Part shown: positions 1 through 64,000 of the stretch, piece after piece | How positions within the stretch are numbered: position 1 is the stretch's first letter | Layout of the letters: each line of letters opens with the position of its first letter | Source of the DNA: Actinobaculum sp. 313 | Lineage (GTDB): Bacteria; Actinomycetota; Actinomycetes; Actinomycetales; Actinomycetaceae | Length of the DNA: 64,000 nucleotides | Assembly: GCF_003073475.1 (NCBI RefSeq) | Contig: NZ_CP029033.1 | Span: forward strand, 620,001-684,000 | Reading direction: 5' to 3' | Program-made: the position numbers and the translations under genes | The notes under the pieces: generated by a model | What the model was told of the DNA's origin: nothing | The model's input: the letters and a program-made list of their open reading frames with translations, nothing else | The model's database searches: none

Positions 1-2
1 TG

Positions 3-1061
3 GCCGGTAACTTCATCGTGGGCGCTGTATTGGCAGTTGCGGTTGGTTTGCTCGTCGGATGGATTGCGAGCTACGCAACGACCCATTTGCGCAGCTCTGC
101 CGCATCGGGTGCACTCACGCTGGTGGTGCCCTTCCTCGCTTACCTGCTGGCGGAGGAAGTCCACGCTTCCGGTGTGATCGCCGTTGTTGTCACCGCACTG
201 GAAATAGGGCGTCACGCTCCGGAAGCCGTCCACGACCGCGTCATCACCGCATCCTTCTGGGAAGTGGCGGACCTGTTGATCATTGGCGCGGCATTCGGAC
301 TCATCGGGGTGGAACTGCGCAATATTGTGACCGACCAGGGCTGGAGTGACATCGTCGGCTACCTTCCCGTGGCACTCCTGGTTGCGCTCGCGGTGATTGT
401 GATCCGTTTCTTCGGTACCTGGGTTCTGCACTGGATGACGCGACGCTCGCGCGGAGTGCCGCGCAATTGGCGGGAATGCGTCGTGGTGACGTGGTGTGGC
501 ATGCGTGGTCTGGCAACCCTGGCACTGGCATTGTCGCTTCCGGCAGTTGCGCAGGGAACAGTGGTCATAGGCCGCAATTTCGCAGTAGTCACCGCGCTCG
601 TGGTCATGATTATCACGCTGGTTCCAACCGGATTACTCCTACCGTGGCTGATTCGCGTGTTGAAGTTGCAGGAAGATCCGCGCAAGCAGCGCCTGGAGGC
701 GATTCGTCTGAGCCGCCGTGCCGAACGGGCTGCGCTCCGTGCCCTCAACAGTTACTTGGCCACCTTGGACCTACCGGAAGATACGAAAGACAAACTACGG
801 GCATGGGGAAGTCAGCTGCACCGGCGTATCACGCTTCTGCAATCCCTACCGGGAGGCCCGCAGACGACGGCGGAGTTCCACTCCTCCTCCCCGGAGAAAT
901 ACCAGGAGCAGCATGACATGATGGTGTCGGCTCAGACCGTTGCCCTGGAAGCTGCGCGCGCCGAAGTCTTGGCCGCTCGAATGGATCCGGAACTTGATGT
1001 GGCGACGGTGGATCGCGTGCTGCGTACCCTCGACTTGCGCACCCTCGCAATTCGCAGCTAG
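3..1061 (+). CDS. Na+/H+ antiporter, CPA1 family (5' end cut by window)
   Basis: The reading frame is open to the window edge, so this is the C-terminal part of a membrane antiporter. The first ~210 residues hold several hydrophobic helices, including a stretch with GVIAVVVTALEIGRHAP and later WCGMRGLATLALALSLP. The R-G-rich block before the last helices is typical of CPA1 Na+(K+)/H+ exchangers. The last ~130 residues are a charged cytoplasmic tail (RLEAIRLSRRAERAALRA) predicted to be helical and probably regulatory. The first in-frame start visible is GTG at 18, but the true start lies upstream of the window. Family assignment is fairly sure; the transported ion cannot be told. The stop is followed by a short GC-rich hairpin near 1098-1112 that could end the transcript. 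Confidence 0.8.
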   Translation, partial: AGNFIVGAVLAVAVGLLVGWIASYATTHLRSSAASGALTLVVPFLAYLLAEEVHASGVIAVVVTALEIGRHAPEAVHDRVITASFWEVADLLIIGAAFGLIGVELRNIVTDQGWSDIVGYLPVALLVALAVIVIRFFGTWVLHWMTRRSRGVPRNWRECVVVTWCGMRGLATLALALSLPAVAQGTVVIGRNFAVVTALVVMIITLVPTGLLLPWLIRVLKLQEDPRKQRLEAIRLSRRAERAALRALNSYLATLDLPEDTKDKLRAWGSQLHRRITLLQSLPGGPQTTAEFHSSSPEKYQEQHDMMVSAQTVALEAARAEVLAARMDPELDVATVDRVLRTLDLRTLAIRS

Positions 1062-1163
1062 GTGTTTGCTTGCCCGCTGTGCGGTTGGCGACGGCGCCGC
1101 GGCGAGGCCGCGTGGCCTTAGCCAGCCATTCCCCGCCCCAGACGCTTTGCGGTGAGGAGCCCT

Positions 1164-1838
1164 TCAACTAGCTGCAGGCCCGGAGCCGGGCAGAGGGCAG
1201 GCGATACCCGTACGAGAGTGGCACTCATAGCCGCCCGGGTTCTTATCGAGGTACTGCTGGTGATAGTCCTCGGCCGGGTAGAAGCCACCCGCTTGGGAGG
1301 AGGGGACGATCTCCGTCACGATCAGCCCGAATCCTCGTTCGGCTAGCACAACCTGATAGCGGGCCACCATTTCGTGGGCGATGCGTTCCTGCTCCGCCGT
1401 CGTCGGGAAAATCGCCGACCGGTACTGGGTTCCGATATCACCGCCCTGGCGGTTGAGGCTGGTTGGATCGTGCGACTCGAAGAACATCTGCAACAGGCTT
1501 GCCGTGGAGAGTTTGCTCGGCGAATACAAGACGCGCACGGTTTCCGCATGACCGGTTTTGCCGGTGCAGACCTCTTCATAGGTGGGATTCGGGGTGAATC
1601 CGCCCATGTATCCCACGGCCGTAGTGTCGGCTCCGAGCTGCCAGGCGGCTTTCTCTGCTCCCCAGAAGCAGCCCGAGGCCAGGTAAATGACCTCCTGGTC
1701 CACCTGGGGATCCGCCAAAATAGCAGTTCCCAGTACCGTGTGGGCGGCCGGGTTCGGAAGGACCGGCTCGCTACGCCCCGGCAGGGCTTCTTCCGGCGTT
1801 ACCATCTTGGTCTTGTTCGCGATATCCCAAATGAACAT
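1164..1838 (-). CDS. msrA: Peptide methionine-(S)-S-oxide reductase MsrA
   Basis: This is a repair enzyme that reduces methionine-S-sulfoxide in proteins, using thioredoxin as electron donor. The catalytic motif GCFWGAE is present at about residues 55-61, followed by the family blocks VGYMGG, NPTYEEVCTG, GHAE and YHQQYL, and the C-terminal region ends in a Cys-containing tail (YECHSRTG). At 224 residues the length is normal. ATG at 1838 is preferred over ATG at 1844 because the GGAAGG ribosome site is then 7 bases away rather than 1. It stands alone on the minus strand, downstream of greA. Assignment is firm. Confidence 0.95.
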   Translation of the reverse strand: MFIWDIANKTKMVTPEEALPGRSEPVLPNPAAHTVLGTAILADPQVDQEVIYLASGCFWGAEKAAWQLGADTTAVGYMGGFTPNPTYEEVCTGKTGHAETVRVLYSPSKLSTASLLQMFFESHDPTSLNRQGGDIGTQYRSAIFPTTAEQERIAHEMVARYQVVLAERGFGLIVTEIVPSSQAGGFYPAEDYHQQYLDKNPGGYECHSRTGIACPLPGSGPAAS

Positions 1839-1942
1839 CTGCATACCTTCCAGTGGGCTGGGATTATGAGGAGCGTCGGGCGTGTTAGCGCTTTTGCCTA
1901 ACGCGACGACGGTCGGGCTATGCTATGCGGCCCGGAAACTTG

Positions 1943-1988
1943 ATGTCCCGGACTCGAATGTGGCTCATGTCCCGGACTCGAATGCGGT
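1943..1988. repeat. 24-bp direct repeat, two copies
   Basis: Two near-identical copies begin at 1943 and 1967 (core TGTCCCGGACTCGAATG). They lie in the 258-bp gap between the msrA start and the greA stop. No gene is visible in this gap. A short inverted repeat GTTAG/CTAAC lies nearby at about 1883-1901. Confidence 0.7.
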
Positions 1989-2096
1989 GTAGGCGGTGCG
2001 TGCTCGGGCGGGCGCGTACAACGGCACGCGCAAGACGTGCAGTAAGCACACGCAAATACGCCATGAGCGCGCTAAGCGTTTCACCGAGGGTACAGA

Positions 2097-2582
2097 TCAG
2101 CCGGCAAACGGCTCAATTTTAAGGATCTCAACCTTGATCTGGCGGCCATTGCGCATCGCGAAAGAGGTGGAGTCGCCCTCTTTCAAGCCCATGATGGCCT
2201 TTCCAAGCGGCGCATTCTCGGGGTACACCTCGATATTCACCATGTCGGCGGCCTCGCGCGAGCCGAGGAGGAAACGCTCCTCCTCACCGCCGATCTTCGC
2301 GGTAATAACGGTGCCTGCCGCTACCTTATCGGCTGCAGGGGGCTCGGAGACATGGGCGTTCTCCAGCAGATGTGTCAGCTCGGCGATCCGGCCCTCCATT
2401 TTCGACTGCTCTTCGCGGGCCGCCTGATAGCCGCCATTCTCACGCAGATCGCCTTCCGAGCGTGCAGCCTCAATTTTTTGAGCGATTTCGGCGCGGCCAA
2501 CAGTTGTCATCTGCTCCAACTCAGCCTGCAGCTTCGCGTAGCTTTCGGGCGATAGCCAGGTTCCCTGACTGCTCTCAGCCAT
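2097..2582 (-). CDS. greA: Transcription elongation factor GreA
   Basis: GreA rescues backtracked RNA polymerase by stimulating transcript cleavage through its secondary channel. The 161-residue product has the N-terminal coiled-coil domain (residues ~10-80, with GDLRENGGYQAAREEQ carrying the acidic tip region) and the C-terminal FKBP-like domain (PLGKAIMGLKEGD). The frame is open upstream to 2690, but the start is set at ATG 2582 because a strong GGAAGGAGAGG site lies just before it and the upstream extension does not match the family. Its place next to mca is common in actinobacteria. Assignment is firm. Confidence 0.96.
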   Translation of the reverse strand: MAESSQGTWLSPESYAKLQAELEQMTTVGRAEIAQKIEAARSEGDLRENGGYQAAREEQSKMEGRIAELTHLLENAHVSEPPAADKVAAGTVITAKIGGEEERFLLGSREAADMVNIEVYPENAPLGKAIMGLKEGDSTSFAMRNGRQIKVEILKIEPFAG

Positions 2583-2758
2583 GTGCCTCTCCTTCCGAAG
2601 CATGTCTCGACCGGGTGGCCCGTCCTTGAAAAGTGCGAGCAGGTGCAGCCGAGTGTTGACGAAAAAAGTTATGCCCGCCGCAGCGGACATCTTGATCTGC
2701 TGGCAACAATACCAGCGGTACGCCGTTTTTCAAGAGTCGGTCGCCGGGATTTGCCCAG

Positions 2759-2860
2759 GGCGTAGTCTCGGTTTGGCGAAAGAATGCGCGCGGCCTGGGG
2801 CGATGCGATGCATAAGCTTGCCTGGCGTAGTCTCGGTTTGGCGAAAGAATGCACGCGGCA
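2759..2860. repeat. ~36-bp direct repeat with 65-bp period
   Basis: The block GGCGTAGTCTCGGTTTGGCG plus the following ~16 bases occurs at 2759 and again at 2824, nearly identical. It lies in the 482-bp gap between divergent greA and mca, so it could be a duplicated promoter or operator region for either gene. The rest of the gap (2583-3064) shows no gene. Confidence 0.75.
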
Positions 2861-3064
2861 CACGTGATCGAAAAGCGGCAAGGTGGCGCAGACCATGGGA
2901 GAGAGAACGGACAGGGCGAGCAATAGTAGCCGGTACTGACTATGCTCACGTGGTAGGCTGCTGCGCCGCCGTCGTAGTTTTTGTTCTTCGGCGGTACCAC
3001 GAGAAGTCGGCGACGTCGTTGGAATTGCGGCGGACGTCGTCGTCGATCCCACAAGGAGGAGCAA

Positions 3065-3940
3065 ATGGCTACCGAACGACGCCTCATGGCTGTGCATGCG
3101 CATCCGGACGACGAATCGTCCAAAGGTGCGGGAATGATGGCGAAATACGCCCAGGTGGGGCGAGTCCGAGTAGTCACCTGTACCGGCGGCGAGCGGGGCT
3201 CCATCCTCAACCCGCATTTCGTGCCCGCTTACCCCGACGAGCCGATGACGGATATTCGACGGCGGGAAATGGCGCAGGCCGCGCAAGCGCTCGGAATTGA
3301 GCATCACTGGTTGGGCTTCGTGGACTCAGGGCTGCCGGACGGCTACCCGGATGTGGAGCTGCCCGGGGGCTGCTTCGCCGTCCAACCGCTGGAGATTCCG
3401 GTGAAGGCGCTGGTTTCGCAGATTCGAGAGTTCCGCCCGCAGGTGCTGACCTGCTATGACGAGCGTGGCGGCTACCCGCATCCGGACCATGTGCGTTCGC
3501 ACGTGGTCGCCATGGAAGCGGTACGTAAGGCTGCCGATCCCGGGCTGTGGCCGGAGCTGGGCGAAGCCTGGCAGGTCTCAAAGGTCTATTACGATCTCAC
3601 CTTCAATGCGCGGCGGTTGCGTACCCTGGATCGGGCGATCCGGCGCGCCGGCCACGAATCGCCGTATGCGTCGCTGGTCTCCGCGCGCGAGGACCTTCCG
3701 GAGGCAGCGCCGTCGGCCCGGATCAACGTTGGCGATTTCTTCCCACAGCGCGACGCCGCCCTGCGCGCTCACGCCTCGCAGATCGACCCGGAGGGCTTCT
3801 TCTTCGCCTGCCCGCGTGATATCGAGAAGGAGAACTGGCCGTGGGAGGAATTTGTTCTCGCACTGTCCATGGTGGGGGAGCCGAGCGGGATCGTCGATGA
3901 TTTGTTCGCACGAGTGCCGGGCGTGGAACATGTGCCGTGA
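3065..3940 (+). CDS. mca: Mycothiol S-conjugate amidase Mca
   Basis: Mca cleaves mycothiol-toxin conjugates to release a mercapturic acid for export plus GlcN-inositol, so it is a cytosolic detoxification enzyme specific to mycothiol-making actinobacteria. The LmbE/PIG-L metal-site motif AHPDDE is at residues 12-17, with GGERGS following and the second metal ligand motif PHPDH near residue 140. The 291-residue length fits Mca rather than the related deacetylase MshB: the segment WPWEEF close to the C-terminus is typical of Mca. ATG 3065 has a strong AAGGAGGAG site. The stop region (3932-3948) is partly repeated 56 bp downstream. Confidence 0.94.
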   Translation: MATERRLMAVHAHPDDESSKGAGMMAKYAQVGRVRVVTCTGGERGSILNPHFVPAYPDEPMTDIRRREMAQAAQALGIEHHWLGFVDSGLPDGYPDVELPGGCFAVQPLEIPVKALVSQIREFRPQVLTCYDERGGYPHPDHVRSHVVAMEAVRKAADPGLWPELGEAWQVSKVYYDLTFNARRLRTLDRAIRRAGHESPYASLVSAREDLPEAAPSARINVGDFFPQRDAALRAHASQIDPEGFFFACPRDIEKENWPWEEFVLALSMVGEPSGIVDDLFARVPGVEHVP

Positions 3941-4160
3941 GGCGCGCGGGCCGGGGCGCCTGACCGGGCTACATACTACTGTGAGTCGTGCCGCGAGGTA
4001 TGCGGACTAGGGCCTCCCGCATGCGCGGTCCAGCATTGGCGTGGCTCGTGTGGCGTCGCGAGCCGTGATGCGCGTGCGGACTGAGGTATCTCACATAGCG
4101 CAAGGCTTCCTGCTGTGTGATGTGTGAGGCTTATAGGCCTGACTCTTCTGCACGACTCGA

Positions 4161-5749
4161 CTAGTGGTCCGTGAGTCGATGCCCTTCACGTACGACGGCG
4201 ACCACACGGAAGGTCGAATCAAGTACCAGGAAACTCGGCGCATGGCCGCGCTCAAAAGTGAGGGTGACACCCGGAGTACTCGCAATACCGGCGGCAAGCG
4301 CGGGCGTTGCCACGCACGCATTGACAATACTACCGAAGGGCAGGCGGCCCCGCAGCGCGAACAGCCGTAGTTGGTCCGCCAATGTCGTCGCGCCTCCGGC
4401 GAGGGTATCTGTGCCAGCCACATAGCATCCTCCCGCCCGTAGCTCTACCGCGACTCTGCCGAGTAGAAAACGTCCCGGCGGCGAGCCTGCGGCCGCCGAT
4501 GCGTCCGTAACAAAGCACACCCCGAGTGGTTGGCGGCGCCGGGACCTTCTTGACGCAACGAACGCAAGAACGTCTTCCACCACCTCCGGGGCCACATGGA
4601 CGCCATCGGCAATGATCTCTGCGGTGGCCCGCCCGGAGCGCGCCGCGCAAATGAATTCCCGGACCGGCCCCGGTTCGCGGTGGGAGAAGGGTGTCATGCC
4701 ATTGAACAGGTGGGTGATCATCTGTGGAGCTGCCGTATGCTGCCTGGCCGCCTGCGAAGAGGTTGGCTTGCAGATGGCATCGAGCAGTTTGCGCGCGGTC
4801 GCGGCATCGGCATTGGTGTGCCCCCACGAGGGATGCGCGCCATGACTCAGCGCCAGCAGTGCAGCATCGTCTGCTCCGGGTAACTCTGGCGCGAGCGTGA
4901 CCGTTCTGATCCAGCCGCGTCCTCTGGTCAACCAGTCGCGCAGTTTTGCCAGGTCGATGGGCTGAATTGCATGCGGGTTCTGCGCTCCGGCCCGGCGTGG
5001 TGAAATAAACGGCCCTTCGAGGTGAATACCGGCAAGCTCACCCGTCTCGCACAGGGGATGAGAGCATCGATATATGGTTCTGGTTCCGCTAAGGAGACGA
5101 GCGAGGCCAACAACGCAGTCGTTCCGCGTCGCCGATGGGTAAGGATGGCCGTTTCAATAGCGCCATCGGCGGTGCGGTCTGGACCGTCGCCGGGCGGATC
5201 GCCAGTACACGTGGGTTCCGGGGGATTTCCGGCGGATTGAGCGTGAGTACACGCGGGTTGTGGTGAATTGCCGGTGGCCTGGCCGTGAGTACACGCGAGT
5301 TGGCCGGGACTATGAGTGGGCCTCTTAAACTCGCCAGTACGCGGGGCGGGACTGCCGGTGGGCAAATCGGAGAAGGAGACGCCACCCCCACCGTGACAGT
5401 GGATGTCGACAAGGCCAGGGATGATAAAGGCTCCGCAGGTACCACCATGCTCGGCGGCCGAGTCCGCGGTAGCACCCGCCCGGGTTGCAGCGAACTGCGT
5501 ATCCTTCGGCCTGCCGCGCTGCGCATAGTCGGTGTGATTCCGGAAGGCGCTACGGCCGCCGTCGGTACTGGGATGTGCGGTGGGGCTGCCCGCAGCCGGG
5601 TCGTCGTCGCGTCGCATCGTTTCTCTATCCGGGGAGGAAACATAATCGCTCGTGACGACGCGGACCAGGCGGCCGCCGTCGTCCAACTCGAGACCGGCGC
5701 CAATCGCTTCACCGTATCCGTCGTATACCTTCCCCGTGTACAGCATCAT
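4161..5749 (-). CDS. nagA: N-acetylglucosamine-6-phosphate deacetylase NagA, frameshifted
   Basis: NagA deacetylates GlcNAc-6-P to GlcN-6-P, which NagB then converts to fructose-6-P. The N-terminal part (5749 to ~5054) has IPGLVDIHCHGGGG with the HxH metal motif. The C-terminal part (~5054 to 4161, another frame) has HTNAD, THLFNGM and the catalytic-Asp motif FVTDASAAAG. One base appears to be missing in the GGGG run at 5054-5057: adding one restores LCETGELAGIHLEGPFIS, the expected joint, and gives a 529-residue protein. That is long for NagA, because residues after HCHGGGG contain a low-complexity insert (Thr/Pro/Gly-rich) built from 42-bp repeats, and the N-terminal strand region is also expanded. 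It is probably a working gene with a sequence error, but real inactivation cannot be excluded. Confidence 0.85.
5206..5320. repeat. 42-bp tandem repeat inside nagA
   Basis: Copies begin with TACACG at 5206, 5248 and 5290. The unit is a multiple of three, so it adds 14-residue units to NagA without breaking the frame (peptides such as CTHAQSAGNPPEPTCT). It encodes the low-complexity insert just after the HxH metal motif. Confidence 0.8.
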
Positions 5750-6069
5750 CTGCCTCACTGCAGCGGCACCCACCACCGCGATTGCGTACCTCTCCAGTGT
5801 AGAGGCATGTGAGGATCGATGCATGAGCGTGCCGGATGCTTCGAGCACCCGCATGGCCGCCCCGGGAAGCTGCGTGGCAGCCTTGAGCCTGCTTGGTGGC
5901 CCTGAGAATCTGCGCAGCGAGGTTTCATGCTCGGCGATCTCGGAGCCTACCGACTACCTGAGCTTGCAACTGGCTACCGCCTACCTAAACTCGCAGCTGC
6001 CTACCAACGATCACGCACCGGAAGAGACTACTCTCGCGCAGATGCGCCTCGTTAAGACTCGCCGTGCAC

Positions 6070-6152
6070 TCATGCGCGCTGGGAGGGATTTGCTGCGACT
6101 CATACTCCCCGGCGCCCATACACGGATGGGCTCACGCGCGCTGGGAGAGATT
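6070..6152. repeat. 62-bp-spaced direct repeat echoing the nagB 3' end
   Basis: The nagB stop and last codons (from 6132, reading TCACGCGCGCTGGGAG on the plus strand) recur at 6070 as TCATGCGCGCTGGGAG. The 382-bp nagB-nagA gap contains this and a run of CTACC-rich short repeats at 5950-6010, but no gene. Confidence 0.65.
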
Positions 6153-6914
6153 CCAACGTGCGCGGTAGAGATCCGTAAGCTCGAGGTCGCTCGCGGCGGC
6201 TTCGTCGAGCAACACGGTCACCAGCGGATGCATTTGCAGAATCGTGGCGGGCCACCGCTGCGAGATCGGCCCTTCGATGAGTTCCCGCACTGCCGCGCTC
6301 TTCCCGCTGCCGAAGGCGAGCAGCATGATCTCGCGCGCTTCCATAATCGTCCCGAGGCCCTGCGTGAGAGCTGACGTAGGAACTTGTGACAGGTCGTTGC
6401 CGAAGAAGCGGGCATTATCCGTGATCGTTTGTGCGGCGAGCGCCTCATGGTGCGTGCGAGAGACCAGTGAGGAGCCCGGCTCGTTGAAGGCGATATGCCC
6501 ATCGGAGCCGATGCCGAGGATCTGCAGGTCAATGCCTCCCACTTCGCGAATTGCCGTGTCGTAAGCCTTTGCGGCGGCCTCCGGATCGGGATGTTGCCCA
6601 TCCGGTGTGACAAGGTCCTTCTCGGCAAGTCCTGTTTTATCCTCGCCGACTAATTCGGCTCGCAGCACGTTTCGATACGCTTCCGGATGGTCGGGGGCGA
6701 TACCGACGTACTCATCCAGGGCGAAGGCTCGTGAGTGAGCCAAGGTGAAGCGGCCCTGGGCCTTGGCCGTGCGCAGTTCGGCGTAGAGCTCAAGTGGAGT
6801 AGATCCGGTGGCGACGCCGAGTACCGCCCCGGGTGAGGCGGCGAATCGATCAATGATCATCTGCGCACCAGCAGCGCAGGCTGTGGCGGAGGTGGGGAAG
6901 ATTCCGATACGCAT
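6132..6914 (-). CDS. nagB: Glucosamine-6-phosphate deaminase NagB
   Basis: NagB converts glucosamine-6-phosphate to fructose-6-phosphate and ammonia, the last step of amino-sugar catabolism. The 260-residue protein shows the phosphate-binding GVATGSTP (residues ~33-40), the LDEYVG motif with the catalytic Asp (~67), and the GIGSDGHIAFNEPGSS block (~135-150) with the active-site His/Glu pair. ATG 6914 is preceded by an AAGGAA-type site. It lies upstream of nagA on the same strand and probably shares its transcript. Assignment is firm. Confidence 0.95.
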   Translation of the reverse strand: MRIGIFPTSATACAAGAQMIIDRFAASPGAVLGVATGSTPLELYAELRTAKAQGRFTLAHSRAFALDEYVGIAPDHPEAYRNVLRAELVGEDKTGLAEKDLVTPDGQHPDPEAAAKAYDTAIREVGGIDLQILGIGSDGHIAFNEPGSSLVSRTHHEALAAQTITDNARFFGNDLSQVPTSALTQGLGTIMEAREIMLLAFGSGKSAAVRELIEGPISQRWPATILQMHPLVTVLLDEAAASDLELTDLYRARWNLSQRA

Positions 6915-7022
6915 GGTGTTCCTTTCGTCTTCTCTCCCGCAGTGTTCTCGCGGGGAGGGGGCAATTGCGCCTAGCGGCGAAGTGAGATGGCAGGGAAACG
7001 CGACGGCAGGAGAGGGCTTTCG

Positions 7023-8393
7023 CTACTTCTTCTCTTTCGCTTTCCGGGCCTTCTTCGCCGCGCCTTTCACCTCCCGATTTCCTTTCTTGCTTTGAGAGGG
7101 TTTGCTGAGTTTCTTCTTGTGTTTGGAAGTGCTCTTCTTGTGTTTGGAAGTGCTCTTCTTGGACGCCTGCTTCGCCCCGGCTGTTCTTTCTTCTTTTGGT
7201 GTGACGGCGTCGTGCCGTTTCGAGCCGACAGTGTTGTGTTGTTCCAGGTGGCTGCGTTCAGCCTTTGCCTTTCCCTTTTTGCCGATTTCCGGCTCTCGGC
7301 CTGCGGCCACATTCGGGCTCGCCGCCGCGCTCTTCGTGTGTCTGGGCCGTGCGGGACGAGTGTCCTGATCGGCCCTGTTCGCCCGCAGGGCGGAGAGTTC
7401 GGCGTCCACGCGGTCGCCGGCGCGTTCCGCACTGCGCACCTTGGCTGCGACTCGACGTTGTAATGCTGTTGCTTGGTCGGCCGGAATCGTGGTGAGCAGG
7501 CGATGGCGTTGCGCCTCTAGCTGCCAGGTGGCTTGCGGCCAGCCCAGGTCCATTCTCGACATCGCCTCGATGATGAGCTCAGTGACCGCAAGCCGGGCAT
7601 ACCACTTGTTATCGGCAGGAACCAGGTACCACGGCGCCCAAGAGGTTGAGGTCTGATCGAGCACGGCCTGATAGGCGGTTTGGTAGTCATTCCATTTCTC
7701 GCGTGCATTGGCATCAGAAGGGCTGTATTTCCAACGTTTATCCGGTCGCTCTAAACGTTCCAGTAGACGTGCCCCCTGCTCCTCGAAGGATATCGCTAGC
7801 AGCACCTTAATGATGACGTAGCCGGCCGCGACGAGTTCCTCTTCGAAACGATTGATCTCCGCATACCGAGCTGCCCACACCGACTCCGGAACCAGGTGCT
7901 CGACACGGGCGACGAGCACGTCTTCATAGTGCGAGCGATCAAACAGTCCGATCATTCCGGCAGCGGGGAGTGCCTTCTCCACCCGCCACAGATAATGATG
8001 GCGGCGCTCTTCGGCGTCGGGAACACCAAAAGCATGCAGTTGTACGCCCTGCGGATCGATCATCCCCAGAACATGGCGGGCAATTCCACCCTTACCAGCG
8101 GTATCTACGCCCTGCACGACGACGAGGACGCGACGGAAGTCGGCTCCTACTTTCGCGGCGGCGAAAAGGCGTTCTTGGAGATTGCCGAGCAGTGCGCCGC
8201 GTTCCGCCATGTAGGTTTCAGCTTCGAGCCGTGTCCCCTTCCATCCGGGGGTTGCGGCGTGACTGAGACTCGCAAGGCAGGTTCCCGGATAAACGCGCAG
8301 CAGCGCTGAAGGCGATGCCTGCCAGCGAGCGTTTGTAGCCAAGCGGCGCGTCGCTGAGGAGCGGCGGGATGTTAGACCTTGCTGTTTTGCCAT
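7023..8393 (-). CDS. PPK2-family polyphosphate kinase/phosphotransferase with Lys-rich tail
   Basis: PPK2 enzymes move phosphate between polyphosphate and nucleotides. The Walker-A-like motif GVDTAGKGG is near residue 98, and the lid and Walker B region FDRSHYEDVLVARVE follows. The later blocks RWKYSPSDANAREKWNDYQ and APWYLVPADNKWYARL complete the PPK2 domain, which ends at about residue 300. The remaining ~150 residues are a very basic, low-complexity tail (KKSTSKHKK repeats). That tail may bind polyphosphate or nucleic acid, which is inference. ATG 8393 has GGGAGGA upstream; the open frame extends 20 codons further without family match. The N-terminal ~60 residues are also unusual. Nucleotide preference cannot be told. 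Confidence 0.88.
   Translation of the reverse strand: MAKQQGLTSRRSSATRRLATNARWQASPSALLRVYPGTCLASLSHAATPGWKGTRLEAETYMAERGALLGNLQERLFAAAKVGADFRRVLVVVQGVDTAGKGGIARHVLGMIDPQGVQLHAFGVPDAEERRHHYLWRVEKALPAAGMIGLFDRSHYEDVLVARVEHLVPESVWAARYAEINRFEEELVAAGYVIIKVLLAISFEEQGARLLERLERPDKRWKYSPSDANAREKWNDYQTAYQAVLDQTSTSWAPWYLVPADNKWYARLAVTELIIEAMSRMDLGWPQATWQLEAQRHRLLTTIPADQATALQRRVAAKVRSAERAGDRVDAELSALRANRADQDTRPARPRHTKSAAASPNVAAGREPEIGKKGKAKAERSHLEQHNTVGSKRHDAVTPKEERTAGAKQASKKSTSKHKKSTSKHKKKLSKPSQSKKGNREVKGAAKKARKAKEKK
7118..7159. repeat. 21-bp tandem repeat in the PPK2 tail
   Basis: Two exact 21-bp units start at 7118 and 7139 and encode the repeated KSTSKHK heptad of the Lys-rich C-terminus. Confidence 0.8.
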
Positions 8394-8704
8394 GTATCCT
8401 CCCGTGCCCGGGGTCTGTGCCTCTCCTGAGCCTACCGGAAGGGAGACTTCCAAGGTCAGAGCAAATCGGTGTGCCGGTACGTCCGCAATGCGCTGTTCTG
8501 ACAGGCCTGGATGCGGTATAACGGCAGTCCTCGGTGTGAAGGCTGCTGGTACCGTGTTCGCATACGCGGAGTGTGGCAGATAACAAGATGAGGGTTAGTC
8601 ATTCAGCCCGCACTGTGGCAACACGTGTGGACCGCGCTCCACCTGGTGGGCGCGGCGAACTGCGCTTTATCCGGGCATTCAGGCGAGGCATTCACCCAAG
8701 GCGT

Positions 8705-9496
8705 TCAGGCGACGGCGAAAATAGTCAGCCACACGGCTACCGCGTGGCAGGCGTAACCGATCAATGTACCGGTATGGAAGAACTCGTGGAAGCCCCATAT
8801 GCGCGGCCACGGGTTGGGCCACCGCAGACCGTAACACAGGGCACCGATGGTGTAGGCGATACCTCCGGCAATGATTAACCACACGATAGCTGGCCCGCCA
8901 GCTCGCCAGAAGGAGGGGAGGAACCAGATGGCCACCCAGCCCAGTGCCACGTAAAAGGGTACGTAGAGCCAGCGCGGTGCATTCGGCCGGAACACGGAGA
9001 GGAAGATTCCGCCGACGGCGCCGATCCACACGATCAGAAGTACCAACAGAGCGGTCCGTCCCGGTAAGAGAGCTACGGATAACGGTGTGTAGGTGCCGGC
9101 GATGAGTAGGAAGATATTGGAGTGGTCCATGCGGCGCATGATGTCGTGCGCCCGCGGTGACCAGTTGATGAGGTGGTAGAAAGCGGAGTGTCCGAAGAGT
9201 ACAACGGCTGAAATGCCGAAAACAATGCAGGCGAGTTTAAGCCCTGCGCCGGGTGCGAAGATGAGGAGCACGATGGAATTAGCCAGGGCAAGCGGTGCTG
9301 TACAGGCATGGATCCAGCCGCGGCCCTTTGGTTTGGGCAGTGAGTTCAGCCATTCACGGCGTTGCTTGAGGCGGCTGGTCTTTCCGGCGTGTGGCCGCAC
9401 AGTCGTGTCATCGCTGCTTCCGTCGTGGCTCAACGGATCGCGCGCATCATCCATGGCCTTCTCCGGTGGTGCTGGAGTGCCGAGCTTCGCTGACAT
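8705..9496 (-). CDS. Haemolysin III family (PAQR-like) membrane protein
   Basis: The 263-residue protein has a ~60-residue charged N-terminus and then seven predicted membrane helices. Conserved HlyIII/PAQR polar residues are visible: HSAFYH, RMDHSNIFLLIAGTYTP and the final HEFFHTGTLIGYACH, which together form a putative metal site of hydrolase type (alkaline-ceramidase-like fold). The haemolytic name is historical and does not establish a toxic role. ATG 9496 has an AAGAGG site; the frame is open upstream to 9919 but that part lacks family similarity. It is divergent from the cis-prenyltransferase gene, a neighbourhood common in actinobacteria. Confidence 0.9.
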   Translation of the reverse strand: MSAKLGTPAPPEKAMDDARDPLSHDGSSDDTTVRPHAGKTSRLKQRREWLNSLPKPKGRGWIHACTAPLALANSIVLLIFAPGAGLKLACIVFGISAVVLFGHSAFYHLINWSPRAHDIMRRMDHSNIFLLIAGTYTPLSVALLPGRTALLVLLIVWIGAVGGIFLSVFRPNAPRWLYVPFYVALGWVAIWFLPSFWRAGGPAIVWLIIAGGIAYTIGALCYGLRWPNPWPRIWGFHEFFHTGTLIGYACHAVAVWLTIFAVA

Positions 9497-9967
9497 ATCG
9501 TGCCTCTTTACTTGCGTGACTCTTGGACTCGTGCCCGGCCGCCAGGCCGACGAGCCGACCCCGGGTGGCTCTGTATGCAATTTTAGTGCAGCACCGAAGG
9601 TGTAGAAGGATGCGTTCGAAGCACGGGCGGTGTTCCAGATGTCCCGCACTAGCGATGATCGGATAGACGACGGTGAGGATTCGCAACGTGGCAGCGGCGC
9701 CCGGCCAGGTGGCAGCGGCGCCAGGTGGTGGTGTGGATTCATCAGGAAGCACGGATTCGCGCGGAGGGACATCAGCCCCAGAGTTTTAGGTGGCACGCCC
9801 GAAGCGGCGTAGTTGATAACCCTGCTCGCACTGGGCGGTAGGTCTTTGGCGGGAGCTACGCCGGAGTTGGGTGCCGACGAGCACCCTTTTCTGGCGCCTG
9901 GTCGTGTTCGGTGGGTCATACTCCCGTTGAGCCGCTAACCTTGACTTACCGAACGAAAGGGGGAGGC
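9497..9967. other. Intergenic gap between hlyIII-like gene and prenyltransferase
   Basis: This 471-bp divergent region should hold promoters for both neighbours. A 15-bp direct repeat (GGCAGCGGCGCC) occurs at about 9691 and 9711. I see no gene or clear promoter here. Confidence 0.5.
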
Positions 9968-10729
9968 ATGGATGCGCCGGCCGTGCTTTACAAACTGTAC
10001 GAGAGACGCCTTCTTCGTACCCTCACCAGTCAGGAATTACCGCGCCATATCGGCGTGATGCTGGACGGTAACCGGCGTTGGGCCCGTGAACTCGGCCATA
10101 CCGCTTCGTACGGGCATCGGCGGGGCGCAGACAAGATCTCGGAGTTTCTCGGCTGGTGCGACGAAGTCGGCATCCAGTTGGTCACGCTGTGGCTGCTTTC
10201 TACAGACAATCTCAAGCGGGATGAGGCTGAGCTGACCGAGTTGGTGGACATCATAAGTGGGGCAGTGACATCGCTGGCCTCAAGCGGCAGGTGGCGCCTG
10301 CACATGGTTGGCAATCTCGACCTGCTGCCCGAGATCTGCGCCCGGGAGTTACGCCAGGCGCAGCAGCATACCGCCAATGTGCACGGAATGGCGGTCAACA
10401 TCGCTGTCGGCTATGGCGGACGGCAAGAGATTGCCGACGCGGTGCGCGACTTGCTATGTGAGGAGGCAAAGGCCGGAAAGACTCTGGCAGAAGTGGCGGA
10501 GACGATATCGCTGGATGGGATTGCTGCGCATCTATACACCCGCGGTCAGCCGGACCCGGACTTGGTGATTCGCACCTCCGGTGAGCAGCGGATGAGCGGC
10601 TTCATGCTCTGGCAGTCGGTTCACACAGAATTGTACTTTTGCGAAGCCTTTTGGCCGGATTTTCGCCGCACGGATTTTCTGCGAGCGCTGCGCGACTACA
10701 CGCAGCGTGAGCGGCGACTGGGCCGATAA
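9968..10729 (+). CDS. cis-prenyltransferase (isoprenyl/undecaprenyl diphosphate synthase)
   Basis: This enzyme condenses isopentenyl diphosphate with an allylic diphosphate, making the carrier lipid for cell-wall synthesis or a shorter prenyl chain. The 253-residue product has the signature HIGVMLDGNRRWARE (catalytic Asp) at about residues 28-42, the WLLSTDN block, GYGGRQEI, and DLVIRTSGEQRMSGFMLWQS at the C-terminal side. Chain length cannot be inferred safely; actinobacteria often carry a short-chain (Z-farnesyl) and a long-chain copy. ATG 9968 has a GAAAGGGGGAGG site. Assignment to the family is firm. Confidence 0.94.
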   Translation: MDAPAVLYKLYERRLLRTLTSQELPRHIGVMLDGNRRWARELGHTASYGHRRGADKISEFLGWCDEVGIQLVTLWLLSTDNLKRDEAELTELVDIISGAVTSLASSGRWRLHMVGNLDLLPEICARELRQAQQHTANVHGMAVNIAVGYGGRQEIADAVRDLLCEEAKAGKTLAEVAETISLDGIAAHLYTRGQPDPDLVIRTSGEQRMSGFMLWQSVHTELYFCEAFWPDFRRTDFLRALRDYTQRERRLGR

Positions 10730-10862
10730 CGATCCTGGCAGTGCGCGCAGCACCTGACGCGGCCGACCGGAGTAATCGCGTGCGATGCCCCGCTGAACTC
10801 GCTCTCCAGCAGCGGGAATCATCGATTGTCGGGTGTCCTACACCACTGGCACGGCCGCTTCA

Positions 10863-10886
10863 GGTTGCTACACCGCAGTAGCAACC
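10863..10886 (-). terminator. Hairpin overlapping the stop of the PfkB-like gene
   Basis: GGTTGCTAC (10863-10871) and GTAGCAACC (10878-10886) form a perfect 9-bp stem with a 6-base loop across the stop codon of the minus-strand gene. No T-run follows, so terminator function is only a suggestion. Confidence 0.4.
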
Positions 10887-11872
10887 GGCTCATCGGAGAC
10901 TTGCCGCGCTTCGGATACGCTAATCACCTCTTCACGACTAGGTGGATATACCCCTGCTCGGCTAGCGGCAACGGTTGCTGCGGCTGTGGCATATGAGCCA
11001 AGCACATCCAGAGCGTCACCTGTCAAAGCATGTAAGGTCGTTTTACCATGCGGTCCGTCAAGTGAGGAGCGGCTGATGCCGTCGATCAGTGCCGCAAAGA
11101 AGGCTTCTTCCGCGCCGACGGTGTCAACGACTCGCGCAAATGCCTGCACGTGCAGTGGTTCACCAACCCGTGGGATGAAGTCTGCGCCGTCGTCGTCAGC
11201 AACGACGACGAGTGCCGCACCGAGTTCTTGCCAGTGGCGTGCAATGGTCAATACATCCGTGGCGCCGTACAACTGACTAACCCGCCTGCGCGGGGCGCAA
11301 ACCACGTCCGCCAGGCCGATGAACGCCTCGGCTTGCTCGCGCACTTGCGCCATTGGCGCGGTGAAACCGGGAGGGAGCCCGAGGTGGTAGAACACGGATG
11401 TTGTACTGCGGAGGTGTTCGACCCAGCGGCGGACCTTCCCCGCACCGGGAGAGGTATGGCACGCGGCTCCGCCGAAGGCAACCGAACGCGGCGCCAGCAT
11501 CTCCAGGTCGAGTACGCAGGCCCCGGATACAGGTGTGTCTTGGATATCCCATGTGAAATCAAGGCGCGCAGCGGGCGACGGCCTCTGCGCAGTTATTTCC
11601 TCGCTGTCCGTGACGGTCGTGAGAACCGAGGTGGGGTTGTTCCGCTGGTCGTCCGCGCGTAGCCACAGCTCAACGCTATGTGCTGCGAAGTACTCCGCGA
11701 GTAGCGTGCCGCCCGCATCCAGCCCGAAATCGGTGACAAAACGGACGGTTCGCCCCAGTCGGCGCAGAGCCACCGACACATTCAGCATGTACCCGGCGGG
11801 CGTACGCTGCCACGAGCCGTCGGCACGCTTCACGGCCTGAATGAAGCACTCCCCGAGGGTAAGCACACTCAT
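10868..11872 (-). CDS. PfkB-family carbohydrate-kinase-like protein, catalytic motif altered
   Basis: The 334-residue protein follows the ribokinase/PfkB fold: start VLTLGECF, the sugar-binding NVSVALRRLGRTVRFVTDFG block (~residues 31-50), and the C-terminal anion-hole region at ~residue 240. That region reads DTVGAEEAFFAAL instead of the usual DTxGAGDxF, so the Gly of the anion hole and the catalytic Asp are both replaced by Glu. The first signature also lacks the usual GGxxxN. It may be a pseudoenzyme or have shifted chemistry. Its start lies 3 bp from the probable xseB stop, so it is probably co-transcribed with xseA-xseB. Substrate is unknown. Confidence 0.75.
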   Translation of the reverse strand: MSVLTLGECFIQAVKRADGSWQRTPAGYMLNVSVALRRLGRTVRFVTDFGLDAGGTLLAEYFAAHSVELWLRADDQRNNPTSVLTTVTDSEEITAQRPSPAARLDFTWDIQDTPVSGACVLDLEMLAPRSVAFGGAACHTSPGAGKVRRWVEHLRSTTSVFYHLGLPPGFTAPMAQVREQAEAFIGLADVVCAPRRRVSQLYGATDVLTIARHWQELGAALVVVADDDGADFIPRVGEPLHVQAFARVVDTVGAEEAFFAALIDGISRSSLDGPHGKTTLHALTGDALDVLGSYATAAATVAASRAGVYPPSREEVISVSEARQVSDEPVATAV

Positions 11873-11875
11873 GAT

Positions 11876-12176
11876 TCATCCTCGGGGAGGAATCGGTGCC
11901 GGAGGACGGGGTGGTGGTCTCGTCCGCCTGGGGAGCTGACGCCCCCGCGGCGGCCAGGCGTTCGCGCGCCCCATCGAGCCATGCCTGACAACGCCGGGCC
12001 AGCGCCTCACCTACCTCCCACAGGGCAAGCGACTCCTCGAGAGGGAGTGCACCCTGCTCCAACTGGGCCACGATTTCCACTAGGCGGGAGCGTGCTTCCT
12101 CGTAGGAAAGGCCAGCCACTTTCTCGTCGAGTTCGGCGGGCGTGACGGTAGTATCGGGTGCGGCGTGATCACTCAT
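11876..12176 (-). CDS. xseB: Exodeoxyribonuclease VII small subunit XseB, probable one-base insertion near the end
   Basis: The small subunit assembles with XseA into the single-strand exonuclease VII. The core LSYEEARSRLVEIVAQLEQG and LPLEESLALWEVGEAL, ending RCQAWLDGARERL, is typical. ATG 12176 (or 12179) follows AAGGAG and overlaps the xseA end by a few bases. As written, the frame misses a stop and runs on to 11676 inside the next gene, giving ~70 non-family residues. Removing one C from the CCCC tract (plus-strand GGGG 11884-11887) gives TGA at 11878-11876, a 99-residue protein and a 3-bp gap to the next start. I therefore place the end at 11876. Confidence 0.85.
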
Positions 12177-13432
12177 CATGGTCTCCTTGCACAATGGTGT
12201 GGACGTTGAGAGTTAGGCGGCCGGAAGCGAGGACACCGGTGAGGCGATCACCGGGTGCCGTTTCTGCGGCGTCGCTGATGACGCGGCCTTGTTCATCGAG
12301 CAGGATGGAATACCCCCTGCCGAGCGTCGCCAACGGCGAAAGCGCTCTGGTCTGCGAAAGCAAAGCGGATACCTCTGATTCTGCTCGGTCGATTCGCTGA
12401 GTGACGTGACTGCGCAGCCATGTGCGCAGCGAGCGGATGTCCTGTTCGCGCACGGTCACCATCTCATAGGGCCGGGCGAGAGCGGGCCGTGTCGTGAGTG
12501 AGCGCAACTCGTCCTCGGCGCGTTGCAGGCGCAGTTCCAGACTACGGCGCCCGCGTGCGACGGCGTCGCGCAACCCGGCATTCTCTTCGGCGACGTCGGG
12601 CACGATCCGTTTGGCAGCATCGGTGGGGGTGGAGGCGCGCAGGTCGGCGGCGAGGTCCACGATGGGGGAATCGCCCTCGTGACCGATGGCCGAGACAATC
12701 GGCGTGGAAGCTGCGGCGACGGCGCGCACCAGACGTTCATCGGAGAAAGGAAGTAAGTCTTCGACTGAGCCGCCACCGCGGGCGAGCACAATAACCTCGA
12801 CCTGAGGTGCGGCGTCGAGAGCGGCGAGGGCTTCCAACCATGGCGTCAACGGCGCCCTGTCCCTGTACCTGCACTTCACGGATATCGAAGCACACGGCGG
12901 GCCAGCGCAGGCGTGAATTAACGACGACGTCTTCTTTCGCCTTCGTATTCCGGCCGCAGATCAGGCCGATGCATGCGGGGAGGAAGGGGAGTGGCTTTTT
13001 CCGGGAGGCATCGAAGAGTCCTTCCGCCATCAGTTGGGCTTTCAGACGCTCCAGACGGGCGAGAATGTCGCCCAGCCCAACCGGGCGGATCTCATCTGCC
13101 CACAGGGAGAGGGAACCGTTACCCTCGTAGAAGTCGGGTTTTGCGCATACCACCACGCGACTGCCCGGCTCAATGGAGTCAGGCAGCAGATGCGTCAGGA
13201 TCTTGACGGTGATTGATACCTTGACCTCGAGATCGCGCAGACTGAGGAACTGGACCTTCGCGCCGGGACGTCGTTGTAGGGTGATGACTTCGCCTTCCAC
13301 CCACAGGCGTGACATGGCTGCCACGTACTCGCGGATCTTCGCCGATAGCAACCGCAACGGCCACGGGTGTTCCGGGGTCGTCTGCGCCGCCAGCTGCGGG
13401 AGATCCGCTGGCACGGGAATCTTGGATGCCAT
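12169..13432 (-). CDS. xseA: Exodeoxyribonuclease VII large subunit XseA, frameshifted
   Basis: XseA is the catalytic and DNA-binding subunit of exonuclease VII. The first frame (13432 to ~12840) has the OB-fold domain ([15 protein letters not shown]) and the start of the catalytic domain ([29 protein letters not shown]). The second frame (~12880 to 12169) continues with [43 protein letters not shown] and the C-terminal LGRGYSIL. One extra base near 12838-12845 explains the break; removing it yields 420 residues, the usual length. The frame joint is at about residue 196. Probably a sequence error in a core gene. Confidence 0.9.
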
Positions 13433-13626
13433 GGATCTATGGTTTCACAGGAACAGCCCGTCAGATTGTGCCCTTGAGCCTAGACGGGTGTGGGTTTGTG
13501 TATGCGGTGGAATGTGTGGGTGTTTGCATTGGTGTCGCGCGCGAGTCAGGACGTGTGGCCGCGCTCGCTGTGAAACTGTGTTCCGGCGCTCTCGTATCCC
13601 AGGCGAACGCCTATTACCCTGGAGGG

Positions 13627-14738
13627 ATGAGTGTGAAGAATCCGGTGCAACAGCTGGGCGGGTCCGAGCCTGTGCCCGAAGCGGAGTCGCTGGCCGGGGC
13701 GTCCGCTTTTCCGGCCGACATTTCCTCGCAGCCTTCACCCGATGGGCGCCGGATTCTCCTGGCCACACCGCGCGGTTATTGCGCGGGTGTTGACCGAGCG
13801 GTCGACGCCGTCGAAAAGGCATTGGAGCTGTACGGTGCCCCCGTGTACGTGCGCAAGGAGATAGTCCATAACAAGTACGTCGTCGAAACCCTCACCCGCC
13901 GCGGGGCGATTTTCGTCTCCGATACCGACGAGGTGCCTGAGGGCGCGCGAGTCATCTTCTCCGCACATGGCGTTTCACCGCAGGTGCATCGCGAAGCCGG
14001 AGCTCGGAGACTTCTGACAATCGATGCAACGTGCCCGCTGGTCACAAAGGTGCACAAGCAGGCGGTTCGTTTCGCGGGGGAGGACTACGACATTCTGTTG
14101 ATCGGGCACGCCGGTCACGAGGAGGTCGAAGGTACATATGGAGAGGCGCCCGAACATATTCAAGTGGTAAACGGGCCGCATGAGGTTGATCGTGTTCAGG
14201 TGCGCGACCCGGAGAAGGTCGTATGGATTAGCCAGACCACGCTGTCTGTGGATGAGACGATGAAAACTGTGGAGCTGCTGCGACGTCGTTTCCCGCATCT
14301 CGCCGATCCGCCGTCGGGGATATTTGCTATGCAACGCAGAATCGGCAGGGCGCAGTCAAGGCGATGGCGCCGCAGTGCGACGCGGTGATCGTGGTCGGTT
14401 CGGCTAATTCCTCCAATTCGGTGCGCTTGGTGGAGGTAGCCTTGGAGGCCGGTGCGCGGGCCGCCTACCGGGTGGATCGTGCTGTGGAAGTCGATCCCGC
14501 GTGGCTTTCTGGTACGACGACGGTGGGGCTGACCTCGGGGGCATCGGTTCCAGAGATCCTTGTGCGCGAAGTGGTGGATCGCCTGAAGTCCTTCGGATAT
14601 ACACAGGTGGATCGGGTGGAGACGGTTCAAGAAGACATGCGTTTTTCACTGCCGAAGAATCTGCGTGCTGATTTGAAGGCCAGCGGCATCCAGCCGGATC
14701 GGCCGCACAAGGTGCGAGAAGGTCGGTCACACGCGTAG
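13627..14738 (+). CDS. ispH: 4-hydroxy-3-methylbut-2-enyl diphosphate reductase IspH, frameshifted
   Basis: IspH makes IPP and DMAPP in the last step of the MEP isoprenoid pathway, using a [4Fe-4S] cluster. Cluster cysteines are visible in [24 protein letters not shown] and, in the second frame, [18 protein letters not shown]. One G seems to be missing in GGGG 14316-14319; restoring it gives [20 protein letters not shown] across the joint and a 370-residue protein. Since this enzyme is essential where the MEP pathway is the only route, a sequencing error is the likeliest cause. GTG 13633 has better spacing to GGAGG than ATG 13627. Divergent from xseA. Confidence 0.92.
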
Positions 14739-14990
14739 CTCGTGGCTCGTGGCTCCGGTCGGCGAGTTCGCCGAAGGCAGGTCAGTCACACGTGGGTAGC
14801 ATGTAGCGCGCTGATGCCGGAGGTCGGCCGGGCGCGGCACGTGCTCAAATCAGGAAACGGCATGGTGGCAGTTACGAGTTGGGGTCGGTGCCGCACGAGT
14901 CCGTGGCACAAGACTCGTACGATTTCAATGGGGAGCATTCCCCGTGCTGGAAACTTTTGCGATGGGTGCGGGGCCTTTAGGCTGAGGGGC

Positions 14991-15764
14991 ATGAAACGAG
15001 AATTTGCAGTGCAGCGCAGTTATGCGCGCCGCCGTGCCCAGCTCATCGGTGCGGCGATCCTTTTGGCAGCGGCGCCTCTCACCGCATGTTCGAATGCGAC
15101 CGACGACGCCGAGACGACGTCGTCTGAGACGACGATTGCACCGAATCCGGATTCGGCGGAGACGCGGTCAACTACGACGGACACCCAGGCGGCCCCCACA
15201 GAGACTGCGGAACCGGATGACGGGCCGACGGCGATGGAAATCTCCCGGACAGATCCGGCCAGCGGCTCGGGTGTCTCACAGTTCCTCTACTCGGGTATCG
15301 GTTTTGAGATGCCGGTTGAGACGGTCAGAGATGGTGAGCCGAACACCGATTCAGCTCCCATGGGTGTGCCGTTTTACTACACCGAGGGTGATACTCTTGT
15401 TGCCGCGCAGCCGGACTGGTTTGGTCAGAAGATTGAGTCAGTTGACAGCATGAAGTCCCATGCCGAGGACTACGCGGAGAGGCAACATAATGACTTCACG
15501 GCTAGCGATATAACCGTTCCTGGTGCCAAGGAGGCGCAGCTGTGGGAGTGGACAGAAACCGTGCAAGCCGGAGACATTGATGGTGTGGACGGTTGGAGCA
15601 ATTTTGAAGGTGATGTGCAGACGAAGGTGGTGGCCGTGCTTGGCAGCAATGGTTACTACTACGAGGTGACGTACATCTACCGCGTGGGTGACAGCGCCGC
15701 TGAGAAGATCGTGTCCGACTCCATTGACTCGATCTACATCGATACGAAGTACCCCAAGAAGTAA
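14991..15764 (+). CDS. Secreted lipoprotein of unknown function
   Basis: The 257-residue product has a lipoprotein signal peptide: basic start MKREFAVQRSYARRR, hydrophobic core, and the lipobox LTAC at about residues 31-34. A Thr/Ser/Asp-rich linker of ~50 residues follows, then a globular domain (FLYSGIGFEMPVETVRDGEP to the C-terminus) that I do not recognise; it contains WSNFEGDVQTKVVAVLGSNG and a YYYEVTYIYRV strand. Predicted location is the outer face of the membrane. ATG 14991 follows GAGGGGC. The frame is open upstream to 14742, but the signal peptide fixes the start here. Confidence 0.75.
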   Translation: MKREFAVQRSYARRRAQLIGAAILLAAAPLTACSNATDDAETTSSETTIAPNPDSAETRSTTTDTQAAPTETAEPDDGPTAMEISRTDPASGSGVSQFLYSGIGFEMPVETVRDGEPNTDSAPMGVPFYYTEGDTLVAAQPDWFGQKIESVDSMKSHAEDYAERQHNDFTASDITVPGAKEAQLWEWTETVQAGDIDGVDGWSNFEGDVQTKVVAVLGSNGYYYEVTYIYRVGDSAAEKIVSDSIDSIYIDTKYPKK

Positions 15765-16139
15765 GGCGGCATTCAATATCAAGCGAGACGATGGCGTTGG
15801 CGGCAACGGTCAGAAAGCTGGGAGTGTTGCCCCGAGCCGGGCACCGCTAGGCGGAATCCTTGCCACCGGGCAAATGGTGAACGTTTGAAGATACGTGCAC
15901 GGGCTCCTGGCACCCCGGTTGATGCGATACCCACAAACGGGTAACGGACGAAGGTGGGTGTACAGGTTCCCGGCACCCCCGTAACAAGGAGGGGCGGCGG
16001 GGTGGCGTGGGGCTCATCACACTGCGAGGGCAGAGCGGGCCATCTACCTGTGCATGTGCGCGAACTGCTACCCAGAAGTCCTTATCCGCCGCAAATGCGA
16101 GTAACGTGGTGACGACTTACGGCCCAGTGTGATGGTACC
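15765..16139. other. Intergenic region with a 63-bp-spaced repeat
   Basis: No gene is visible in these 375 bp. An imperfect 22-bp direct repeat (GTGCACGGGCTCCTGGCACC and relative) starts at 15895 and 15958. Confidence 0.5.
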
Positions 16140-16211
16140 TTGTATAGCTATACCGGGTTTGACCGAAACGTGCGGTCTCACCCAGACACGCAACTTTTAT
16201 CAGGAGGAAGA

Positions 16212-18500
16212 TTGTTCCGCCGTATGGCCGCCTTTCTCACCCTGGCACTCATGAGCCTTTTCAGCCCAGTGGCCTCAAGTGCCGCTCCGAATACGGTTCA
16301 CGTATCGGCCACAGATGGTTCAGATCAAGACGGAGATGGCAGCGCAACGAAGCCATTCGCAACATTGACACGCGCCGTGGATCGAGCCACAGATGGTGAC
16401 ACCATTGCGTTGGGCTCGGGAACATACCGTGAGGGCGGGATCTTCGTGCGCAAGAGTGTGACCATCACCGAAGAACCGGGCGCCACCGCAGTATTAGACG
16501 GTTCTCAGGTGGTTTCCGATTGGCGGCAGACGGGCAACGCGTGGACGACATCGTCGAGCGACTTTGTACGGTTCTGCGACGTGTGTACGACGAATAACGA
16601 TCCCTCGCGAGAAGGCATGGCCGCTTATGTAGAGCAGGTGTTCTACGACGGTGAGCCGTTGACACAGGTGGCATCGGCAGACCAGGTGACGGACGGAACG
16701 TTCTATGTTTACGATCCGGACCCGGTGACGCTGCAGCAACCCAACGATGTCTCCTCTGGTTACAACGTCAAGCCGCACCGGGGTACGGCCTATGTGATCG
16801 GCTCTGATCCGAACGGGCACACGGTGGAGATCGTGGAACACGCCCGTGCCGTTACCCTCGTTAGCGGTGGCATCGTCTGGGACGGTGTGGACGTGCAGCG
16901 ATACAGCCCGGTGCAGCGCTGGGACTACGACGATCCGGAGATTGGCACTATGACCGGCGGTGCCATGTTCGTGAACCAGTCTGCGGGATCCACGGTCGCT
17001 AACTCGACATTCTCCTATTCCGCAGCGGGAACGGCAGCTGAAATAACCACCACAGAGAATGTGACATTCAAAGGGAACCGGGTCGTTAACAACGGCGGCG
17101 TCGGTTTCGGTATCAATAAGTCGAAGAACGTAACGGCGGAAAACAACCTGTGGAGCCGTAACAATCTGGCTGGATTCATCACGACGAACTGCGGTGCTTA
17201 CTGCACCTTGAGTGACACGAAGATTACGCATTCCGAAGGTGTGCGATATGCCAGCAACACACATGACTATTCGGATGTGGGCTACGACCACAGTGATCCT
17301 GAAGTTGAGAGCCCGTATCGTCTGAACGGTGTGTGGTTCGACGAGGGTGTTGTGGACAGCTCAATCGTCAATAACAGCTTCATCAATGTGGGCCGCACTG
17401 CCATTTACGACGAGGTGAGCAGCCACAATATCATCGCGTCAAACGTTGTGGCCTCATCTCATGAGGGCATTGTGATTTCCGGATCGGATCACGACCAGAT
17501 CTGGAACAACACCGTCGTGGATACGGTGAGCCCGCTGATTGTGCGTGAGGACACGCGCTATGGCGGGTGCAATGCGCGTGCAGCGGACGGCAGCTGTACG
17601 GCACCCGAACCCTGGTCGCGCTCGCGCGGCCTATCGTGGAACACCACGAATACCTCGATATACAACAACGTTTTCGGGCAGTCGTCCTCGCGACTCGCGA
17701 GAGACCCGTACCGGTACTCGGTTATCGCACGCTTCTCAGCGGGCACAAATGGCGACGGCACGCGTATCGGTGCAAATGAGATGGTCGAGGGAATGGATCA
17801 CAACACGTATTTCCGTACCTCGGCTGAGCAGCCTTCGTATGTCATTCACTGGAAGACCGATGAGGAGCAACCAGGATTCAACGCGAGCACGTTGGCGGAT
17901 TTTACTGGCTCTTCCACAGTGACGGTTCCCAATGCTGAGGTGAATGGCCAGGATGTGGTCGCGTCTCGTGGCTCGCAGGATCTGTTCACGGAACTCAGTG
18001 ACAATGCGAAGAACACAGGCAAGAACAATCTCCGGGCGCGTCCGGGAGGGCGGTTGGACGGCACGGGTACCGCCCTGCCGAAGGATGTCGCCACTGCGAT
18101 TGGTGAAGAGCCTGATACGCCGGTCAACCGGGGTGCACTTGTCAGCGTAACCTGGGGAGCAGGCGGTCAGGCGCAGGCCAACAATGCCAGTAAAACCGCG
18201 TCAAGTACGGGGAATACGGTGGGTGCGCAGGCATCCAGTGCGGCGCCGGATGCGACGGCGACCCCTGATCCGAGCGATGCCGGGTCGACGACGCGGGGTG
18301 CCGGGGCCACGGCGGCGGACAATCCGGGTCATGCGGCTGACAGTGCGAGTGCGAAGGGTACGGCCGGGCGTGCAGTGTCACTGGCGTCGCTGCCGACTGC
18401 CCGTGTCTTAGCAGCCTCGGCGCTGATTGGGGCATTGTTCGGTTCTGTTCTAGGGGTCGGGGTCGTGCGATATCGCAGCGGGTTGCGTATGAGGCGCTGA
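16212..18500 (+). CDS. Secreted right-handed beta-helix surface protein with C-terminal membrane anchor
   Basis: The 762-residue protein begins with a signal peptide (hydrophobic core AAFLTLALMSLFSPV, likely cleavage after SSAA). It continues with a DUF1565-like start (VHVSATDGSDQDGDGSATKPFATLTRAV) and a long parallel beta-helix with many N-rich turns (NNSFINVGRTAIYDEVSSHN, SNVVASSHEGIVISGSDHD, WNNTVVD). Such folds occur in polysaccharide lyases and epimerases; no catalytic set is clear to me. Residues ~600-720 are an Ala/Thr/Gly/Pro-rich stalk, then one membrane helix (ARVLAASALIGALFGSVLG) and a short basic tail. No LPXTG sorting motif is seen. The TTG at 16212 follows AGGAGG and is preferred; the frame is open to 16140. 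Confidence 0.8.
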   Translation: MFRRMAAFLTLALMSLFSPVASSAAPNTVHVSATDGSDQDGDGSATKPFATLTRAVDRATDGDTIALGSGTYREGGIFVRKSVTITEEPGATAVLDGSQVVSDWRQTGNAWTTSSSDFVRFCDVCTTNNDPSREGMAAYVEQVFYDGEPLTQVASADQVTDGTFYVYDPDPVTLQQPNDVSSGYNVKPHRGTAYVIGSDPNGHTVEIVEHARAVTLVSGGIVWDGVDVQRYSPVQRWDYDDPEIGTMTGGAMFVNQSAGSTVANSTFSYSAAGTAAEITTTENVTFKGNRVVNNGGVGFGINKSKNVTAENNLWSRNNLAGFITTNCGAYCTLSDTKITHSEGVRYASNTHDYSDVGYDHSDPEVESPYRLNGVWFDEGVVDSSIVNNSFINVGRTAIYDEVSSHNIIASNVVASSHEGIVISGSDHDQIWNNTVVDTVSPLIVREDTRYGGCNARAADGSCTAPEPWSRSRGLSWNTTNTSIYNNVFGQSSSRLARDPYRYSVIARFSAGTNGDGTRIGANEMVEGMDHNTYFRTSAEQPSYVIHWKTDEEQPGFNASTLADFTGSSTVTVPNAEVNGQDVVASRGSQDLFTELSDNAKNTGKNNLRARPGGRLDGTGTALPKDVATAIGEEPDTPVNRGALVSVTWGAGGQAQANNASKTASSTGNTVGAQASSAAPDATATPDPSDAGSTTRGAGATAADNPGHAADSASAKGTAGRAVSLASLPTARVLAASALIGALFGSVLGVGVVRYRSGLRMRR

Positions 18501-18677
18501 GACCGGTCGGGAGATTGGCTCTAAGCACTTGTTGCCTTGGGCGTCTCGCCCGCATGCGAGGTTTCGAGATGGTTTTGAGATGCCGGGGTTACGGCAAGAG
18601 GCTCCGAGTTCCTGTTGCCACGGTGATGCTCCTCATCGAGCTAGTGTTGGGAACTGCTTCGTAAGGCAGAAGCGATA

Positions 18678-18706
18678 CGGGAGCTGCGGCGAGACCGCAG
18701 CTCCCG
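18678..18706 (+). terminator. Strong hairpin between convergent genes
   Basis: CGGGAGCTGCGG (18678-18689) and CCGCAGCTCCCG (18695-18706) form a perfect 12-bp stem with loop CGAGA. It lies between the beta-helix gene and convergent rmuC and could stop transcription from both sides. A T-run is lacking. Confidence 0.65.
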
Positions 18707-18768
18707 GTTCAACGCCCCGTGTGTGGACGCGAGGCATTGTGCCGCGTACTGACCTACTACACAGTGAC

Positions 18769-19974
18769 CTACGAGGTGATCGCCTCCTCAGATTGCGCGA
18801 GCTCGGGTGCGGTGAAGCTGCGGATCTGGGCGTCGTCGGCCTCGATCTGTGGAACTTCGCGCAAGGGAACCTCGATGGAATCGAAGGAGCGGGCGGTCAC
18901 CAGCACCCGAGACTCTAAAGATGCGACTGCCTTGTTGTAGTTGGCTACCGACCGGCGCAGTCCGGTGCCGAGATCGCCAAGGTGATGTGCCGCCACATCT
19001 AGACGCTTCACCAGCGTGCGACCGAGTTCCATAATGGCCTGTGATTCCTCCGCGATACGTGTGGAGGACCATACGGCAGCAACGGATCGCAGCAACGCGA
19101 GCAGGGAGGACGGCGAGGCAGGGGAGACGCCTGCCGCCAAGGAATCTTCCAGCAGAGCTCCGTCCGCCGCCAGTGCCTGCGAGAGTAGCGATTCTGCGGG
19201 CAGGAACATGACGGTGATCTGCGGTGATCCCGGAAACTCTGCCGGGTAGTTCCGCTTTGCCAAGGTGTTGATATGCCCGCGCAGGGCCTTCGCGTGTTCC
19301 TTGAGAAGCCGTTCACGTTCTGCCTGTTCCTGCGGGCCCTCGCCGGAGATATCTTGCGCACGCAGAATCGCCGACAACGGCACCTTGGCATCCACCGCGA
19401 TATGTGCCCCGCCGGGCAGGTGGATCGTCAGATCCGGCCGTGAGGCCGATGCCGAGTTTGAGACGGCGCCCGTGCTCAGCTGTTCAGAGAAGTCCACATG
19501 GGCAAGCATTCCCGCCGCTTCGACAACGCGATGTAGCTCGACCTCGCCCCAGGTGCCGCGCGCCGAGGTTGAAATGAGCACGGAGCGCAAGGAACTGGTC
19601 TCTTGAGCCAGTTCGCGCTGCCCCCGCCCGGTGGCCTCCAACTGTTCGTGCAGCTCTGCACGTTGAGCAGCCTGTGCCTCCTGCATGACCTGTACACGGT
19701 GCTCCATGGCTTCCAGGTGCCTGCCCAGTGGGGCGATCGCGCGCATGATGTCATTATCGGCGCGGGAGCGACTGACGAGGCCATTGTTTTCCTCCGCCAG
19801 GAGTTCGGCACGTGCCTGTGCGGCGGCTTCGCGCGCCTGCAGTTCACCAAGTTCGCGTGTACGCGCCTGGTCTGCGGCACGTGCGCGCATGGTGGCCGCG
19901 CTATAACCAAGCGCAGCTCCGAGGCCGAGGCACAGCAGTACCAGGAGCAGCAGTAGTCCGACTGAAATGTTCAT
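18769..19974 (-). CDS. rmuC: DNA recombination protein RmuC
   Basis: RmuC limits recombination between inverted repeats and belongs to the PD-(D/E)XK nuclease superfamily. The 401-residue protein has one N-terminal membrane helix (VGLLLLLVLLCLGLGAALGY), a coiled coil of ~110 residues rich in Ala/Glu/Arg, then the core domain with RGTWGEVELHRVVEAAGM, RPDLTIHLPGG, VDAKVPLSA (the DxK-like active-site region), and FLPAESLLSQAL. ATG 19974 starts with the membrane helix; the frame is open upstream to 20334 but that part is Pro/His-rich and non-coding in look. Assignment is firm. Confidence 0.93.
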   Translation of the reverse strand: MNISVGLLLLLVLLCLGLGAALGYSAATMRARAADQARTRELGELQAREAAAQARAELLAEENNGLVSRSRADNDIMRAIAPLGRHLEAMEHRVQVMQEAQAAQRAELHEQLEATGRGQRELAQETSSLRSVLISTSARGTWGEVELHRVVEAAGMLAHVDFSEQLSTGAVSNSASASRPDLTIHLPGGAHIAVDAKVPLSAILRAQDISGEGPQEQAERERLLKEHAKALRGHINTLAKRNYPAEFPGSPQITVMFLPAESLLSQALAADGALLEDSLAAGVSPASPSSLLALLRSVAAVWSSTRIAEESQAIMELGRTLVKRLDVAAHHLGDLGTGLRRSVANYNKAVASLESRVLVTARSFDSIEVPLREVPQIEADDAQIRSFTAPELAQSEEAITS

Positions 19975-20474
19975 GGGAACAGTACAGCAGAGGGGTCCGA
20001 CACAAGATGCCTCACGAACACGATGGGCCGACGCAGAGAGCGGAGGCGACAGGGGCAGGTGGTAATCGCGAACGGGACGGAGGAGAGTTTCAGGTAGGCA
20101 TTGTGAGCACTGCACGGGAGACAAGGGAGTGCAGTACCGGTGTGAGGCATCTGCGCAATGGAGCACTGTGAGGAGTGAATGGGGTGGAATGACGAGGCTT
20201 GAAAGGTGTGGATCGCTCGCGCGGGGCACAAAGTTGATACGCGCTGATGCGTGAAGGGGAAGTCGCTCGGTATGCCGGTGCGGGATACGGACGCACGCTT
20301 GTCTGGGCACGTGGAATCCGGAAGTTCGCGCCATCCTTGAGGAAACTGCTCACTGCCTCCCGCCGAGGTGTGTGTTCATCGTGTCGGCATTGCTCGGGTT
20401 GATTCCGATCACCCCTACGTGCCCGGGAATGTGGCGCGACTCTGTATTTGTGACTGTGACACATCTGTCAATTA
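19975..20474. other. Intergenic region upstream of rmuC and marR
   Basis: I see no gene in these 500 bp between the divergent rmuC and marR-type genes. The right end carries the promoter/operator region of the MarR gene. Confidence 0.5.
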
Positions 20475-20509
20475 GTCCCATATCAGTCTAATGTAGACTT
20501 ATTTGGGAC
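20475..20509. promoter_or_regulatory. 35-bp two-level symmetric operator upstream of the MarR gene
   Basis: Two nested, exactly centred inverted repeats share a centre at 20492. The inner pair is AGTCTA (20485-20490) with TAGACT (20494-20499). The outer pair is GTCCCA (20475-20480) with TGGGAC (20504-20509). Spacers of 4 bases on each side are equal. The site ends 13 bp before the start codon and should block transcription when bound. Binding by the adjacent regulator is inferred. Confidence 0.75.
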
Positions 20510-20522
20510 AAAGGAGAGTGTG

Positions 20523-21140
20523 ATGACTGAGTCGAGGGAAGCGAGAACCGTTCGGGCAGACTTGCGCGTTGCGAGTGCAGAAAAGAAGTCCCAGGAAAAG
20601 AACGGGCAAACACGAGCGAGGGATCTGGTAGAAGAATCGGGGAAAGGACAGGCCGAAGGAGAGACCGGAGAAGAAACGAAGTCCGTGGGAGTCGACGTCG
20701 CCGACCAGTTGTACACTGCTGGGCAAGCGATCGAGTCAGTCTACGACGCCTTCGCCAAGTCGGCTGGCCTTACACCGACAGAGTTCTACGTGTACTGGGC
20801 TTTGGAAGATCTGGGTGCGACGGCTACGCAAAAGAAGATAAGCGACTACATGGGGATTCCTAAACAGACTGTTGCAGCCGTTATTGCCAAAGCGCGTGCT
20901 GAGAGTCTAGTCGTTTCTCGGCGGAATCCTCGTGATGCGCGGAGCAGCTACCTCGCATTGACATCACGCGGCCATGCGATGTTCGATCCCTTGAACGAAG
21001 CCCGCAAGGCAGCTGAAATGCGTGCGTATGAGACCGTGGGTGATGAGAATATCCGCCGCATGATACGGGCACTGAAGTTGTACCGCTTAGGGCTACAGGA
21101 AGGATTCGGTTTAGGAGATTGGCCTGGACAAGACGAGTGA
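20523..21140 (+). CDS. MarR-family transcriptional regulator
   Basis: The 205-residue protein has a charged N-terminal extension of ~55 residues and then a MarR winged-helix domain: LTPTEFYVYWALEDLGATATQKKISDYMGIPKQTV (recognition helix region), then the wing RRNPRDARSSYLALTSRG. MarR proteins are usually dimeric repressors released by small ligands. ATG 20523 is 6 bases after AAGGAG; a GTG at 20520 is possible. The gene precedes a MATE transporter, the same pairing as MepR-MepA, so drug-responsive control of the pump is a reasonable inference. The perfect palindrome just upstream suggests autoregulation. Confidence 0.88.
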   Translation: MTESREARTVRADLRVASAEKKSQEKNGQTRARDLVEESGKGQAEGETGEETKSVGVDVADQLYTAGQAIESVYDAFAKSAGLTPTEFYVYWALEDLGATATQKKISDYMGIPKQTVAAVIAKARAESLVVSRRNPRDARSSYLALTSRGHAMFDPLNEARKAAEMRAYETVGDENIRRMIRALKLYRLGLQEGFGLGDWPGQDE

Positions 21141-21616
21141 TGACCTGCCTGCTCGGTAGCGGATATGCCGCTGGGCGGCGGTCGTTGGGTCTGCGTTGCC
21201 GGATTGATGTGTGCACTGGCGGGCGATCCCAAGAGGAGGAGAGACGGACACAAGGTGATCGCGGAAACGAGAGGTGCGCGCTCCAACGAACCGACTCGGC
21301 GCCACGCAGTCTAATCTTGCGGACCCGGGTGTTAGGAAGTGTGTCAGATGTGTGGCGGTTGCGGCTGAGTTGGCGTGCCCCTCCTAACGCGATATGCACC
21401 CACCGGGTATGGACACCGGCAGTAATCACTACGCCTATGGCAGTACGGATGCCATGCCGGAAGGGACAAGGTAGGAATGGATGTGCTCGCACGAGCCGCC
21501 GAGGTTCGCCGATCACCCGACCCACCTTGCCCGGGCCTGTCAAGGCCTGGTATGGGCCGCCACCGTACTGTCGACAAGTTTGAAGAAGACGCGAAGAAGA
21601 GGACTAGGAGATAGCA
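21141..21616. other. Gap between marR-type gene and MATE gene
   Basis: The 476-bp gap has no convincing gene. No copy of the palindrome found upstream of the regulator is visible here, so the pump may have its own promoter or be read through. Confidence 0.5.
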
Positions 21617-23092
21617 ATGGCAGTTGATATGAGCCAGCATTTCACGTTTAGCAAGCTGATAAAGTTTGCACTTCCGACTGTTGGCATGATGCTCTTCATG
21701 TCGGCGTATGCCATGGTGGACGGATTCTTCGTATCGAATTTCGCTGGGAAAACCGCGCTGGCAGCCGTCAACTTTGTGTATCCAATCTTTATGATCATGG
21801 GAACCGTCGGATTCATGCTAGGAACCGGTGGCGGCGCCGTCGTCGCCAAAACACGTGGTGAGGGCGACCCTGCCCGCGCCAATCGGCAGTTCTCCCTGTT
21901 GGTGTATGCGGCGATAACAGCCGCGGTTGTATTCACGGTGATCGGCTTTGTGGCACTGCGGCCACTGCTTGTGCTAATGGGCGCGGAAGAGGCGTTGTTT
22001 GGAAGCGCCATGGCGTACGGTGTGGTCCTGATGGTGGGTATCCCATTCAGTATCTTGCAATACCTCTTTCAGGAGTTGCTGATCACAGCCGGTAAACCGG
22101 GGCTTGGATTTGCGATCACGGTGGCAGCCGGTGTGACGAATATTGTGCTCGACGCCGTCTTCGTTGCCGGATTGGGCTGGGGGCTGCGTGGTGCGGCCGT
22201 AGCCACGGTGATTGGTATGGCCGTGGGCGGTATTGCCCCACTGGTTTACTTCGCGTTGCCAAACACGAGTTTCCTCCGGCTGGGCGAGGCAACCCTTGAT
22301 TGGCGGACACTGGGGCATATGAGCGTGAATGGCTCTTCTGAGATGGTCTCCAACATCGCGTTGTCCGTTGTGGCAATCGCTTACAACATTCAGCTGTTGA
22401 AGTACCTCGGCGACGCGGGCGTAGCCGCATACGGCGTCATTATGTATGCCGGCGGCATGTTCGCGGCGATCTTCATGGGTTACATTGTGGGTACCGCACC
22501 GCTGATGAGTTTTCAGTACGGTGCCAAAAATCGGGTAGAGATGCAGTCCTTGTTCCGCAAGAGTTTGGCCATTGTTGCCGGTAGTGGGCTGCTTATGTTC
22601 GTTGCGGTACAGCTTCTGGCACGAACGGTAGCGCAGGTCTTTGTCGGCTACGATGCGAGCCTCGTGGAACTCACGGTGCACGCAGCCAGGTTCTTTGCCC
22701 CGGCAGTCACGTTGATGGGGTTCAACATGTACGCCTCGGCGTTGTTCACCTCGTTGGGAAACGGAGGGATCAGTGCGGTTATCGCCTTTGTGCGGACCTT
22801 CATTTGCGAGATTGTGGCGGTGCTGCTGTTACCGGTGTGGCTGGGTTCCAATGGAATCTGGCTTTCTGTTGTGGTGGCGGAGATTGTGGCACTGAGCTTG
22901 GCGACGTTCTTGTTGCTCCGTTTTGCGCCGCGCTACCAATACATTGCGGTGGGAGCACACGGGGTCGAAAGGGGATCACTGCGAGGAGGTCCGGGTACTC
23001 CGCAAAGCGGGCAGAACTCTGAACATATTGGTGTAAACGGTTCGGCGAAGAACGAGCGGTTCGATGCTGATTCCGTCGGTGTGCTGGAGTAG
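21617..23092 (+). CDS. MATE-family multidrug efflux transporter
   Basis: The 491-residue protein has twelve predicted membrane helices in two homologous halves (residues ~12-225 and ~235-440), as expected for cation-coupled MATE exporters. The first half carries MVDGFFVSNFAGKTALAAVN and GTGGGAVVAKTRGEGD; the second carries LKYLGDAGVAAYGVIMYAG and SFQYGAKNR. The overall pattern is closer to the MepA/DinF branch than NorM. A ~60-residue hydrophilic tail follows the last helix and is unusual. ATG 21617 follows AGGAGATAGCA. Substrates are unknown; the MarR-type gene upstream hints at toxic-compound export. Confidence 0.9.
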   Translation: MAVDMSQHFTFSKLIKFALPTVGMMLFMSAYAMVDGFFVSNFAGKTALAAVNFVYPIFMIMGTVGFMLGTGGGAVVAKTRGEGDPARANRQFSLLVYAAITAAVVFTVIGFVALRPLLVLMGAEEALFGSAMAYGVVLMVGIPFSILQYLFQELLITAGKPGLGFAITVAAGVTNIVLDAVFVAGLGWGLRGAAVATVIGMAVGGIAPLVYFALPNTSFLRLGEATLDWRTLGHMSVNGSSEMVSNIALSVVAIAYNIQLLKYLGDAGVAAYGVIMYAGGMFAAIFMGYIVGTAPLMSFQYGAKNRVEMQSLFRKSLAIVAGSGLLMFVAVQLLARTVAQVFVGYDASLVELTVHAARFFAPAVTLMGFNMYASALFTSLGNGGISAVIAFVRTFICEIVAVLLLPVWLGSNGIWLSVVVAEIVALSLATFLLLRFAPRYQYIAVGAHGVERGSLRGGPGTPQSGQNSEHIGVNGSAKNERFDADSVGVLE

Positions 23093-23280
23093 CAGGTAGG
23101 TGTGAATCCCGCGCCTTATCAGGGTGCCTCCTTGACGTGGAGACTGGTGGCGCAATTGGGCGAGCGGTTGCGCCCGTTCTAACGGCGTCTGCATCGATTC
23201 TGCCGTGAAAACTGAGGCGCCGGGAACGGATGTGGACGTGGAACGGGAAGCCGGTAGCGCACTGGCATAGACTTGTACTC

Positions 23281-24378
23281 GTGTCACTGACTATTGGAAT
23301 CGCAGGCCTGCCCAACGTCGGCAAGTCCACCCTGTTCAACGCCCTGACTCGGGCGACGGCGCTCGCGGCGAACTACCCCTTCGCTACCATCGAGCCGAAT
23401 GTCGGCGTTGTGCCGCTACCGGATAGCCGACTCGACGATCTGGCAAAGCTGTTCAACTCGGCGAAGATTGTTCCCGCGACGGTGTCTTTCGTGGATATCG
23501 CAGGGATTGTGCGGGGCGCCTCTCAGGGGGAGGGCTTGGGCAACCAGTTCCTTGCCAATATTCGTGAGGCGGACGCGATATGCCTGGTCACGCGCGCATT
23601 TGCCGATCCTGACGTGGTGCACGTGGAGGGCCGCGTTGACCCGAAGGACGATATCGAGACGGTGACAACGGAGCTGATGCTCGCCGATATCCAGACCTTG
23701 GAAAAGCAGATCCCGCGCCTGCAAAAGGAAGTGACGGGCAAGAAGACTCCGAAGGAAGTGCTGGACACCGCGCAGGCGGCGCTCGCGCTGCTGGAAGAGG
23801 GCAAGGTGCTCTCCGCTCATGCTGGATCGCTGGGCTCGGATATCCTCAAGAGCTTCCAGTTAATGACCACCAAGGCGGTCATTTACGTTTTCAATACCGA
23901 CGACGACGGCCTGGCAGACGACGCCATGCAGGCAGAGCTGCGAGAGTTCGTGGCGCCTGCCGAGGCGATTTTCCTTGACGCCAAGTTCGAGGCGGAGCTG
24001 GTGGAGCTGGAGCCGGAGGAGGCGAGGGAACTCCTGGAAGCCACCGGGCAGAGCGAATCGGGGCTCGACCAGTTGGCGCGGGTCGGCTTCGACACGCTCG
24101 GCCTGCAGACCTTTCTGACTGCGGGGGAGAAGGAGTCGCGCGCCTGGACGATCCACAAGGGGTGGACCGCCCCACAGGCCGCAGGCGTGATTCATACCGA
24201 CTTCGAGAAGGGTTTCATCAAGGCTGAGATCGTCAGCTATGACGACCTCATTGCGTACGGTTCCATGGCCGAGGTGCGCGCCCACGGGCGAGTGCGCATG
24301 GAGGGCAAGGACTACGTTATGGCCGACGGGGACGTGGTGGAGTTCCGCACGGGACTTACGTCTGGGAGTAAGAAGTGA
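23281..24378 (+). CDS. ychF: Ribosome-binding ATPase YchF (OLA1)
   Basis: YchF is an Obg-family P-loop protein that prefers ATP and associates with ribosomes. The 365-residue product begins VSLTIGIAGLPNVGKSTLFNALT (P-loop), then switch region DIAGIVRGASQGEGLGNQFL, a coiled-coil insert (~residues 125-190), and the C-terminal TGS domain (SRAWTIHKGWTAPQAAGVIH to the end). GTG 23281 gives the family start. Its stop codon overlaps the start of the following restriction-modification gene by 4 bases (GTGA), an unusual link between a core gene and a defence gene. Confidence 0.96.
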   Translation: MSLTIGIAGLPNVGKSTLFNALTRATALAANYPFATIEPNVGVVPLPDSRLDDLAKLFNSAKIVPATVSFVDIAGIVRGASQGEGLGNQFLANIREADAICLVTRAFADPDVVHVEGRVDPKDDIETVTTELMLADIQTLEKQIPRLQKEVTGKKTPKEVLDTAQAALALLEEGKVLSAHAGSLGSDILKSFQLMTTKAVIYVFNTDDDGLADDAMQAELREFVAPAEAIFLDAKFEAELVELEPEEARELLEATGQSESGLDQLARVGFDTLGLQTFLTAGEKESRAWTIHKGWTAPQAAGVIHTDFEKGFIKAEIVSYDDLIAYGSMAEVRAHGRVRMEGKDYVMADGDVVEFRTGLTSGSKK

Positions 24379-26934
24379 GCGAGCAGGCCGCAGTGACAGT
24401 CCCCAGCGACGACGAAGCGCCGGACGGCAAGGTCGTCGACTATATCTCCGGCATCCAGGTGCCTGCCAAGCCTGAAGAGCTGCTCGCGGTCCAGCCGTTC
24501 GCCCGCCAACTCGTCGAGGACTACGGCTACCCCAAGGGGCACATCCGCACAAGGCCCCAGTGGCACGTGAAGGCGCGCCCGTCGGACCGGGCGAAGACTT
24601 ATCCGGTCGACATCGCCGTCTTTAGCGGCGACCAGCATCGCGACGAAGACTTGTTCCTCGTGGTCGAGTGCAAGAAGCCGGACCGCCGCGATGGCCGGGA
24701 CCAGTTGGAGGACTACCTCCGCCTCTCCCGCGCTTACCTCGGCGTCTGGACCAATGGGGACGAGCGCCTCTTCCTACGAAAGCGTGAGGCCAACGGTAAG
24801 GTCACCTTCGACGAGATCCCTAACATCCCGCGCTACGGGCAGCGCGTCGAGGACATCGGCCTGTTCAAGCGCGAGGATCTACGACCGACCCATAACCTCA
24901 AGGCCGTCTTCCGCTCGATCCGTAACTACCTGGCGGCGAACGCCGTCGGCATGACGCGCGACGAGCCCCTAGCTCAGCAGATCATGAACCTCATCTTCTG
25001 CAAGATCTACGACGAGCGATTCACGCGACGCGACGCTGTCGTCACCTTCCGGGCGGGCGTGGACGAACCCGTTGCCGACGTGGCGGCGCGCGTGAAGGAG
25101 GCCTTCGCTCACGTGGTCAAGCAGTACAGCGATGTCTTCGACGACACGGACAAGATCGAACTCGACGACCGCTCCATCGCCTACGTTGTAGGCGAGCTCC
25201 AGCAGTACTGCCTGATCGAGTGCGAACGCGACGTCGTCGGCGACGCCTTCGAGACGTTCATCGGACCCTCCCTCAAGGGCGGCCAGGGGCAGTTCTTCAC
25301 GCCGCGCAATGTCACGCACCTGGTGCGGGCACTTGTGCGCCCGAAGATCCAGGACATGGTGCTCGACCCAGCCTGCGGCTCGGGCGGCTTCCTCGTCGAG
25401 GCCCTGCGTGGCCTGTGGGACCTCGTCGATGACCGTGCCGACGAGCTCCAGTGGCCCGACAGCGAGCGCGAGAGCGAGAAGCAGAAGGTCGCAATCCGCC
25501 AGCTGCGGGGGATCGACAAGGATGAGTTCCTCAGCAAGGTGGCCAAGGCCTACATGGCGCTACTCGGTGATGGTCGCGGTGGGATCTTCTGTGAGAACTC
25601 GCTGGTGCCGATGAGGGACTGGGGGGCTCAAGGCTCGCCAGGAAGTCTCCGTCGGCGAGTTCGACGTCATCATGACTAACCCGCCGTTCGGTCAGAAACT
25701 CAAGGTTACCGAACGCACGACCCTGGCCCAGTACGACCTCGGCTCCAAGTGGCGCAAGGCCAAGGGCGGTGTCGGCTACGAGAAGACGGATAAGGTCGCG
25801 GACTCGCAGACCCCGCAGATCCTCTTCATTGAGCGCTGTCTCGACCTGCTCAAGGATGGCGGCCGCATGGGCATCGTCCTGCCGGAGTCGATGCTGTGCA
25901 ATCCGTCGCACCGCTACATCATGCAGTACGTACTGAGCCGGGCGACGATCCACGCGGTCATTTCCGTGCACGAGAACCTCTTCCAGCCGCACACCCACGC
26001 CAAGACCGCCGTCGTGCTCTTGGAGAAGGGTGCTGAGCCCGCTGGCGAGTCGCACGACGTGTTCATGGCCGTCGCCCGCTGGTGCGGGCACGATTCACGA
26101 GGCCACTCAATCCCGTTCGACGACCTGCCCAAGATCGTCGAACGCTGGGAGAAGTATGCGGACGGTGAGGCGCTGGACTTCGACCACCTCGGCTTCGTCG
26201 TTGACTCCGCGCAGATCACGGACATGATCTACCTCCCCAAGTACTACAACCCCGAGGTCCGCGAGTCGGTTGAGCGCCTATCGAAGACCCATGACCTCGT
26301 GCGCCTGGGTGATCTGGTCACCCAAGGCGTGCTGTCAGTCTCGACCGGCGACGAGGTGGGCAAGCTGGCCTACGGCACGGGCTCGATCCCGTTCATCCGC
26401 ACCAGCGACATTGCAAACTGGCAAATCAAGGGCGACCCCAAGCACGGCCTCAGTGAAGCTCTATACGAGTCGCTGGCGGATAAGCAAAATGTCGCCCCTG
26501 GCGACATCCTCATGGTCCGGGACGGCACCTACCTCGTCGGCACCTGTGCCATCGTGACTGACCTGGACTGGAAGATCGTCTACCAGAGCCACATCCTCAA
26601 GTTCAAGGTCCTCGACGAGAGCAGGATGGACCCCCATATGCTGCTCGCTCTGCTGTCGTCACCTGTGGTCAAGTCTCAGATCTTCGCCAAGCGCTTCACG
26701 CAGGACATCATCGACACCCTGGGTGGTCGCTGGGCTGAGCTGGTCCTGCCGGTGCCTAAGGACTCCAAGCGGTGCAAGGAGATCACCGACTCAGTGAAGA
26801 AGGCGATTCTGTTGCGGCGCGAGGCCTCCGAGCTTTCGTGGCAGGCCGTCCAGAAGGTCGCGCCGAAGGTGGAAGGGGACCTCGAGCTGCTCGACGACGA
26901 GGCGGGGTACGGCTTCGGTATCCTGAACCAGTAG
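24375..26934 (+). CDS. Single-chain restriction-methylation-specificity protein (type I-like/IIG), frameshifted
   Basis: Three functional parts are in one gene. Residues ~15-130 resemble an HsdR N-terminal nuclease domain (PVDIAVFSG then LFLVVECKKPDRR, a PD-(D/E)XK pattern). Residues ~190-600 are an N6-adenine methyltransferase of HsdM type (GQFFTPRNV, SAM motif DPACGSGGF near 332, catalytic NPPFG). The last ~230 residues look like an HsdS target-recognition half (HDLVRLGDLVTQGV, IPFIRTSDI, VAPGDILMVRDG). GTG 24375 overlaps the ychF stop. The GGGGGG at 25621-25626 appears one base too long: removing one G restores WGLKARQEVSVGEFDVIMTN and an 852-residue product. It would methylate and cut DNA without separate subunits. 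Confidence 0.82.
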
Positions 26935-27066
26935 TTCAGATATCGCCTGAACTCGGGGTGGAGTTCCGGTTTAACGTGTAGGGGTAGGAGGTAACCGCCT
27001 GACCGGTCAGGACATGGGTAGGCTTTTGTTTTCGGGATATGGGCGAGCTGTTGTTTGGGGGTTGGG

Positions 27067-27605
27067 TTAGTTGGCTACCTCCTGCATTGGCTCGTGGGAG
27101 CCGTTTTGCCCTGGCATGCCGGGTTGGGTCCTGTCGGGCACGATCTCCGGTCGACTCCACCACCCTGTGAAGTCGACGGTCCACACGTCGTTGGGGTCTT
27201 TCGCCGAGATCAATTGCCTCATAGAATCGGCGTCTGTGCATTCAGCCTTGAGTACCGGTCTTTTCTGCCGTGAGTCCGTCCTTGCCGAGTATGCGGTAGA
27301 TGCTGCTGTGTGATGGGGCCGGATCGTGTGGGTAGGCCCGCTCGTAGAGCGCTTTTGCCTTCTTCTATCCTCAGGTCGGATGGGCATGCCTGAGCGTGAT
27401 GATACGGACGACGGCGTCCTCGTTGAGTTGGTTGACACTGGCGTGAGGGGCGCGGCTCTTGTCATGAAGGCCCGCACCTCCGTTTTCCATGAACCTTCCA
27501 CTTATGCACCGTCTTCTCCGAGATGCCATACTTCGCGTACAGTTCCCTGATGGAGCTCGCTGCGCGTATCACGTCTTCGATCAATTTTCTTCTCTGGTGA
27601 GTCAC
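27067..27605 (-). pseudogene. Decayed IS481-family transposase fragment
   Basis: From GTG 27605 the frame reads a helix-turn-helix start (HQRRKLIEDVIRAASSIREL, AKYGISEKTVHKW). Another frame then gives RIITLRHAHPT, KALYERAYPHDPAPSHSSIYRIL and EKTGTQG, and a third gives NDVWTVDFTGWW, the first catalytic Asp region of the integrase core. Several frameshifts and stops are present and the remaining two thirds of the DDE domain are missing. It is a dead relic. The flanks 26935-27066 and 27606-28228 contain no gene I can support. Confidence 0.75.
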
Positions 27606-28228
27606 ACGGGTGTCCTTCCACACCATGCAGAAACCCTCTGTCTAGTGTCTTCTACATAGCCTATGGCTCTGGCGTACCCATGTCCTGAAACCGGACAGAC
27701 CTCGCCCCACGGGAGACCGTGGTGTATCAAACGCCCGTTGTGAGGTGCGTATTCTTTACTTGTTGATAGTCCTCTGCTGGTGTATCGGCTCATACGTTGT
27801 CCGCAGATGCGCTGCCGATTCACGGCGAGCATGGATGAACCTTGGTATGGTGAGGGTAGTAGCAAGTTCAGCTCTTGGCGGAACGGCGCCGCCGGGGTGG
27901 ACTTGAGCGCGGGTTGTTGAGATCGCATAAGTCCGGGGTGTAGGGCTTCAGTCGTGGGTGTGAAGCGTGATCGCTCACCTCCGTCGGTGGAAGATGGGTG
28001 ACGTCGCAACTTGAGATTATTTGGTAAGTCTGGAATGCTTCATTATTGCCTCGTTTGAGACCTGCGCGTTTCCAGCGCCTATACGGTGAGTCACTGTCTG
28101 TCGGAAGCATGGGGTTCTTCAGATCGTGTCTGGAGAAGTGAGCTGAGTAATCCGAAGACCGTCTGCGCATTCGGGTGGGTTGCCGATCGAACTTGGTGCA
28201 AGTCTGTCAGTCGTTATGGGCAAGAAAG
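27606..28228. other. Gene-free stretch beside the IS relic
   Basis: Short overlapping frames here have no recognisable product. Codon use and composition look like decayed DNA following insertion-sequence activity. Confidence 0.45.
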
Positions 28229-29035
28229 ATGAGTAAAGCTATGCGTGAATCCGGCAGAGTGTCATGGAAGATCCAGTTGGTGTCAGCCATTGTGATCTTC
28301 TTCTTTTTCGGGGCACTTTTCCCTGTGTTGAAGTTGCTAGGTTTTGATGCCTCAGGCAATGTTCTTCTCGACAATGCACTTCGGCTCGTTCTCAGCCTCG
28401 TACTAGCAGTGATATGCTACCGCCTCATTGAAGGTAGTCGAGTGCTGTTGACACGACCACAGCTTTCGGTGTCAACAAGAGTCTGGGTTGTCGCCCTATG
28501 GCTGGCGATGGTACTGCTTTTTGTGTCGAGTGGTGTTCTACGCAATGTTCTTGCAGTGTTCAAGCTCAGCCCCTCGCTGTTTCTCGCTTCGTTTTTCGCG
28601 GCGCTGGGAGCTGCCGTGTTTGAGGAATTGCTTGTGCGCGGACTGCTGGTCTCGACCTTTATGAAGGCTTTCGAAGGGAAGAAGTACAAGCTGCTGCTAG
28701 TCGGCTTCTTTTCCGCTTTGGTCTTCGGCGTGCTCCACTATTACAACCTGCACGAGGCAACTTTTGTTGCAACGAGCAAGCAGGTATTCTTTGCCTTCGC
28801 TGTGGGGCTGCCGCTGGTGGCAATCCGCATCCGCTACAACAACTTGTGGCTGCCGATACTGATCCACTTTCTGATCGATTTCCAGCCCTCTGTTACGAAA
28901 GCCGTTTCCAACGGCGCCCCTTGGATTGCACTCTTCGCTATAACGGCGCCGATGATACTGGTTGCCGTGGGCGTCCTGTCGTCGATGGATCGTGACATAT
29001 GGCGCGCGGAAAAGTCAATGCCAAGTGTTAACTAG
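28229..29035 (+). CDS. CPBP-family intramembrane metalloprotease (Abi-like)
   Basis: The 268-residue protein has about eight hydrophobic segments. It carries the three CPBP/Rce1 motifs: EELLVRG (Glu pair and Arg), FGVLHYYN (His) and HFLIDF (His/Asp), which together form the membrane-embedded active site. Members of this family process prenylated proteins in eukaryotes and in bacteria serve in bacteriocin immunity or phage exclusion; the role here is unknown. The G+C content is visibly lower than that of the core genes, suggesting transfer. ATG 28229 has only a weak ribosome site (CAAGAAAG). It sits between an IS relic and a broken acetyltransferase. Confidence 0.85.
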   Translation: MSKAMRESGRVSWKIQLVSAIVIFFFFGALFPVLKLLGFDASGNVLLDNALRLVLSLVLAVICYRLIEGSRVLLTRPQLSVSTRVWVVALWLAMVLLFVSSGVLRNVLAVFKLSPSLFLASFFAALGAAVFEELLVRGLLVSTFMKAFEGKKYKLLLVGFFSALVFGVLHYYNLHEATFVATSKQVFFAFAVGLPLVAIRIRYNNLWLPILIHFLIDFQPSVTKAVSNGAPWIALFAITAPMILVAVGVLSSMDRDIWRAEKSMPSVN

Positions 29036-29334
29036 CGTTGGGGCTGGGGTGTTACTGTCAAGCAGGCGATTGTCTGTAGGTAAGGTGTCTACGGACTTCC
29101 CGTCCTGGCGCACTATGTGATGTTGGGTGACCAAGACGCGCCCGTAATAGGCCGTATTCGTCACGTGGCGGTGTGTGCGATGTACATGCCGCCACGTGTT
29201 CGGTAGGCAAGTAGTTGCATTTTCGCCCTTGGATTTGCGTGATGGGCAGCGCATTCACTCGGAGGTTCTGGGCCTATTCTGACGAAAGTAAAGTTCCGGT
29301 GTAGTAGAGAGTGGGGAACCCCAAGATTTCCCCT

Positions 29335-29684
29335 ATGGTGCAAACACTGGAGGAACTTCGCGAAGAGTATGAGAGTAGCGTAGTACTGGTTTACGAGTGT
29401 GATGGTCAGATTGTCGGTTCGGTGCGAGCTTCAGCTTGTAAGTCAATTGCGTATGTTGGTCGCTTGATTGTCGATCCGGCCTGGCAACGTCGTGGCATCG
29501 GCAGTTTACTCATGAAGGAACTCGAATGCTGCCTTGGGGGATGTGCCGCGTTTGAACTCTTCACGGGGAGGAGTTTCCAGAACTCATCCGCCTCTACGAA
29601 AACCTGGGCTACCGGGTGACTGGCAGAACCGAGGAGGGTTCGGTGCCGATGGTTCTGATGTCTAAGCGGAATGCAGTGCGCTAA
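29335..29684 (+). pseudogene. GNAT-family N-acetyltransferase, truncated and frameshifted
   Basis: The frame from ATG 29335 gives MVQTLEELREEYESSVVLVY and VGRLIVDPAWQRRGIGSLLM, the acetyl-CoA-binding V-x-P-x-x-QRRGIG loop. After GGGG 29565-29568 one base seems missing; adding it continues with FTGEEFPELIRLYENLGYR and ends at TAA 29684. The usual N-terminal ~45 residues are not in frame: upstream DNA reads AYSDESKVPV followed by two stop codons, then NPKISP. Either the gene is decaying or it has a second error. Substrate is unknown. Confidence 0.65.
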
Positions 29685-29721
29685 CACGGCGTAAGTGCGG
29701 TTGTTTTTGGGGAGGGCATGG

Positions 29722-30156
29722 CTAGTCTCCACTCGCGGTTTCATCCCACGGGTTGATAACTGTCGCTTTGAGAGGTTGGAAATTTCTGACGTTTCGCGTG
29801 ACGATGGTCAGTCCGTATGCCAGAGCAGTTGCGGCAATGAGCGCATCTCGCTCGGGTCTTGGATCGGGCACGTGAAGGCGTGCCGCTTGACGTGCAACCG
29901 TCAAGTCAACAGGGATTATGCGGTTGGTGAATGCGTCAAGAACTCTGTTCTCAAGCCAGTTTCGCAGCAGTTGCGCTTGGTCCGGGTCTCGTCGACCTAG
30001 TCTCGCGATCCCGGTTTCAATCTCCAGGATTGTGATAACAGACAGATAGAACTCGTCTGCGTTATGCGACTCAACCCAAGTGCGCACCCGGTGTGCCGCC
30101 CGTCTGGCAGGTTTACGAAGTTCGCTTACGACATTGGTGTCTAGCAGGTAGCTCAT
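29722..30156 (-). CDS. vapC: VapC-type PIN-domain toxin (FitB-like)
   Basis: PIN-domain toxins are Mg-dependent ribonucleases that usually cut tRNA or rRNA loops. The 144-residue protein has the first acidic residue in YLLDTNVVSELRKP, an ILEIETGI Glu, the ERDALIAATALAYG block with the third acidic position, and TRNVRNF near the end. All expected active-site positions are present, so it should be functional. Its start overlaps the antitoxin stop by 4 bases, giving the standard antitoxin-first operon on the minus strand. Confidence 0.92.
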   Translation of the reverse strand: MSYLLDTNVVSELRKPARRAAHRVRTWVESHNADEFYLSVITILEIETGIARLGRRDPDQAQLLRNWLENRVLDAFTNRIIPVDLTVARQAARLHVPDPRPERDALIAATALAYGLTIVTRNVRNFQPLKATVINPWDETASGD

Positions 30157-30392
30157 AGGCCTGGATCCTTGAGATCGATCTTCAAGGGCTCGAAATCAAT
30201 ATTCAGGTCCTCATCCATGCTTAGGCGGTCAACCAATGAGACCTCGTTCTTGCTGAGGCGCCGATACTCGTCGATGGAAAGGAGAACATAGGCGGGCTTC
30301 CCTCGATCAGTGATAATGACGGGCCTCTTGCTGGCGTGGCGTTTGGCGGCACTGACGTCTTGATTGAACTCGCGAGCGGATATCTGAATCAT
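30153..30392 (-). CDS. vapB: Phd/YefM-type antitoxin
   Basis: This is a 79-residue DNA-binding antitoxin. The Phd fold is seen in MIQISAREFNQDVSAAKRHA and RPVIITDRGKPAYVLLSIDEYRRL; the acidic C-terminus (DEDLNIDFEPLKIDLKD) would wrap and block the PIN toxin. ATG 30392 follows GGAGGTG. The palindrome immediately upstream is the likely site of autoregulation. Confidence 0.92.
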   Translation of the reverse strand: MIQISAREFNQDVSAAKRHASKRPVIITDRGKPAYVLLSIDEYRRLSKNEVSLVDRLSMDEDLNIDFEPLKIDLKDPGL

Positions 30393-30403
30393 ACGTCACC
30401 TCC

Positions 30404-30425
30404 ATTGTAGGTACATGCCTACAAT
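30404..30425. promoter_or_regulatory. Operator palindrome of the vapBC-type operon
   Basis: ATTGTAGG (30404-30411) and CCTACAAT (30418-30425) form a perfect 8-bp inverted repeat with a 6-base spacer, 11 bp upstream of the antitoxin start. Placement and symmetry fit autorepression by the Phd-type antitoxin. Confidence 0.75.
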
Positions 30426-30518
30426 ATGGCCGTATCGCAGGTATAGCAAGGGGTTTCTGTCGTTCGGTGCGTTTAAGGCAAGACCGCGACTACTCTTGCG
30501 CTTCCCTGCAACTTACTA

Positions 30519-30547
30519 TTGACCTGCCTTCCGCAATGCACTAGCCT
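30519..30547 (+). promoter_or_regulatory. Promoter for the first Y RNA
   Basis: TTGACC (30519-30524) and TAGCCT (30542-30547) are separated by 17 bases, a good sigma-70-type match. The start would fall near 30554, just before the terminal stem of the RNA at 30556. Confidence 0.6.
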
Positions 30548-30555
30548 TGTACACC

Positions 30556-30689
30556 GTCCGGGCGGGCCGGCGATAGTCGGTTATCAGGACTGGAAGGTTC
30601 GGGGTTCAAGTCCCCGTCGGCATTAGCCGATAGCTCAAAGGTAGAGCGTCTGGCATTTTCTCCGGTTATCACAACATGACCGCCCGGAC
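30556..30689 (+). ncRNA. Y RNA 1 with tRNA-mimicking domain in permuted order (YrlA-like)
   Basis: Ends GTCCGGGCGG (30556-30565) and CCGCCCGGAC (30680-30689) form a perfect 10-bp terminal stem. A 22-nt block (30564-30585) beginning GGGCCG and ending GGTTATC recurs in all four RNAs and resembles the Ro60-binding strand of animal Y RNAs. Inside, tRNA parts occur in rearranged order. First comes a T-arm CGGGG/CCCCG with canonical 7-base loop TTCAAGT (30600-30616). Next is an acceptor-like hairpin TCGGC/GCCGA (30617-30630). Last is a D-arm GCTC/GAGC with loop AAAGGTA (30633-30647). The module lies upstream of the Ro60 gene. Bacterial YrlA RNAs are known to mimic tRNA and to bind Rsr/Ro60. It is not a working tRNA because the anticodon arm and order are wrong. 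Confidence 0.82.
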
Positions 30690-30770
30690 TTCAGTCATTC
30701 TGTTGCACCCATGGCCTACACATGTGCAGCATGACCATTGCCCGCAAACGGAGAGGAATCCAGACATGGG

Positions 30771-30890
30771 GCAGCCGCAAGCCATGCCGTAAAACCCACC
30801 ACCCTCATATGAACAAGAATCCCGGCATAGCGCTGCCGTAAGCCATGCCGTAAAACTCACCGCCCGCATATGGAGAAGAATCCCAGCCAA
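30771..30890. repeat. 61-bp direct repeat, two copies
   Basis: Matching blocks GCCATGCCGTAAAAC begin at 30781 and 30842 and extend across most of a 61-bp unit, including a CATATG and AGAATCCC core. A partial third copy may lie near 30740-30770. It fills the space between Y RNA 1 and Y RNA 2; function unknown. Confidence 0.75.
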
Positions 30891-30966
30891 TTCCCCGCAT
30901 TGCCAACTTGCATCTATGCCGTGTAGGGGTCTACACTCTTGTGAGTCGGCGCAAGTCGGCACACGT

Positions 30967-31079
30967 GCGAACACAAGCAGAACGGGCCGAAGATCTTCGG
31001 TTATCGGAATTAGTTGGTTCGACCCCAGCCCTCTGCGGAGGATCCGGAGGTCAACACACGTCCGTTCCGCTTTGTTCGC
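30967..31079 (+). ncRNA. Y RNA 2
   Basis: The 5' strand GCGAACA (30967-30973) pairs with TGTTCGC (31073-31079), and AGAACGG further in pairs with CCGTTC, forming a long bulged terminal stem. The shared 22-nt Ro60-type block is at 30984-31005. A T-arm GTTGG/CCAGC with canonical loop TTCGACC is at 31013-31029, followed by a CCTC/GAGG hairpin that takes the place of the acceptor stem. A possible promoter TTGCAT (30908) with TACACT (30932) lies upstream. Called by similarity of parts to Y RNA 1. Confidence 0.7.
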
Positions 31080-31110
31080 GGTGTCGCATTGCGGGGAGCC
31101 ACACGCCCCA

Positions 31111-31245
31111 GGGTGTGAATCTCTCGACGCCGGGCCGGAGGCCTTTGGTTATCGGTATTCGCTGGTTCAACTCCAGCACTCTTCGGAGCGGAGCATCCGG
31201 AGGCCACACCATGCCCGGTTTCACCCTCTTCGGTGGTGTCGAGAG
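31111..31245 (+). ncRNA. Y RNA 3
   Basis: The 22-nt block is at 31132-31153. CCGGGC (31130-31135) pairs with GCCCGG (31213-31218). An alternative or additional outer stem pairs CTCTCGACGCC (31121-31131) with GGTGTCGAGAG (31235-31245), so the 3' boundary is uncertain. A perfect T-arm GCTGG/CCAGC with loop TTCAACT is at 31161-31177, followed by a small CTC-TTCG-GAG hairpin. Confidence 0.68.
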
Positions 31246-31274
31246 GTCCACATTGGGACGAGCGGTTCCCACGG

Positions 31275-31412
31275 CTTACGACGGGCCGAAGCTAGTCGGT
31301 TATCAATAAGGCTGCGGCAGGTTCTCCGGGTCAATACGGCCACGGTGATTAGTGCGGGTCGACGGCGGTTACGCCTGGTTTTCGGTAGCGCTCCACGCCC
31401 GTCGTCTCTAAG
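31275..31412 (+). ncRNA. Y RNA 4, variant upper domain
   Basis: ACGACGGGC (31278-31286) pairs perfectly with GCCCGTCGT (31397-31405), and CTTA/TAAG extends the stem after a bulge. The 22-nt block is at 31283-31304. No canonical T-arm is visible; a GGCG-GTTA-CGCC hairpin near 31365-31376 is present instead. The RNA ends ~110 bp before the Ro60 start codon, so it may be part of, or processed from, the Ro60 leader. Confidence 0.62.
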
Positions 31413-31523
31413 TGAATACGCGGCTCGGCGACGCCGTCGTCGTGCGCACAGTAGTCGTATCCGTGCATCCCGCCGATGCCACTACTCAAGCAACAGTCCC
31501 CGAGGAGAAAGGAAGGAAGGGAC

Positions 31524-33131
31524 ATGGACATTCTGAAGAGCATCAACACCAGGCGGACGCCACAAGGCATGCGGGCCACAGCGAGCCAGGTGCAGAACTC
31601 CGCCGGTGGTTACGTCTTTGCGCTGGACGACGCCGCCCGGTTGCGCCGCTTCCTGATTCTCGGGGTCGATGGGGGTACCTATTATTCGGCACCGCAGGAA
31701 CTGGCTGTCGACAATGCCAAAGTACTGGAGCGCATGGCTACGAATGACCCGGAAACGCTGGTCGAGACCATCGTAGATGTCTCTACGGGAGGACTTGCCC
31801 CCAAACAAAATCCGGCGCTGTTCGCGCTCGCCTACGCCGCATCGGTTCCGGAGTCGCGCGACGCCGCCCTGGCGGCACTGCCGAAGGTAGCTCGTACAGG
31901 AACACACCTGTTCACCTTCGCAACCTACGTCGAGCAGTTTCGAGGGTGGGGGCGTGGCCTGCGCCGGGCAGTCGCCTCGTGGTACACGGTGCGTGACGCC
32001 GACCAGCTTGCCTACCAGGCGGTCAAGTACCGCCAGCGTGGTGGTTGGACGCATCGCGACCTGCTGCGTCTGGCCCACCCGGTAGCCGAGAGCGCCGAGC
32101 TGCGTGCCACCTTCGACTGGATCGCACATGGTGCGGTCGGGGATGAAGTCCCCACGCTGATTGAAGGATTCGTCAAGGCGCAGGAAGTTGAGGCAAGCGG
32201 TAAAGGCGCTGCCAAGGCCTGGGCGGAACTCGTTCACGAGTACGGCCTGACCTGGGAGATGCTGCCGGACGAGGCGTTGACCATGCCGAAGGTGTGGGAT
32301 GCGCTGCTCGACGTCGGCATACCGATGACGGCTCTTATGCGTCAGCTGCCGAGGCTGACACGCCTGGGCTTGCTGCCCGCGATGGGCGGACGCACACGCG
32401 AGGTCTGCGCACAGCTGACCGACGCGGAGCGTCTGCGCAAGGCACGTATACACCCGGTGAATGTGTTGGTGGCGCAGCGTACCTATGCGCGGGGCACGTC
32501 AATGCGGGGTAGCGGCAAGTGGACGCCGACGCCGAGGGTCACAGCGGCCCTTGACGAGGCCTTCTACGCGGCGTTCGGTGCCGTGGAACCCGCGGGCAAG
32601 CGCACCATGCTGGCGGTCGATGTCTCCGGCTCGATGGGCTGGCCGATCTCCGGCATGATGATCACCGCCCGCGAGGCTTCAACGGCACTGGCCTTGGTAC
32701 AGTTGGCGACCGAACCGGAGGCAGCGGCCTTCGCCTTCTCCGGTTCGTTGGCGCGTAGGGAAAGATCACCTCTGCGGCCGCTGGATATCTCGCCGAAGCG
32801 CAGGCTCGACGACGCACTGGAAACAGTGAGTGGGATGCCGTTCGGCGCTACCGATTGTGCCGTGCCGATGCTGCATGCCACCAAGCAGCAGCTTGAGGTA
32901 GATACCTTCGTCATCTACACGGATAACGAGACCTGGGCCGGAGATATCCATCCGTTCAAGGCGCTGCGGGACTACCGTGAGCGCTCCGGCATTGACGCGA
33001 AACTCGTCGTCGTCGGAATGGTGTCTACGGGCTTCAGCATCGCTGACCCGAACGACGCCGGCATGCTCGACGTCGTCGGATTCGACGCTTCGGTGCCGAA
33101 CCTGATCTCGGAGTTCTCGCGTGGACTCTGA
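31524..33131 (+). CDS. rsr: Ro60/Rsr orthologue, TROVE-domain RNA-binding protein
   Basis: Ro60 is a ring-shaped RNA chaperone that binds Y RNAs on its outside and the 3' ends of misfolded RNAs in its cavity. In bacteria it works with exoribonucleases such as PNPase in RNA decay and rRNA maturation. The 535-residue product has the HEAT-repeat TROVE ring (residues ~15-345, with NTRRTPQ at the start and KYRQRGGWTHRDLLRLAHP) and a C-terminal von Willebrand A domain with the metal site DVSGS (366-370), GATDC and YTDNETW. ATG 31524 follows GGAAGGAAGG. The upstream Y RNA array is strong context support. A small HTH gene overlaps its 3' end. Confidence 0.95.
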   Translation: MDILKSINTRRTPQGMRATASQVQNSAGGYVFALDDAARLRRFLILGVDGGTYYSAPQELAVDNAKVLERMATNDPETLVETIVDVSTGGLAPKQNPALFALAYAASVPESRDAALAALPKVARTGTHLFTFATYVEQFRGWGRGLRRAVASWYTVRDADQLAYQAVKYRQRGGWTHRDLLRLAHPVAESAELRATFDWIAHGAVGDEVPTLIEGFVKAQEVEASGKGAAKAWAELVHEYGLTWEMLPDEALTMPKVWDALLDVGIPMTALMRQLPRLTRLGLLPAMGGRTREVCAQLTDAERLRKARIHPVNVLVAQRTYARGTSMRGSGKWTPTPRVTAALDEAFYAAFGAVEPAGKRTMLAVDVSGSMGWPISGMMITAREASTALALVQLATEPEAAAFAFSGSLARRERSPLRPLDISPKRRLDDALETVSGMPFGATDCAVPMLHATKQQLEVDTFVIYTDNETWAGDIHPFKALRDYRERSGIDAKLVVVGMVSTGFSIADPNDAGMLDVVGFDASVPNLISEFSRGL

Positions 33132-33677
33132 TCCACTGCGCGGTATCAGTACGAGGAGGGTGGCCACCCCGGAAGGGGAGGACCGCCCTCCTGTGCTGCG
33201 CTCAGCGGGGCAGATGACCTCCGTAAAACAGAAGCGGGCCAAAAGAGTTGCGCGTGCACGGGCGCAAGGTGCGGTTGAATCTGACCATGGCACGGGGGAT
33301 GGTTTAGAGCATGCGGGCAGCGGCGTAGAGCACCGAGCGGGGGACGGCGTTGAGCACCGAGCGGGGGACGGCGTTGAGCACCTCGCAGGTAGTGGCGGAG
33401 AAAACCGAGCGGGCAGCGGCGGAGAGCGTGGCCCGAGGCGGACTCGGCCGAGTTTCGCGCCGGGGGAGTCTCAGATCCTTTGGCCGCGCGGGCAGCAGAA
33501 CTTCACGCCAAGGCCCTGGAAGCCGACGCACTGGCCGCCCGCTACCGTGCCGAACGCGACGGCATTATTGACCGACTCCGCGAGGCGGAGCCGAAGCGCT
33601 GGTCCTATACTGCGCTCGCGCAGGCTCTCGGTTGCAGCCGGGAGCTTATCGCGCAGATCGTGCGACGCCGCCGCTGA
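33121..33677 (+). CDS. Small basic/HTH protein overlapping rsr, probably frameshifted
   Basis: GTG 33121 overlaps the last 11 bases of rsr. The N-terminal part is basic (KQKRAKRVARARAQ) and then carries a low-complexity stretch of 8-residue repeats (GVEHRAGD). If one G is missing in GGGGG 33462-33466, the frame continues into AARAAELHAKALEADALAAR and ends with a helix-turn-helix-like RWSYTALAQALGCSRELIAQIV, total 185 residues. As written, the first frame runs to 33702 with unlikely sequence. Function is unknown; coupling to rsr suggests a regulator or RNA-binding partner, which is inference. Confidence 0.5.
33307..33424. repeat. 24-bp tandem repeat, about five units
   Basis: Units begin GAGCACC or a variant, roughly every 24 bp from 33307, and encode the 8-residue repeats of the overlapping HTH protein. 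Confidence 0.8.
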
Positions 33678-33697
33678 GGGCACAGTGGCGGCTGCTA

Positions 33698-33897
33698 AGT
33701 GACTGACTGAAGTCCTGCTAATTCACTGATGAGTACCGTGCTGAGTGACTGGCTGAAGTCCTGCCAATTGACAGATTCAGACCGCGTCAAGTGACTGACT
33801 GAAGTCCTGTCGAGGAACTGATCGGGGCAATGTTAAGTGACTGATTTTGATCGCGCTGAGAAACTGATTGAAGTCTTGCCAAGTGACTAACTTGCGT
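33698..33897. repeat. 46-bp tandem repeat downstream of the Ro60 locus
   Basis: Units beginning AGTGACTGACTGAAGTCCTG or close variants start at 33698, 33744, 33790, 33836 and 33882, exactly 46 bp apart, with diverged remainders. No CRISPR spacers are present, since the whole unit is related. The array lies directly after the HTH gene and is not coding in any convincing frame. Confidence 0.85.
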
Positions 33898-34010
33898 TAT
33901 GGAATGCGTGCGGAGAACAGCAGCTACGAGGCTAGACATTCTGCTCGCCGAGTCGTCGGCCCACTTACGCACGCGTACCGGTGTCCGCGAAATCGGCTTG
34001 GCAATCGTCC

Positions 34011-34113
34011 GTTCGGATGGCTGCGGGCTCGTAATGGAGATGGAACTCTTGTCCTGCCGCACGCCAAGTCTTCTGTTCGGATGGCTGCATGCTGGTAATG
34101 GAGATGAGGCTCT
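34011..34113. repeat. ~39-bp direct repeat with 64-bp period
   Basis: GTTCGGATGGCTGC plus ~25 following bases (including GTAATGGAGATG) occurs at 34011 and 34075. The surrounding 33898-34295 region has no supported gene. Confidence 0.8.
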
Positions 34114-34295
34114 CAGTAACTACTATCGAAGGCGATGTCAGGCACTTTTATTGGCTGAGAAAGTGATTGGTCACTCAGCTGCTCGATGCTATTGTGGTGA
34201 CAACCGGCCCCGTCGCTTACCGGCGCTCAGATGGTATCGGCATTGTGCCACTCAGCTTGCTGGGGCCATAAACAGCAAAGTCAAGGAGATCGACC

Positions 34296-34829
34296 GTGGA
34301 AGTCGGAAGCATCGCGGATTGGCTAAGCGCTGTAGGAGGGCTGCTGGCAGTCGTCGCCGCAGTCATCGCGTGGTGGGTGAGTGTTAAAGCGTTGAAGCTG
34401 GAGCAGCAGCGGGAAGCTGCGGCGCAGGCCGCTCGGCGCCGCGAACAAGCGGAGCTGGTGTACGTCATGGGCGCGACACTTTCCGGTCATGACAAGAACG
34501 AGAGATGGGCGGTATTCATCGCGAATGGTTCGTCGAAGCCGATTTACGATGTTGAGGTTCGTACACAGCACGTCCGTAACGGCTCTGCCCAGCCCGTCCT
34601 GCATTTGGGTGCGGTTCCGCCGGGGCACTATGTGGTGCCGCGCCATCCGCAATACAACTGGGGGCACATGATTGATTACGAAAGGCTGAACGTGGGAGTT
34701 GACCTGCTGGTGCGTGGCAAAGGAAATGCGATGGTCACCGAGGTGAATTTCCGTGATGCGCGGCGGATAGCCTGGTGTTTGGTAGGCGGCACCGAACTCT
34801 GGGAAGTTGACGGAGCAGGGATTGGGTAA
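34296..34829 (+). CDS. Small single-span membrane protein of unknown function
   Basis: The 177-residue protein has one N-terminal membrane helix (WLSAVGGLLAVVAAVIAWWV, residues ~8-27), a coiled-coil-like Gln/Glu/Ala stretch (LEQQREAAAQAARRREQ), and a beta-rich C-terminal domain (WAVFIANGSSKPIYDVEVR). That layout is often seen in actinobacterial proteins of unknown function. GTG 34296 follows AAGGAG. I do not recognise a family function. Confidence 0.65.
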   Translation: MEVGSIADWLSAVGGLLAVVAAVIAWWVSVKALKLEQQREAAAQAARRREQAELVYVMGATLSGHDKNERWAVFIANGSSKPIYDVEVRTQHVRNGSAQPVLHLGAVPPGHYVVPRHPQYNWGHMIDYERLNVGVDLLVRGKGNAMVTEVNFRDARRIAWCLVGGTELWEVDGAGIG

Positions 34830-35306
34830 GCGAAGAATTGCTTACACTCCGCAGTGGGGGCAACCGGCCGGTGCGGCAGGCATCCTCCCGGGCAAGAATT
34901 GCCACCTCTGCGGGGGCCAATCTCTGCCTGCCGACCCTCGTGAAAGCGGAACAATGGCAGGAATTGCCACCAGAAGAAGCCTCAACTTGGCGGTGGTTCA
35001 GGGATCTGCGAGTACGGAATACCGTCTTCGAATTGATCGCCGGATCTTGCTTGGTGCGACAGTATCGATTACAGTGCGCGCCGGGCGTTACCACGCTGAC
35101 TGCGGAATACCAATGATGTATCCATCCGACTGATTGCCGCTTCGTCGGCTGTGCTTCGTTCAGGACATTTGACGCCGGAAAGCGACAACCTCGGGCGCCG
35201 TGCGGAGGCGCTCGCGGTGAGTTATCCGGCTGTACTGCTGGTCGTTTTCGCGTCTTCAACAGCACTGAAAGGCAGAAGTGTCGACAAGAGTTGAAAGGAG
35301 CACTCA
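34830..35306. other. Gene-poor stretch
   Basis: Several short overlapping frames occur on both strands, none with family features or a good ribosome site. I see nothing definite here. Confidence 0.4.
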
Positions 35307-35435
35307 GTGTTCTTGAGCAGGATCGCCACAATCAGCAAATGTGTGACCTTGCTGTGGAACTTGCTGTTGGTTTCGACGGCAATAGCAGGCGTGGGCGTGC
35401 CGTCAGCGACGGCGGCAACCGCATCCCAGCGGTGA
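35307..35435 (+). CDS. Possible 42-residue exported or membrane peptide
   Basis: GTG 35307 is preceded by AAAGGAG at good spacing. The short product has a basic start and one hydrophobic core (VTLLWNLLLVSTAIAGVGV), then PSATAATASQR. It could be a small membrane protein or a leader. There is no other support, and the remainder of the gap to 35677 is empty. Confidence 0.25.
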   Translation: MFLSRIATISKCVTLLWNLLLVSTAIAGVGVPSATAATASQR

Positions 35436-35677
35436 CCACCTGAAACAACCGCAGCGGTCCAGGCGATGAGACGGGCTGTACGGTCGCGACGGTTTGCGCG
35501 CAAGATGGGCGCAACAGTAGTCGACTGCGAATAGGCCGGAAGTAAACGGCGGCGTGGGAGTACGCCACTGGCAAGGTGTGTAGGCAAGCGCCTAGCTGGG
35601 CGCGCAAGGCGCACGGCGGCAGGATGCGCGCAGGTCGGGCACTGTAGGACAACGGCATACCACCAACAGGAGGTCTT

Positions 35678-36649
35678 ATGATCAGGGTAGCGATCAACGG
35701 ATACGGCAATCTCGGGCGAGGAGCCGAACAGGCGATCTCCAAGAATGATGACATGGAGCTCGTCGTCGTTTTCACTCGACGCGATCCGAGCTCGATCACT
35801 ACGCAAGGCGCACCGGTTGCCCATGTCGACGATATGCCCGCCTGGGTGGACAAGGTGGACGTGTGCCTGAACTGTGGCGGTTCGGCCACCGACCTCATCG
35901 AGCAGACCCCGGCGACGGTCGCCCTGTTCAACACGGTCGATTCTTTCGACACACACGCGCGCATCCCGGAGCATTTCGCCGCCGTCGACGCCGCCGCGCG
36001 TGTGGCCGGGCACGTTGCGCTTATTTCCACCGGATGGGATCCGGGGCTGTTCTCCATGCTGCGAGTTCTGGGGGATGCTGTTTTGCCCGACGGTGCGACC
36101 ACCACCTTCTGGGGTCCCGGCGTTTCGCAGGGGCATTCCGACGCGCTGCGCCGGATCGACGGCGTCGTCGACGCCAAACAGTACACGCGGCCCGTGGAGG
36201 CGACCGTTGCTGCGGTGAAGGCCGGGGACGACGTCGAGCTGACCACGCGTTCGATGCATACGCGTGATTGTTACGTTGTGGCGGAAGAAGGCGCCGATCT
36301 TGCTCGCATTGAGAAGGAGATCGTGGAGATGCCGAACTACTTCGCCGACTACGATACGACGGTCACCTTCATCACCGCGGAAGAGATGGCGGCCAAGTAT
36401 GCGGGTATTCCGCACGGGGGCACGGTGATTCGGCGGGGGCATACGTCCGACGGCGTCGCCGAAACAGTGAACTTCGAACTGCAGTTGGATTCCAATCCGG
36501 AGTTCACAGGTTCAGTGGTGGCCGCCATGGGGCGTGCGGTGGCGAAGATGGCTGCGCGCGGGGAAAGCGGCGCCCATACAGTATTCGACGTGACGCTAGG
36601 AGATCTTTCGGGGAAGTCGTCCGAGGAACTGCGCGCGCATTACCTGTGA
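35678..36649 (+). CDS. ddh: meso-Diaminopimelate D-dehydrogenase
   Basis: Ddh makes meso-DAP directly from tetrahydrodipicolinate with NADPH and ammonia, bypassing the acyl-blocked routes for lysine and peptidoglycan. The 323-residue protein begins with the Rossmann motif AINGYGNLGRG (residues 4-14). It has the substrate-side blocks CGGSATDL, GWDPGLFSM and GPGVSQGHSDALRRI, and ends with HTVFDVTLGDLS. Length and motifs match the Corynebacterium-type enzyme. ATG 35678 follows AGGAGG. It stands alone with no lysine-pathway genes next to it. Confidence 0.95.
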   Translation: MIRVAINGYGNLGRGAEQAISKNDDMELVVVFTRRDPSSITTQGAPVAHVDDMPAWVDKVDVCLNCGGSATDLIEQTPATVALFNTVDSFDTHARIPEHFAAVDAAARVAGHVALISTGWDPGLFSMLRVLGDAVLPDGATTTFWGPGVSQGHSDALRRIDGVVDAKQYTRPVEATVAAVKAGDDVELTTRSMHTRDCYVVAEEGADLARIEKEIVEMPNYFADYDTTVTFITAEEMAAKYAGIPHGGTVIRRGHTSDGVAETVNFELQLDSNPEFTGSVVAAMGRAVAKMAARGESGAHTVFDVTLGDLSGKSSEELRAHYL

Positions 36650-37223
36650 GTTCGCGTGAGTTTGCCGCCCTGGAGTGGGCCGTGCGCGTATCGATGCGAA
36701 CTCTCCCGTTGGGCGCAGTACCCAGAGCGGGAGTTGTCCGCGGTCGGGCATTAACGTGACCTGTGGGCACGTGCGGTCGGTAAGCCGGTGCCATTGGAAT
36801 ATGGTGTGCCAGGTGCGTAGTCGTGGGGAAAACGGGCGGGCATAGGCTTGTCAATTTGGTCGATGGCGACGACCTGGCGGTTTTGCAGGCGCGATATCGC
36901 TATTGCTTGGCGTTGATGAAACGCGGTGGGCAATGGTGGTATCGCGCCAGAGTGTTCGTATGGCAAGGAAATGGGTCTTGGTACGGGAAGGAAATGGGCG
37001 CTCCCTTTGGCGGGAGTACGGGCGGCCGTCGGCGGTTGTCGACGGCTGTCAGGTTGGAATGGGTGCGGCTGCATAGGTTGAGCGTGGCTGCATAGGTTGG
37101 GCGCGGCTGCATAGGTTGGGCGCGGCTGCATAGGTTGGGCGTCGCCGCGCCGCAAGGGCATGGGTTGGCCGAAGGGGTGCCTCCGGTGCTCGTGGCACGC
37201 AAGCGCGGCGAACTCGCTCCCAC
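36650..37223. other. Intergenic region after ddh
   Basis: I see no supported gene in these 574 bp. It contains the 19-bp tandem repeat listed separately. Confidence 0.5.
37072..37147. repeat. 19-bp tandem repeat, four copies
   Basis: CATAGGTTGGGCGCGGCTG or a one-base variant starts at 37072, 37091, 37110 and 37129. It is a clean short array in non-coding DNA downstream of convergent ddh and DUF2812 genes. Confidence 0.85.
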
Positions 37224-37748
37224 TCAGCCGTGCTGCTTTTCTAGTTTGCGCAGCATTCTCATGGTCCCGATCCAAGGAATTACCGTGAAGATAAATGGGA
37301 CAACGGTGACCAGGTACAGGGTGATATCGACCCACAGGGGCGGTTCGAGTTTGATGTGTACCGCTAAGGCAAGCATCATCAACGCGAGGCACACGATCGC
37401 CGCGAGTCCATGCCCCCTGGCCTGCAAGGCGAGTGTTTCTCTTTCTCCCTGCTTTTCGGTATGTATCGGGCGCGTGCCCGGGGCGGCCTTGAAGATCTGC
37501 ATGTCGCCGATCCCGAGGACGTGTTGCCAGCCGGCTGCCTCGAAAACGGCTAGATAGTCTTCATTGGGGGTGTCGGTGTAGTCAAGGGCGAAGATGACAT
37601 CTTCGGCGGGGGCGGGCTTGAATCTCCACATGAACCCGAGCGCGCTAACGCCCACGAGTGCCTGCCCGCGCGCTGCCATGTCGGAGAACAGGGCGAGGTT
37701 CTTTTCGGGAGCGACGGCCATGCCATGCGCTAAGCGTCGTGTTGTCAT
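37224..37748 (-). CDS. DUF2812-domain membrane protein
   Basis: The 174-residue protein has the N-terminal DUF2812 domain (EKNLALFSDMAARGQALVG, MWRFKPAPAEDVIFALDYTD, YLAVFEAAGWQHV) and two C-terminal membrane helices (AAIVCLALMMLALAVHI and WVDITLYLVTVVPFIFTVI). DUF2812 proteins are usually paired with PadR regulators, as here: the PadR stop overlaps this start by 4 bases, so they form one operon. Role unknown; a stress or membrane-sensing pair is possible. Confidence 0.85.
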   Translation of the reverse strand: MTTRRLAHGMAVAPEKNLALFSDMAARGQALVGVSALGFMWRFKPAPAEDVIFALDYTDTPNEDYLAVFEAAGWQHVLGIGDMQIFKAAPGTRPIHTEKQGERETLALQARGHGLAAIVCLALMMLALAVHIKLEPPLWVDITLYLVTVVPFIFTVIPWIGTMRMLRKLEKQHG

Positions 37749-38068
37749 GCTTCCTCCATTGCTGTTTGAGCGAATTCGATAAGCCGCTGGCGGCGTTCGA
37801 GACTTTGGTTGAGTGCCGCTGTGCCGCTGCTGGTGCGGCGGTAAGGGCGGCGTTTGCCGGTATCGTCGACTTCCTCGATGAGACCGGCGCTGAATAGCTT
37901 CTTCAGTGTTGTGTACAGCGTGGCTGGCCCCATCGTTATGTCGGGGCCACCACGTTCATCAAGGAACGCCATGATGGCGTAGCCGTGCAGTGGCTTTCCC
38001 AGTGTGGCAAGCACGGCGACGGCGGGATCTGGCAGATCGCCACTGGTGTATCCCGAGGTGCGACTCAT
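37745..38068 (-). CDS. PadR-family transcriptional regulator
   Basis: The 107-residue protein has the PadR winged helix: PAVAVLATLGKPLHGYAIM, TMGPATLYTTLKKL and the wing LIEEVDDTGKRRPYRRT. It lacks a long C-terminal helix domain, so it is a short-type PadR. ATG 38068 follows GAGGAGG; an upstream start at 38101 is unlikely because it would run through the operator. It probably represses its own operon through the AT-rich inverted repeats upstream. Confidence 0.9.
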   Translation of the reverse strand: MSRTSGYTSGDLPDPAVAVLATLGKPLHGYAIMAFLDERGGPDITMGPATLYTTLKKLFSAGLIEEVDDTGKRRPYRRTSSGTAALNQSLERRQRLIEFAQTAMEEA

Positions 38069-38090
38069 GACGCCTCCTCTCACTCGGTTA

Positions 38091-38124
38091 TATATCAACA
38101 ATGGATATATTATTGATTGATATA
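38091..38124. promoter_or_regulatory. AT-rich operator upstream of padR-type gene
   Basis: TATATCAA (38091-38098) and TTGATATA (38117-38124) are exact inverted copies 18 bp apart, with further ATAT elements between. This is the AT-rich dyad pattern bound by PadR proteins, and it stands out in GC-rich surroundings. Confidence 0.65.
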
Positions 38125-38224
38125 GGTGAGGTCAAGTGGCGTGGCGTTGAGGTGGTGGTTTGGGTGGTGGAAGGGCGGTGGTTGGGGTGGTGCTGGTTGG
38201 GGTGCTTCACGCGGGGGTGGATGT

Positions 38225-39323
38225 CTAGTCGATTGGATGGCTGCTGGCTTGGCGAAGACGCTTGGGGTCTGTCTGTGACCGATTGGTGATGATGCTCCTA
38301 TGGTTGTCAAGTGGTGAGGGGTGGGTGTTGAGCCGTTGGCGGTAGTTGTTGGTTAGTGCGGTGTCGTGGTGGAGTCCTCGTTCGAGTCGGCTGGTGAGGG
38401 GTGGGTGGGTGTTGAGGTGGTGTGCGGCTTGGGTGAGGGTGAGTCCGCGTTGGTGGTGTAGGTCGTCGGTGCGTGGTGGGGTGGGTGGGTTGGTCAGGAG
38501 TTGGTAGGCGTCGCGGGCGATGGCGCGTTTGAGGCAGCGCATGATGTCTCTGGGGGGTTTGTTGTGTTGTGTGAGGCGTGTGGCGTAGGTCTGGGTGCGT
38601 TGGTCGTAGGACAGGCGGACGAGGGCGACTTGGTGGAAGGCCCGGTTGGCTTGTCGGTCTCCGCCGCGGTTGAGGCGGTGGCGGTTGGTTTTGCCGGAGC
38701 TGGATGGTATGGGGCAGACGCCGCATAGGGCGGCGAAGGATGCTTGGTTGTGGATGCGGTCGGGGTTGTCCCCGATGGTCACGAGTAGGGTGGCGGTGGT
38801 CAGGGGGCCGTAGCCTTTGGTGGCGAGCATGGCGGGAGCGGCGTTCGGCCAGGAGGACGCGTAGTTGTTCGCATGTTCCCTGGCGGTTTTTGGGGATGGG
38901 GAGGGTGTGGGTGTCAGCAAGGGTTTGCTGAGCGGCGGCGTACGCGTCGATCCGGTCGGATTTACCGCGGCGTCGTTGACTGCGTTTGGGGCGGATCACT
39001 TCCCGGATGGGTGTGTCGGTGTCTGTCAGGGCGCGGGCTAGGCCTGCCCCGTAGGATCCGGTGCCCTCGATACCGATCATCTGGATCTTTCCCAGGCTGG
39101 TCACGAATTCGTGTAGTTGGTGATAGCCCGTCGGGGTGGCGGGTACTTGTCTATCGCCTAACCGCTGCCCGGTGGAAGCGTCAAGCACGGCGACATGGTG
39201 CGTGTCTTTGTGGGTGTCCACCCCGGCGACCACCCACCGGTCTGGCTGCCGGGGCAGGGTCGATAAGCCTGTGCTCGTGGTGGTGATCGTGCGTCGTTGG
39301 GTGTTATCTGTCATGATGATCAT
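38225..39323 (-). mobile_element. Decayed IS110-family transposase
   Basis: The N-terminal frame (39323 to ~38870) has the RuvC-like DEDD domain: WVVAGVDTHKDTHHVAVLD, GIEGTGSYG and KSDRIDAYAA. The C-terminal transposase_20 domain (AALCGVCPIPSSSGKTNRHRLNRGGDRQAN region) lies in another frame from ~38870 to 38225. About 100 residues of the linker between the two domains are missing compared with full IS110 proteins. So this is an internally deleted, frameshifted, inactive copy. IS110 elements lack long terminal repeats, and I could not define the ends. Confidence 0.8.
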
Positions 39324-39572
39324 GACCTCCTTGAAAGTAGGCCTACCGACAAGCCCGGGACACGCTCTGGCAGACAGGACGTTGACGAGAAATCAACTCC
39401 AAGCTCATATCAGGTCATGCCAGCAGCCCAGAGCCTGTCGGGACTCGTTACATACACGCCCGCCCAGCCCAGAACGCGGACAGATCACTACCAAGACAAA
39501 CCCAATCAGGCCGCCAGTCCAAACCAGGGTCACACACCCCACACCGAGCAGACACTTACATTCCCAACGTCC

Positions 39573-39682
39573 AAATCCCGTCCAAACGATGGCAATATGG
39601 AATGCTTCAATTTAAAGAATGGCGGAATCATGCGGTTTTTGACATCGGTTGAAACCGGCCCGTCTTCGTTTGGACGGGATTT
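39573..39682. repeat. Small palindrome-bounded element, copy 1
   Basis: AAATCCCGTCCAAACGA (39573-39589) and its exact inverted copy TCGTTTGGACGGGATTT (39666-39682) flank a 76-bp interior. The interior has an AT-rich block ATTTAAAGAATGGCGGAAT followed by GCGGTTTT. A diverged second copy lies 193 bp downstream. Size and inverted ends are like a miniature transposable element. Confidence 0.7.
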
Positions 39683-39772
39683 TGACAATGTGCCTCATGG
39701 ATGGTGTCAGGTCCGTGTTTGGCTTATGGTGTCAGAAGAAGTGGGTGCTGTGTGCTTGGGTGTCCGATTCGC

Positions 39773-39868
39773 GTCCAAACGCTCCGTTCCTGGATTTGTT
39801 CCATTTAAGAAATGGCGGAATGACGCGGTTTTCGCGGATGGATGTGATGTGTGGTTAGTTGTTTGGAC
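39773..39868. repeat. Small palindrome-bounded element, copy 2
   Basis: GTCCAAAC (39773-39780) and GTTTGGAC (39861-39868) flank an interior with ATTTAAGAAATGGCGGAAT then GCGGTTTT, matching copy 1 at the same relative position. The ends are shorter than in copy 1. Confidence 0.65.
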
Positions 39869-40338
39869 GGTAATTGGACAGTGGCAACATGTTATGGACC
39901 CTCAAAACACGTATTGGATCCTAAGGCCATGGGGCACGGCGTTGTGCTAGGCGCATGATGGAGCGCGGCGGGGCACCCGCTGCGGTCACGGCGAGGACGC
40001 GGTTCGTCCTCTAAAGAGCCTCGCAAACGCAGTGCGCCATGATGCGTTCTCCAGAGCGGGCCAGCCAGTCCATTGTCAGTGCGGATATGCCAGGGCGGTG
40101 AATTCTGGACAAGTGACCTCGCAGTGCTGGGTCGGCGGCTGGATCGTCATGGTGGTAGTGATGGAGCGTAGTGACACATGCTAAACACGAGCTGAAGTGA
40201 GCTGTTCGTATGCATGGTCGGGGAGGCTAGTGCGGTGACGAGGTTCGAAGCGGGTGCCCGCATCACTGCGAGAGCGAGCGCGTTCATCGTTTTGTAAAAG
40301 CCCCGCTCGGAAGATCGCCTTGCGAAGAGGGCGCTGCC

Positions 40339-40427
40339 TCATGCCTTAGTAGCTACCGGCTCCAGTGCACCCGTGGCACTTGGTGAGTGGCGGCTATCCG
40401 TTCATGCCTTAGTAGCAACCGGCTCCA
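40339..40427. repeat. 63-bp-spaced copy of the UvrD-type gene 3' end
   Basis: The 26 bp covering the last codons and stop of the helicase gene (40402-40427) recur at 40339-40364 with one mismatch. The second stop lies downstream of the real stop. Confidence 0.85.
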
Positions 40428-42795
40428 ATAGCGGGCTGGGCGCACTGTTCCAAGAAATCGCCAACTGGTCTCGTGCTCGGCTAGCGGCGACGTACAGCAA
40501 TGACCGCTCTCGCAGGAGTGCGTCGGTCCGATCTTGTTCAGAGTAGCTCTGTTCTTGAACCGAACGCGGAATGATGTCCTTACTTACGTCGAATAGCAGC
40601 ACCTTCCGGAATTCGAGCCCCTTGGCGCGGTGCATGGTCATCACGAGCGGCTGGCCGCGCAAGGCAGTGTCTCGTGCGACCGGGCGCACATCGATGCCCC
40701 GCTCAGCAAGCCCTGCAACGACGGCGTCGCATCGGTTGCGGTCGCGCGTAAGAATTGCGATTGTCTCTGGAGCAGTCTGACCGGAGGCTTCGTCTTCGTC
40801 AAGCCAGTCACGCACAAGTTGCGCCGCCATGTTCAGCTCCTCTGCGGGATTTCCCGCTTTGAGCAGTATTGGCTCGGGGCCGGAGCGTGGAGATAGGTAA
40901 CGATGCTGCTCGGCACCGCCCTCAAGATCCTGATAGTCGCCCGGCTCTAATATCTCGAAGGCGAAGTTGAGATTCTGCCGTGTTGTTCGGTAGTTACGGG
41001 TGAGGCGGTGAGACCGCCCGCGCACCTCAATGCCGTAATGGCTGAGTACGATTTTCTTCCCGTAAATGCGCTGGTGTGAATCCTCTGCAAGGAACAGATC
41101 GTTAGGCCCGGGGGCTACCAGCGCGCGGAGCAGCAGAAGGTGTGCGGGGGAAAGGTCTTGCGCCTCATCCACAACGACATGCTGGAAAGGCCGCGCACCA
41201 CCATCTGCCACGCAGGCATCCAACCAGGCCGCCGCGAGTACCAGGCGTTCGGCGAAGGACGTGTAGTCAGCCGCCGCCGCGTAATCACGGTAGGCTTCCA
41301 CCACCTTCCACACGGCTGCCCGCTTGGCACGATCAAGAGCCACGCCGCGTCCAGGGCGGCGTACGCGTAGATACCTCTGCACAGTGGTGAGTTGCTGAGG
41401 GAGAATGATGAGCTCGTACTCGGATTCGAGGAAGTCTGGTTTGCGCAGTGCTTCGGGCAGGTCCGCGCCGGCCACGGTAAGCGCCTCATTCCAGGGATTG
41501 GACTGCCGACCGCGTAGCCCCGAGAACACGCGGGAACGCCGCCTACCGAGCACCGATGCAGTCACTCGCAATATGGAATCGCCTGCGTTTTGTAGGATCG
41601 TCATGGCAAGAGCGTCCAAACCACTGACCGTAATACCCGGCTCGGAGAAGTCATCGGGCAGCGCGAGTTCCGGTGCGAGTTGGGAAACCTGCCGGTGTAG
41701 GTCGTCGGCAAGATTACGGGTAAAAGTTGTCAGCAGGACATGTGCCGCCGGGTTACGACGGGACAGCCGTGTCGTCCGGTGAACGGCGACGACGGTCTTT
41801 CCGGTACCGGCACCGCCACTGATGCGGGAGGCACCGGCGGTATCTCGCTCGACGAGGACGCGTTGCTGCGGATGCAGGAAAAGCTGCCACTGCTGAAAGT
41901 CCAGGACTTCAATCGCCTTGCGGAGTTCGTCATCGTTCTCTGCCCAGGTGAAGGAGGAGCGGGCGGCGGGGGTGCGAAGGCCGTCAAGTAGATCCTTGTC
42001 CGAACCAGTAGCAGAAACGTCTTCCGGAAGGTGTAGACCGAATTCTTCCCGGACATCTTTGATCGTCGAGCCGGTGGCCAGCGAGAGTAGTGCTTCCGCC
42101 TGCCAAGGCACCTCCGCGGCCATGGCGATATCGAGGAGCTGTGATTCCCGTTCGGCCGCAAGCGCGGTAGTGACTAGCGCAAGGTCAAGGCCAAGTTGTT
42201 CGTGAAGCTCTGCTGCGGTGAATGGCCGCGCCCAGGCGGGAGGGTCATCGCGTATGGCCACGGAGACGCCTGATTCAACGCCTGATTCAACCTGCGCAGA
42301 GCCCGCGTCCACTTGCTGACGGGCGCGCTCATTGGCCGCTTCAACTTGGGCGGCCTGCCGCTCGAGGGCCCGTGTGGCGTTCTCTGCGGCCTGCAGTCGC
42401 TTCATTGCCTGATTCTGCCGTGCCGTGACGCCTTCCTGACTCTTCTGAACGGCTTCGGCGACTCGAATTACTTCTGTGGCTCCATTGCGCGGATTGACTT
42501 GCAGGCTCACCTCTTTCGCTTCGTTGATGGCATCGTCATGGGGCCAGACACCGTGGAATACGTAGACGGCGTCGTCGCCCTGCCCGATCTGAAAGACCAC
42601 CGCGCGGTAAAAGCGGTCCACGCGGGCGGTACGTACACGCGGATCCGCGGAATGCCGAATTGGCTCCACATGCAGGCCGGACGTTCTATCCGTGCTGGCC
42701 AGCTTCATCAGAAAAGTGCCGACCTTGGACTTCAGTGACGGGTCTTTGGCCGTCGCATCCTTCGGATTCGCCTTCGGTACCACAATGGAGGGCAT
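40402..42795 (-). CDS. UvrD/Rep-type superfamily 1 helicase with RelE-like N-terminus
   Basis: The 797-residue protein has three parts. Residues ~25-95 resemble a RelE/ParE toxin fold (TFLMKLASTD, RTARVDRFYRAVVFQIGQG, YVFHGVWPHDDA). Residues ~110-260 are a coiled-coil linker with a DNA-binding look. Residues ~300-790 form an SF1 helicase with GGAGTGKT (Walker A), VVVDEAQD (motif II), NYRTTRQN (motif IV region) and LLYVAASRARDQLAI (motif VI). It could unwind or sense DNA ends as part of the adjacent defence system. It lies 96 bp downstream of the giant helicase on the same strand, probably in its operon. Whether the RelE-like part still cuts mRNA is unknown. Confidence 0.85.
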   Translation of the reverse strand: MPSIVVPKANPKDATAKDPSLKSKVGTFLMKLASTDRTSGLHVEPIRHSADPRVRTARVDRFYRAVVFQIGQGDDAVYVFHGVWPHDDAINEAKEVSLQVNPRNGATEVIRVAEAVQKSQEGVTARQNQAMKRLQAAENATRALERQAAQVEAANERARQQVDAGSAQVESGVESGVSVAIRDDPPAWARPFTAAELHEQLGLDLALVTTALAAERESQLLDIAMAAEVPWQAEALLSLATGSTIKDVREEFGLHLPEDVSATGSDKDLLDGLRTPAARSSFTWAENDDELRKAIEVLDFQQWQLFLHPQQRVLVERDTAGASRISGGAGTGKTVVAVHRTTRLSRRNPAAHVLLTTFTRNLADDLHRQVSQLAPELALPDDFSEPGITVSGLDALAMTILQNAGDSILRVTASVLGRRRSRVFSGLRGRQSNPWNEALTVAGADLPEALRKPDFLESEYELIILPQQLTTVQRYLRVRRPGRGVALDRAKRAAVWKVVEAYRDYAAAADYTSFAERLVLAAAWLDACVADGGARPFQHVVVDEAQDLSPAHLLLLRALVAPGPNDLFLAEDSHQRIYGKKIVLSHYGIEVRGRSHRLTRNYRTTRQNLNFAFEILEPGDYQDLEGGAEQHRYLSPRSGPEPILLKAGNPAEELNMAAQLVRDWLDEDEASGQTAPETIAILTRDRNRCDAVVAGLAERGIDVRPVARDTALRGQPLVMTMHRAKGLEFRKVLLFDVSKDIIPRSVQEQSYSEQDRTDALLRERSLLYVAASRARDQLAISWNSAPSPLLEPVATKA

Positions 42796-42891
42796 ATCAG
42801 TCTCCTTCCAGGAACAAGGTTAGTCTCCCACACGCTTCCGACACGTTTTCAGTTTTGATTGCGGTACATGCCGTTACGTGCGATGCTTCGG

Positions 42892-45800
42892 CTAGGCCTC
42901 GTGCGTCAACAACTGGGCCACTTGTGCAGCTGTTTGTTGTGGATCGGGCCCGGTGCAGACAACGCGCCAGCCGGCAGCACGCATAGCGGCGGCATCGTCC
43001 TCCGCATCGTCGACGACGACGGCGACCCGCTGCTCGTGCCAGACGAGGTCGGCCATTATTCCGCCAGCGATCTCTTCGCCATCGGCGCTATGCCGGACGC
43101 CGCGAGCCGCCAGATGGGGCAAGAGGTCCAAGATGCGCGGGTCGGTGAGCTCGGGGTCAACACGATTCCATTCGAGTGCTTCAAGCGTTGATAGGCCAAG
43201 GGTCTGACCAGTAACGGTTGTGCCTTCGGGCCCATACTGCTCATCGATGGCAGACTGCGCCGGAGTCCCAGCCCGCTCCGGACCCCCAGCCCATTCCGGA
43301 CCCCCAGCCCATTCGGGACCCCCGGTCCGCTCGGGAGCCGCGATGGGCTCCGAGGTCGCGGTTTCTTCCAGGGGCCCAGTGTGCTGCGGCACTCCGCTCT
43401 GCTGATCCGCAAAGACCCGACGCTGCGAAGCGAGGCTGTGGTCGCCCGCGAATAGATCTTGCGAAGCCAACTGGTGTTGGGGTGTGAAACGGCGCTTGTC
43501 GGCGAGCTTCTGCCGCGCACCGGACACCGTGGTCACGGTGACGGGTGCGTTTGCCAGCGGCAGGACATTGCCCAGTCGCAGCCAAGTCAGCCAGGCATCG
43601 CGGTGATCTGCGGAGGCGATTGCCTCGCGGGAATCATCAAGCACGAGCGCCATGGCCACGGTGGACTTGCCCCGCAGTTGCACGGCAAGCGCCAGATGTG
43701 GCCAGAGGAATACCGAGGCCGATGTGTGGTTGCTCGGGGAGGCCGCAGTATGCGTGCCTGCTGGCACCGACGTGCCGACGGCGGAGGTACGGGCGGGGGC
43801 AGGTGTGCGCCTAGTGGCAGGTGAGTGGCTAGTGGTTACAGCAGATGCGCCTGTTGAGGATACAGACCCGGTATCTGCACTTCCAGCATCGCCCGCCCTG
43901 CCCTGTGCATCGGGCGATGCGGGATACAGTGCATTCAGAGCCTGCTGCAGCACATCACTTGCCGCGTCCGCAGACTGCTCCCAACGCATGCCATCGCTCC
44001 CGCCCTGCGCATACGCCTGCTGAGCGTGTACAAGCAGCGGTACCCACACGGCGTCGGCCAGGGCACTGCGCGCATTATCTTCGTGGTCACGATCATGATC
44101 GGTGGCGTCCAACAACATCTCGGTGAGCAGGGCAACGGGACCGCCCTGCCACGTGTCAATGGCCTTATCCGTAACCGCGCCAGCGCGGGCCGCATATTTC
44201 GAGCCGTCTGTTCGCAGCAGTTTTGCGCCCTGAATAAGCCACTGGGGATCCCAGGCTCGGTCCAAATCTGCGGCAGCCACCGCCACAACCCGGTAGCCAC
44301 GGGCGCGTAGGTGCTCGCGTTTGGCGGCGTCGTCGGCAAGCCGATTGTGCCGCGGGCTGGCATGATACTCCCACCCGTCGCAGAACACGGCAATCCGCGC
44401 GGCTTCAACTGAAGGCAAGCAGGTGAAATCGGGGCGAGAGCCACCGGTGTCCAGCTGGGGTTGAATTCTCCATCGCCCGCCATCAATATTGAGCGCAGGT
44501 GCTCCGGAGTGATGCGCAATTTGTTCGACGTCGGTCACCTGGGCCAGTCGGCGCCACAACTCATCGCGTAGGCGATCTTCCAACGGACTGGCACTGGCCG
44601 TCTGGCGGACCTCGGCGCCCCGTGTGATTCCCCATTGAGGAATGCCGGGGTCAAGAGAAGAAATCGTTTCGTCTTTATCAAGGCCGAGAATGCGGCGGAT
44701 TGCGTCTATTGCGGCGGCGCGCGAAACATCACCGCCGACTGCGAAGGGCAGCAGGCAGCGGTGGCACATGTGCTTATTCTCGTGGCGGCAATCGCAATTC
44801 TCCAGATGTGTACCTGCGCAGACGAGGAGATTCCAGAGCCTACTCGGACCCGTCAGATCCGTGAGATAACCGGTGCCTCCCGGTACGACGTCGTGCACCA
44901 GGACGGCCTGCCGTGTTTCTCCCGGTTCTCCATCGGCCACGGGGTGTGGAACGACGGCAACGTTGAGATGGGCGGGAACGCTGTTGGTGATGATCCGCAA
45001 GCCGAGGAATAGTGCGGCGCACAGTGAGGCCGTGCCGGTGCGGTTCGTTGCGAATGACGGCGGGAGGATAAGAGCCAGCGCTTCGGTTTCGAGGGAGCGC
45101 ATGAGATCGACCTGTGCGATGTGTTCCGTGCGGGAGTTGCGATGTTCGCACCACGGCCGATGCTCCCGCGGGTTATTCGGCCCCGTTTCCGTGTCCAGCT
45201 TTCCGCACGCCTCACACAGCCGGAAGCCGGTGGCGGCGATTTCGATGCCCGCCACCTGATCGTTGCCCTGCCCGCCGCCGAGGCGTCCGGTATTGAGCCA
45301 GCGCAGCATGAGATGCCGATAGCTGATCAGGCCAAAGCCGCTATCGGAGGCCCATTGCTCTTCCGCTCGCTGCGGGTCGAAGTCTGCCAACGGCAGGATT
45401 TCGAAGCGGGCCTGCAGGCGGTCTTCGCGGGTATCGCTGATACGGGCGTCGTCGCGCGAAATATCGGCAAAGACGCGGGTGAGGCGCAGAACGCGGCGGG
45501 CACGGCCGATATCCGCAATGCGGGTGTCGGCGCAACGTGGGCAGTGGGTGGGAGCCTGCGGCACGTGTTCCTGTGCGCGCTCAGTATGGACGTATCCGCA
45601 GCGCGAGCAGCAGAACCACCACTCGGCCTCACCGGAGATGCCGGAAAGGTCGACGCCGTCCACCTGCATCTCCATGCCGTGTGCGTAGAAGGTGGCGCCC
45701 GGTGCGAGCTCGGCCAGCGCCTTGGCGGAGGAGCGGTCCAGATCGTAGGGCTCTGTCCGCATCTCGTCACTATCCGGATCGCGCCACGATATCCGCGCCG

Positions 45801-48800
45801 CCAGGCGGACGGTATCGTCTAGCAGTGCATAATTGGGCAGAATCCCGTGGCGTTCGAGTGCCGATACCCAGTGTTCCTCATTCAGATCGCTCAGCCGGGC
45901 ACCTACGGCCTGATAAGCACCGCGTGCCGCACGCACGGCCCGCTGATCCTCCTCCGTAGCGTTGGGAAGATCGGCCGCTTCGATGAGTTCGGGTAAGGCG
46001 GACTTGATTTGGTCGAGTTGTTCGTAAAGCAGGCGTTCTTCGTTGGCATGCTCGGCGACGGCGCGCTCCAGCAGGCGCCGCGGCCCCGCCGCGTGGTCTT
46101 CGGTGGCCCAGGCAATGAGACGGCCGAGGCTACCGTTTTCCAGGGCAGGAGCGACTGCCCAGTCCGAAGCGGACGCCGTACCAGCGGCGATGCTAGAGGA
46201 TTCGGAGAGATCCGACGTGAAGGTAGGGCTAGCGGACGAATCCGTGTTGCTGGCGGTGAGGGAGGCGCCGTTGCCGTTCCGCCCGCCCGTATCGGAGCCG
46301 CCGCCTTCGAAGGTGGCGGCAAAAGCGGATGCCAACGTGGCTCCGTCGTTCTCAATCCGATTGAGTATGGAGCCGACCAGCGACTCACGAGAGCTGGATT
46401 CAAGTGCGGCGCGGGCTGTCGGGCGGTGGCCTCCCCCTCCGGGGATCGCCGGATCACCGGAACGCGCCATTGAGTCGAGTACGGAGGCGATGAACTGGCG
46501 CCGAAGGATATCCTCTGCGCCCAGATAGGTGGATGGTGGCTCCACCGCGCCGTTCAACAATCGTGCCGGATCCTCCAACAGCGGCAGCTGGCTGCTCCGC
46601 CCCGGAACATATGCGAGGGCGAGTGCCGAGCCGTTCCGCCGCCCGGCTCTTCCCACCCGCTGAATATACGAGGCAACATTATCCGGCAGTGAGCCGAGCA
46701 ATACCGTGGAGAGATCGCCAATGTCAATGCCCATTTCCAGGGTGGGTGTTGCCACGAGGACATTCGGATCGCCGGGATTCTGCTCGGCGCGTTTGAAGCC
46801 CTCTTCGATTCTGTTGCGTTCTTTCGGGGTAAGGAGCGAGGTGTGCTCGTGGGCGTCCACCCGCCGTACCCGGTTTCTGGCGTATTGCTGCCGGTAGAAG
46901 CTGGTGTGCGCGTGCTCGGTGCCTTCCAGATGCCCGGGGCAGGCTGCGGTCAGGCACGGTGCCCCCGTTAACTGTCTCGAGGAGGTGGACGATGAGGGCA
47001 GTTGGCTGCGGCAGGTGTCGCAGACCAGTAGTAGGCGTTCGGAAGACTCCTCCAGGGGAGAGGTAGTGGCGGGTTTCTTCTCCAGCGGAGAGGTAGTGGA
47101 AGGCTCCTCCTTCAGAGGAGACACAATGATGCGGGCAGTCGGAATGCCGTACACCGTGCCGCCACTCGCGGTTGCGGTGGTGGAAAGAACACCGGCCTGC
47201 GCCAGGCCTTTGAGTAGGTTGCCTGCGAGCCTGGCCGCATGCTGCGGGCTGACCTGCAGGCACTTACGAGTCCAGATGGCATGCCAGGACTTCGGCGAGG
47301 TCACGGGGGTGAAGCTGGAGCGCTTCGAGTTCGGTGCGCCTCCGACTTGCGGAAATGCGGGTGCACTACGCCCGGCGGGAAAGGCGGGCTGCCCCTGCTC
47401 GCGTTTGCGTTTGTACCAGATCCACACTCGTGCGCCGTCGTCCTCCTTGTAACGTTGCAGCCATTCGTGGTCGATGGCTCCATCGCGGCGCATGTGTTCA
47501 AGTGTTCCGCGCACCCAGGCGAGCAGCTTGCTTTCGGGTAGGTCGGTGAAGGCGGGGAGGAGGCCTCCGTCGTCGTCACTGAGCGTTTCGCGGGCGATGG
47601 AGGCGATCTGGGCAGAGCTTCCGGCGTCAACGTGTACGGCGATGGAACCGGTTGCCTCCATGGTCCGCCCGTAGGTGGATTGCAGACCGACTTCGAGCGA
47701 TGCATCGAAGAGGAGGCGACGGCGCACGTATTCTTCGGCGGTGCGACGGCGCTTGCGTGAGGCGCCGGAATCCCAGAAGGGTTTGAATTGTTTATGTTCG
47801 GCGAGGTCGGCGGGAACCAGGCGGTAGCGGTCGAAAGGATCGGATGCGGCGATTATTGTGGCCTCCACCCAGGAATCCAGCGGCATTGGGTTATCGAGTG
47901 CGCCGCGTAGCGCAGAACGCAGGCTGATGGTGTGGGAGCGCTGGTCCACGAAACCGGCGCGATGGGCGGCATCCTGCACGGAGTCGGTGAAGATGAGGGT
48001 GCGTTTCTCCGCGGAGTCCAAAGCGTCGTCCCCGAAAAGGGTGGTGAGGCTGACGGAGAGGAGCGTGGCGACGGCAGAGCCAAGGAAACGGATGGCGTCG
48101 TCGCTGCCACAGGAGGGGCAGACGTCGCGGTTGGTGTCGCGGGAGATGTCGGATTCGGCCCCGGTGAGGATGAGCACGGGAACAACGCGGCCCTCGCGGG
48201 TCTCCGTATCCGATTCTGCGGGGCGGCGCGTGAGCAGTTCCCGGCGGGCGACCGAGTACCAGCGCAGGCCGGGAAAACGCTCGGCAGGATTGGGGTGGCC
48301 GTCCGCCAACGCGGTCAAGTAGGCGGCATCCTCGCCCGGGGCGTGCAAGAGAGCGCGGAAGCGAGAATCGTGCAGTAGGTGGTCCCGTCGGACATTCGAG
48401 TGGTCAGGCTTTTCCGCCTGTCCGGTACGCGCAAGTGTGATCCCCCAACCGGAGCGACCGCAGGAGCGGCAGTACAGGGCCGGACGCGCGGGAATATCCT
48501 CTTCGAGGTCGGCGTAGGTGGAGGCAACGTCATCTGACCAGCGGAAGGCGGGTTGGGTGGAGAGCATGCGGTCGATTCGGGTTACTTCGCGAACCCACAG
48601 GGTGATTTCGACGCTGACGGCGTTCCGGTTGGGAGTGCCGTTGAGCCCGGCACGCACGGTGGACAGTGCGGCGAAGACGGCTGCTAGCACGCGCCGAGCA
48701 CGTACTGGATCCTCCAGAAAAGCCCCACCCAGCACGCGACGGGCGAGAGTGGACACCGGCACGGCCTGCTGGGCCGCCTCGATGAGGGTGAGAACGTCGG

Positions 48801-50139
48801 GATGGGCTTGGAGGGCCGCGGCACAGGTGGCGGGGTCGGTTCGACTGGTGGGGTCGGTTCGACTGGTGGGGTCGGTTCGACTGGTGGGGTCGGTTCGACC
48901 GGCGGGTGTGGCGCCCTCGTACAGTTTTCCGACGACGTCGCGCAGCAGGTCCAGGGCATCGGCGGCGGAGCCTTCTGCGAGGTCTGCTAGAGCATCGAGC
49001 TCGTTGGCCTGCAGTGTGTTCAGGCGGCGCGGTGTGAGGCCGAGCGGAGCGATTGTCCGCCTATGCTGTTCCGCCCACTGGCCGAGCGGAACCCGTGTTT
49101 CGGTGATAACCGCCTCGGGCGGCAGCGGGAAGCCGAAGACTTCGCGGGCGAAGGCGAGAATCTCGGAGGGATCGCTGCCGTCGCCGAGGGTGGCGGATGT
49201 GGCAACCGGGATGATCGGGCCAAGCGGGGAGGCGGTAAAGGCCTCCAACCTCGGATCGCCGGTGGATAGGTAGGAGCGAATGGCTAGGCCCAGGCGGCGC
49301 AGCAGCATGGCGACATCGGTGCCCTGTGCGCCGTCGTAGGTGTGGAACTCGTCGAGCACCAGGTAGGTGAGGGACTGTGCGGATGCCTCCCAGAGCTTCT
49401 GATCCTCCGGGCGGAGCAGCAGTTGGTCGAGCATCTTGTAGTTGGTGAGCAGGATGTCCGGCGGGTCGCGGCGGATGGAGTGGCGGTCGGTTTCCAGGGC
49501 GGTGCCGCGGTGCTGCAGGGCAGAATCGGTGCCGTCGGTGGTGTTCGCTGGCGCGGTGGTGGGGGTCGGTGTGGCGCCGGGGGAGGATGCGGTGCCGGGG
49601 GAGGTCGTTTCGGCGTCGCCGGTATAAAGACCCGCGCGGATGTGAGCGAGGGCCGGATCTGAGGTGATGAGTTGCGCGAGCCGGGCGGCTTGGTCGCTGG
49701 CCAGCGCGTTCATCGGGTACAGGATGAGTGCTTTGATGCCGGTGATTCCGGCTTTCTGTGCGCGTAGTACATGGTCGAGGATGGGGTGGAGGAAGGCCTC
49801 GGTTTTGCCCGAGCCGGTGCCGGTGGTGACGATTGTCGGTTCCGGGCTGGTGTGAGCGGACCCGAGCGGCTTGCTGGTCAGGCGCCTATAGGCCTGTTCC
49901 TGGTGGTGGTAGGGAGGGAAGGGCGGGGTCCAGTCCAAGGCGGTGGTGCCTTCGGAAGGTAGGTAGGGCAGACGCAGCCGTGCGAAGGGGCCGGTGAATA
50001 CGCCGTGCTCGGGATGTTCGAGGAAGTCCGTCAGGGCGCGGCGGGGTTCGGCATCCGTCAGTGCGAAGGTGGTGGCCAGATAGTCGACGACGGCGCTGCG
50101 GATGCGTTCTGCCTGCACACTGGGAAGGAGGATGGCCAT
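42892..50139 (-). CDS. Giant DEAD/DEAH helicase with DUF1998 and DUF559-like nuclease domains
   Basis: This 2415-residue protein joins several domains. The N-terminal SF2 helicase has Walker A TTGTGSGKTEAF (residues ~105-116), LDEFHTYDG (~262-270) and motif VI QRVGRAGR near residue 1100. Then comes a long region with a four-Cys cluster (CCSRCGYVH, CPRC) and the DUF1998 domain with CDCRHENKHMCHRC. A Vsr/DUF559-like nuclease follows (RPDFTCLPS, IAVFCDGWEYH, REHLRARGYRVV). The last ~450 residues are low complexity. The first two match DISARM DrmA and DrmB fused; DruE of Druantia is the main alternative. Two 18-bp tandem repeats (43267-43338 and 48835-48906) encode RTDPTS- and GGPEWA-type repeats. 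ATG 50139 is clear. Confidence 0.85.
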   Translation of the reverse strand: MAILLPSVQAERIRSAVVDYLATTFALTDAEPRRALTDFLEHPEHGVFTGPFARLRLPYLPSEGTTALDWTPPFPPYHHQEQAYRRLTSKPLGSAHTSPEPTIVTTGTGSGKTEAFLHPILDHVLRAQKAGITGIKALILYPMNALASDQAARLAQLITSDPALAHIRAGLYTGDAETTSPGTASSPGATPTPTTAPANTTDGTDSALQHRGTALETDRHSIRRDPPDILLTNYKMLDQLLLRPEDQKLWEASAQSLTYLVLDEFHTYDGAQGTDVAMLLRRLGLAIRSYLSTGDPRLEAFTASPLGPIIPVATSATLGDGSDPSEILAFAREVFGFPLPPEAVITETRVPLGQWAEQHRRTIAPLGLTPRRLNTLQANELDALADLAEGSAADALDLLRDVVGKLYEGATPAGRTDPTSRTDPTSRTDPTSRTDPATCAAALQAHPDVLTLIEAAQQAVPVSTLARRVLGGAFLEDPVRARRVLAAVFAALSTVRAGLNGTPNRNAVSVEITLWVREVTRIDRMLSTQPAFRWSDDVASTYADLEEDIPARPALYCRSCGRSGWGITLARTGQAEKPDHSNVRRDHLLHDSRFRALLHAPGEDAAYLTALADGHPNPAERFPGLRWYSVARRELLTRRPAESDTETREGRVVPVLILTGAESDISRDTNRDVCPSCGSDDAIRFLGSAVATLLSVSLTTLFGDDALDSAEKRTLIFTDSVQDAAHRAGFVDQRSHTISLRSALRGALDNPMPLDSWVEATIIAASDPFDRYRLVPADLAEHKQFKPFWDSGASRKRRRTAEEYVRRRLLFDASLEVGLQSTYGRTMEATGSIAVHVDAGSSAQIASIARETLSDDDGGLLPAFTDLPESKLLAWVRGTLEHMRRDGAIDHEWLQRYKEDDGARVWIWYKRKREQGQPAFPAGRSAPAFPQVGGAPNSKRSSFTPVTSPKSWHAIWTRKCLQVSPQHAARLAGNLLKGLAQAGVLSTTATASGGTVYGIPTARIIVSPLKEEPSTTSPLEKKPATTSPLEESSERLLLVCDTCRSQLPSSSTSSRQLTGAPCLTAACPGHLEGTEHAHTSFYRQQYARNRVRRVDAHEHTSLLTPKERNRIEEGFKRAEQNPGDPNVLVATPTLEMGIDIGDLSTVLLGSLPDNVASYIQRVGRAGRRNGSALALAYVPGRSSQLPLLEDPARLLNGAVEPPSTYLGAEDILRRQFIASVLDSMARSGDPAIPGGGGHRPTARAALESSSRESLVGSILNRIENDGATLASAFAATFEGGGSDTGGRNGNGASLTASNTDSSASPTFTSDLSESSSIAAGTASASDWAVAPALENGSLGRLIAWATEDHAAGPRRLLERAVAEHANEERLLYEQLDQIKSALPELIEAADLPNATEEDQRAVRAARGAYQAVGARLSDLNEEHWVSALERHGILPNYALLDDTVRLAARISWRDPDSDEMRTEPYDLDRSSAKALAELAPGATFYAHGMEMQVDGVDLSGISGEAEWWFCCSRCGYVHTERAQEHVPQAPTHCPRCADTRIADIGRARRVLRLTRVFADISRDDARISDTREDRLQARFEILPLADFDPQRAEEQWASDSGFGLISYRHLMLRWLNTGRLGGGQGNDQVAGIEIAATGFRLCEACGKLDTETGPNNPREHRPWCEHRNSRTEHIAQVDLMRSLETEALALILPPSFATNRTGTASLCAALFLGLRIITNSVPAHLNVAVVPHPVADGEPGETRQAVLVHDVVPGGTGYLTDLTGPSRLWNLLVCAGTHLENCDCRHENKHMCHRCLLPFAVGGDVSRAAAIDAIRRILGLDKDETISSLDPGIPQWGITRGAEVRQTASASPLEDRLRDELWRRLAQVTDVEQIAHHSGAPALNIDGGRWRIQPQLDTGGSRPDFTCLPSVEAARIAVFCDGWEYHASPRHNRLADDAAKREHLRARGYRVVAVAAADLDRAWDPQWLIQGAKLLRTDGSKYAARAGAVTDKAIDTWQGGPVALLTEMLLDATDHDRDHEDNARSALADAVWVPLLVHAQQAYAQGGSDGMRWEQSADAASDVLQQALNALYPASPDAQGRAGDAGSADTGSVSSTGASAVTTSHSPATRRTPAPARTSAVGTSVPAGTHTAASPSNHTSASVFLWPHLALAVQLRGKSTVAMALVLDDSREAIASADHRDAWLTWLRLGNVLPLANAPVTVTTVSGARQKLADKRRFTPQHQLASQDLFAGDHSLASQRRVFADQQSGVPQHTGPLEETATSEPIAAPERTGGPEWAGGPEWAGGPERAGTPAQSAIDEQYGPEGTTVTGQTLGLSTLEALEWNRVDPELTDPRILDLLPHLAARGVRHSADGEEIAGGIMADLVWHEQRVAVVVDDAEDDAAAMRAAGWRVVCTGPDPQQTAAQVAQLLTHEA
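48835..48906. repeat. 18-bp tandem repeat in the giant helicase gene
   Basis: Four nearly exact units starting GTCGGTTCGACTGGTGGG at 48835, 48853, 48871 and 48889 encode the RTDPTS hexapeptide repeat. A similar 18-bp array (CCCAGCCC core) is at 43267-43338. Confidence 0.85.
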
Positions 50140-50328
50140 GGAATAAGCCTAGTAGATCCTGGGAAGAAGGGTTGGATTCGGGGAAAGTCGGATTCGGTGG
50201 GTGGGTGGGTGGAAGCGGTGCCTGCTCGGGGTGGGGCTCGCGGGGCCGTGACGCAGGCGATAGGGTCGAACGAGTAGGAGCACACGTTCGGGGTTTCGAT
50301 TTTTTCGAATTGTCGTTATGCTTGAGAA

Positions 50329-50823
50329 ATGACAACTGGAGCTGCGCAGATGCAGGTGACACTGCCACCCGGGGACCTCGAGCCGATGCTGGACCTGTCC
50401 CGCTTTTTGGAGCAGGTTACGGAACCGGTTGCGCTCGTTGGGTCGGATGGCCAGACCGTCAGTCTCCCTGCGGAGGTGTATCGGGTGCTCAGCAACGTCG
50501 TGGACGCCATGTCGCGAGGCAGGGCGATTGCGGTGGCACCGGTGGATCAGGTGCTGACGACGCAGGAGGCTGCGGACTTCCTCGGTATTAGCCGCCCTAC
50601 CCTCGTCAAGCTTCTGGAGTCCGGCCGGATTCCTTTCGAGCGTCCAGCAGCGGGTAGGCACCGCCGGGTACGGCTCGCCGACATTGTCGCGTACCAGCAA
50701 CAGTCTGCTCAAGAACGTAGCGACACTCTGGATGCCATGACGCGCGAGGCCGTCGACCTCGGCCTGTACCACGATACCGCCGCGGACTACAAGGACGCCC
50801 TGCGTCGCGCACGCGAGGGATGA
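50329..50823 (+). CDS. Excisionase-type HTH antitoxin, orphan
   Basis: The 164-residue protein has an N-terminal antitoxin dimer region and a MerR/excisionase-type HTH (LTTQEAADFLGISRPTLVKLLESG, FERPAAGRHRRVRLADIVAY). Such antitoxins normally overlap a PIN-domain toxin gene. Here the overlapping downstream start ATG ACG CGG CCG is followed at once by TGA (50821-50835), so the toxin frame has been lost after four codons. It may still regulate its own promoter. It is the first plus-strand gene after the giant helicase, and the two are divergent across ~190 bp. Confidence 0.82.
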   Translation: MTTGAAQMQVTLPPGDLEPMLDLSRFLEQVTEPVALVGSDGQTVSLPAEVYRVLSNVVDAMSRGRAIAVAPVDQVLTTQEAADFLGISRPTLVKLLESGRIPFERPAAGRHRRVRLADIVAYQQQSAQERSDTLDAMTREAVDLGLYHDTAADYKDALRRAREG

Positions 50824-50957
50824 CGCGGCCGTGACTCTCGTGTGACTGGGGGAAAGCCTCGATGGCTGGCCCGGAAGGAGACGTGGTTCGCAGAGGTGTG
50901 GGTGTCGCAGGGGTGTGGATCATTGCCGCAACATGTACATTTCCGCCATTTTCGCGT

Positions 50958-51230
50958 ATGTTGAGCAATGTGGTCGACATTAGTGTTTCCTGTGCGCGCA
51001 GCAGGCTTGCAGACGTGATTGATCACGCTCGTGTTCACCATGTGCCCGTGTTCCTTACCCGCCGTGGCCGTCGCGTTGCGGCGGTCATCGATGCGGAGGA
51101 CCTTGAGCGCATAACCCAGGCTGCAGAGGACCTTGAGGATATTAAGGCGGTCGAAGTTGCTCGCGCGGAAGTTGCCGAACACGGCACGATTCACTGGGAT
51201 GAGGTCAAGGCGGACCTCGGGCTGGCTTGA
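50958..51230 (+). CDS. Phd/YefM-type antitoxin
   Basis: The 90-residue protein has the Phd fold: SVSCARSRLADVIDHARVHHVP and VFLTRRGRRVAAVIDAEDLERI, then an acidic C-terminal arm. It precedes and overlaps a RelE-type toxin gene by 4 bases. Start choice is uncertain: ATG 50958 or GTG 50970, as no strong ribosome site is visible. Confidence 0.82.
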   Translation: MLSNVVDISVSCARSRLADVIDHARVHHVPVFLTRRGRRVAAVIDAEDLERITQAAEDLEDIKAVEVARAEVAEHGTIHWDEVKADLGLA

Positions 51231-51491
51231 CATACCGGATCGAGTTCAGCCCCCGCGGCGGCGCGCCGACTGCGCAAACTGGATAGCCAAGCACAGCTCC
51301 GGGTCCAGGCTGTGGTTGAACTGCTGGCGCAAGAGCCACGCCCCTCTGGCGCGAAGAAGCTCGTCGGAGGGCGGGGCGAGTGGCGCGTACGCACCGGCGA
51401 TTACCGCATTGTTTACGAGGTCCACGACGGTGTGTTGCTAGTCCTGGTCCTCGCCGTTGGGCACCGCCGCGAAGTCTACCGGCGCAGGTAG
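51227..51491 (+). CDS. RelE/ParE-type toxin, frameshifted near the start
   Basis: The start TTG 51227 overlaps the antitoxin stop. After FSP the CCCCC run at 51250-51254 puts the frame off by one. Removing one C yields a complete 87-residue RelE-type toxin: ARRLRKLDSQAQLRVQAVVE, KKLVGGRGEWRVRTGDYRIVY and VLAVGHRREVYRR. The conserved R-x-G-x-Y-R-I-x-Y pattern is intact. RelE toxins cut mRNA in the ribosome or poison gyrase (ParE branch). The break may be a sequence error; if real, the toxin is dead and the antitoxin is orphaned. Confidence 0.75.
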
Positions 51492-51705
51492 CGGGGAGGG
51501 GCAGGTATGGGGAGTGCCTGTGTGGCTTGACTCGCCAGGCAGTGAGCAAACAGTTTTTCGCTGCATGACCTTGGACTCGGCAGCTAGCAACCGTTCGGCT
51601 GCTGCGCGGCATTTTGAGTGGTCACTACCGCACCTCTGGCGAGGATAAGGATTCAGCCTTCTGCGGCATTCCCGCGCATTTCAGCCTGTTAAGGAGGGCT
51701 AAGTC

Positions 51706-51975
51706 ATGACGAGTGTTGAAGAGGTGCTACACGAGGTTGAGAACGCTTACAACTGCGAGGCGCCACATCCCGCAGTGACTGTCGAGGGTCCCGCTCTTGC
51801 GCGAAACGCTATTGAACAGATACGCGTTTAGGCCGGTGAGAGTGAGCATGATGAGGTTATGCTTGCGGCGCGGAAGGTTGGTTAGTCGTGATAGGCGATT
51901 GGCGAGGCAGAGGCGGAACCGGCTATCAGGGTCCGAGACGTTGACGAGCTGATGGGCCTCATCGACCGTGCATGA
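51706..51975 (+). pseudogene. Antitoxin gene interrupted by stop codons
   Basis: The frame from ATG 51706 (after AAGGAGG) reads SVEEVLHEVENAYNCEAPH and VEGPALARNAIEQIRV, then meets TAG at codon 42 and a cluster of three stops about 20 codons later. It continues in the same frame to EAEPAIRVRDVDELMGLIDR and TGA 51975. The whole 89-codon frame is in phase and its end overlaps the YafQ-like toxin start, so it is the toxin's antitoxin with nonsense changes. The surviving 41-residue peptide might still bind DNA. Confidence 0.6.
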
Positions 51976-52243
51976 CCGGGAGATCGCCTATCGCCCAGCT
52001 TTCCTGCGCGACGTGAAACGGCTTAAACGCAAGCACTACAGTATGGACGCGCTCAAGAGTGCGATCCAGGCAGTCGCCGAACGGCGCACCGACTGGCTCA
52101 AGCGGCACCGCGATCACCAGTTCACGGGCAACCTAGCAGCCTACCGCGAACTACACATCGCAGCCGACTGGCTGCTCCTGTACACCATCGCCGCCGGGAC
52201 TCTCATCCTGGCGCGCACCGGCGGCCACGACGAACTTCTCTGA
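51968..52243 (+). CDS. YafQ/RelE-family mRNA interferase toxin
   Basis: The 91-residue product matches YafQ toxins: REIAYRPAFLRDVKRLKRKH near the start, DHQFTGNLAAYRELHIAADW in the middle and the final LLYTIAAGTLILARTGGHDEL with the catalytic His-Asp end. GTG 51968 overlaps the antitoxin stop. The toxin looks intact while its antitoxin appears broken, which is hard to tolerate unless the toxin is silent or neutralised by another antitoxin. That makes expression or sequence accuracy worth checking. Confidence 0.85.
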   Translation: MHDREIAYRPAFLRDVKRLKRKHYSMDALKSAIQAVAERRTDWLKRHRDHQFTGNLAAYRELHIAADWLLLYTIAAGTLILARTGGHDELL

Positions 52244-52745
52244 TGTGATCAAAGGTTGTGGAAGATGCAGAAAATAGCGTCTGTCTGAAAGATTGTAAGC
52301 AGATCTGGTTCGGTACGCCGGGATGCTGGGTGATCCTTGCTGATGCCGTGAGGGGAGGCTGTGCTGGACCGAGTTAGTGGTTGGCAACCTCACGTGATCG
52401 CGATGCCTCGATGTTCCACGATATGTTCCGATCAGGCGGCCGTGTGCTGGGCTAGGTGGCCTATGCGGTCGCAAGGCTACGATTGGCCCGAATGTTCGGG
52501 TCGGCCCGAAGTTGTCAGACTGCACCGCGTTAGCACGGCTGACGACCGTGCCAACGCTCCTCGGTGGTGAGGTCGGCCGTGTCCACAGAAATGGGTGCTC
52601 TGGGCACAGTGAAATGTCGTGACTGCTGCCGAACTGGGGTGTCGTTTTGGGGTCAGGACGAGGCTGGTGATAATCTCGTTTCGCAACCCGGTTGCGGCCG
52701 TCCTGCCGGGGCGGTTGACATTGGAGTCGGTCGGAAGGACAGCAT
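52244..52745. other. Intergenic region upstream of the TrlF-type gene
   Basis: No gene is supported in these 502 bp. It should contain the promoter of the TrlF-type ATPase gene. Confidence 0.5.
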
Positions 52746-55700
52746 GTGGTTCAGTTAAATGCGGAGTCTGGGCGCGGAACAGCGTGGCGGATCTGGGACT
52801 TGCACGTCCATACGCCCGCCTCACTAGTCCAGCACTACGGTGCCGACAATGACGAGACCTGGGAACGGTTCATCAGTGAATTGGAAAAGCTCCCAGAAGA
52901 GATGAGCGTTATTGAGATCAACGACTACTGGTTCCTCGACGGTTATGAGCGCGTACTCAAGGAACGAAAGAAGGGAAGGCTTCAGAACCTTGAAGCAATC
53001 TTCCCGGTGATAGAGATGCGACTCGATCAATTCGGTGGAACAGACAGTAAGTTGTCCCGGGTGAATCTCCACGTCATATTCGATCCTAACCTCGAGGTGG
53101 AGGTAATTAGCGCGCAATTCATAAGTGCTTTGCAGCCAAAGATATCTCTGGCGCCAGGCTATGCCGAAGTCGATTGGCAGGGAGTCATTACAAAAAAATC
53201 ATTGTGCAATCTTGGTCGGAAGATCAAAGACACTGTGCCACTTACCGAGCGCGAACGATATGGGAGTGACTTGATGGAAGGGTTCAATAACATCAATGTC
53301 AGGCTCGATGACGTCAAAGAGGTGCTTGATGGCCCGTACTTCCGAGGCAAAGCCCTTATCGGGATAGGTAAGACCGAGTGGAGTGACATCAAGTGGAACG
53401 AGCAGTCGATCGCCTCAAAAAAGAACGTAATTAACTCGTCGCGCCTCCTTTTCACTGCATATCCCGATGCATCACGCTGGTCGGATGACGTAGAAAAACT
53501 GCGCGCGAGTAATGTCACCTACAAGATCCTAGATTGCAGTGACGCCCACTACTTCTTGGATTCAGATCAACCTATGCGCCTTGGAATGTGTCAAACCTGG
53601 ATGAACACGACGCCCTCCTTCGCAGGATTGACGTATGCGCTCGAAGAGTTTGAAAGACGTGTCTATGTTGGCCTTGAGCCTCCAGCGGTTGAGCGTATTC
53701 GGAAGAATCGAGAGCGTTTTATTAAGCATGTTCGTGTGAGGTCTGAGAAGAAGGACTGTAACCTCTTCGATCATGACCTTCCACTCAACCCGGGGTTTGT
53801 GGCGGTCGTGGGTAACAAGGGACAGGGTAAATCGGCGTTACTCGACTGCATTGCGCTCGGTGGGAACTCGTCACGCAACAAGGAGTTTGCGTTCCTGAGT
53901 GCGTCCCGTTTTCTGAACAAGCGGAACGAGAAAGTGGCGCGAGACTACACCACCGAGCTAGTCTGGGCTACCAATACTACCCCTCGTAAGGTCCGACTCA
54001 CAGACGGGCATGATGGGTCAGTGCCCGTCTCCGTCGAGTACTTGCCACAGATGTTTGTTGAGCGTGTATGCAGTATCGACCCCGGAACGGACGGTATAGA
54101 TGAATTTGAACGTGAGTTGCGAACGATATTGTTTACGCATATCGATAAGTCCGAACGAGCGGGCGAGAAGACGTTTGAGGCGCTTCTAGCGCACAAGACC
54201 CAGTCGTCTGACGACGACGTCCTTAGGCTGAGGAAGGAACTCAGCGAAGCTGTTCGGCAATACGTCGCTGCGACGACCTTCCGCTTTGAGAACAAGGCTG
54301 AGGAGGTGCAAAACCGATTTAAGCTCAAGCAGGAGGAAGTAACTGAGGCCGAGAAAAAGGTTGGTGAAGCCGAGGAAGCGTTGGCTGAGATCGATTCAGG
54401 GAGTAAGGACGACGACGAGCTTGCGGATCGCAGGAAGCGCTCAGAAGAAATTGAGAAAGAACGGTCACGCCTGCTGGAGCAACGCCGTGTAAATGAGCAT
54501 AAACGCGCACAGATGAGAAGACAACTAGCCGACATGGAGTCGTTGATTCATCGCGCGGAAGCTATCCGTGAGGATGTTGACGAAATCAATCGTGATGTGA
54601 AAGCGATTCTCGGAGACGAGGGTGAAACGCTCGTAAGCCTAACGATCAACGAAGCCAGATATATTTCATGGCGTTCGTCAACCAAAGAAACAGTTCAGAA
54701 CCTCGAGGTTCGACACCAAGAACTCGGCGATACAATCGCCGAACGAGAAAAGGACCTACTTGGGATTACTGGTGAGCTCGCCGCTGCGGATAGCGCTCGC
54801 GAACGGGCGCGACAACGTGTACTTCAGTCGAAAGAACATGTTACCGCCCTTATGGGTGACGAGGATGAGCCCGAGTCGTATAAGGGCCTCAAGGCGTTGC
54901 TATGTCGCATCAATGATGCGCCGGCTAGAGTTGATCAGGCTCGTGAGCAGATACTTAGGTGTTCGGAGCGTATATACGAAGCGCTCAATGCGCGACTGCG
55001 GGCCGTTGAAAGTATGTACTCACCGGCGGCCGATTTCATCGCTCGGTCCGAGGTCGTTAAGAACGCTGGGCTCCAGTTCAGTGCAGAACTTCGCATGCTA
55101 CCTAGCTGGAAGGACGTGTCCGCGGGTCTTGACGGTCGCAGAAACGGCGATTTCATTGAATGGCTTAGGGGGCTTCCGCAGCGAATCGAAGACACGAGCT
55201 GGGAACAACTTAAGAAGCAACTCGCTGAGGCACTCTGTCGGCTTGAGCACGAGAGGGGAGAACTCAGCGGAGAGTTACGCAACCCCGGGGCTGCGTTGCG
55301 CAGCTCAACTACTCTCGAAGAATTCCTGAATAGGATGTTCGATCTCGCTTGGCTGGAAGTCAGCTTCGGTCTGACTGGTGACGGGCGGCCTCTCTCGCAA
55401 CTATCACCCGGGCAGCGGGGCCTCGTTCTCGCGCTTTTCTATCTTGTGGTCGATCAGCGTACTACGCCGCTTCTGTTGGACCAGCCTGAGGAAAACCTGG
55501 ACAATGAGACTATCGCGTCCAAACTCGTTCCAGCGATCCATGAGGCAGCCGGTCGGCGCCAAACAATAGTGGTCACACACAACGCGAACCTGGCGGTCGT
55601 GGGAGATGCGGATCAGATTATTCACTGCCAGATACGCGACGGGCGTTTTACCGTGAGTAGCGGGAGTATAGCGGAACTCGACGTGGCTAGGTCGGCAGTC

Positions 55701-55775
55701 AATATCTTGGAGGGCACGAAGCCTGCGTTTGACAATCGCAGGCACAAGTATGAGGCCTTCCCGTCATTGACGTAG
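52746..55775 (+). CDS. TrlF-type PHP-domain / SMC-like AAA ATPase
   Basis: The 1009-residue protein begins with a PHP phosphoesterase-like domain (DLHVHTP, residues ~18-24, with further His/Asp motifs such as CSDAHYF near ~275). An ABC/SMC-type ATPase follows: Walker A GNKGQGKSA near residue 355, a long coiled coil (~440-760, rich in Glu/Lys/Arg), signature-like LSPGQRG, and Walker B LLLDQPEENLDNE near 908. This matches proteins annotated TrlF in defence islands. The PHP domain would act on nucleic acid ends while the ATPase senses DNA. GTG 52746 follows GGAAGGA. The G+C content is visibly lower than in neighbours, suggesting later gain. Stand-alone gene, convergent with the methylase. Confidence 0.8.
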   Translation: MVQLNAESGRGTAWRIWDLHVHTPASLVQHYGADNDETWERFISELEKLPEEMSVIEINDYWFLDGYERVLKERKKGRLQNLEAIFPVIEMRLDQFGGTDSKLSRVNLHVIFDPNLEVEVISAQFISALQPKISLAPGYAEVDWQGVITKKSLCNLGRKIKDTVPLTERERYGSDLMEGFNNINVRLDDVKEVLDGPYFRGKALIGIGKTEWSDIKWNEQSIASKKNVINSSRLLFTAYPDASRWSDDVEKLRASNVTYKILDCSDAHYFLDSDQPMRLGMCQTWMNTTPSFAGLTYALEEFERRVYVGLEPPAVERIRKNRERFIKHVRVRSEKKDCNLFDHDLPLNPGFVAVVGNKGQGKSALLDCIALGGNSSRNKEFAFLSASRFLNKRNEKVARDYTTELVWATNTTPRKVRLTDGHDGSVPVSVEYLPQMFVERVCSIDPGTDGIDEFERELRTILFTHIDKSERAGEKTFEALLAHKTQSSDDDVLRLRKELSEAVRQYVAATTFRFENKAEEVQNRFKLKQEEVTEAEKKVGEAEEALAEIDSGSKDDDELADRRKRSEEIEKERSRLLEQRRVNEHKRAQMRRQLADMESLIHRAEAIREDVDEINRDVKAILGDEGETLVSLTINEARYISWRSSTKETVQNLEVRHQELGDTIAEREKDLLGITGELAAADSARERARQRVLQSKEHVTALMGDEDEPESYKGLKALLCRINDAPARVDQAREQILRCSERIYEALNARLRAVESMYSPAADFIARSEVVKNAGLQFSAELRMLPSWKDVSAGLDGRRNGDFIEWLRGLPQRIEDTSWEQLKKQLAEALCRLEHERGELSGELRNPGAALRSSTTLEEFLNRMFDLAWLEVSFGLTGDGRPLSQLSPGQRGLVLALFYLVVDQRTTPLLLDQPEENLDNETIASKLVPAIHEAAGRRQTIVVTHNANLAVVGDADQIIHCQIRDGRFTVSSGSIAELDVARSAVNILEGTKPAFDNRRHKYEAFPSLT

Positions 55776-55881
55776 GTATCAACCCATCAACATGATTCGC
55801 AGCGGACAGAGGGCGTCCGTCTTCTTGGATGAAAGCAATGGTCATGCGGGTCGCGAGTGGCGCACTGCCAACAACAGGATG

Positions 55882-58800
55882 CTATAGATGGGCTCCTCCG
55901 GGTCTATTAAGGCGCGAGAGCGCTGCAGAGATGCGGCGGAAGTCGGATTCGCGGTCGCGGGTGCTGAAGGGAAGCTCGTAGACGTAGGTTACACCGGAGC
56001 CGGGGTGGGTGTGGGTGCGTTCTTCCAGGGGCATGTCTGCGTCGGACTCGGGACGCTTGCGCTTCTCCCAGGCGTGGCGAACCGGCGTGGGCACCTGTCG
56101 TCCATTGGCGTCATAGACATACGCGCCCGTACCCCGACCATGGTCGTAGTCGTAGAGCACCGCGAACTGCGTGCGGTAGATGGTGCACAGATCCTCGATT
56201 GGGACCCCGAGCATCATTGCAACCATCACGTCGACCTCCGCCTGCGCGTTACGCCGGTCCTCGGCACGCCGCAACGGCGTATCCGGAGTCCAGACCGGCC
56301 CGATCGGGCGCTCGTCGTAACGCTCCAAAATCGGCGAGTCGTCCAAGAAGGCGTCATCCCAACACTCGGCCCACAGGTCCGCGTAGGCGTCGGTGACACA
56401 GTTCAGGCGAAGAGCCCGCAGGATGGTGGGCTTGCGAAGTGGATGATGACTGGGAAGCGCTGGAAGCCGACAGAAGTCCGGGAAGTAAATGCCAGACTTG
56501 GGAAGAGCCCGCAGCGCGAAATCTGCGACTAACGATGACACGCCAGCTTGGAGTAGGACGAGGTCCGCTGTAGAGCATTCAGGCGACCCTGTTGAGAACA
56601 CGCCGTTCGGATGGGCGGGTCCAGGCGGGATGATGGCGGGGAACAGCGTCCTTGCATTCCTTGATTGTGCCATCGCTCGCCAGGCGATGCGGTAGTGGTC
56701 GCGGGCGGAAGTGGTGCCCCAGTGGGTGTAGAGACGATCGTAGGTGGCGCGGTCGCCGGCGGGCTTGTACTGGGTCACCGGTTGTGTGTTTGCGGGCAGG
56801 GTATCGAAGTCGGTCGCGGTCCAGTCCTGGTTGTTCTTCATGGTCTCGTTCGGCCGCTTGTACAGCGGCGTGGACACATGCAGGTGTGGGCCTTGGAGGA
56901 TGGCGTCCTCCCAGGAGGCGGGGCCCCACACCTTGACGAAGCGGCCCTTGTCAAAGTCCGTTTTCTCGTGCCAGCCGGAGGAAAATTCAAGACCGAGCGA
57001 CCCAATGCGCGGGTTACGGGACAGCGTTTCCAGGGTACGCGCTGCTGCCGAGTTGACTGTAGAGACCATGGGTGTGGAAAGCCAGTCGTCCGCGTCGGTC
57101 ACTGCCTGCCAGGCACGGAGCATGGACTCGTCGACCCGCTGGATGCGAGAGGCATGCGGGCGCAGATCCCATGTGCCCGTGTGAGGATCTTTGAAACCCG
57201 GCTCCTCGCCCGAGCCGTCATGCTTGAGGGAACGAATCACCGTGTCGGGGTGATAGAGCGAGGCGGCATTGAGGAAAGAAGGTGTTCGAGCTGAGCCGTA
57301 GATGTTAATGCCGTAGGTCTGCTTGCTGTCAATATCGAACACTCGCAACTGGTTACCGAACTGCCAGTGACGCCGCAGGCGGCGGTATGTGGCTGAGCGC
57401 AAGTTCTGGGTCTTGGCATCCGTGAAATGTGTGTCCATATGGATGAGCCCCGAGGTGCCGCTGTGCTTCTGGTGCTCCCACACCTGGCACATGAAGGCAC
57501 GGTACAGGTCGGGCTGGCCGCTCAGCAGCGGGTAGACGGTCGAGTCGCTGAGCAACTCGGACTGCACGATCTGCTCAGCGGTGCCGTTGATGACCAGGTT
57601 GCGCATGCCGGGGCGCGCCAGAGTGACCGGGCGGCGCTCGCGCTTCGCTGGTTCCGAGGACTGTTTCATCAGAGCCCACCACGGGTCGCCCTCTGCCAGG
57701 AGCGCCTTCACGTCGGTACGGGGCCGCACCCACGGCGGGTTACCGACCTGCAGGTCGAAGCCGCCGCGCGCGAACACGGTGGCGAAGTCGAGCTCCCAGT
57801 GGAAGAAGCCCTGCTCCTCGGCAACCTGCTGCACCACGCGCAGCCACGGGTGTTCGTCCTGCAGGTCGGCAATGCGACGGGCGGCGCTGAAGCGCAGCTC
57901 CAACTCTTCGGCGAGCGCCAGTTCCTCCCAGTTACCGGCGTCGGCCAGCGTCGCCATCTCGCTGCGGTCCTTCCCAGTAACGCCGAGGATCCCTTCCAGG
58001 GCGGCCAGCCAGTCCTGCAGACTCGGCGGTCTTACATCGGTGGTTAACGGCCAGTACCACAGCGCACACCACGCATCCATCACCAGCCGCAGGCGCCGGT
58101 AGGCCGAACCAGTATCGGCCAAGAACTCCTCGATCTGCTCCCGACTCACCCGGGAGGCGGACCGCTCACGCTCCTGCTCACCCCATAAGGGGATGTAGCG
58201 GGCAGCCTCGGCCTCCGCCACCCGCAGGCGGCGCAGTGTGAACTCCCATAGCACCTCCACCCGGCGTGCCAGCGCAGTGAGGCGCTTGACCTGCGAATTC
58301 GCCGGCTGGGCGGTTATCGACTTCCGCCACGCCTTCAGTTCTTTTACCCGCTCGGCGTCGATGATGTCGAGCACCTGCTTCGGCAACCGTGTGGCAGAGC
58401 CCCAGCCCTTGGCGGGGAGGAGGAAATGATGGATGCGCCCCTCCACGTCCAGTGCCGCCCCTGCCCGGTGTGCCGCGCTCTGGTCGGCGTCGTCGAGCAC
58501 GCGGGCCACCTGCGATAACGGCTCGGAAACCGACGGCATGCTCAACCACGCCTTCTTCTTCAATGCGCTCGCCGGGTACAGGGCCCGCCTGGCCCCCACC
58601 AGTGAATTGCCGCGACGCAGCCGCAGGCCGAACCACGGCGCCGCCAGACCCTCCACCATCGTGTCCAGCCACAGGGAAATTTCCGCCAATTCCACCGCGG
58701 TGGCGTTCAAATCCACGCCATAGACCTGGTGCAGCGCCAGGTAGGCCTTCACCTTGGCCAGCTCGCGCGGACGCTCCTCCGGGTCCACGCGCCGCCCCAG

Positions 58801-60797
58801 CTCCCGCTCCCGGCGGGACAGGTACTGCTCGGCCAACTGGCGCACCGCCTCAATCGCGAAGGCGCCCGAACCCAGCGCCGGCTCGCACACCGTCAGGTGC
58901 AGCACCTCCTCCGCCGTCGTCGTGCGGCCATCCTGATCCAGCAACTCCTCCAGTGCCTGCTGCACCGTGAAACGCGTCAGCACCTCCGGCGTGTAATAAC
59001 TCGCCGACCGCTGCCGATCCCGGCCCGAGAGCCGGAACACGAACTCGCCGGGCTCGTAGGTGACATTGCGGCGTTCCCCGGTCACCTCATCCACCACGGT
59101 GACGAGGTCGTCCCGGTTCAACTTCTCCATCACATCACGGGGTACCACCCACGAGCCTTTGGATGCGTCACCGCCCGGCGCTACCTCCCACAGACGTTCG
59201 GTAGCGAAGGTGCCGGTGTAACTCATCAGTCCCTCGTACACCGCTCCCAACTGATTAATGCCGAGTTCCACATAACTGATGAATCCGCGCCCGGCGCCGG
59301 AACGTTCCTTGGTGAGCAGCAAGTGGCGCAGCACGCGCAACAGTGCCTCATTGCCCAGGCCTACCTCGTCGATTAACGCCGTTGCCTGCGGGAGGAACAG
59401 GTCGGCGCGCATGGGCTGAAATACGAGGCCGTCGAAATCCTCGGGCAGTTCCCCGGTGTGATTGAATCCCTTATCAACCAGGCGGAATAGTACGGCCAAA
59501 GACTCGTACACATGCGTGCCCGACTGCTCCGCCTCCTGATGAATCTCCTGCAGGGTCAACTCCCGTAGCCGATGCAGGCCGTATCCGGCGTCGTACTCGG
59601 CGGCTCCCACCGGCAGAATGCTCAACTCAGGGCTCGCCTCGGCATAAAGCAGGAAGATGATGCGATACAGGTAGCGCAAAGACTGCAGGGCGAGCGGTTG
59701 CGCCTGCTCTGGAGGCAGAGGCGGCAGACCTAGCGCAGCGCGGCGCCGGACCACCTCACCCGCGATGATCTCGATGGAGAGCCGCACGCCTTCACGTAGA
59801 TCTTGCGAGACGCCCACGGTATGCGCGGCAGAATCCTCCAAAGTGGCCGTCCACCAGGTTTCGCCGTCGGCGGTGGGCAACAGGGAACGCGCTTCCAGGC
59901 AGGTGAGGGCGTGTTCCACCTCGCCGCCGCGCCTGGTATCGGCACGTTCGACGACGAGCTGCAGATCGACGGCGAGCCAGCGCCCCTCCGGCCAACGTTC
60001 CTTCTCCGCAATCAAAGCGAAGCGCCCGGCCAACACGAGGGCGAAGGCGGGGCCGTGCTCGTCGGTGAGTAAGGTAGAGAGGGAACGCGCCACCGAGTCG
60101 ATGGACTCGGCTCCCTCTATTTCAGGTGCGGACGGGTCCGCCAAATCAAGCGGGAACCAGGGCTCGATCAGCGTGCGGGTGGCTGTGCTCTTGTTGAGGA
60201 GTTCTTCGATGGTCGCGGCCGAGCGAGCACGCAGCAGCACCAGTGGCGCGGGCCCCTCCTCGCCGCGCGGGCGGACCAGCGTGACGGGCCCGCGGTCAAG
60301 CAGTTCGTATTCGCCCGTGGTATACCCAAGGACGTCTCGCAGCAATGCATCGATGTGTAGGGTCAGTTCGTCCGCCTGCGTGACTGCGGCGTTCACACGA
60401 ACGGTGGAGCGGCGCGGCGAGGCCGGGTCGGCCGAGGAAGCGGAGGCAGCGCGGAAGGTAGAACTGGTCGAGTGGCCGGAGTCGGTCCGGGAAGAAGAAT
60501 TGGCGGAATATGCGGGGGTGCTCCGCGGGCCGGAACCCGCCGGGAAGGCGCCCGCCGGCGCGTCGTCGTCGAAGAAATCGTCGCTGTCGGAGGGGAGAGC
60601 GGCGAATAACTGCTCTAGCTGCGCGCGCACGCCAGCCAGTCGTGACCGGGCAGTGGGCCGCCCTCCTTCTCCTCCGCCTCCCATTCCTTGCGGCGCTCCA
60701 ACACTCTGGCCAGGAAGGATTCCTTGGTGGCGTCGGTAGTGAAGTAATGCTCGCTGATCCAGTCCTCGCCCACTACCAGGGCATCAGATACCGCCAT
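55882..60797 (-). CDS. Large Eco57I/PglX-like N6-adenine methyltransferase, frameshifted near the start
   Basis: Corrected length is about 1638 residues. The N-terminal ~430 residues have the long PglX/DrmMI-type helical domain. The methylase core has YTPEVLTRF, SAM motif CEPALGSGAF (near residue 636), GVDLNATAVELAEISLWL and catalytic GNPPWVRP (near 1017). A target-recognition and C-terminal region completes it (to PGGAHL). The long frame starts at 60684, but the family-like start MAVSDALVVGEDWISEHYF lies in another frame from ATG 60797. One missing G at 60660-60662 joins the two through EKEGRPTARSRL. It is the probable DNA-modification component of the defence system, between the SNF2 helicase and the giant helicase. 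Confidence 0.85.
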
Positions 60798-60799
60798 TA

Positions 60800-60945
60800 G
60801 CGTGCTCCTTCCGCCATTAGTGCGATGCTCATTGGTGGGGCCGTCGTTAACGCGACGCTCGTAAGTGCGTCCGCCGTTAGTGCGCCCGTCATAAGTTCAC
60901 CGCCCGTAAGTGCGCCTGCCATTCGTGTGCCCCTCATCAATCCGC
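60800..60945. repeat. 15-bp imperfect tandem repeats between SNF2 and methylase genes
   Basis: About eight units like GCGCCCGTCATAAGT, GCGTCCGCCGTTAGT and GCGCCTGCCATTCGT fill the 151-bp gap. They are not coding on the minus strand (stop codons recur), so they may affect translation or transcription between the two genes. Confidence 0.75.
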
Positions 60946-60948
60946 CGC

Positions 60949-63900
60949 TCAGTATTCTCCCGCCGTGCCAAAGTCATGCGGGACGACGACGAGCAGCGGC
61001 CGCACCAGCGTGTGTGCGGGCTGATGTTGGTCCAATAACTGCTTTTCCAACGCCACCGTTGAACGTTGTTCACGCAGTTGCCGGTTCTGGACCAGGTGGC
61101 CGGCGTCGTCGTCCCACGCATCAACATGCCGTGCCCAACTTTCCACACGTTGGTTGGCGTCGCGGCGTGCGGCGTCAACCGTCAGTGCCATTTGGTTCTC
61201 TGCCGCATCCACCGCCGGGGCAATAAGAGCCTTAAGCAGATCGAGATGAGGAACCGGGCCGGGATTGGTTTGTGGTTCGGTCACGCGCACATCGGTGAAC
61301 ATGGCAGCGGGCGTCGGATGAATCGTCGTGAACGCCACTGCCTGCGGCGCCTCTCCACGAGCCAGTGAGTCGCGGGCGGAAGCAAGGTCGAGATAGCGGA
61401 ACTGTGCGCTCAGGCTGACTAGGCTTACCGTTCGGCCAACGCGGTTTGTCAGTGTTCCCATGAGCAACACGGTAGGAGCATCCACCGCGCCACGCATCGC
61501 AAAAACGCTACCGCGATTAAGACCGGCGAGGATGCGGTCGCTTATCCAGTCGAGTATGGGATGCAGTGGACCGAGATAGTGAGCCTCCGGCCATGACGAG
61601 TCGCTGGAATCGCGTAAGGCATCGGCCAGCAGGGCCTTGGCCTTGCTGCGCGAGGTGGCCAGGACCAGATGCTCCCGCACTCCGCGCTCAGCGAGATAAC
61701 TCTGCGGAAGCACCTCCAAGCGGGAGCGCAGGCCACTGGGCGGCACGAGCTCGGCGATATGCTCCTTGGCATCGTACCGCCAAGAAACACCGCCTCCGCC
61801 GGATGGAAGAGCCTTCTCGGCGGGCCGGTCGTAGATCTCGGCTAGACCTTCACGCAGGAAGTCCACTTGTGAGGGGTATAGCAGTGAGGCGTGCAGCGGA
61901 GCATCATGATGCAGGTCATTGCGCCCTTGCCCGGTTGCGGCGTTGTGCTCGGTTGCGGCGTTGTGCCTGGCTAAGATCGATTCACTTCCCGTCAGCGTGG
62001 CGAACAACGCGGCCATCGGGTCGAGTTCAAGTGCGCTCTCGGCGTCGTGGACGACGTCGTCGATATCCGTTCCCTGTTGCAACGCCTCGCGGATCGCCTT
62101 CTCCTCCTTCTCGCCGGAGTACAAACCCATAAGCGATGCGGCGCTGCCAAGAGCGCGATGCGCCTCATCCTCCTTGTGCATCAGGCGAGCCAACACGTGG
62201 ATATCGCCGTTGAAACGCCGATCCGACGGGTCGAGTAGGAGCGTGGTGATCCGCGGCGAAATCTCCTGACCGTAGCGGTCAATGCGTCCGTTGCGTTGCT
62301 CAATGCGGATCAGGGACCACGGAATGTCGTAGTGGATGAGTTCGTGGCACTGGCTGTGCAAGTTCACGCCTTCGGAGGCGACGTCGCCGGTAATCAGCAC
62401 CCGGATGGGCGTATGCGTTTGGCGGAACTCCTCCACAATCTCCTGCTGTTCAACGTCCGAGAGGCTGCCGTGCATCACCCGCACGGCACCGAGTGGCATT
62501 TTGAGGTCTTCCTCAATGTGCTCGCGCAGCCAGTTCAGTGTGGCGATCCGCTCCGCGAAAATCACCACTCGCTCGGAGGAGCGCGGCCCGACGCCAATGC
62601 GCGCTAGTTCTTCCAAGAGCGCCCGGTACTTGCCGGAGGCGCTCGTGTTTGCGTCGGTGGCAAGTCGCAGCAGGTGCTCCAGCGCCAGCGCCTGCTCGCT
62701 GGTCAGTGGGGCGTCGTCGGCGGATGAGGAGACTGCGGTGCCGTCGGGGGTGACGGCGGCGACGGAGGCGTGGGTATCGACGGGGGCTGCCGCCGGGGTT
62801 GTTGCTTGGCCGACAGAGGGCGCGTTGGCGGGCCGCTGCTGGGGCGGCACAGGAGGTGCAGCAGTGCTTTGGACGGTTGTTGTTGGCGCGGTGCCGAGGC
62901 TCGTCGTCACCTCACGACGGCGGTTCAGGCGCCCATCAATCGTTTCGATTAGCGCGGCGGGCGAACTGAGGAAGGCCTTCGCCAGTGTCCATGAAAATAG
63001 GGCCTGACTCCCGCGCGTCCCACTCGGCACACCTGGCGCCAGAGCGCCGTCGGAGCGATGCAGCCAGGTCTGGGAAAGCTCGCCCGCTACGGCGTCTTCC
63101 TCCGGAGAAGGCGTTACCAGGCGATTCACCGGCTCCTGACGCTCCTTCCACTTGTCGCCGACCACGCTGCTGACCTCGGGCGAATGGCGGTGGCGGCGGA
63201 TGACGAGGCGGCGCACGGCGTCGTCGTCACGCGTACCATCCGGGCGCACGGCAGTCGGTTCCAGGAGGCGGACCAGTTCGTTGAAAGACTTCGGATCGCC
63301 GTTATGCGGGGTGGCGGAGGCAAGAATCAGCGCGTCGGTTTGCCGAGCCAGAATATCGGCCAGCCGATTGTTCTGGGTGGCGCGGTTAGTGATGTTGTGT
63401 GATTCGTCGATGACGACGGCATCCCAGCGCTGTTTGCGCAGGTGGGCCAAATAGCGGTCATTCTTGAGGGTGTCGATGGAGATAATCGCCCGGTGATACA
63501 CGGAGAACGGGTTACGGGTGGCCGGCACGCGCTGGCGCACGCGCTGAATGCCAAGCGAATCCAGCCGCACGAAAGGCAGGGCGAAGCGGGACCACATTTC
63601 ATGCTGCATCTGCTCCAGCACGTGGCGGGGCGAGACAATCAGAATCCTGTCTCCCCAGCCGCGGCGCACCAACTCCGCCAGGATCATACCGATTTCCAGG
63701 GTTTTGCCGAGTCCAACGGCATCCGCCAGCAGAATGCGCGGGCGTAGGCTGGCTGGGTCGAGGGCCTGACGTACAGCGGTGAGTTGGTATTGCAGAGGGT
63801 CGGCCAGCATGTCGCCCACAACGGAGAGGGATGTATCCGAGGTGGGAAGCGCGGTTTTTCGCCATGTCGCCTCCAGCCACAAGCGCGAGAGCCTGTGGCC

Positions 63901-64000
63901 GGTGGAGGTATCTGCGACGACGTCGGTATCGCGCGGGTCAATCGGCTCGATGCGGTCGATTCCAGCGCTGAACTGAGCCGAGGTATCGCGGACCAGTTCG
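60949..64000 (-). CDS. SNF2-family helicase (DrmD/HepA-like), 5' end beyond window
   Basis: The frame is open through the window edge. It has SF2/SNF2 motifs: ADAVGLGKTLEIG (Walker A), VVIDESHNI (DESH box), LILASATPH (motif III) and, in the second RecA domain, ITGDVASEGVNLHSQCHELI and QRNGRIDRYGQ (motif VI). The DESH box and the Q-R-x-G-R-I-D-R-x-G-Q ending are typical of HepA/RapA- and DrmD-type proteins. The C-terminal ~350 residues include a helical domain I do not recognise. The stop is 151 bp before the methylase start on the same strand, so they probably form one operon. Confidence 0.88.
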   Translation of the reverse strand, partial: ELVRDTSAQFSAGIDRIEPIDPRDTDVVADTSTGHRLSRLWLEATWRKTALPTSDTSLSVVGDMLADPLQYQLTAVRQALDPASLRPRILLADAVGLGKTLEIGMILAELVRRGWGDRILIVSPRHVLEQMQHEMWSRFALPFVRLDSLGIQRVRQRVPATRNPFSVYHRAIISIDTLKNDRYLAHLRKQRWDAVVIDESHNITNRATQNNRLADILARQTDALILASATPHNGDPKSFNELVRLLEPTAVRPDGTRDDDAVRRLVIRRHRHSPEVSSVVGDKWKERQEPVNRLVTPSPEEDAVAGELSQTWLHRSDGALAPGVPSGTRGSQALFSWTLAKAFLSSPAALIETIDGRLNRRREVTTSLGTAPTTTVQSTAAPPVPPQQRPANAPSVGQATTPAAAPVDTHASVAAVTPDGTAVSSSADDAPLTSEQALALEHLLRLATDANTSASGKYRALLEELARIGVGPRSSERVVIFAERIATLNWLREHIEEDLKMPLGAVRVMHGSLSDVEQQEIVEEFRQTHTPIRVLITGDVASEGVNLHSQCHELIHYDIPWSLIRIEQRNGRIDRYGQEISPRITTLLLDPSDRRFNGDIHVLARLMHKEDEAHRALGSAASLMGLYSGEKEEKAIREALQQGTDIDDVVHDAESALELDPMAALFATLTGSESILARHNAATEHNAATGQGRNDLHHDAPLHASLLYPSQVDFLREGLAEIYDRPAEKALPSGGGGVSWRYDAKEHIAELVPPSGLRSRLEVLPQSYLAERGVREHLVLATSRSKAKALLADALRDSSDSSWPEAHYLGPLHPILDWISDRILAGLNRGSVFAMRGAVDAPTVLLMGTLTNRVGRTVSLVSLSAQFRYLDLASARDSLARGEAPQAVAFTTIHPTPAAMFTDVRVTEPQTNPGPVPHLDLLKALIAPAVDAAENQMALTVDAARRDANQRVESWARHVDAWDDDAGHLVQNRQLREQRSTVALEKQLLDQHQPAHTLVRPLLVVVPHDFGTAGEY

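Follow-up and report, generated by a model that had tools for sequence, protein, structure and literature searches.

A predicted YrlA-type Y RNA with a permuted tRNA-like domain upstream of rsr in Actinobaculum sp. 313

Upstream of the rsr gene of Actinobaculum sp. 313, a T-arm, an acceptor-like hairpin and a D-arm follow one another in permuted order, and the question is whether this arrangement marks a rearranged tRNA gene, an accidental likeness to tRNA or a Y RNA that imitates tRNA and, if the last, what the imitation might serve. The window, meaning the whole 64 kb stretch of DNA that was analysed, contains rsr (the Ro60 orthologue) at 31476–33131 on the + strand, where the Pfam domains TROVE (162.8 bits) and vWA_Ro60 (211.8 bits) were both matched. 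The closest named relative was an Actinomycetaceae MAG (93 % Rsr identity), and the source genome has one near relative within its genus. The predicted RNA, here termed Y RNA 1, occupies 30556–30689 on the same strand, with a gap of approximately 0.8 kb between it and rsr; a promoter search at the Y RNA locus gave no match.

Both ends of Y RNA 1 carried the sequence pattern of a Ro-binding stem, for which Rsr binding is predicted. The outer helix, formed by 30556–30565 and 30680–30689 (GTCCGGGCGG / CCGCCCGGAC), was present in the predicted fold. Inside it, the 5′ strand of helix 2 (30572–30580) can pair with 30662–30670 and leads into the conserved loop GGUUAUC at 30579–30585 (the element as a whole, 30572–30585; GATAGTCGG / CCGGTTATC), and the 3′ side of the stem spans 30662–30689. 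The helix 2/GGUUAUC motif was also present upstream of rsr in relatives. RF01656, a nematode Y-like model, caught the Ro stem weakly at 30558 (24.7 bits), 30978 and 31126.

Within this stem, all on the + strand, the 3′ strand of an anticodon-stem-like helix (CTGGA, 30590–30594, tRNA positions 39–43) is followed by a variable loop (AGGTT, 30595–30599, tRNA positions 44–48), a T-arm (CGGGG-TTCAAGT-CCCCG, 30600–30616), an acceptor-like hairpin of 5–6 bp (TCGGC-ATTA-GCCGA, 30617–30630), a UA linker equivalent to U8-A9 of tRNA (30631–30632), a D-arm with GG in its loop (GCTC-AAAGGTA-GAGC, 30633–30647) and the 5′ strand of the anticodon-stem-like helix (TCTGG, 30649–30653, tRNA positions 27–31). Position 55, in the T-loop, is U, and one U is present in the D-loop. 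The initial annotation had placed the T-arm, acceptor-like hairpin and D-arm in that order within 30600–30647, with the 3′ strand of the acceptor ahead of its 5′ strand, and both readings were borne out, the latter also by covariation in the hairpin. Folding of 30550–30695 gave −62.3 kcal/mol (z = −3.97), a stability reached by one of 200 shuffled sequences, and the minimum free energy (MFE) structure held all three hairpins within a long closing stem.

A match to RF02553 (YrlA) was obtained at 30574–30671 with 35.9 bits (E = 6e-6 in a 1 kb search), and the consensus of this family has the same order of T-arm, acceptor hairpin and D-arm within a short enclosing helix. The score lies below the RF02553 gathering score of 69, which is a curator's cut-off rather than a biological feature and was reached by none of the 15 rsr loci scored. 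Seven actinobacterial and alphaproteobacterial relatives (L005, L008, L012, L043, L057, L074 and L079) scored 33.6–48.1 bits; since these relatives also fall below 69 bits, the threshold appears too strict for the clade, and it is probably the cut-off rather than the membership that is at fault. The Y RNA frame with its Ro-binding stem, the position beside rsr (a linkage shared by 55 loci), the RF02553 match and the recurrence of the permuted order in homologues upstream of rsr all agree with the earlier description of a YrlA-type mimic. It is therefore very probable that 30556–30689 represents a bacterial Y RNA of the YrlA type whose tRNA domain is permuted.

The specificity of the arrangement was assessed by pattern searches. 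With a loose motif score, random windows reached values similar to that of the real site, and for this reason a strict descriptor was used, consisting of a five-pair T-stem with a TTCRA loop, a hairpin of at least five pairs, a two-base linker and a four-pair D-arm with GG. This descriptor matched once in the 64 kb window and not at all in 400 order-1 Markov windows of 64 kb, both strands being searched.

In a sample of 80 rsr loci, the 1 kb ahead of rsr was searched for homologous modules. Selection relied on the sequences of the T-loop and the D-arm, placed no constraint on the acceptor, and yielded 67 distinct modules from 55 loci, including the mycobacterial rsr loci of the sample. The T-stem was paired in 100 % of cases compared with 83.6 % for shuffled partners, a figure that is partly conditioned because only modules with at least four T-stem pairs were kept. 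For the acceptor stem, pairing reached 95.2 %, compared with 54.7 ± 2.2 % for shuffled partners and 27–61 % when the strands were slid, and C-G, G-C, A-U, U-A and G-U pairs occurred at most positions, the covariation counts being inflated by kinship among the sequences. Because many of these exchanges fall in distant groups (Actinomyces, Cellulomonas, Nocardioides, Nocardia, mycobacteria and alphaproteobacterial MAGs), conserved structure is by far the likeliest explanation of them. The strong covariation of the acceptor stem and the pairing of the arms in homologues are what the initial annotation had led one to expect. The linker was UA in 63 of the 67 modules and UG in the remaining four, and GG was present in every D-loop.

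Two unusual cases were seen in the sample. The Nocardia Y RNAs beside rsr (L046:2859–2960 and L039:2848–2945) have a D-arm region (TGGCCGAGTGG / TGGTCGAGCG) that resembles tRNA-Ser/Leu, as opposed to the usual TAGCTC type. A contig labelled Bathyarchaeota (L051:1082–1323) has an rsr (51 % identity) preceded by a full permuted module, possibly as a result of mis-binning or transfer.

The likeness to tRNA extended beyond the three arms. CTGGA (30590–30594) can pair with TCTGG (30649–30653), which begins one base past the D-arm, the position of the anticodon stem in tRNA. A fixed-register test, which replaced a free helix search that had given mixed registers, found this register 77.9 % paired in the 67 modules, compared with 46.3 ± 2.1 % for shuffled partners and 32–48 % when slid by 1–4 bases. 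In Y RNA 1 two of the five pairs are G-U and the helix is absent from the MFE fold, so that its formation in this RNA is likely rather than shown. The variable loop was likewise conserved, G46 being invariant in the 67 modules and U47 present in 62 of them. Thus an entire tRNA makes up the module: the break lies in the anticodon loop, at which the Y stem joins, and a small loop seals the acceptor end; the phrase ‘strikingly complete’, used of the mimic at the outset, even understated it. Along the RNA, the inner domain begins with the 3′ half of the anticodon-like stem and the variable loop, continues through the T-arm and the acceptor (3′ strand, tetraloop, 5′ strand), and ends with UA, the D-arm and the 5′ half of the anticodon-like stem.

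Y RNA 1 is one of four Ro-site motifs that precede rsr in the window. Y RNA 2 (30978–31068, + strand; RF01656, 22.7 bits) has a Ro stem, a perfect T-arm (GTTGG-TTCGACC-CCAGC, 31013–31029) and a short hairpin (31030–31041), with no room for a D-arm in its fold, and Y RNA 3 (31126–31221, + strand; RF01656, 23.3 bits) similarly has a Ro stem, a perfect T-arm (GCTGG-TTCAACT-CCAGC, 31161–31177) and a short hairpin (31179–31188) but no D-arm; in both, the short hairpin leads straight back to the Ro stem. Y RNA 4 (31278–31405, + strand) was recognized by its Ro-site motif and a 9 bp outer helix (31278–31286 with 31397–31405); its inner fold is uncertain and no T-arm was found in it. The rsr loci together yielded 137 Ro-site motifs, which were sorted into full (57), T-arm only (33), weak T-arm (five), possible (two) or without a T-arm (40), a rough classing in which D-arm variants can be missed. 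A T-arm was present in 33 of the 80 Y RNAs that were not full, compared with 0.2 expected by shuffling, and the T-arm-only type was met with in many actinobacteria. The full mimic was usually the farthest from rsr, as it is in the window, and Y RNAs without a T-arm were common in the rsr-proximal position in relatives. TruB requires the T-arm. A tentative reading is that actinobacterial rsr loci are graded arrays (full mimics, T-arm with short hairpin, and no tRNA parts) in which the T-arm-only RNAs may form a separate functional class, acting as minimal T-loop mimics that TruB or some other T-arm binder would recognize in the absence of the D/T elbow; a single Rsr might in that way be paired with different effectors.

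Some other features of the region were recorded. Between Y RNA 1 and Y RNA 2, an imperfect direct repeat of approximately 60 bases occupies 30765–30890 (...AAGCCATGCCGTAAAAC...CATATG...). On the − strand, 29722–30395 encodes a PIN-domain protein, preceded on the same strand by a small ORF that by eye has the look of a Phd-type antitoxin, the two being a probable toxin–antitoxin pair. Two overlapping ORFs in different frames at 24375–26934 matched HSDR_N and two pieces of N6_Mtase and possibly constitute a single frameshifted gene for a type I restriction-type methylase.

The order of the halves in Y RNA 1 is also that of a true permuted tRNA gene, whose 3′ half comes first and whose RNA is circularized and then cut in the acceptor loop to give a functional tRNA. 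Such a gene would need an anticodon loop and processable acceptor ends. Neither was found at Y RNA 1, where the anticodon end opens instead into the Ro stem. The acceptor helix, 5–6 bp here, varied from approximately 4 to 9–10 bp in relatives, and the loop that joins its strands was mostly 3–4 nt, variable and often a tetraloop of the UUCG, CUCG or GCGA type, with CCA in only five of the 67 modules. A search of the genome with RF00005 gave 46 ordinary tRNA matches, none of them at this site, and all of this makes a permuted tRNA gene exceedingly improbable. A false T-to-D order can also arise from two tandem ordinary tRNA genes or from a degraded tRNA, and the genome provides a case: its only other RF02553 match (28.4 bits) is an artefact lying between the tRNAs at 2378573–2378646 and 2378684–2378756. 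At Y RNA 1, however, no standard tRNA that uses these arms was found by RF00005 or by ARAGORN, which reported no tRNA in the window. When 30 tRNA loci of the genome were compared with the module, the best match was tRNA-Arg(ACG) and was partial only, indicating no single donor. The acceptor strands are complementary, stand 4 nt apart and covary across relatives, which refutes an origin in tandem or decayed tRNAs and leaves it with a negligible probability.

For the YrlA-type Y RNA that remains, studies in other species suggest that it is expressed and that the stem formed by its ends would bind the Rsr made by the downstream gene. The head would fold into a tRNA elbow through T-loop/D-loop contacts, and the whole would act as a tether, with the Rsr ring gripped by the stem and an effector (PNPase, by analogy) brought in by the head; the resulting particle would serve in RNA decay or quality control. 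TruB and a Dus enzyme would also treat the head as a tRNA and modify it; the genome encodes TruB, Dus and PNPase. The T-arm-only Y RNAs, which retain just the part that TruB needs, could fit a head that serves not as a PNPase tether but as a decoy or stable substrate of a tRNA enzyme such as TruB, Dus or an anticodon nuclease. In YrlA, the tRNA-like domain resembles the D-, T- and acceptor arms, and DusA and TruB act on it as modifying enzymes (reviewed in PMC8394870), and competitive inhibition of a tRNA nuclease has been proposed for Salmonella YrlA (PMC7790460). Nevertheless, PNPase tethering, demonstrated in Deinococcus as RYPER (PMC4726728, PMC8394870), is the sole effector role shown experimentally in the cited literature, and the decoy explanation appears rather unlikely. 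With the basal stem of YrlA held by Rsr and PNPase tethered to it (PMC8394870), we consider it reasonably probable that Y RNA 1 is a PNPase tether. As to the initial suggestion that the arms might be substrates for tRNA enzymes, modification would agree with the action of DusA and TruB on YrlA (PMC8394870) and with the TruB and Dus genes present here. Processing by RNase P or RNase Z found no support, as the module lacks leader or trailer ends and the few bases that join its acceptor strands vary and often form a stable tetraloop.

The permutation itself has already been published, the crystal structure of a bacterial Y RNA (6CU1) superposing on tRNA by circular permutation (PMC11472068), and Y RNA 1 is a fresh example of the described YrlA class. 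Its analysis nonetheless provides good support for YrlA mimics across Actinomycetaceae, Cellulomonas, Nocardioides, Propionibacteriaceae, Nocardia and mycobacteria, where the Rfam threshold misses them, and the covariation evidence extends the mimicry to the variable loop and to the upper end of the anticodon stem. The full, T-arm-only and arm-less Y RNAs that stand in series next to a single rsr also offer a natural comparison of which part of the mimic recruits which partner.

With YrlA (RF02553, Salmonella YrlA, PDB 6CU1) the RNA shares the T-acceptor-D order, the enclosing helix of 4–5 bp, the Ro-binding stem, the rsr neighbour and the circular permutation (PMC8394870, PMC11472068), although its sequence is divergent (35.9 bits against the gathering score). 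The Salmonella operon has the order rsr-yrlBA-rtcBA (PMC7790460), whereas the Y RNAs of the window lie ahead of rsr. Permuted tRNA genes likewise have the 3′ half upstream of the 5′ half, but the RNA of the window is set in a Y RNA stem and has neither an anticodon loop nor processing ends. The Y RNA of Deinococcus radiodurans, known here from papers rather than from sequence, is bound through its stem by Rsr and tethers PNPase in RYPER (PMC4726728), a likeness that would apply to the window by analogy. The Yrl RNAs of Mycobacterium smegmatis and other actinobacteria, bound by an Rsr orthologue (PMC4726728), are likewise actinobacterial, whereas the window comes from another family, the Actinomycetaceae, and carries four Y RNAs in a row.
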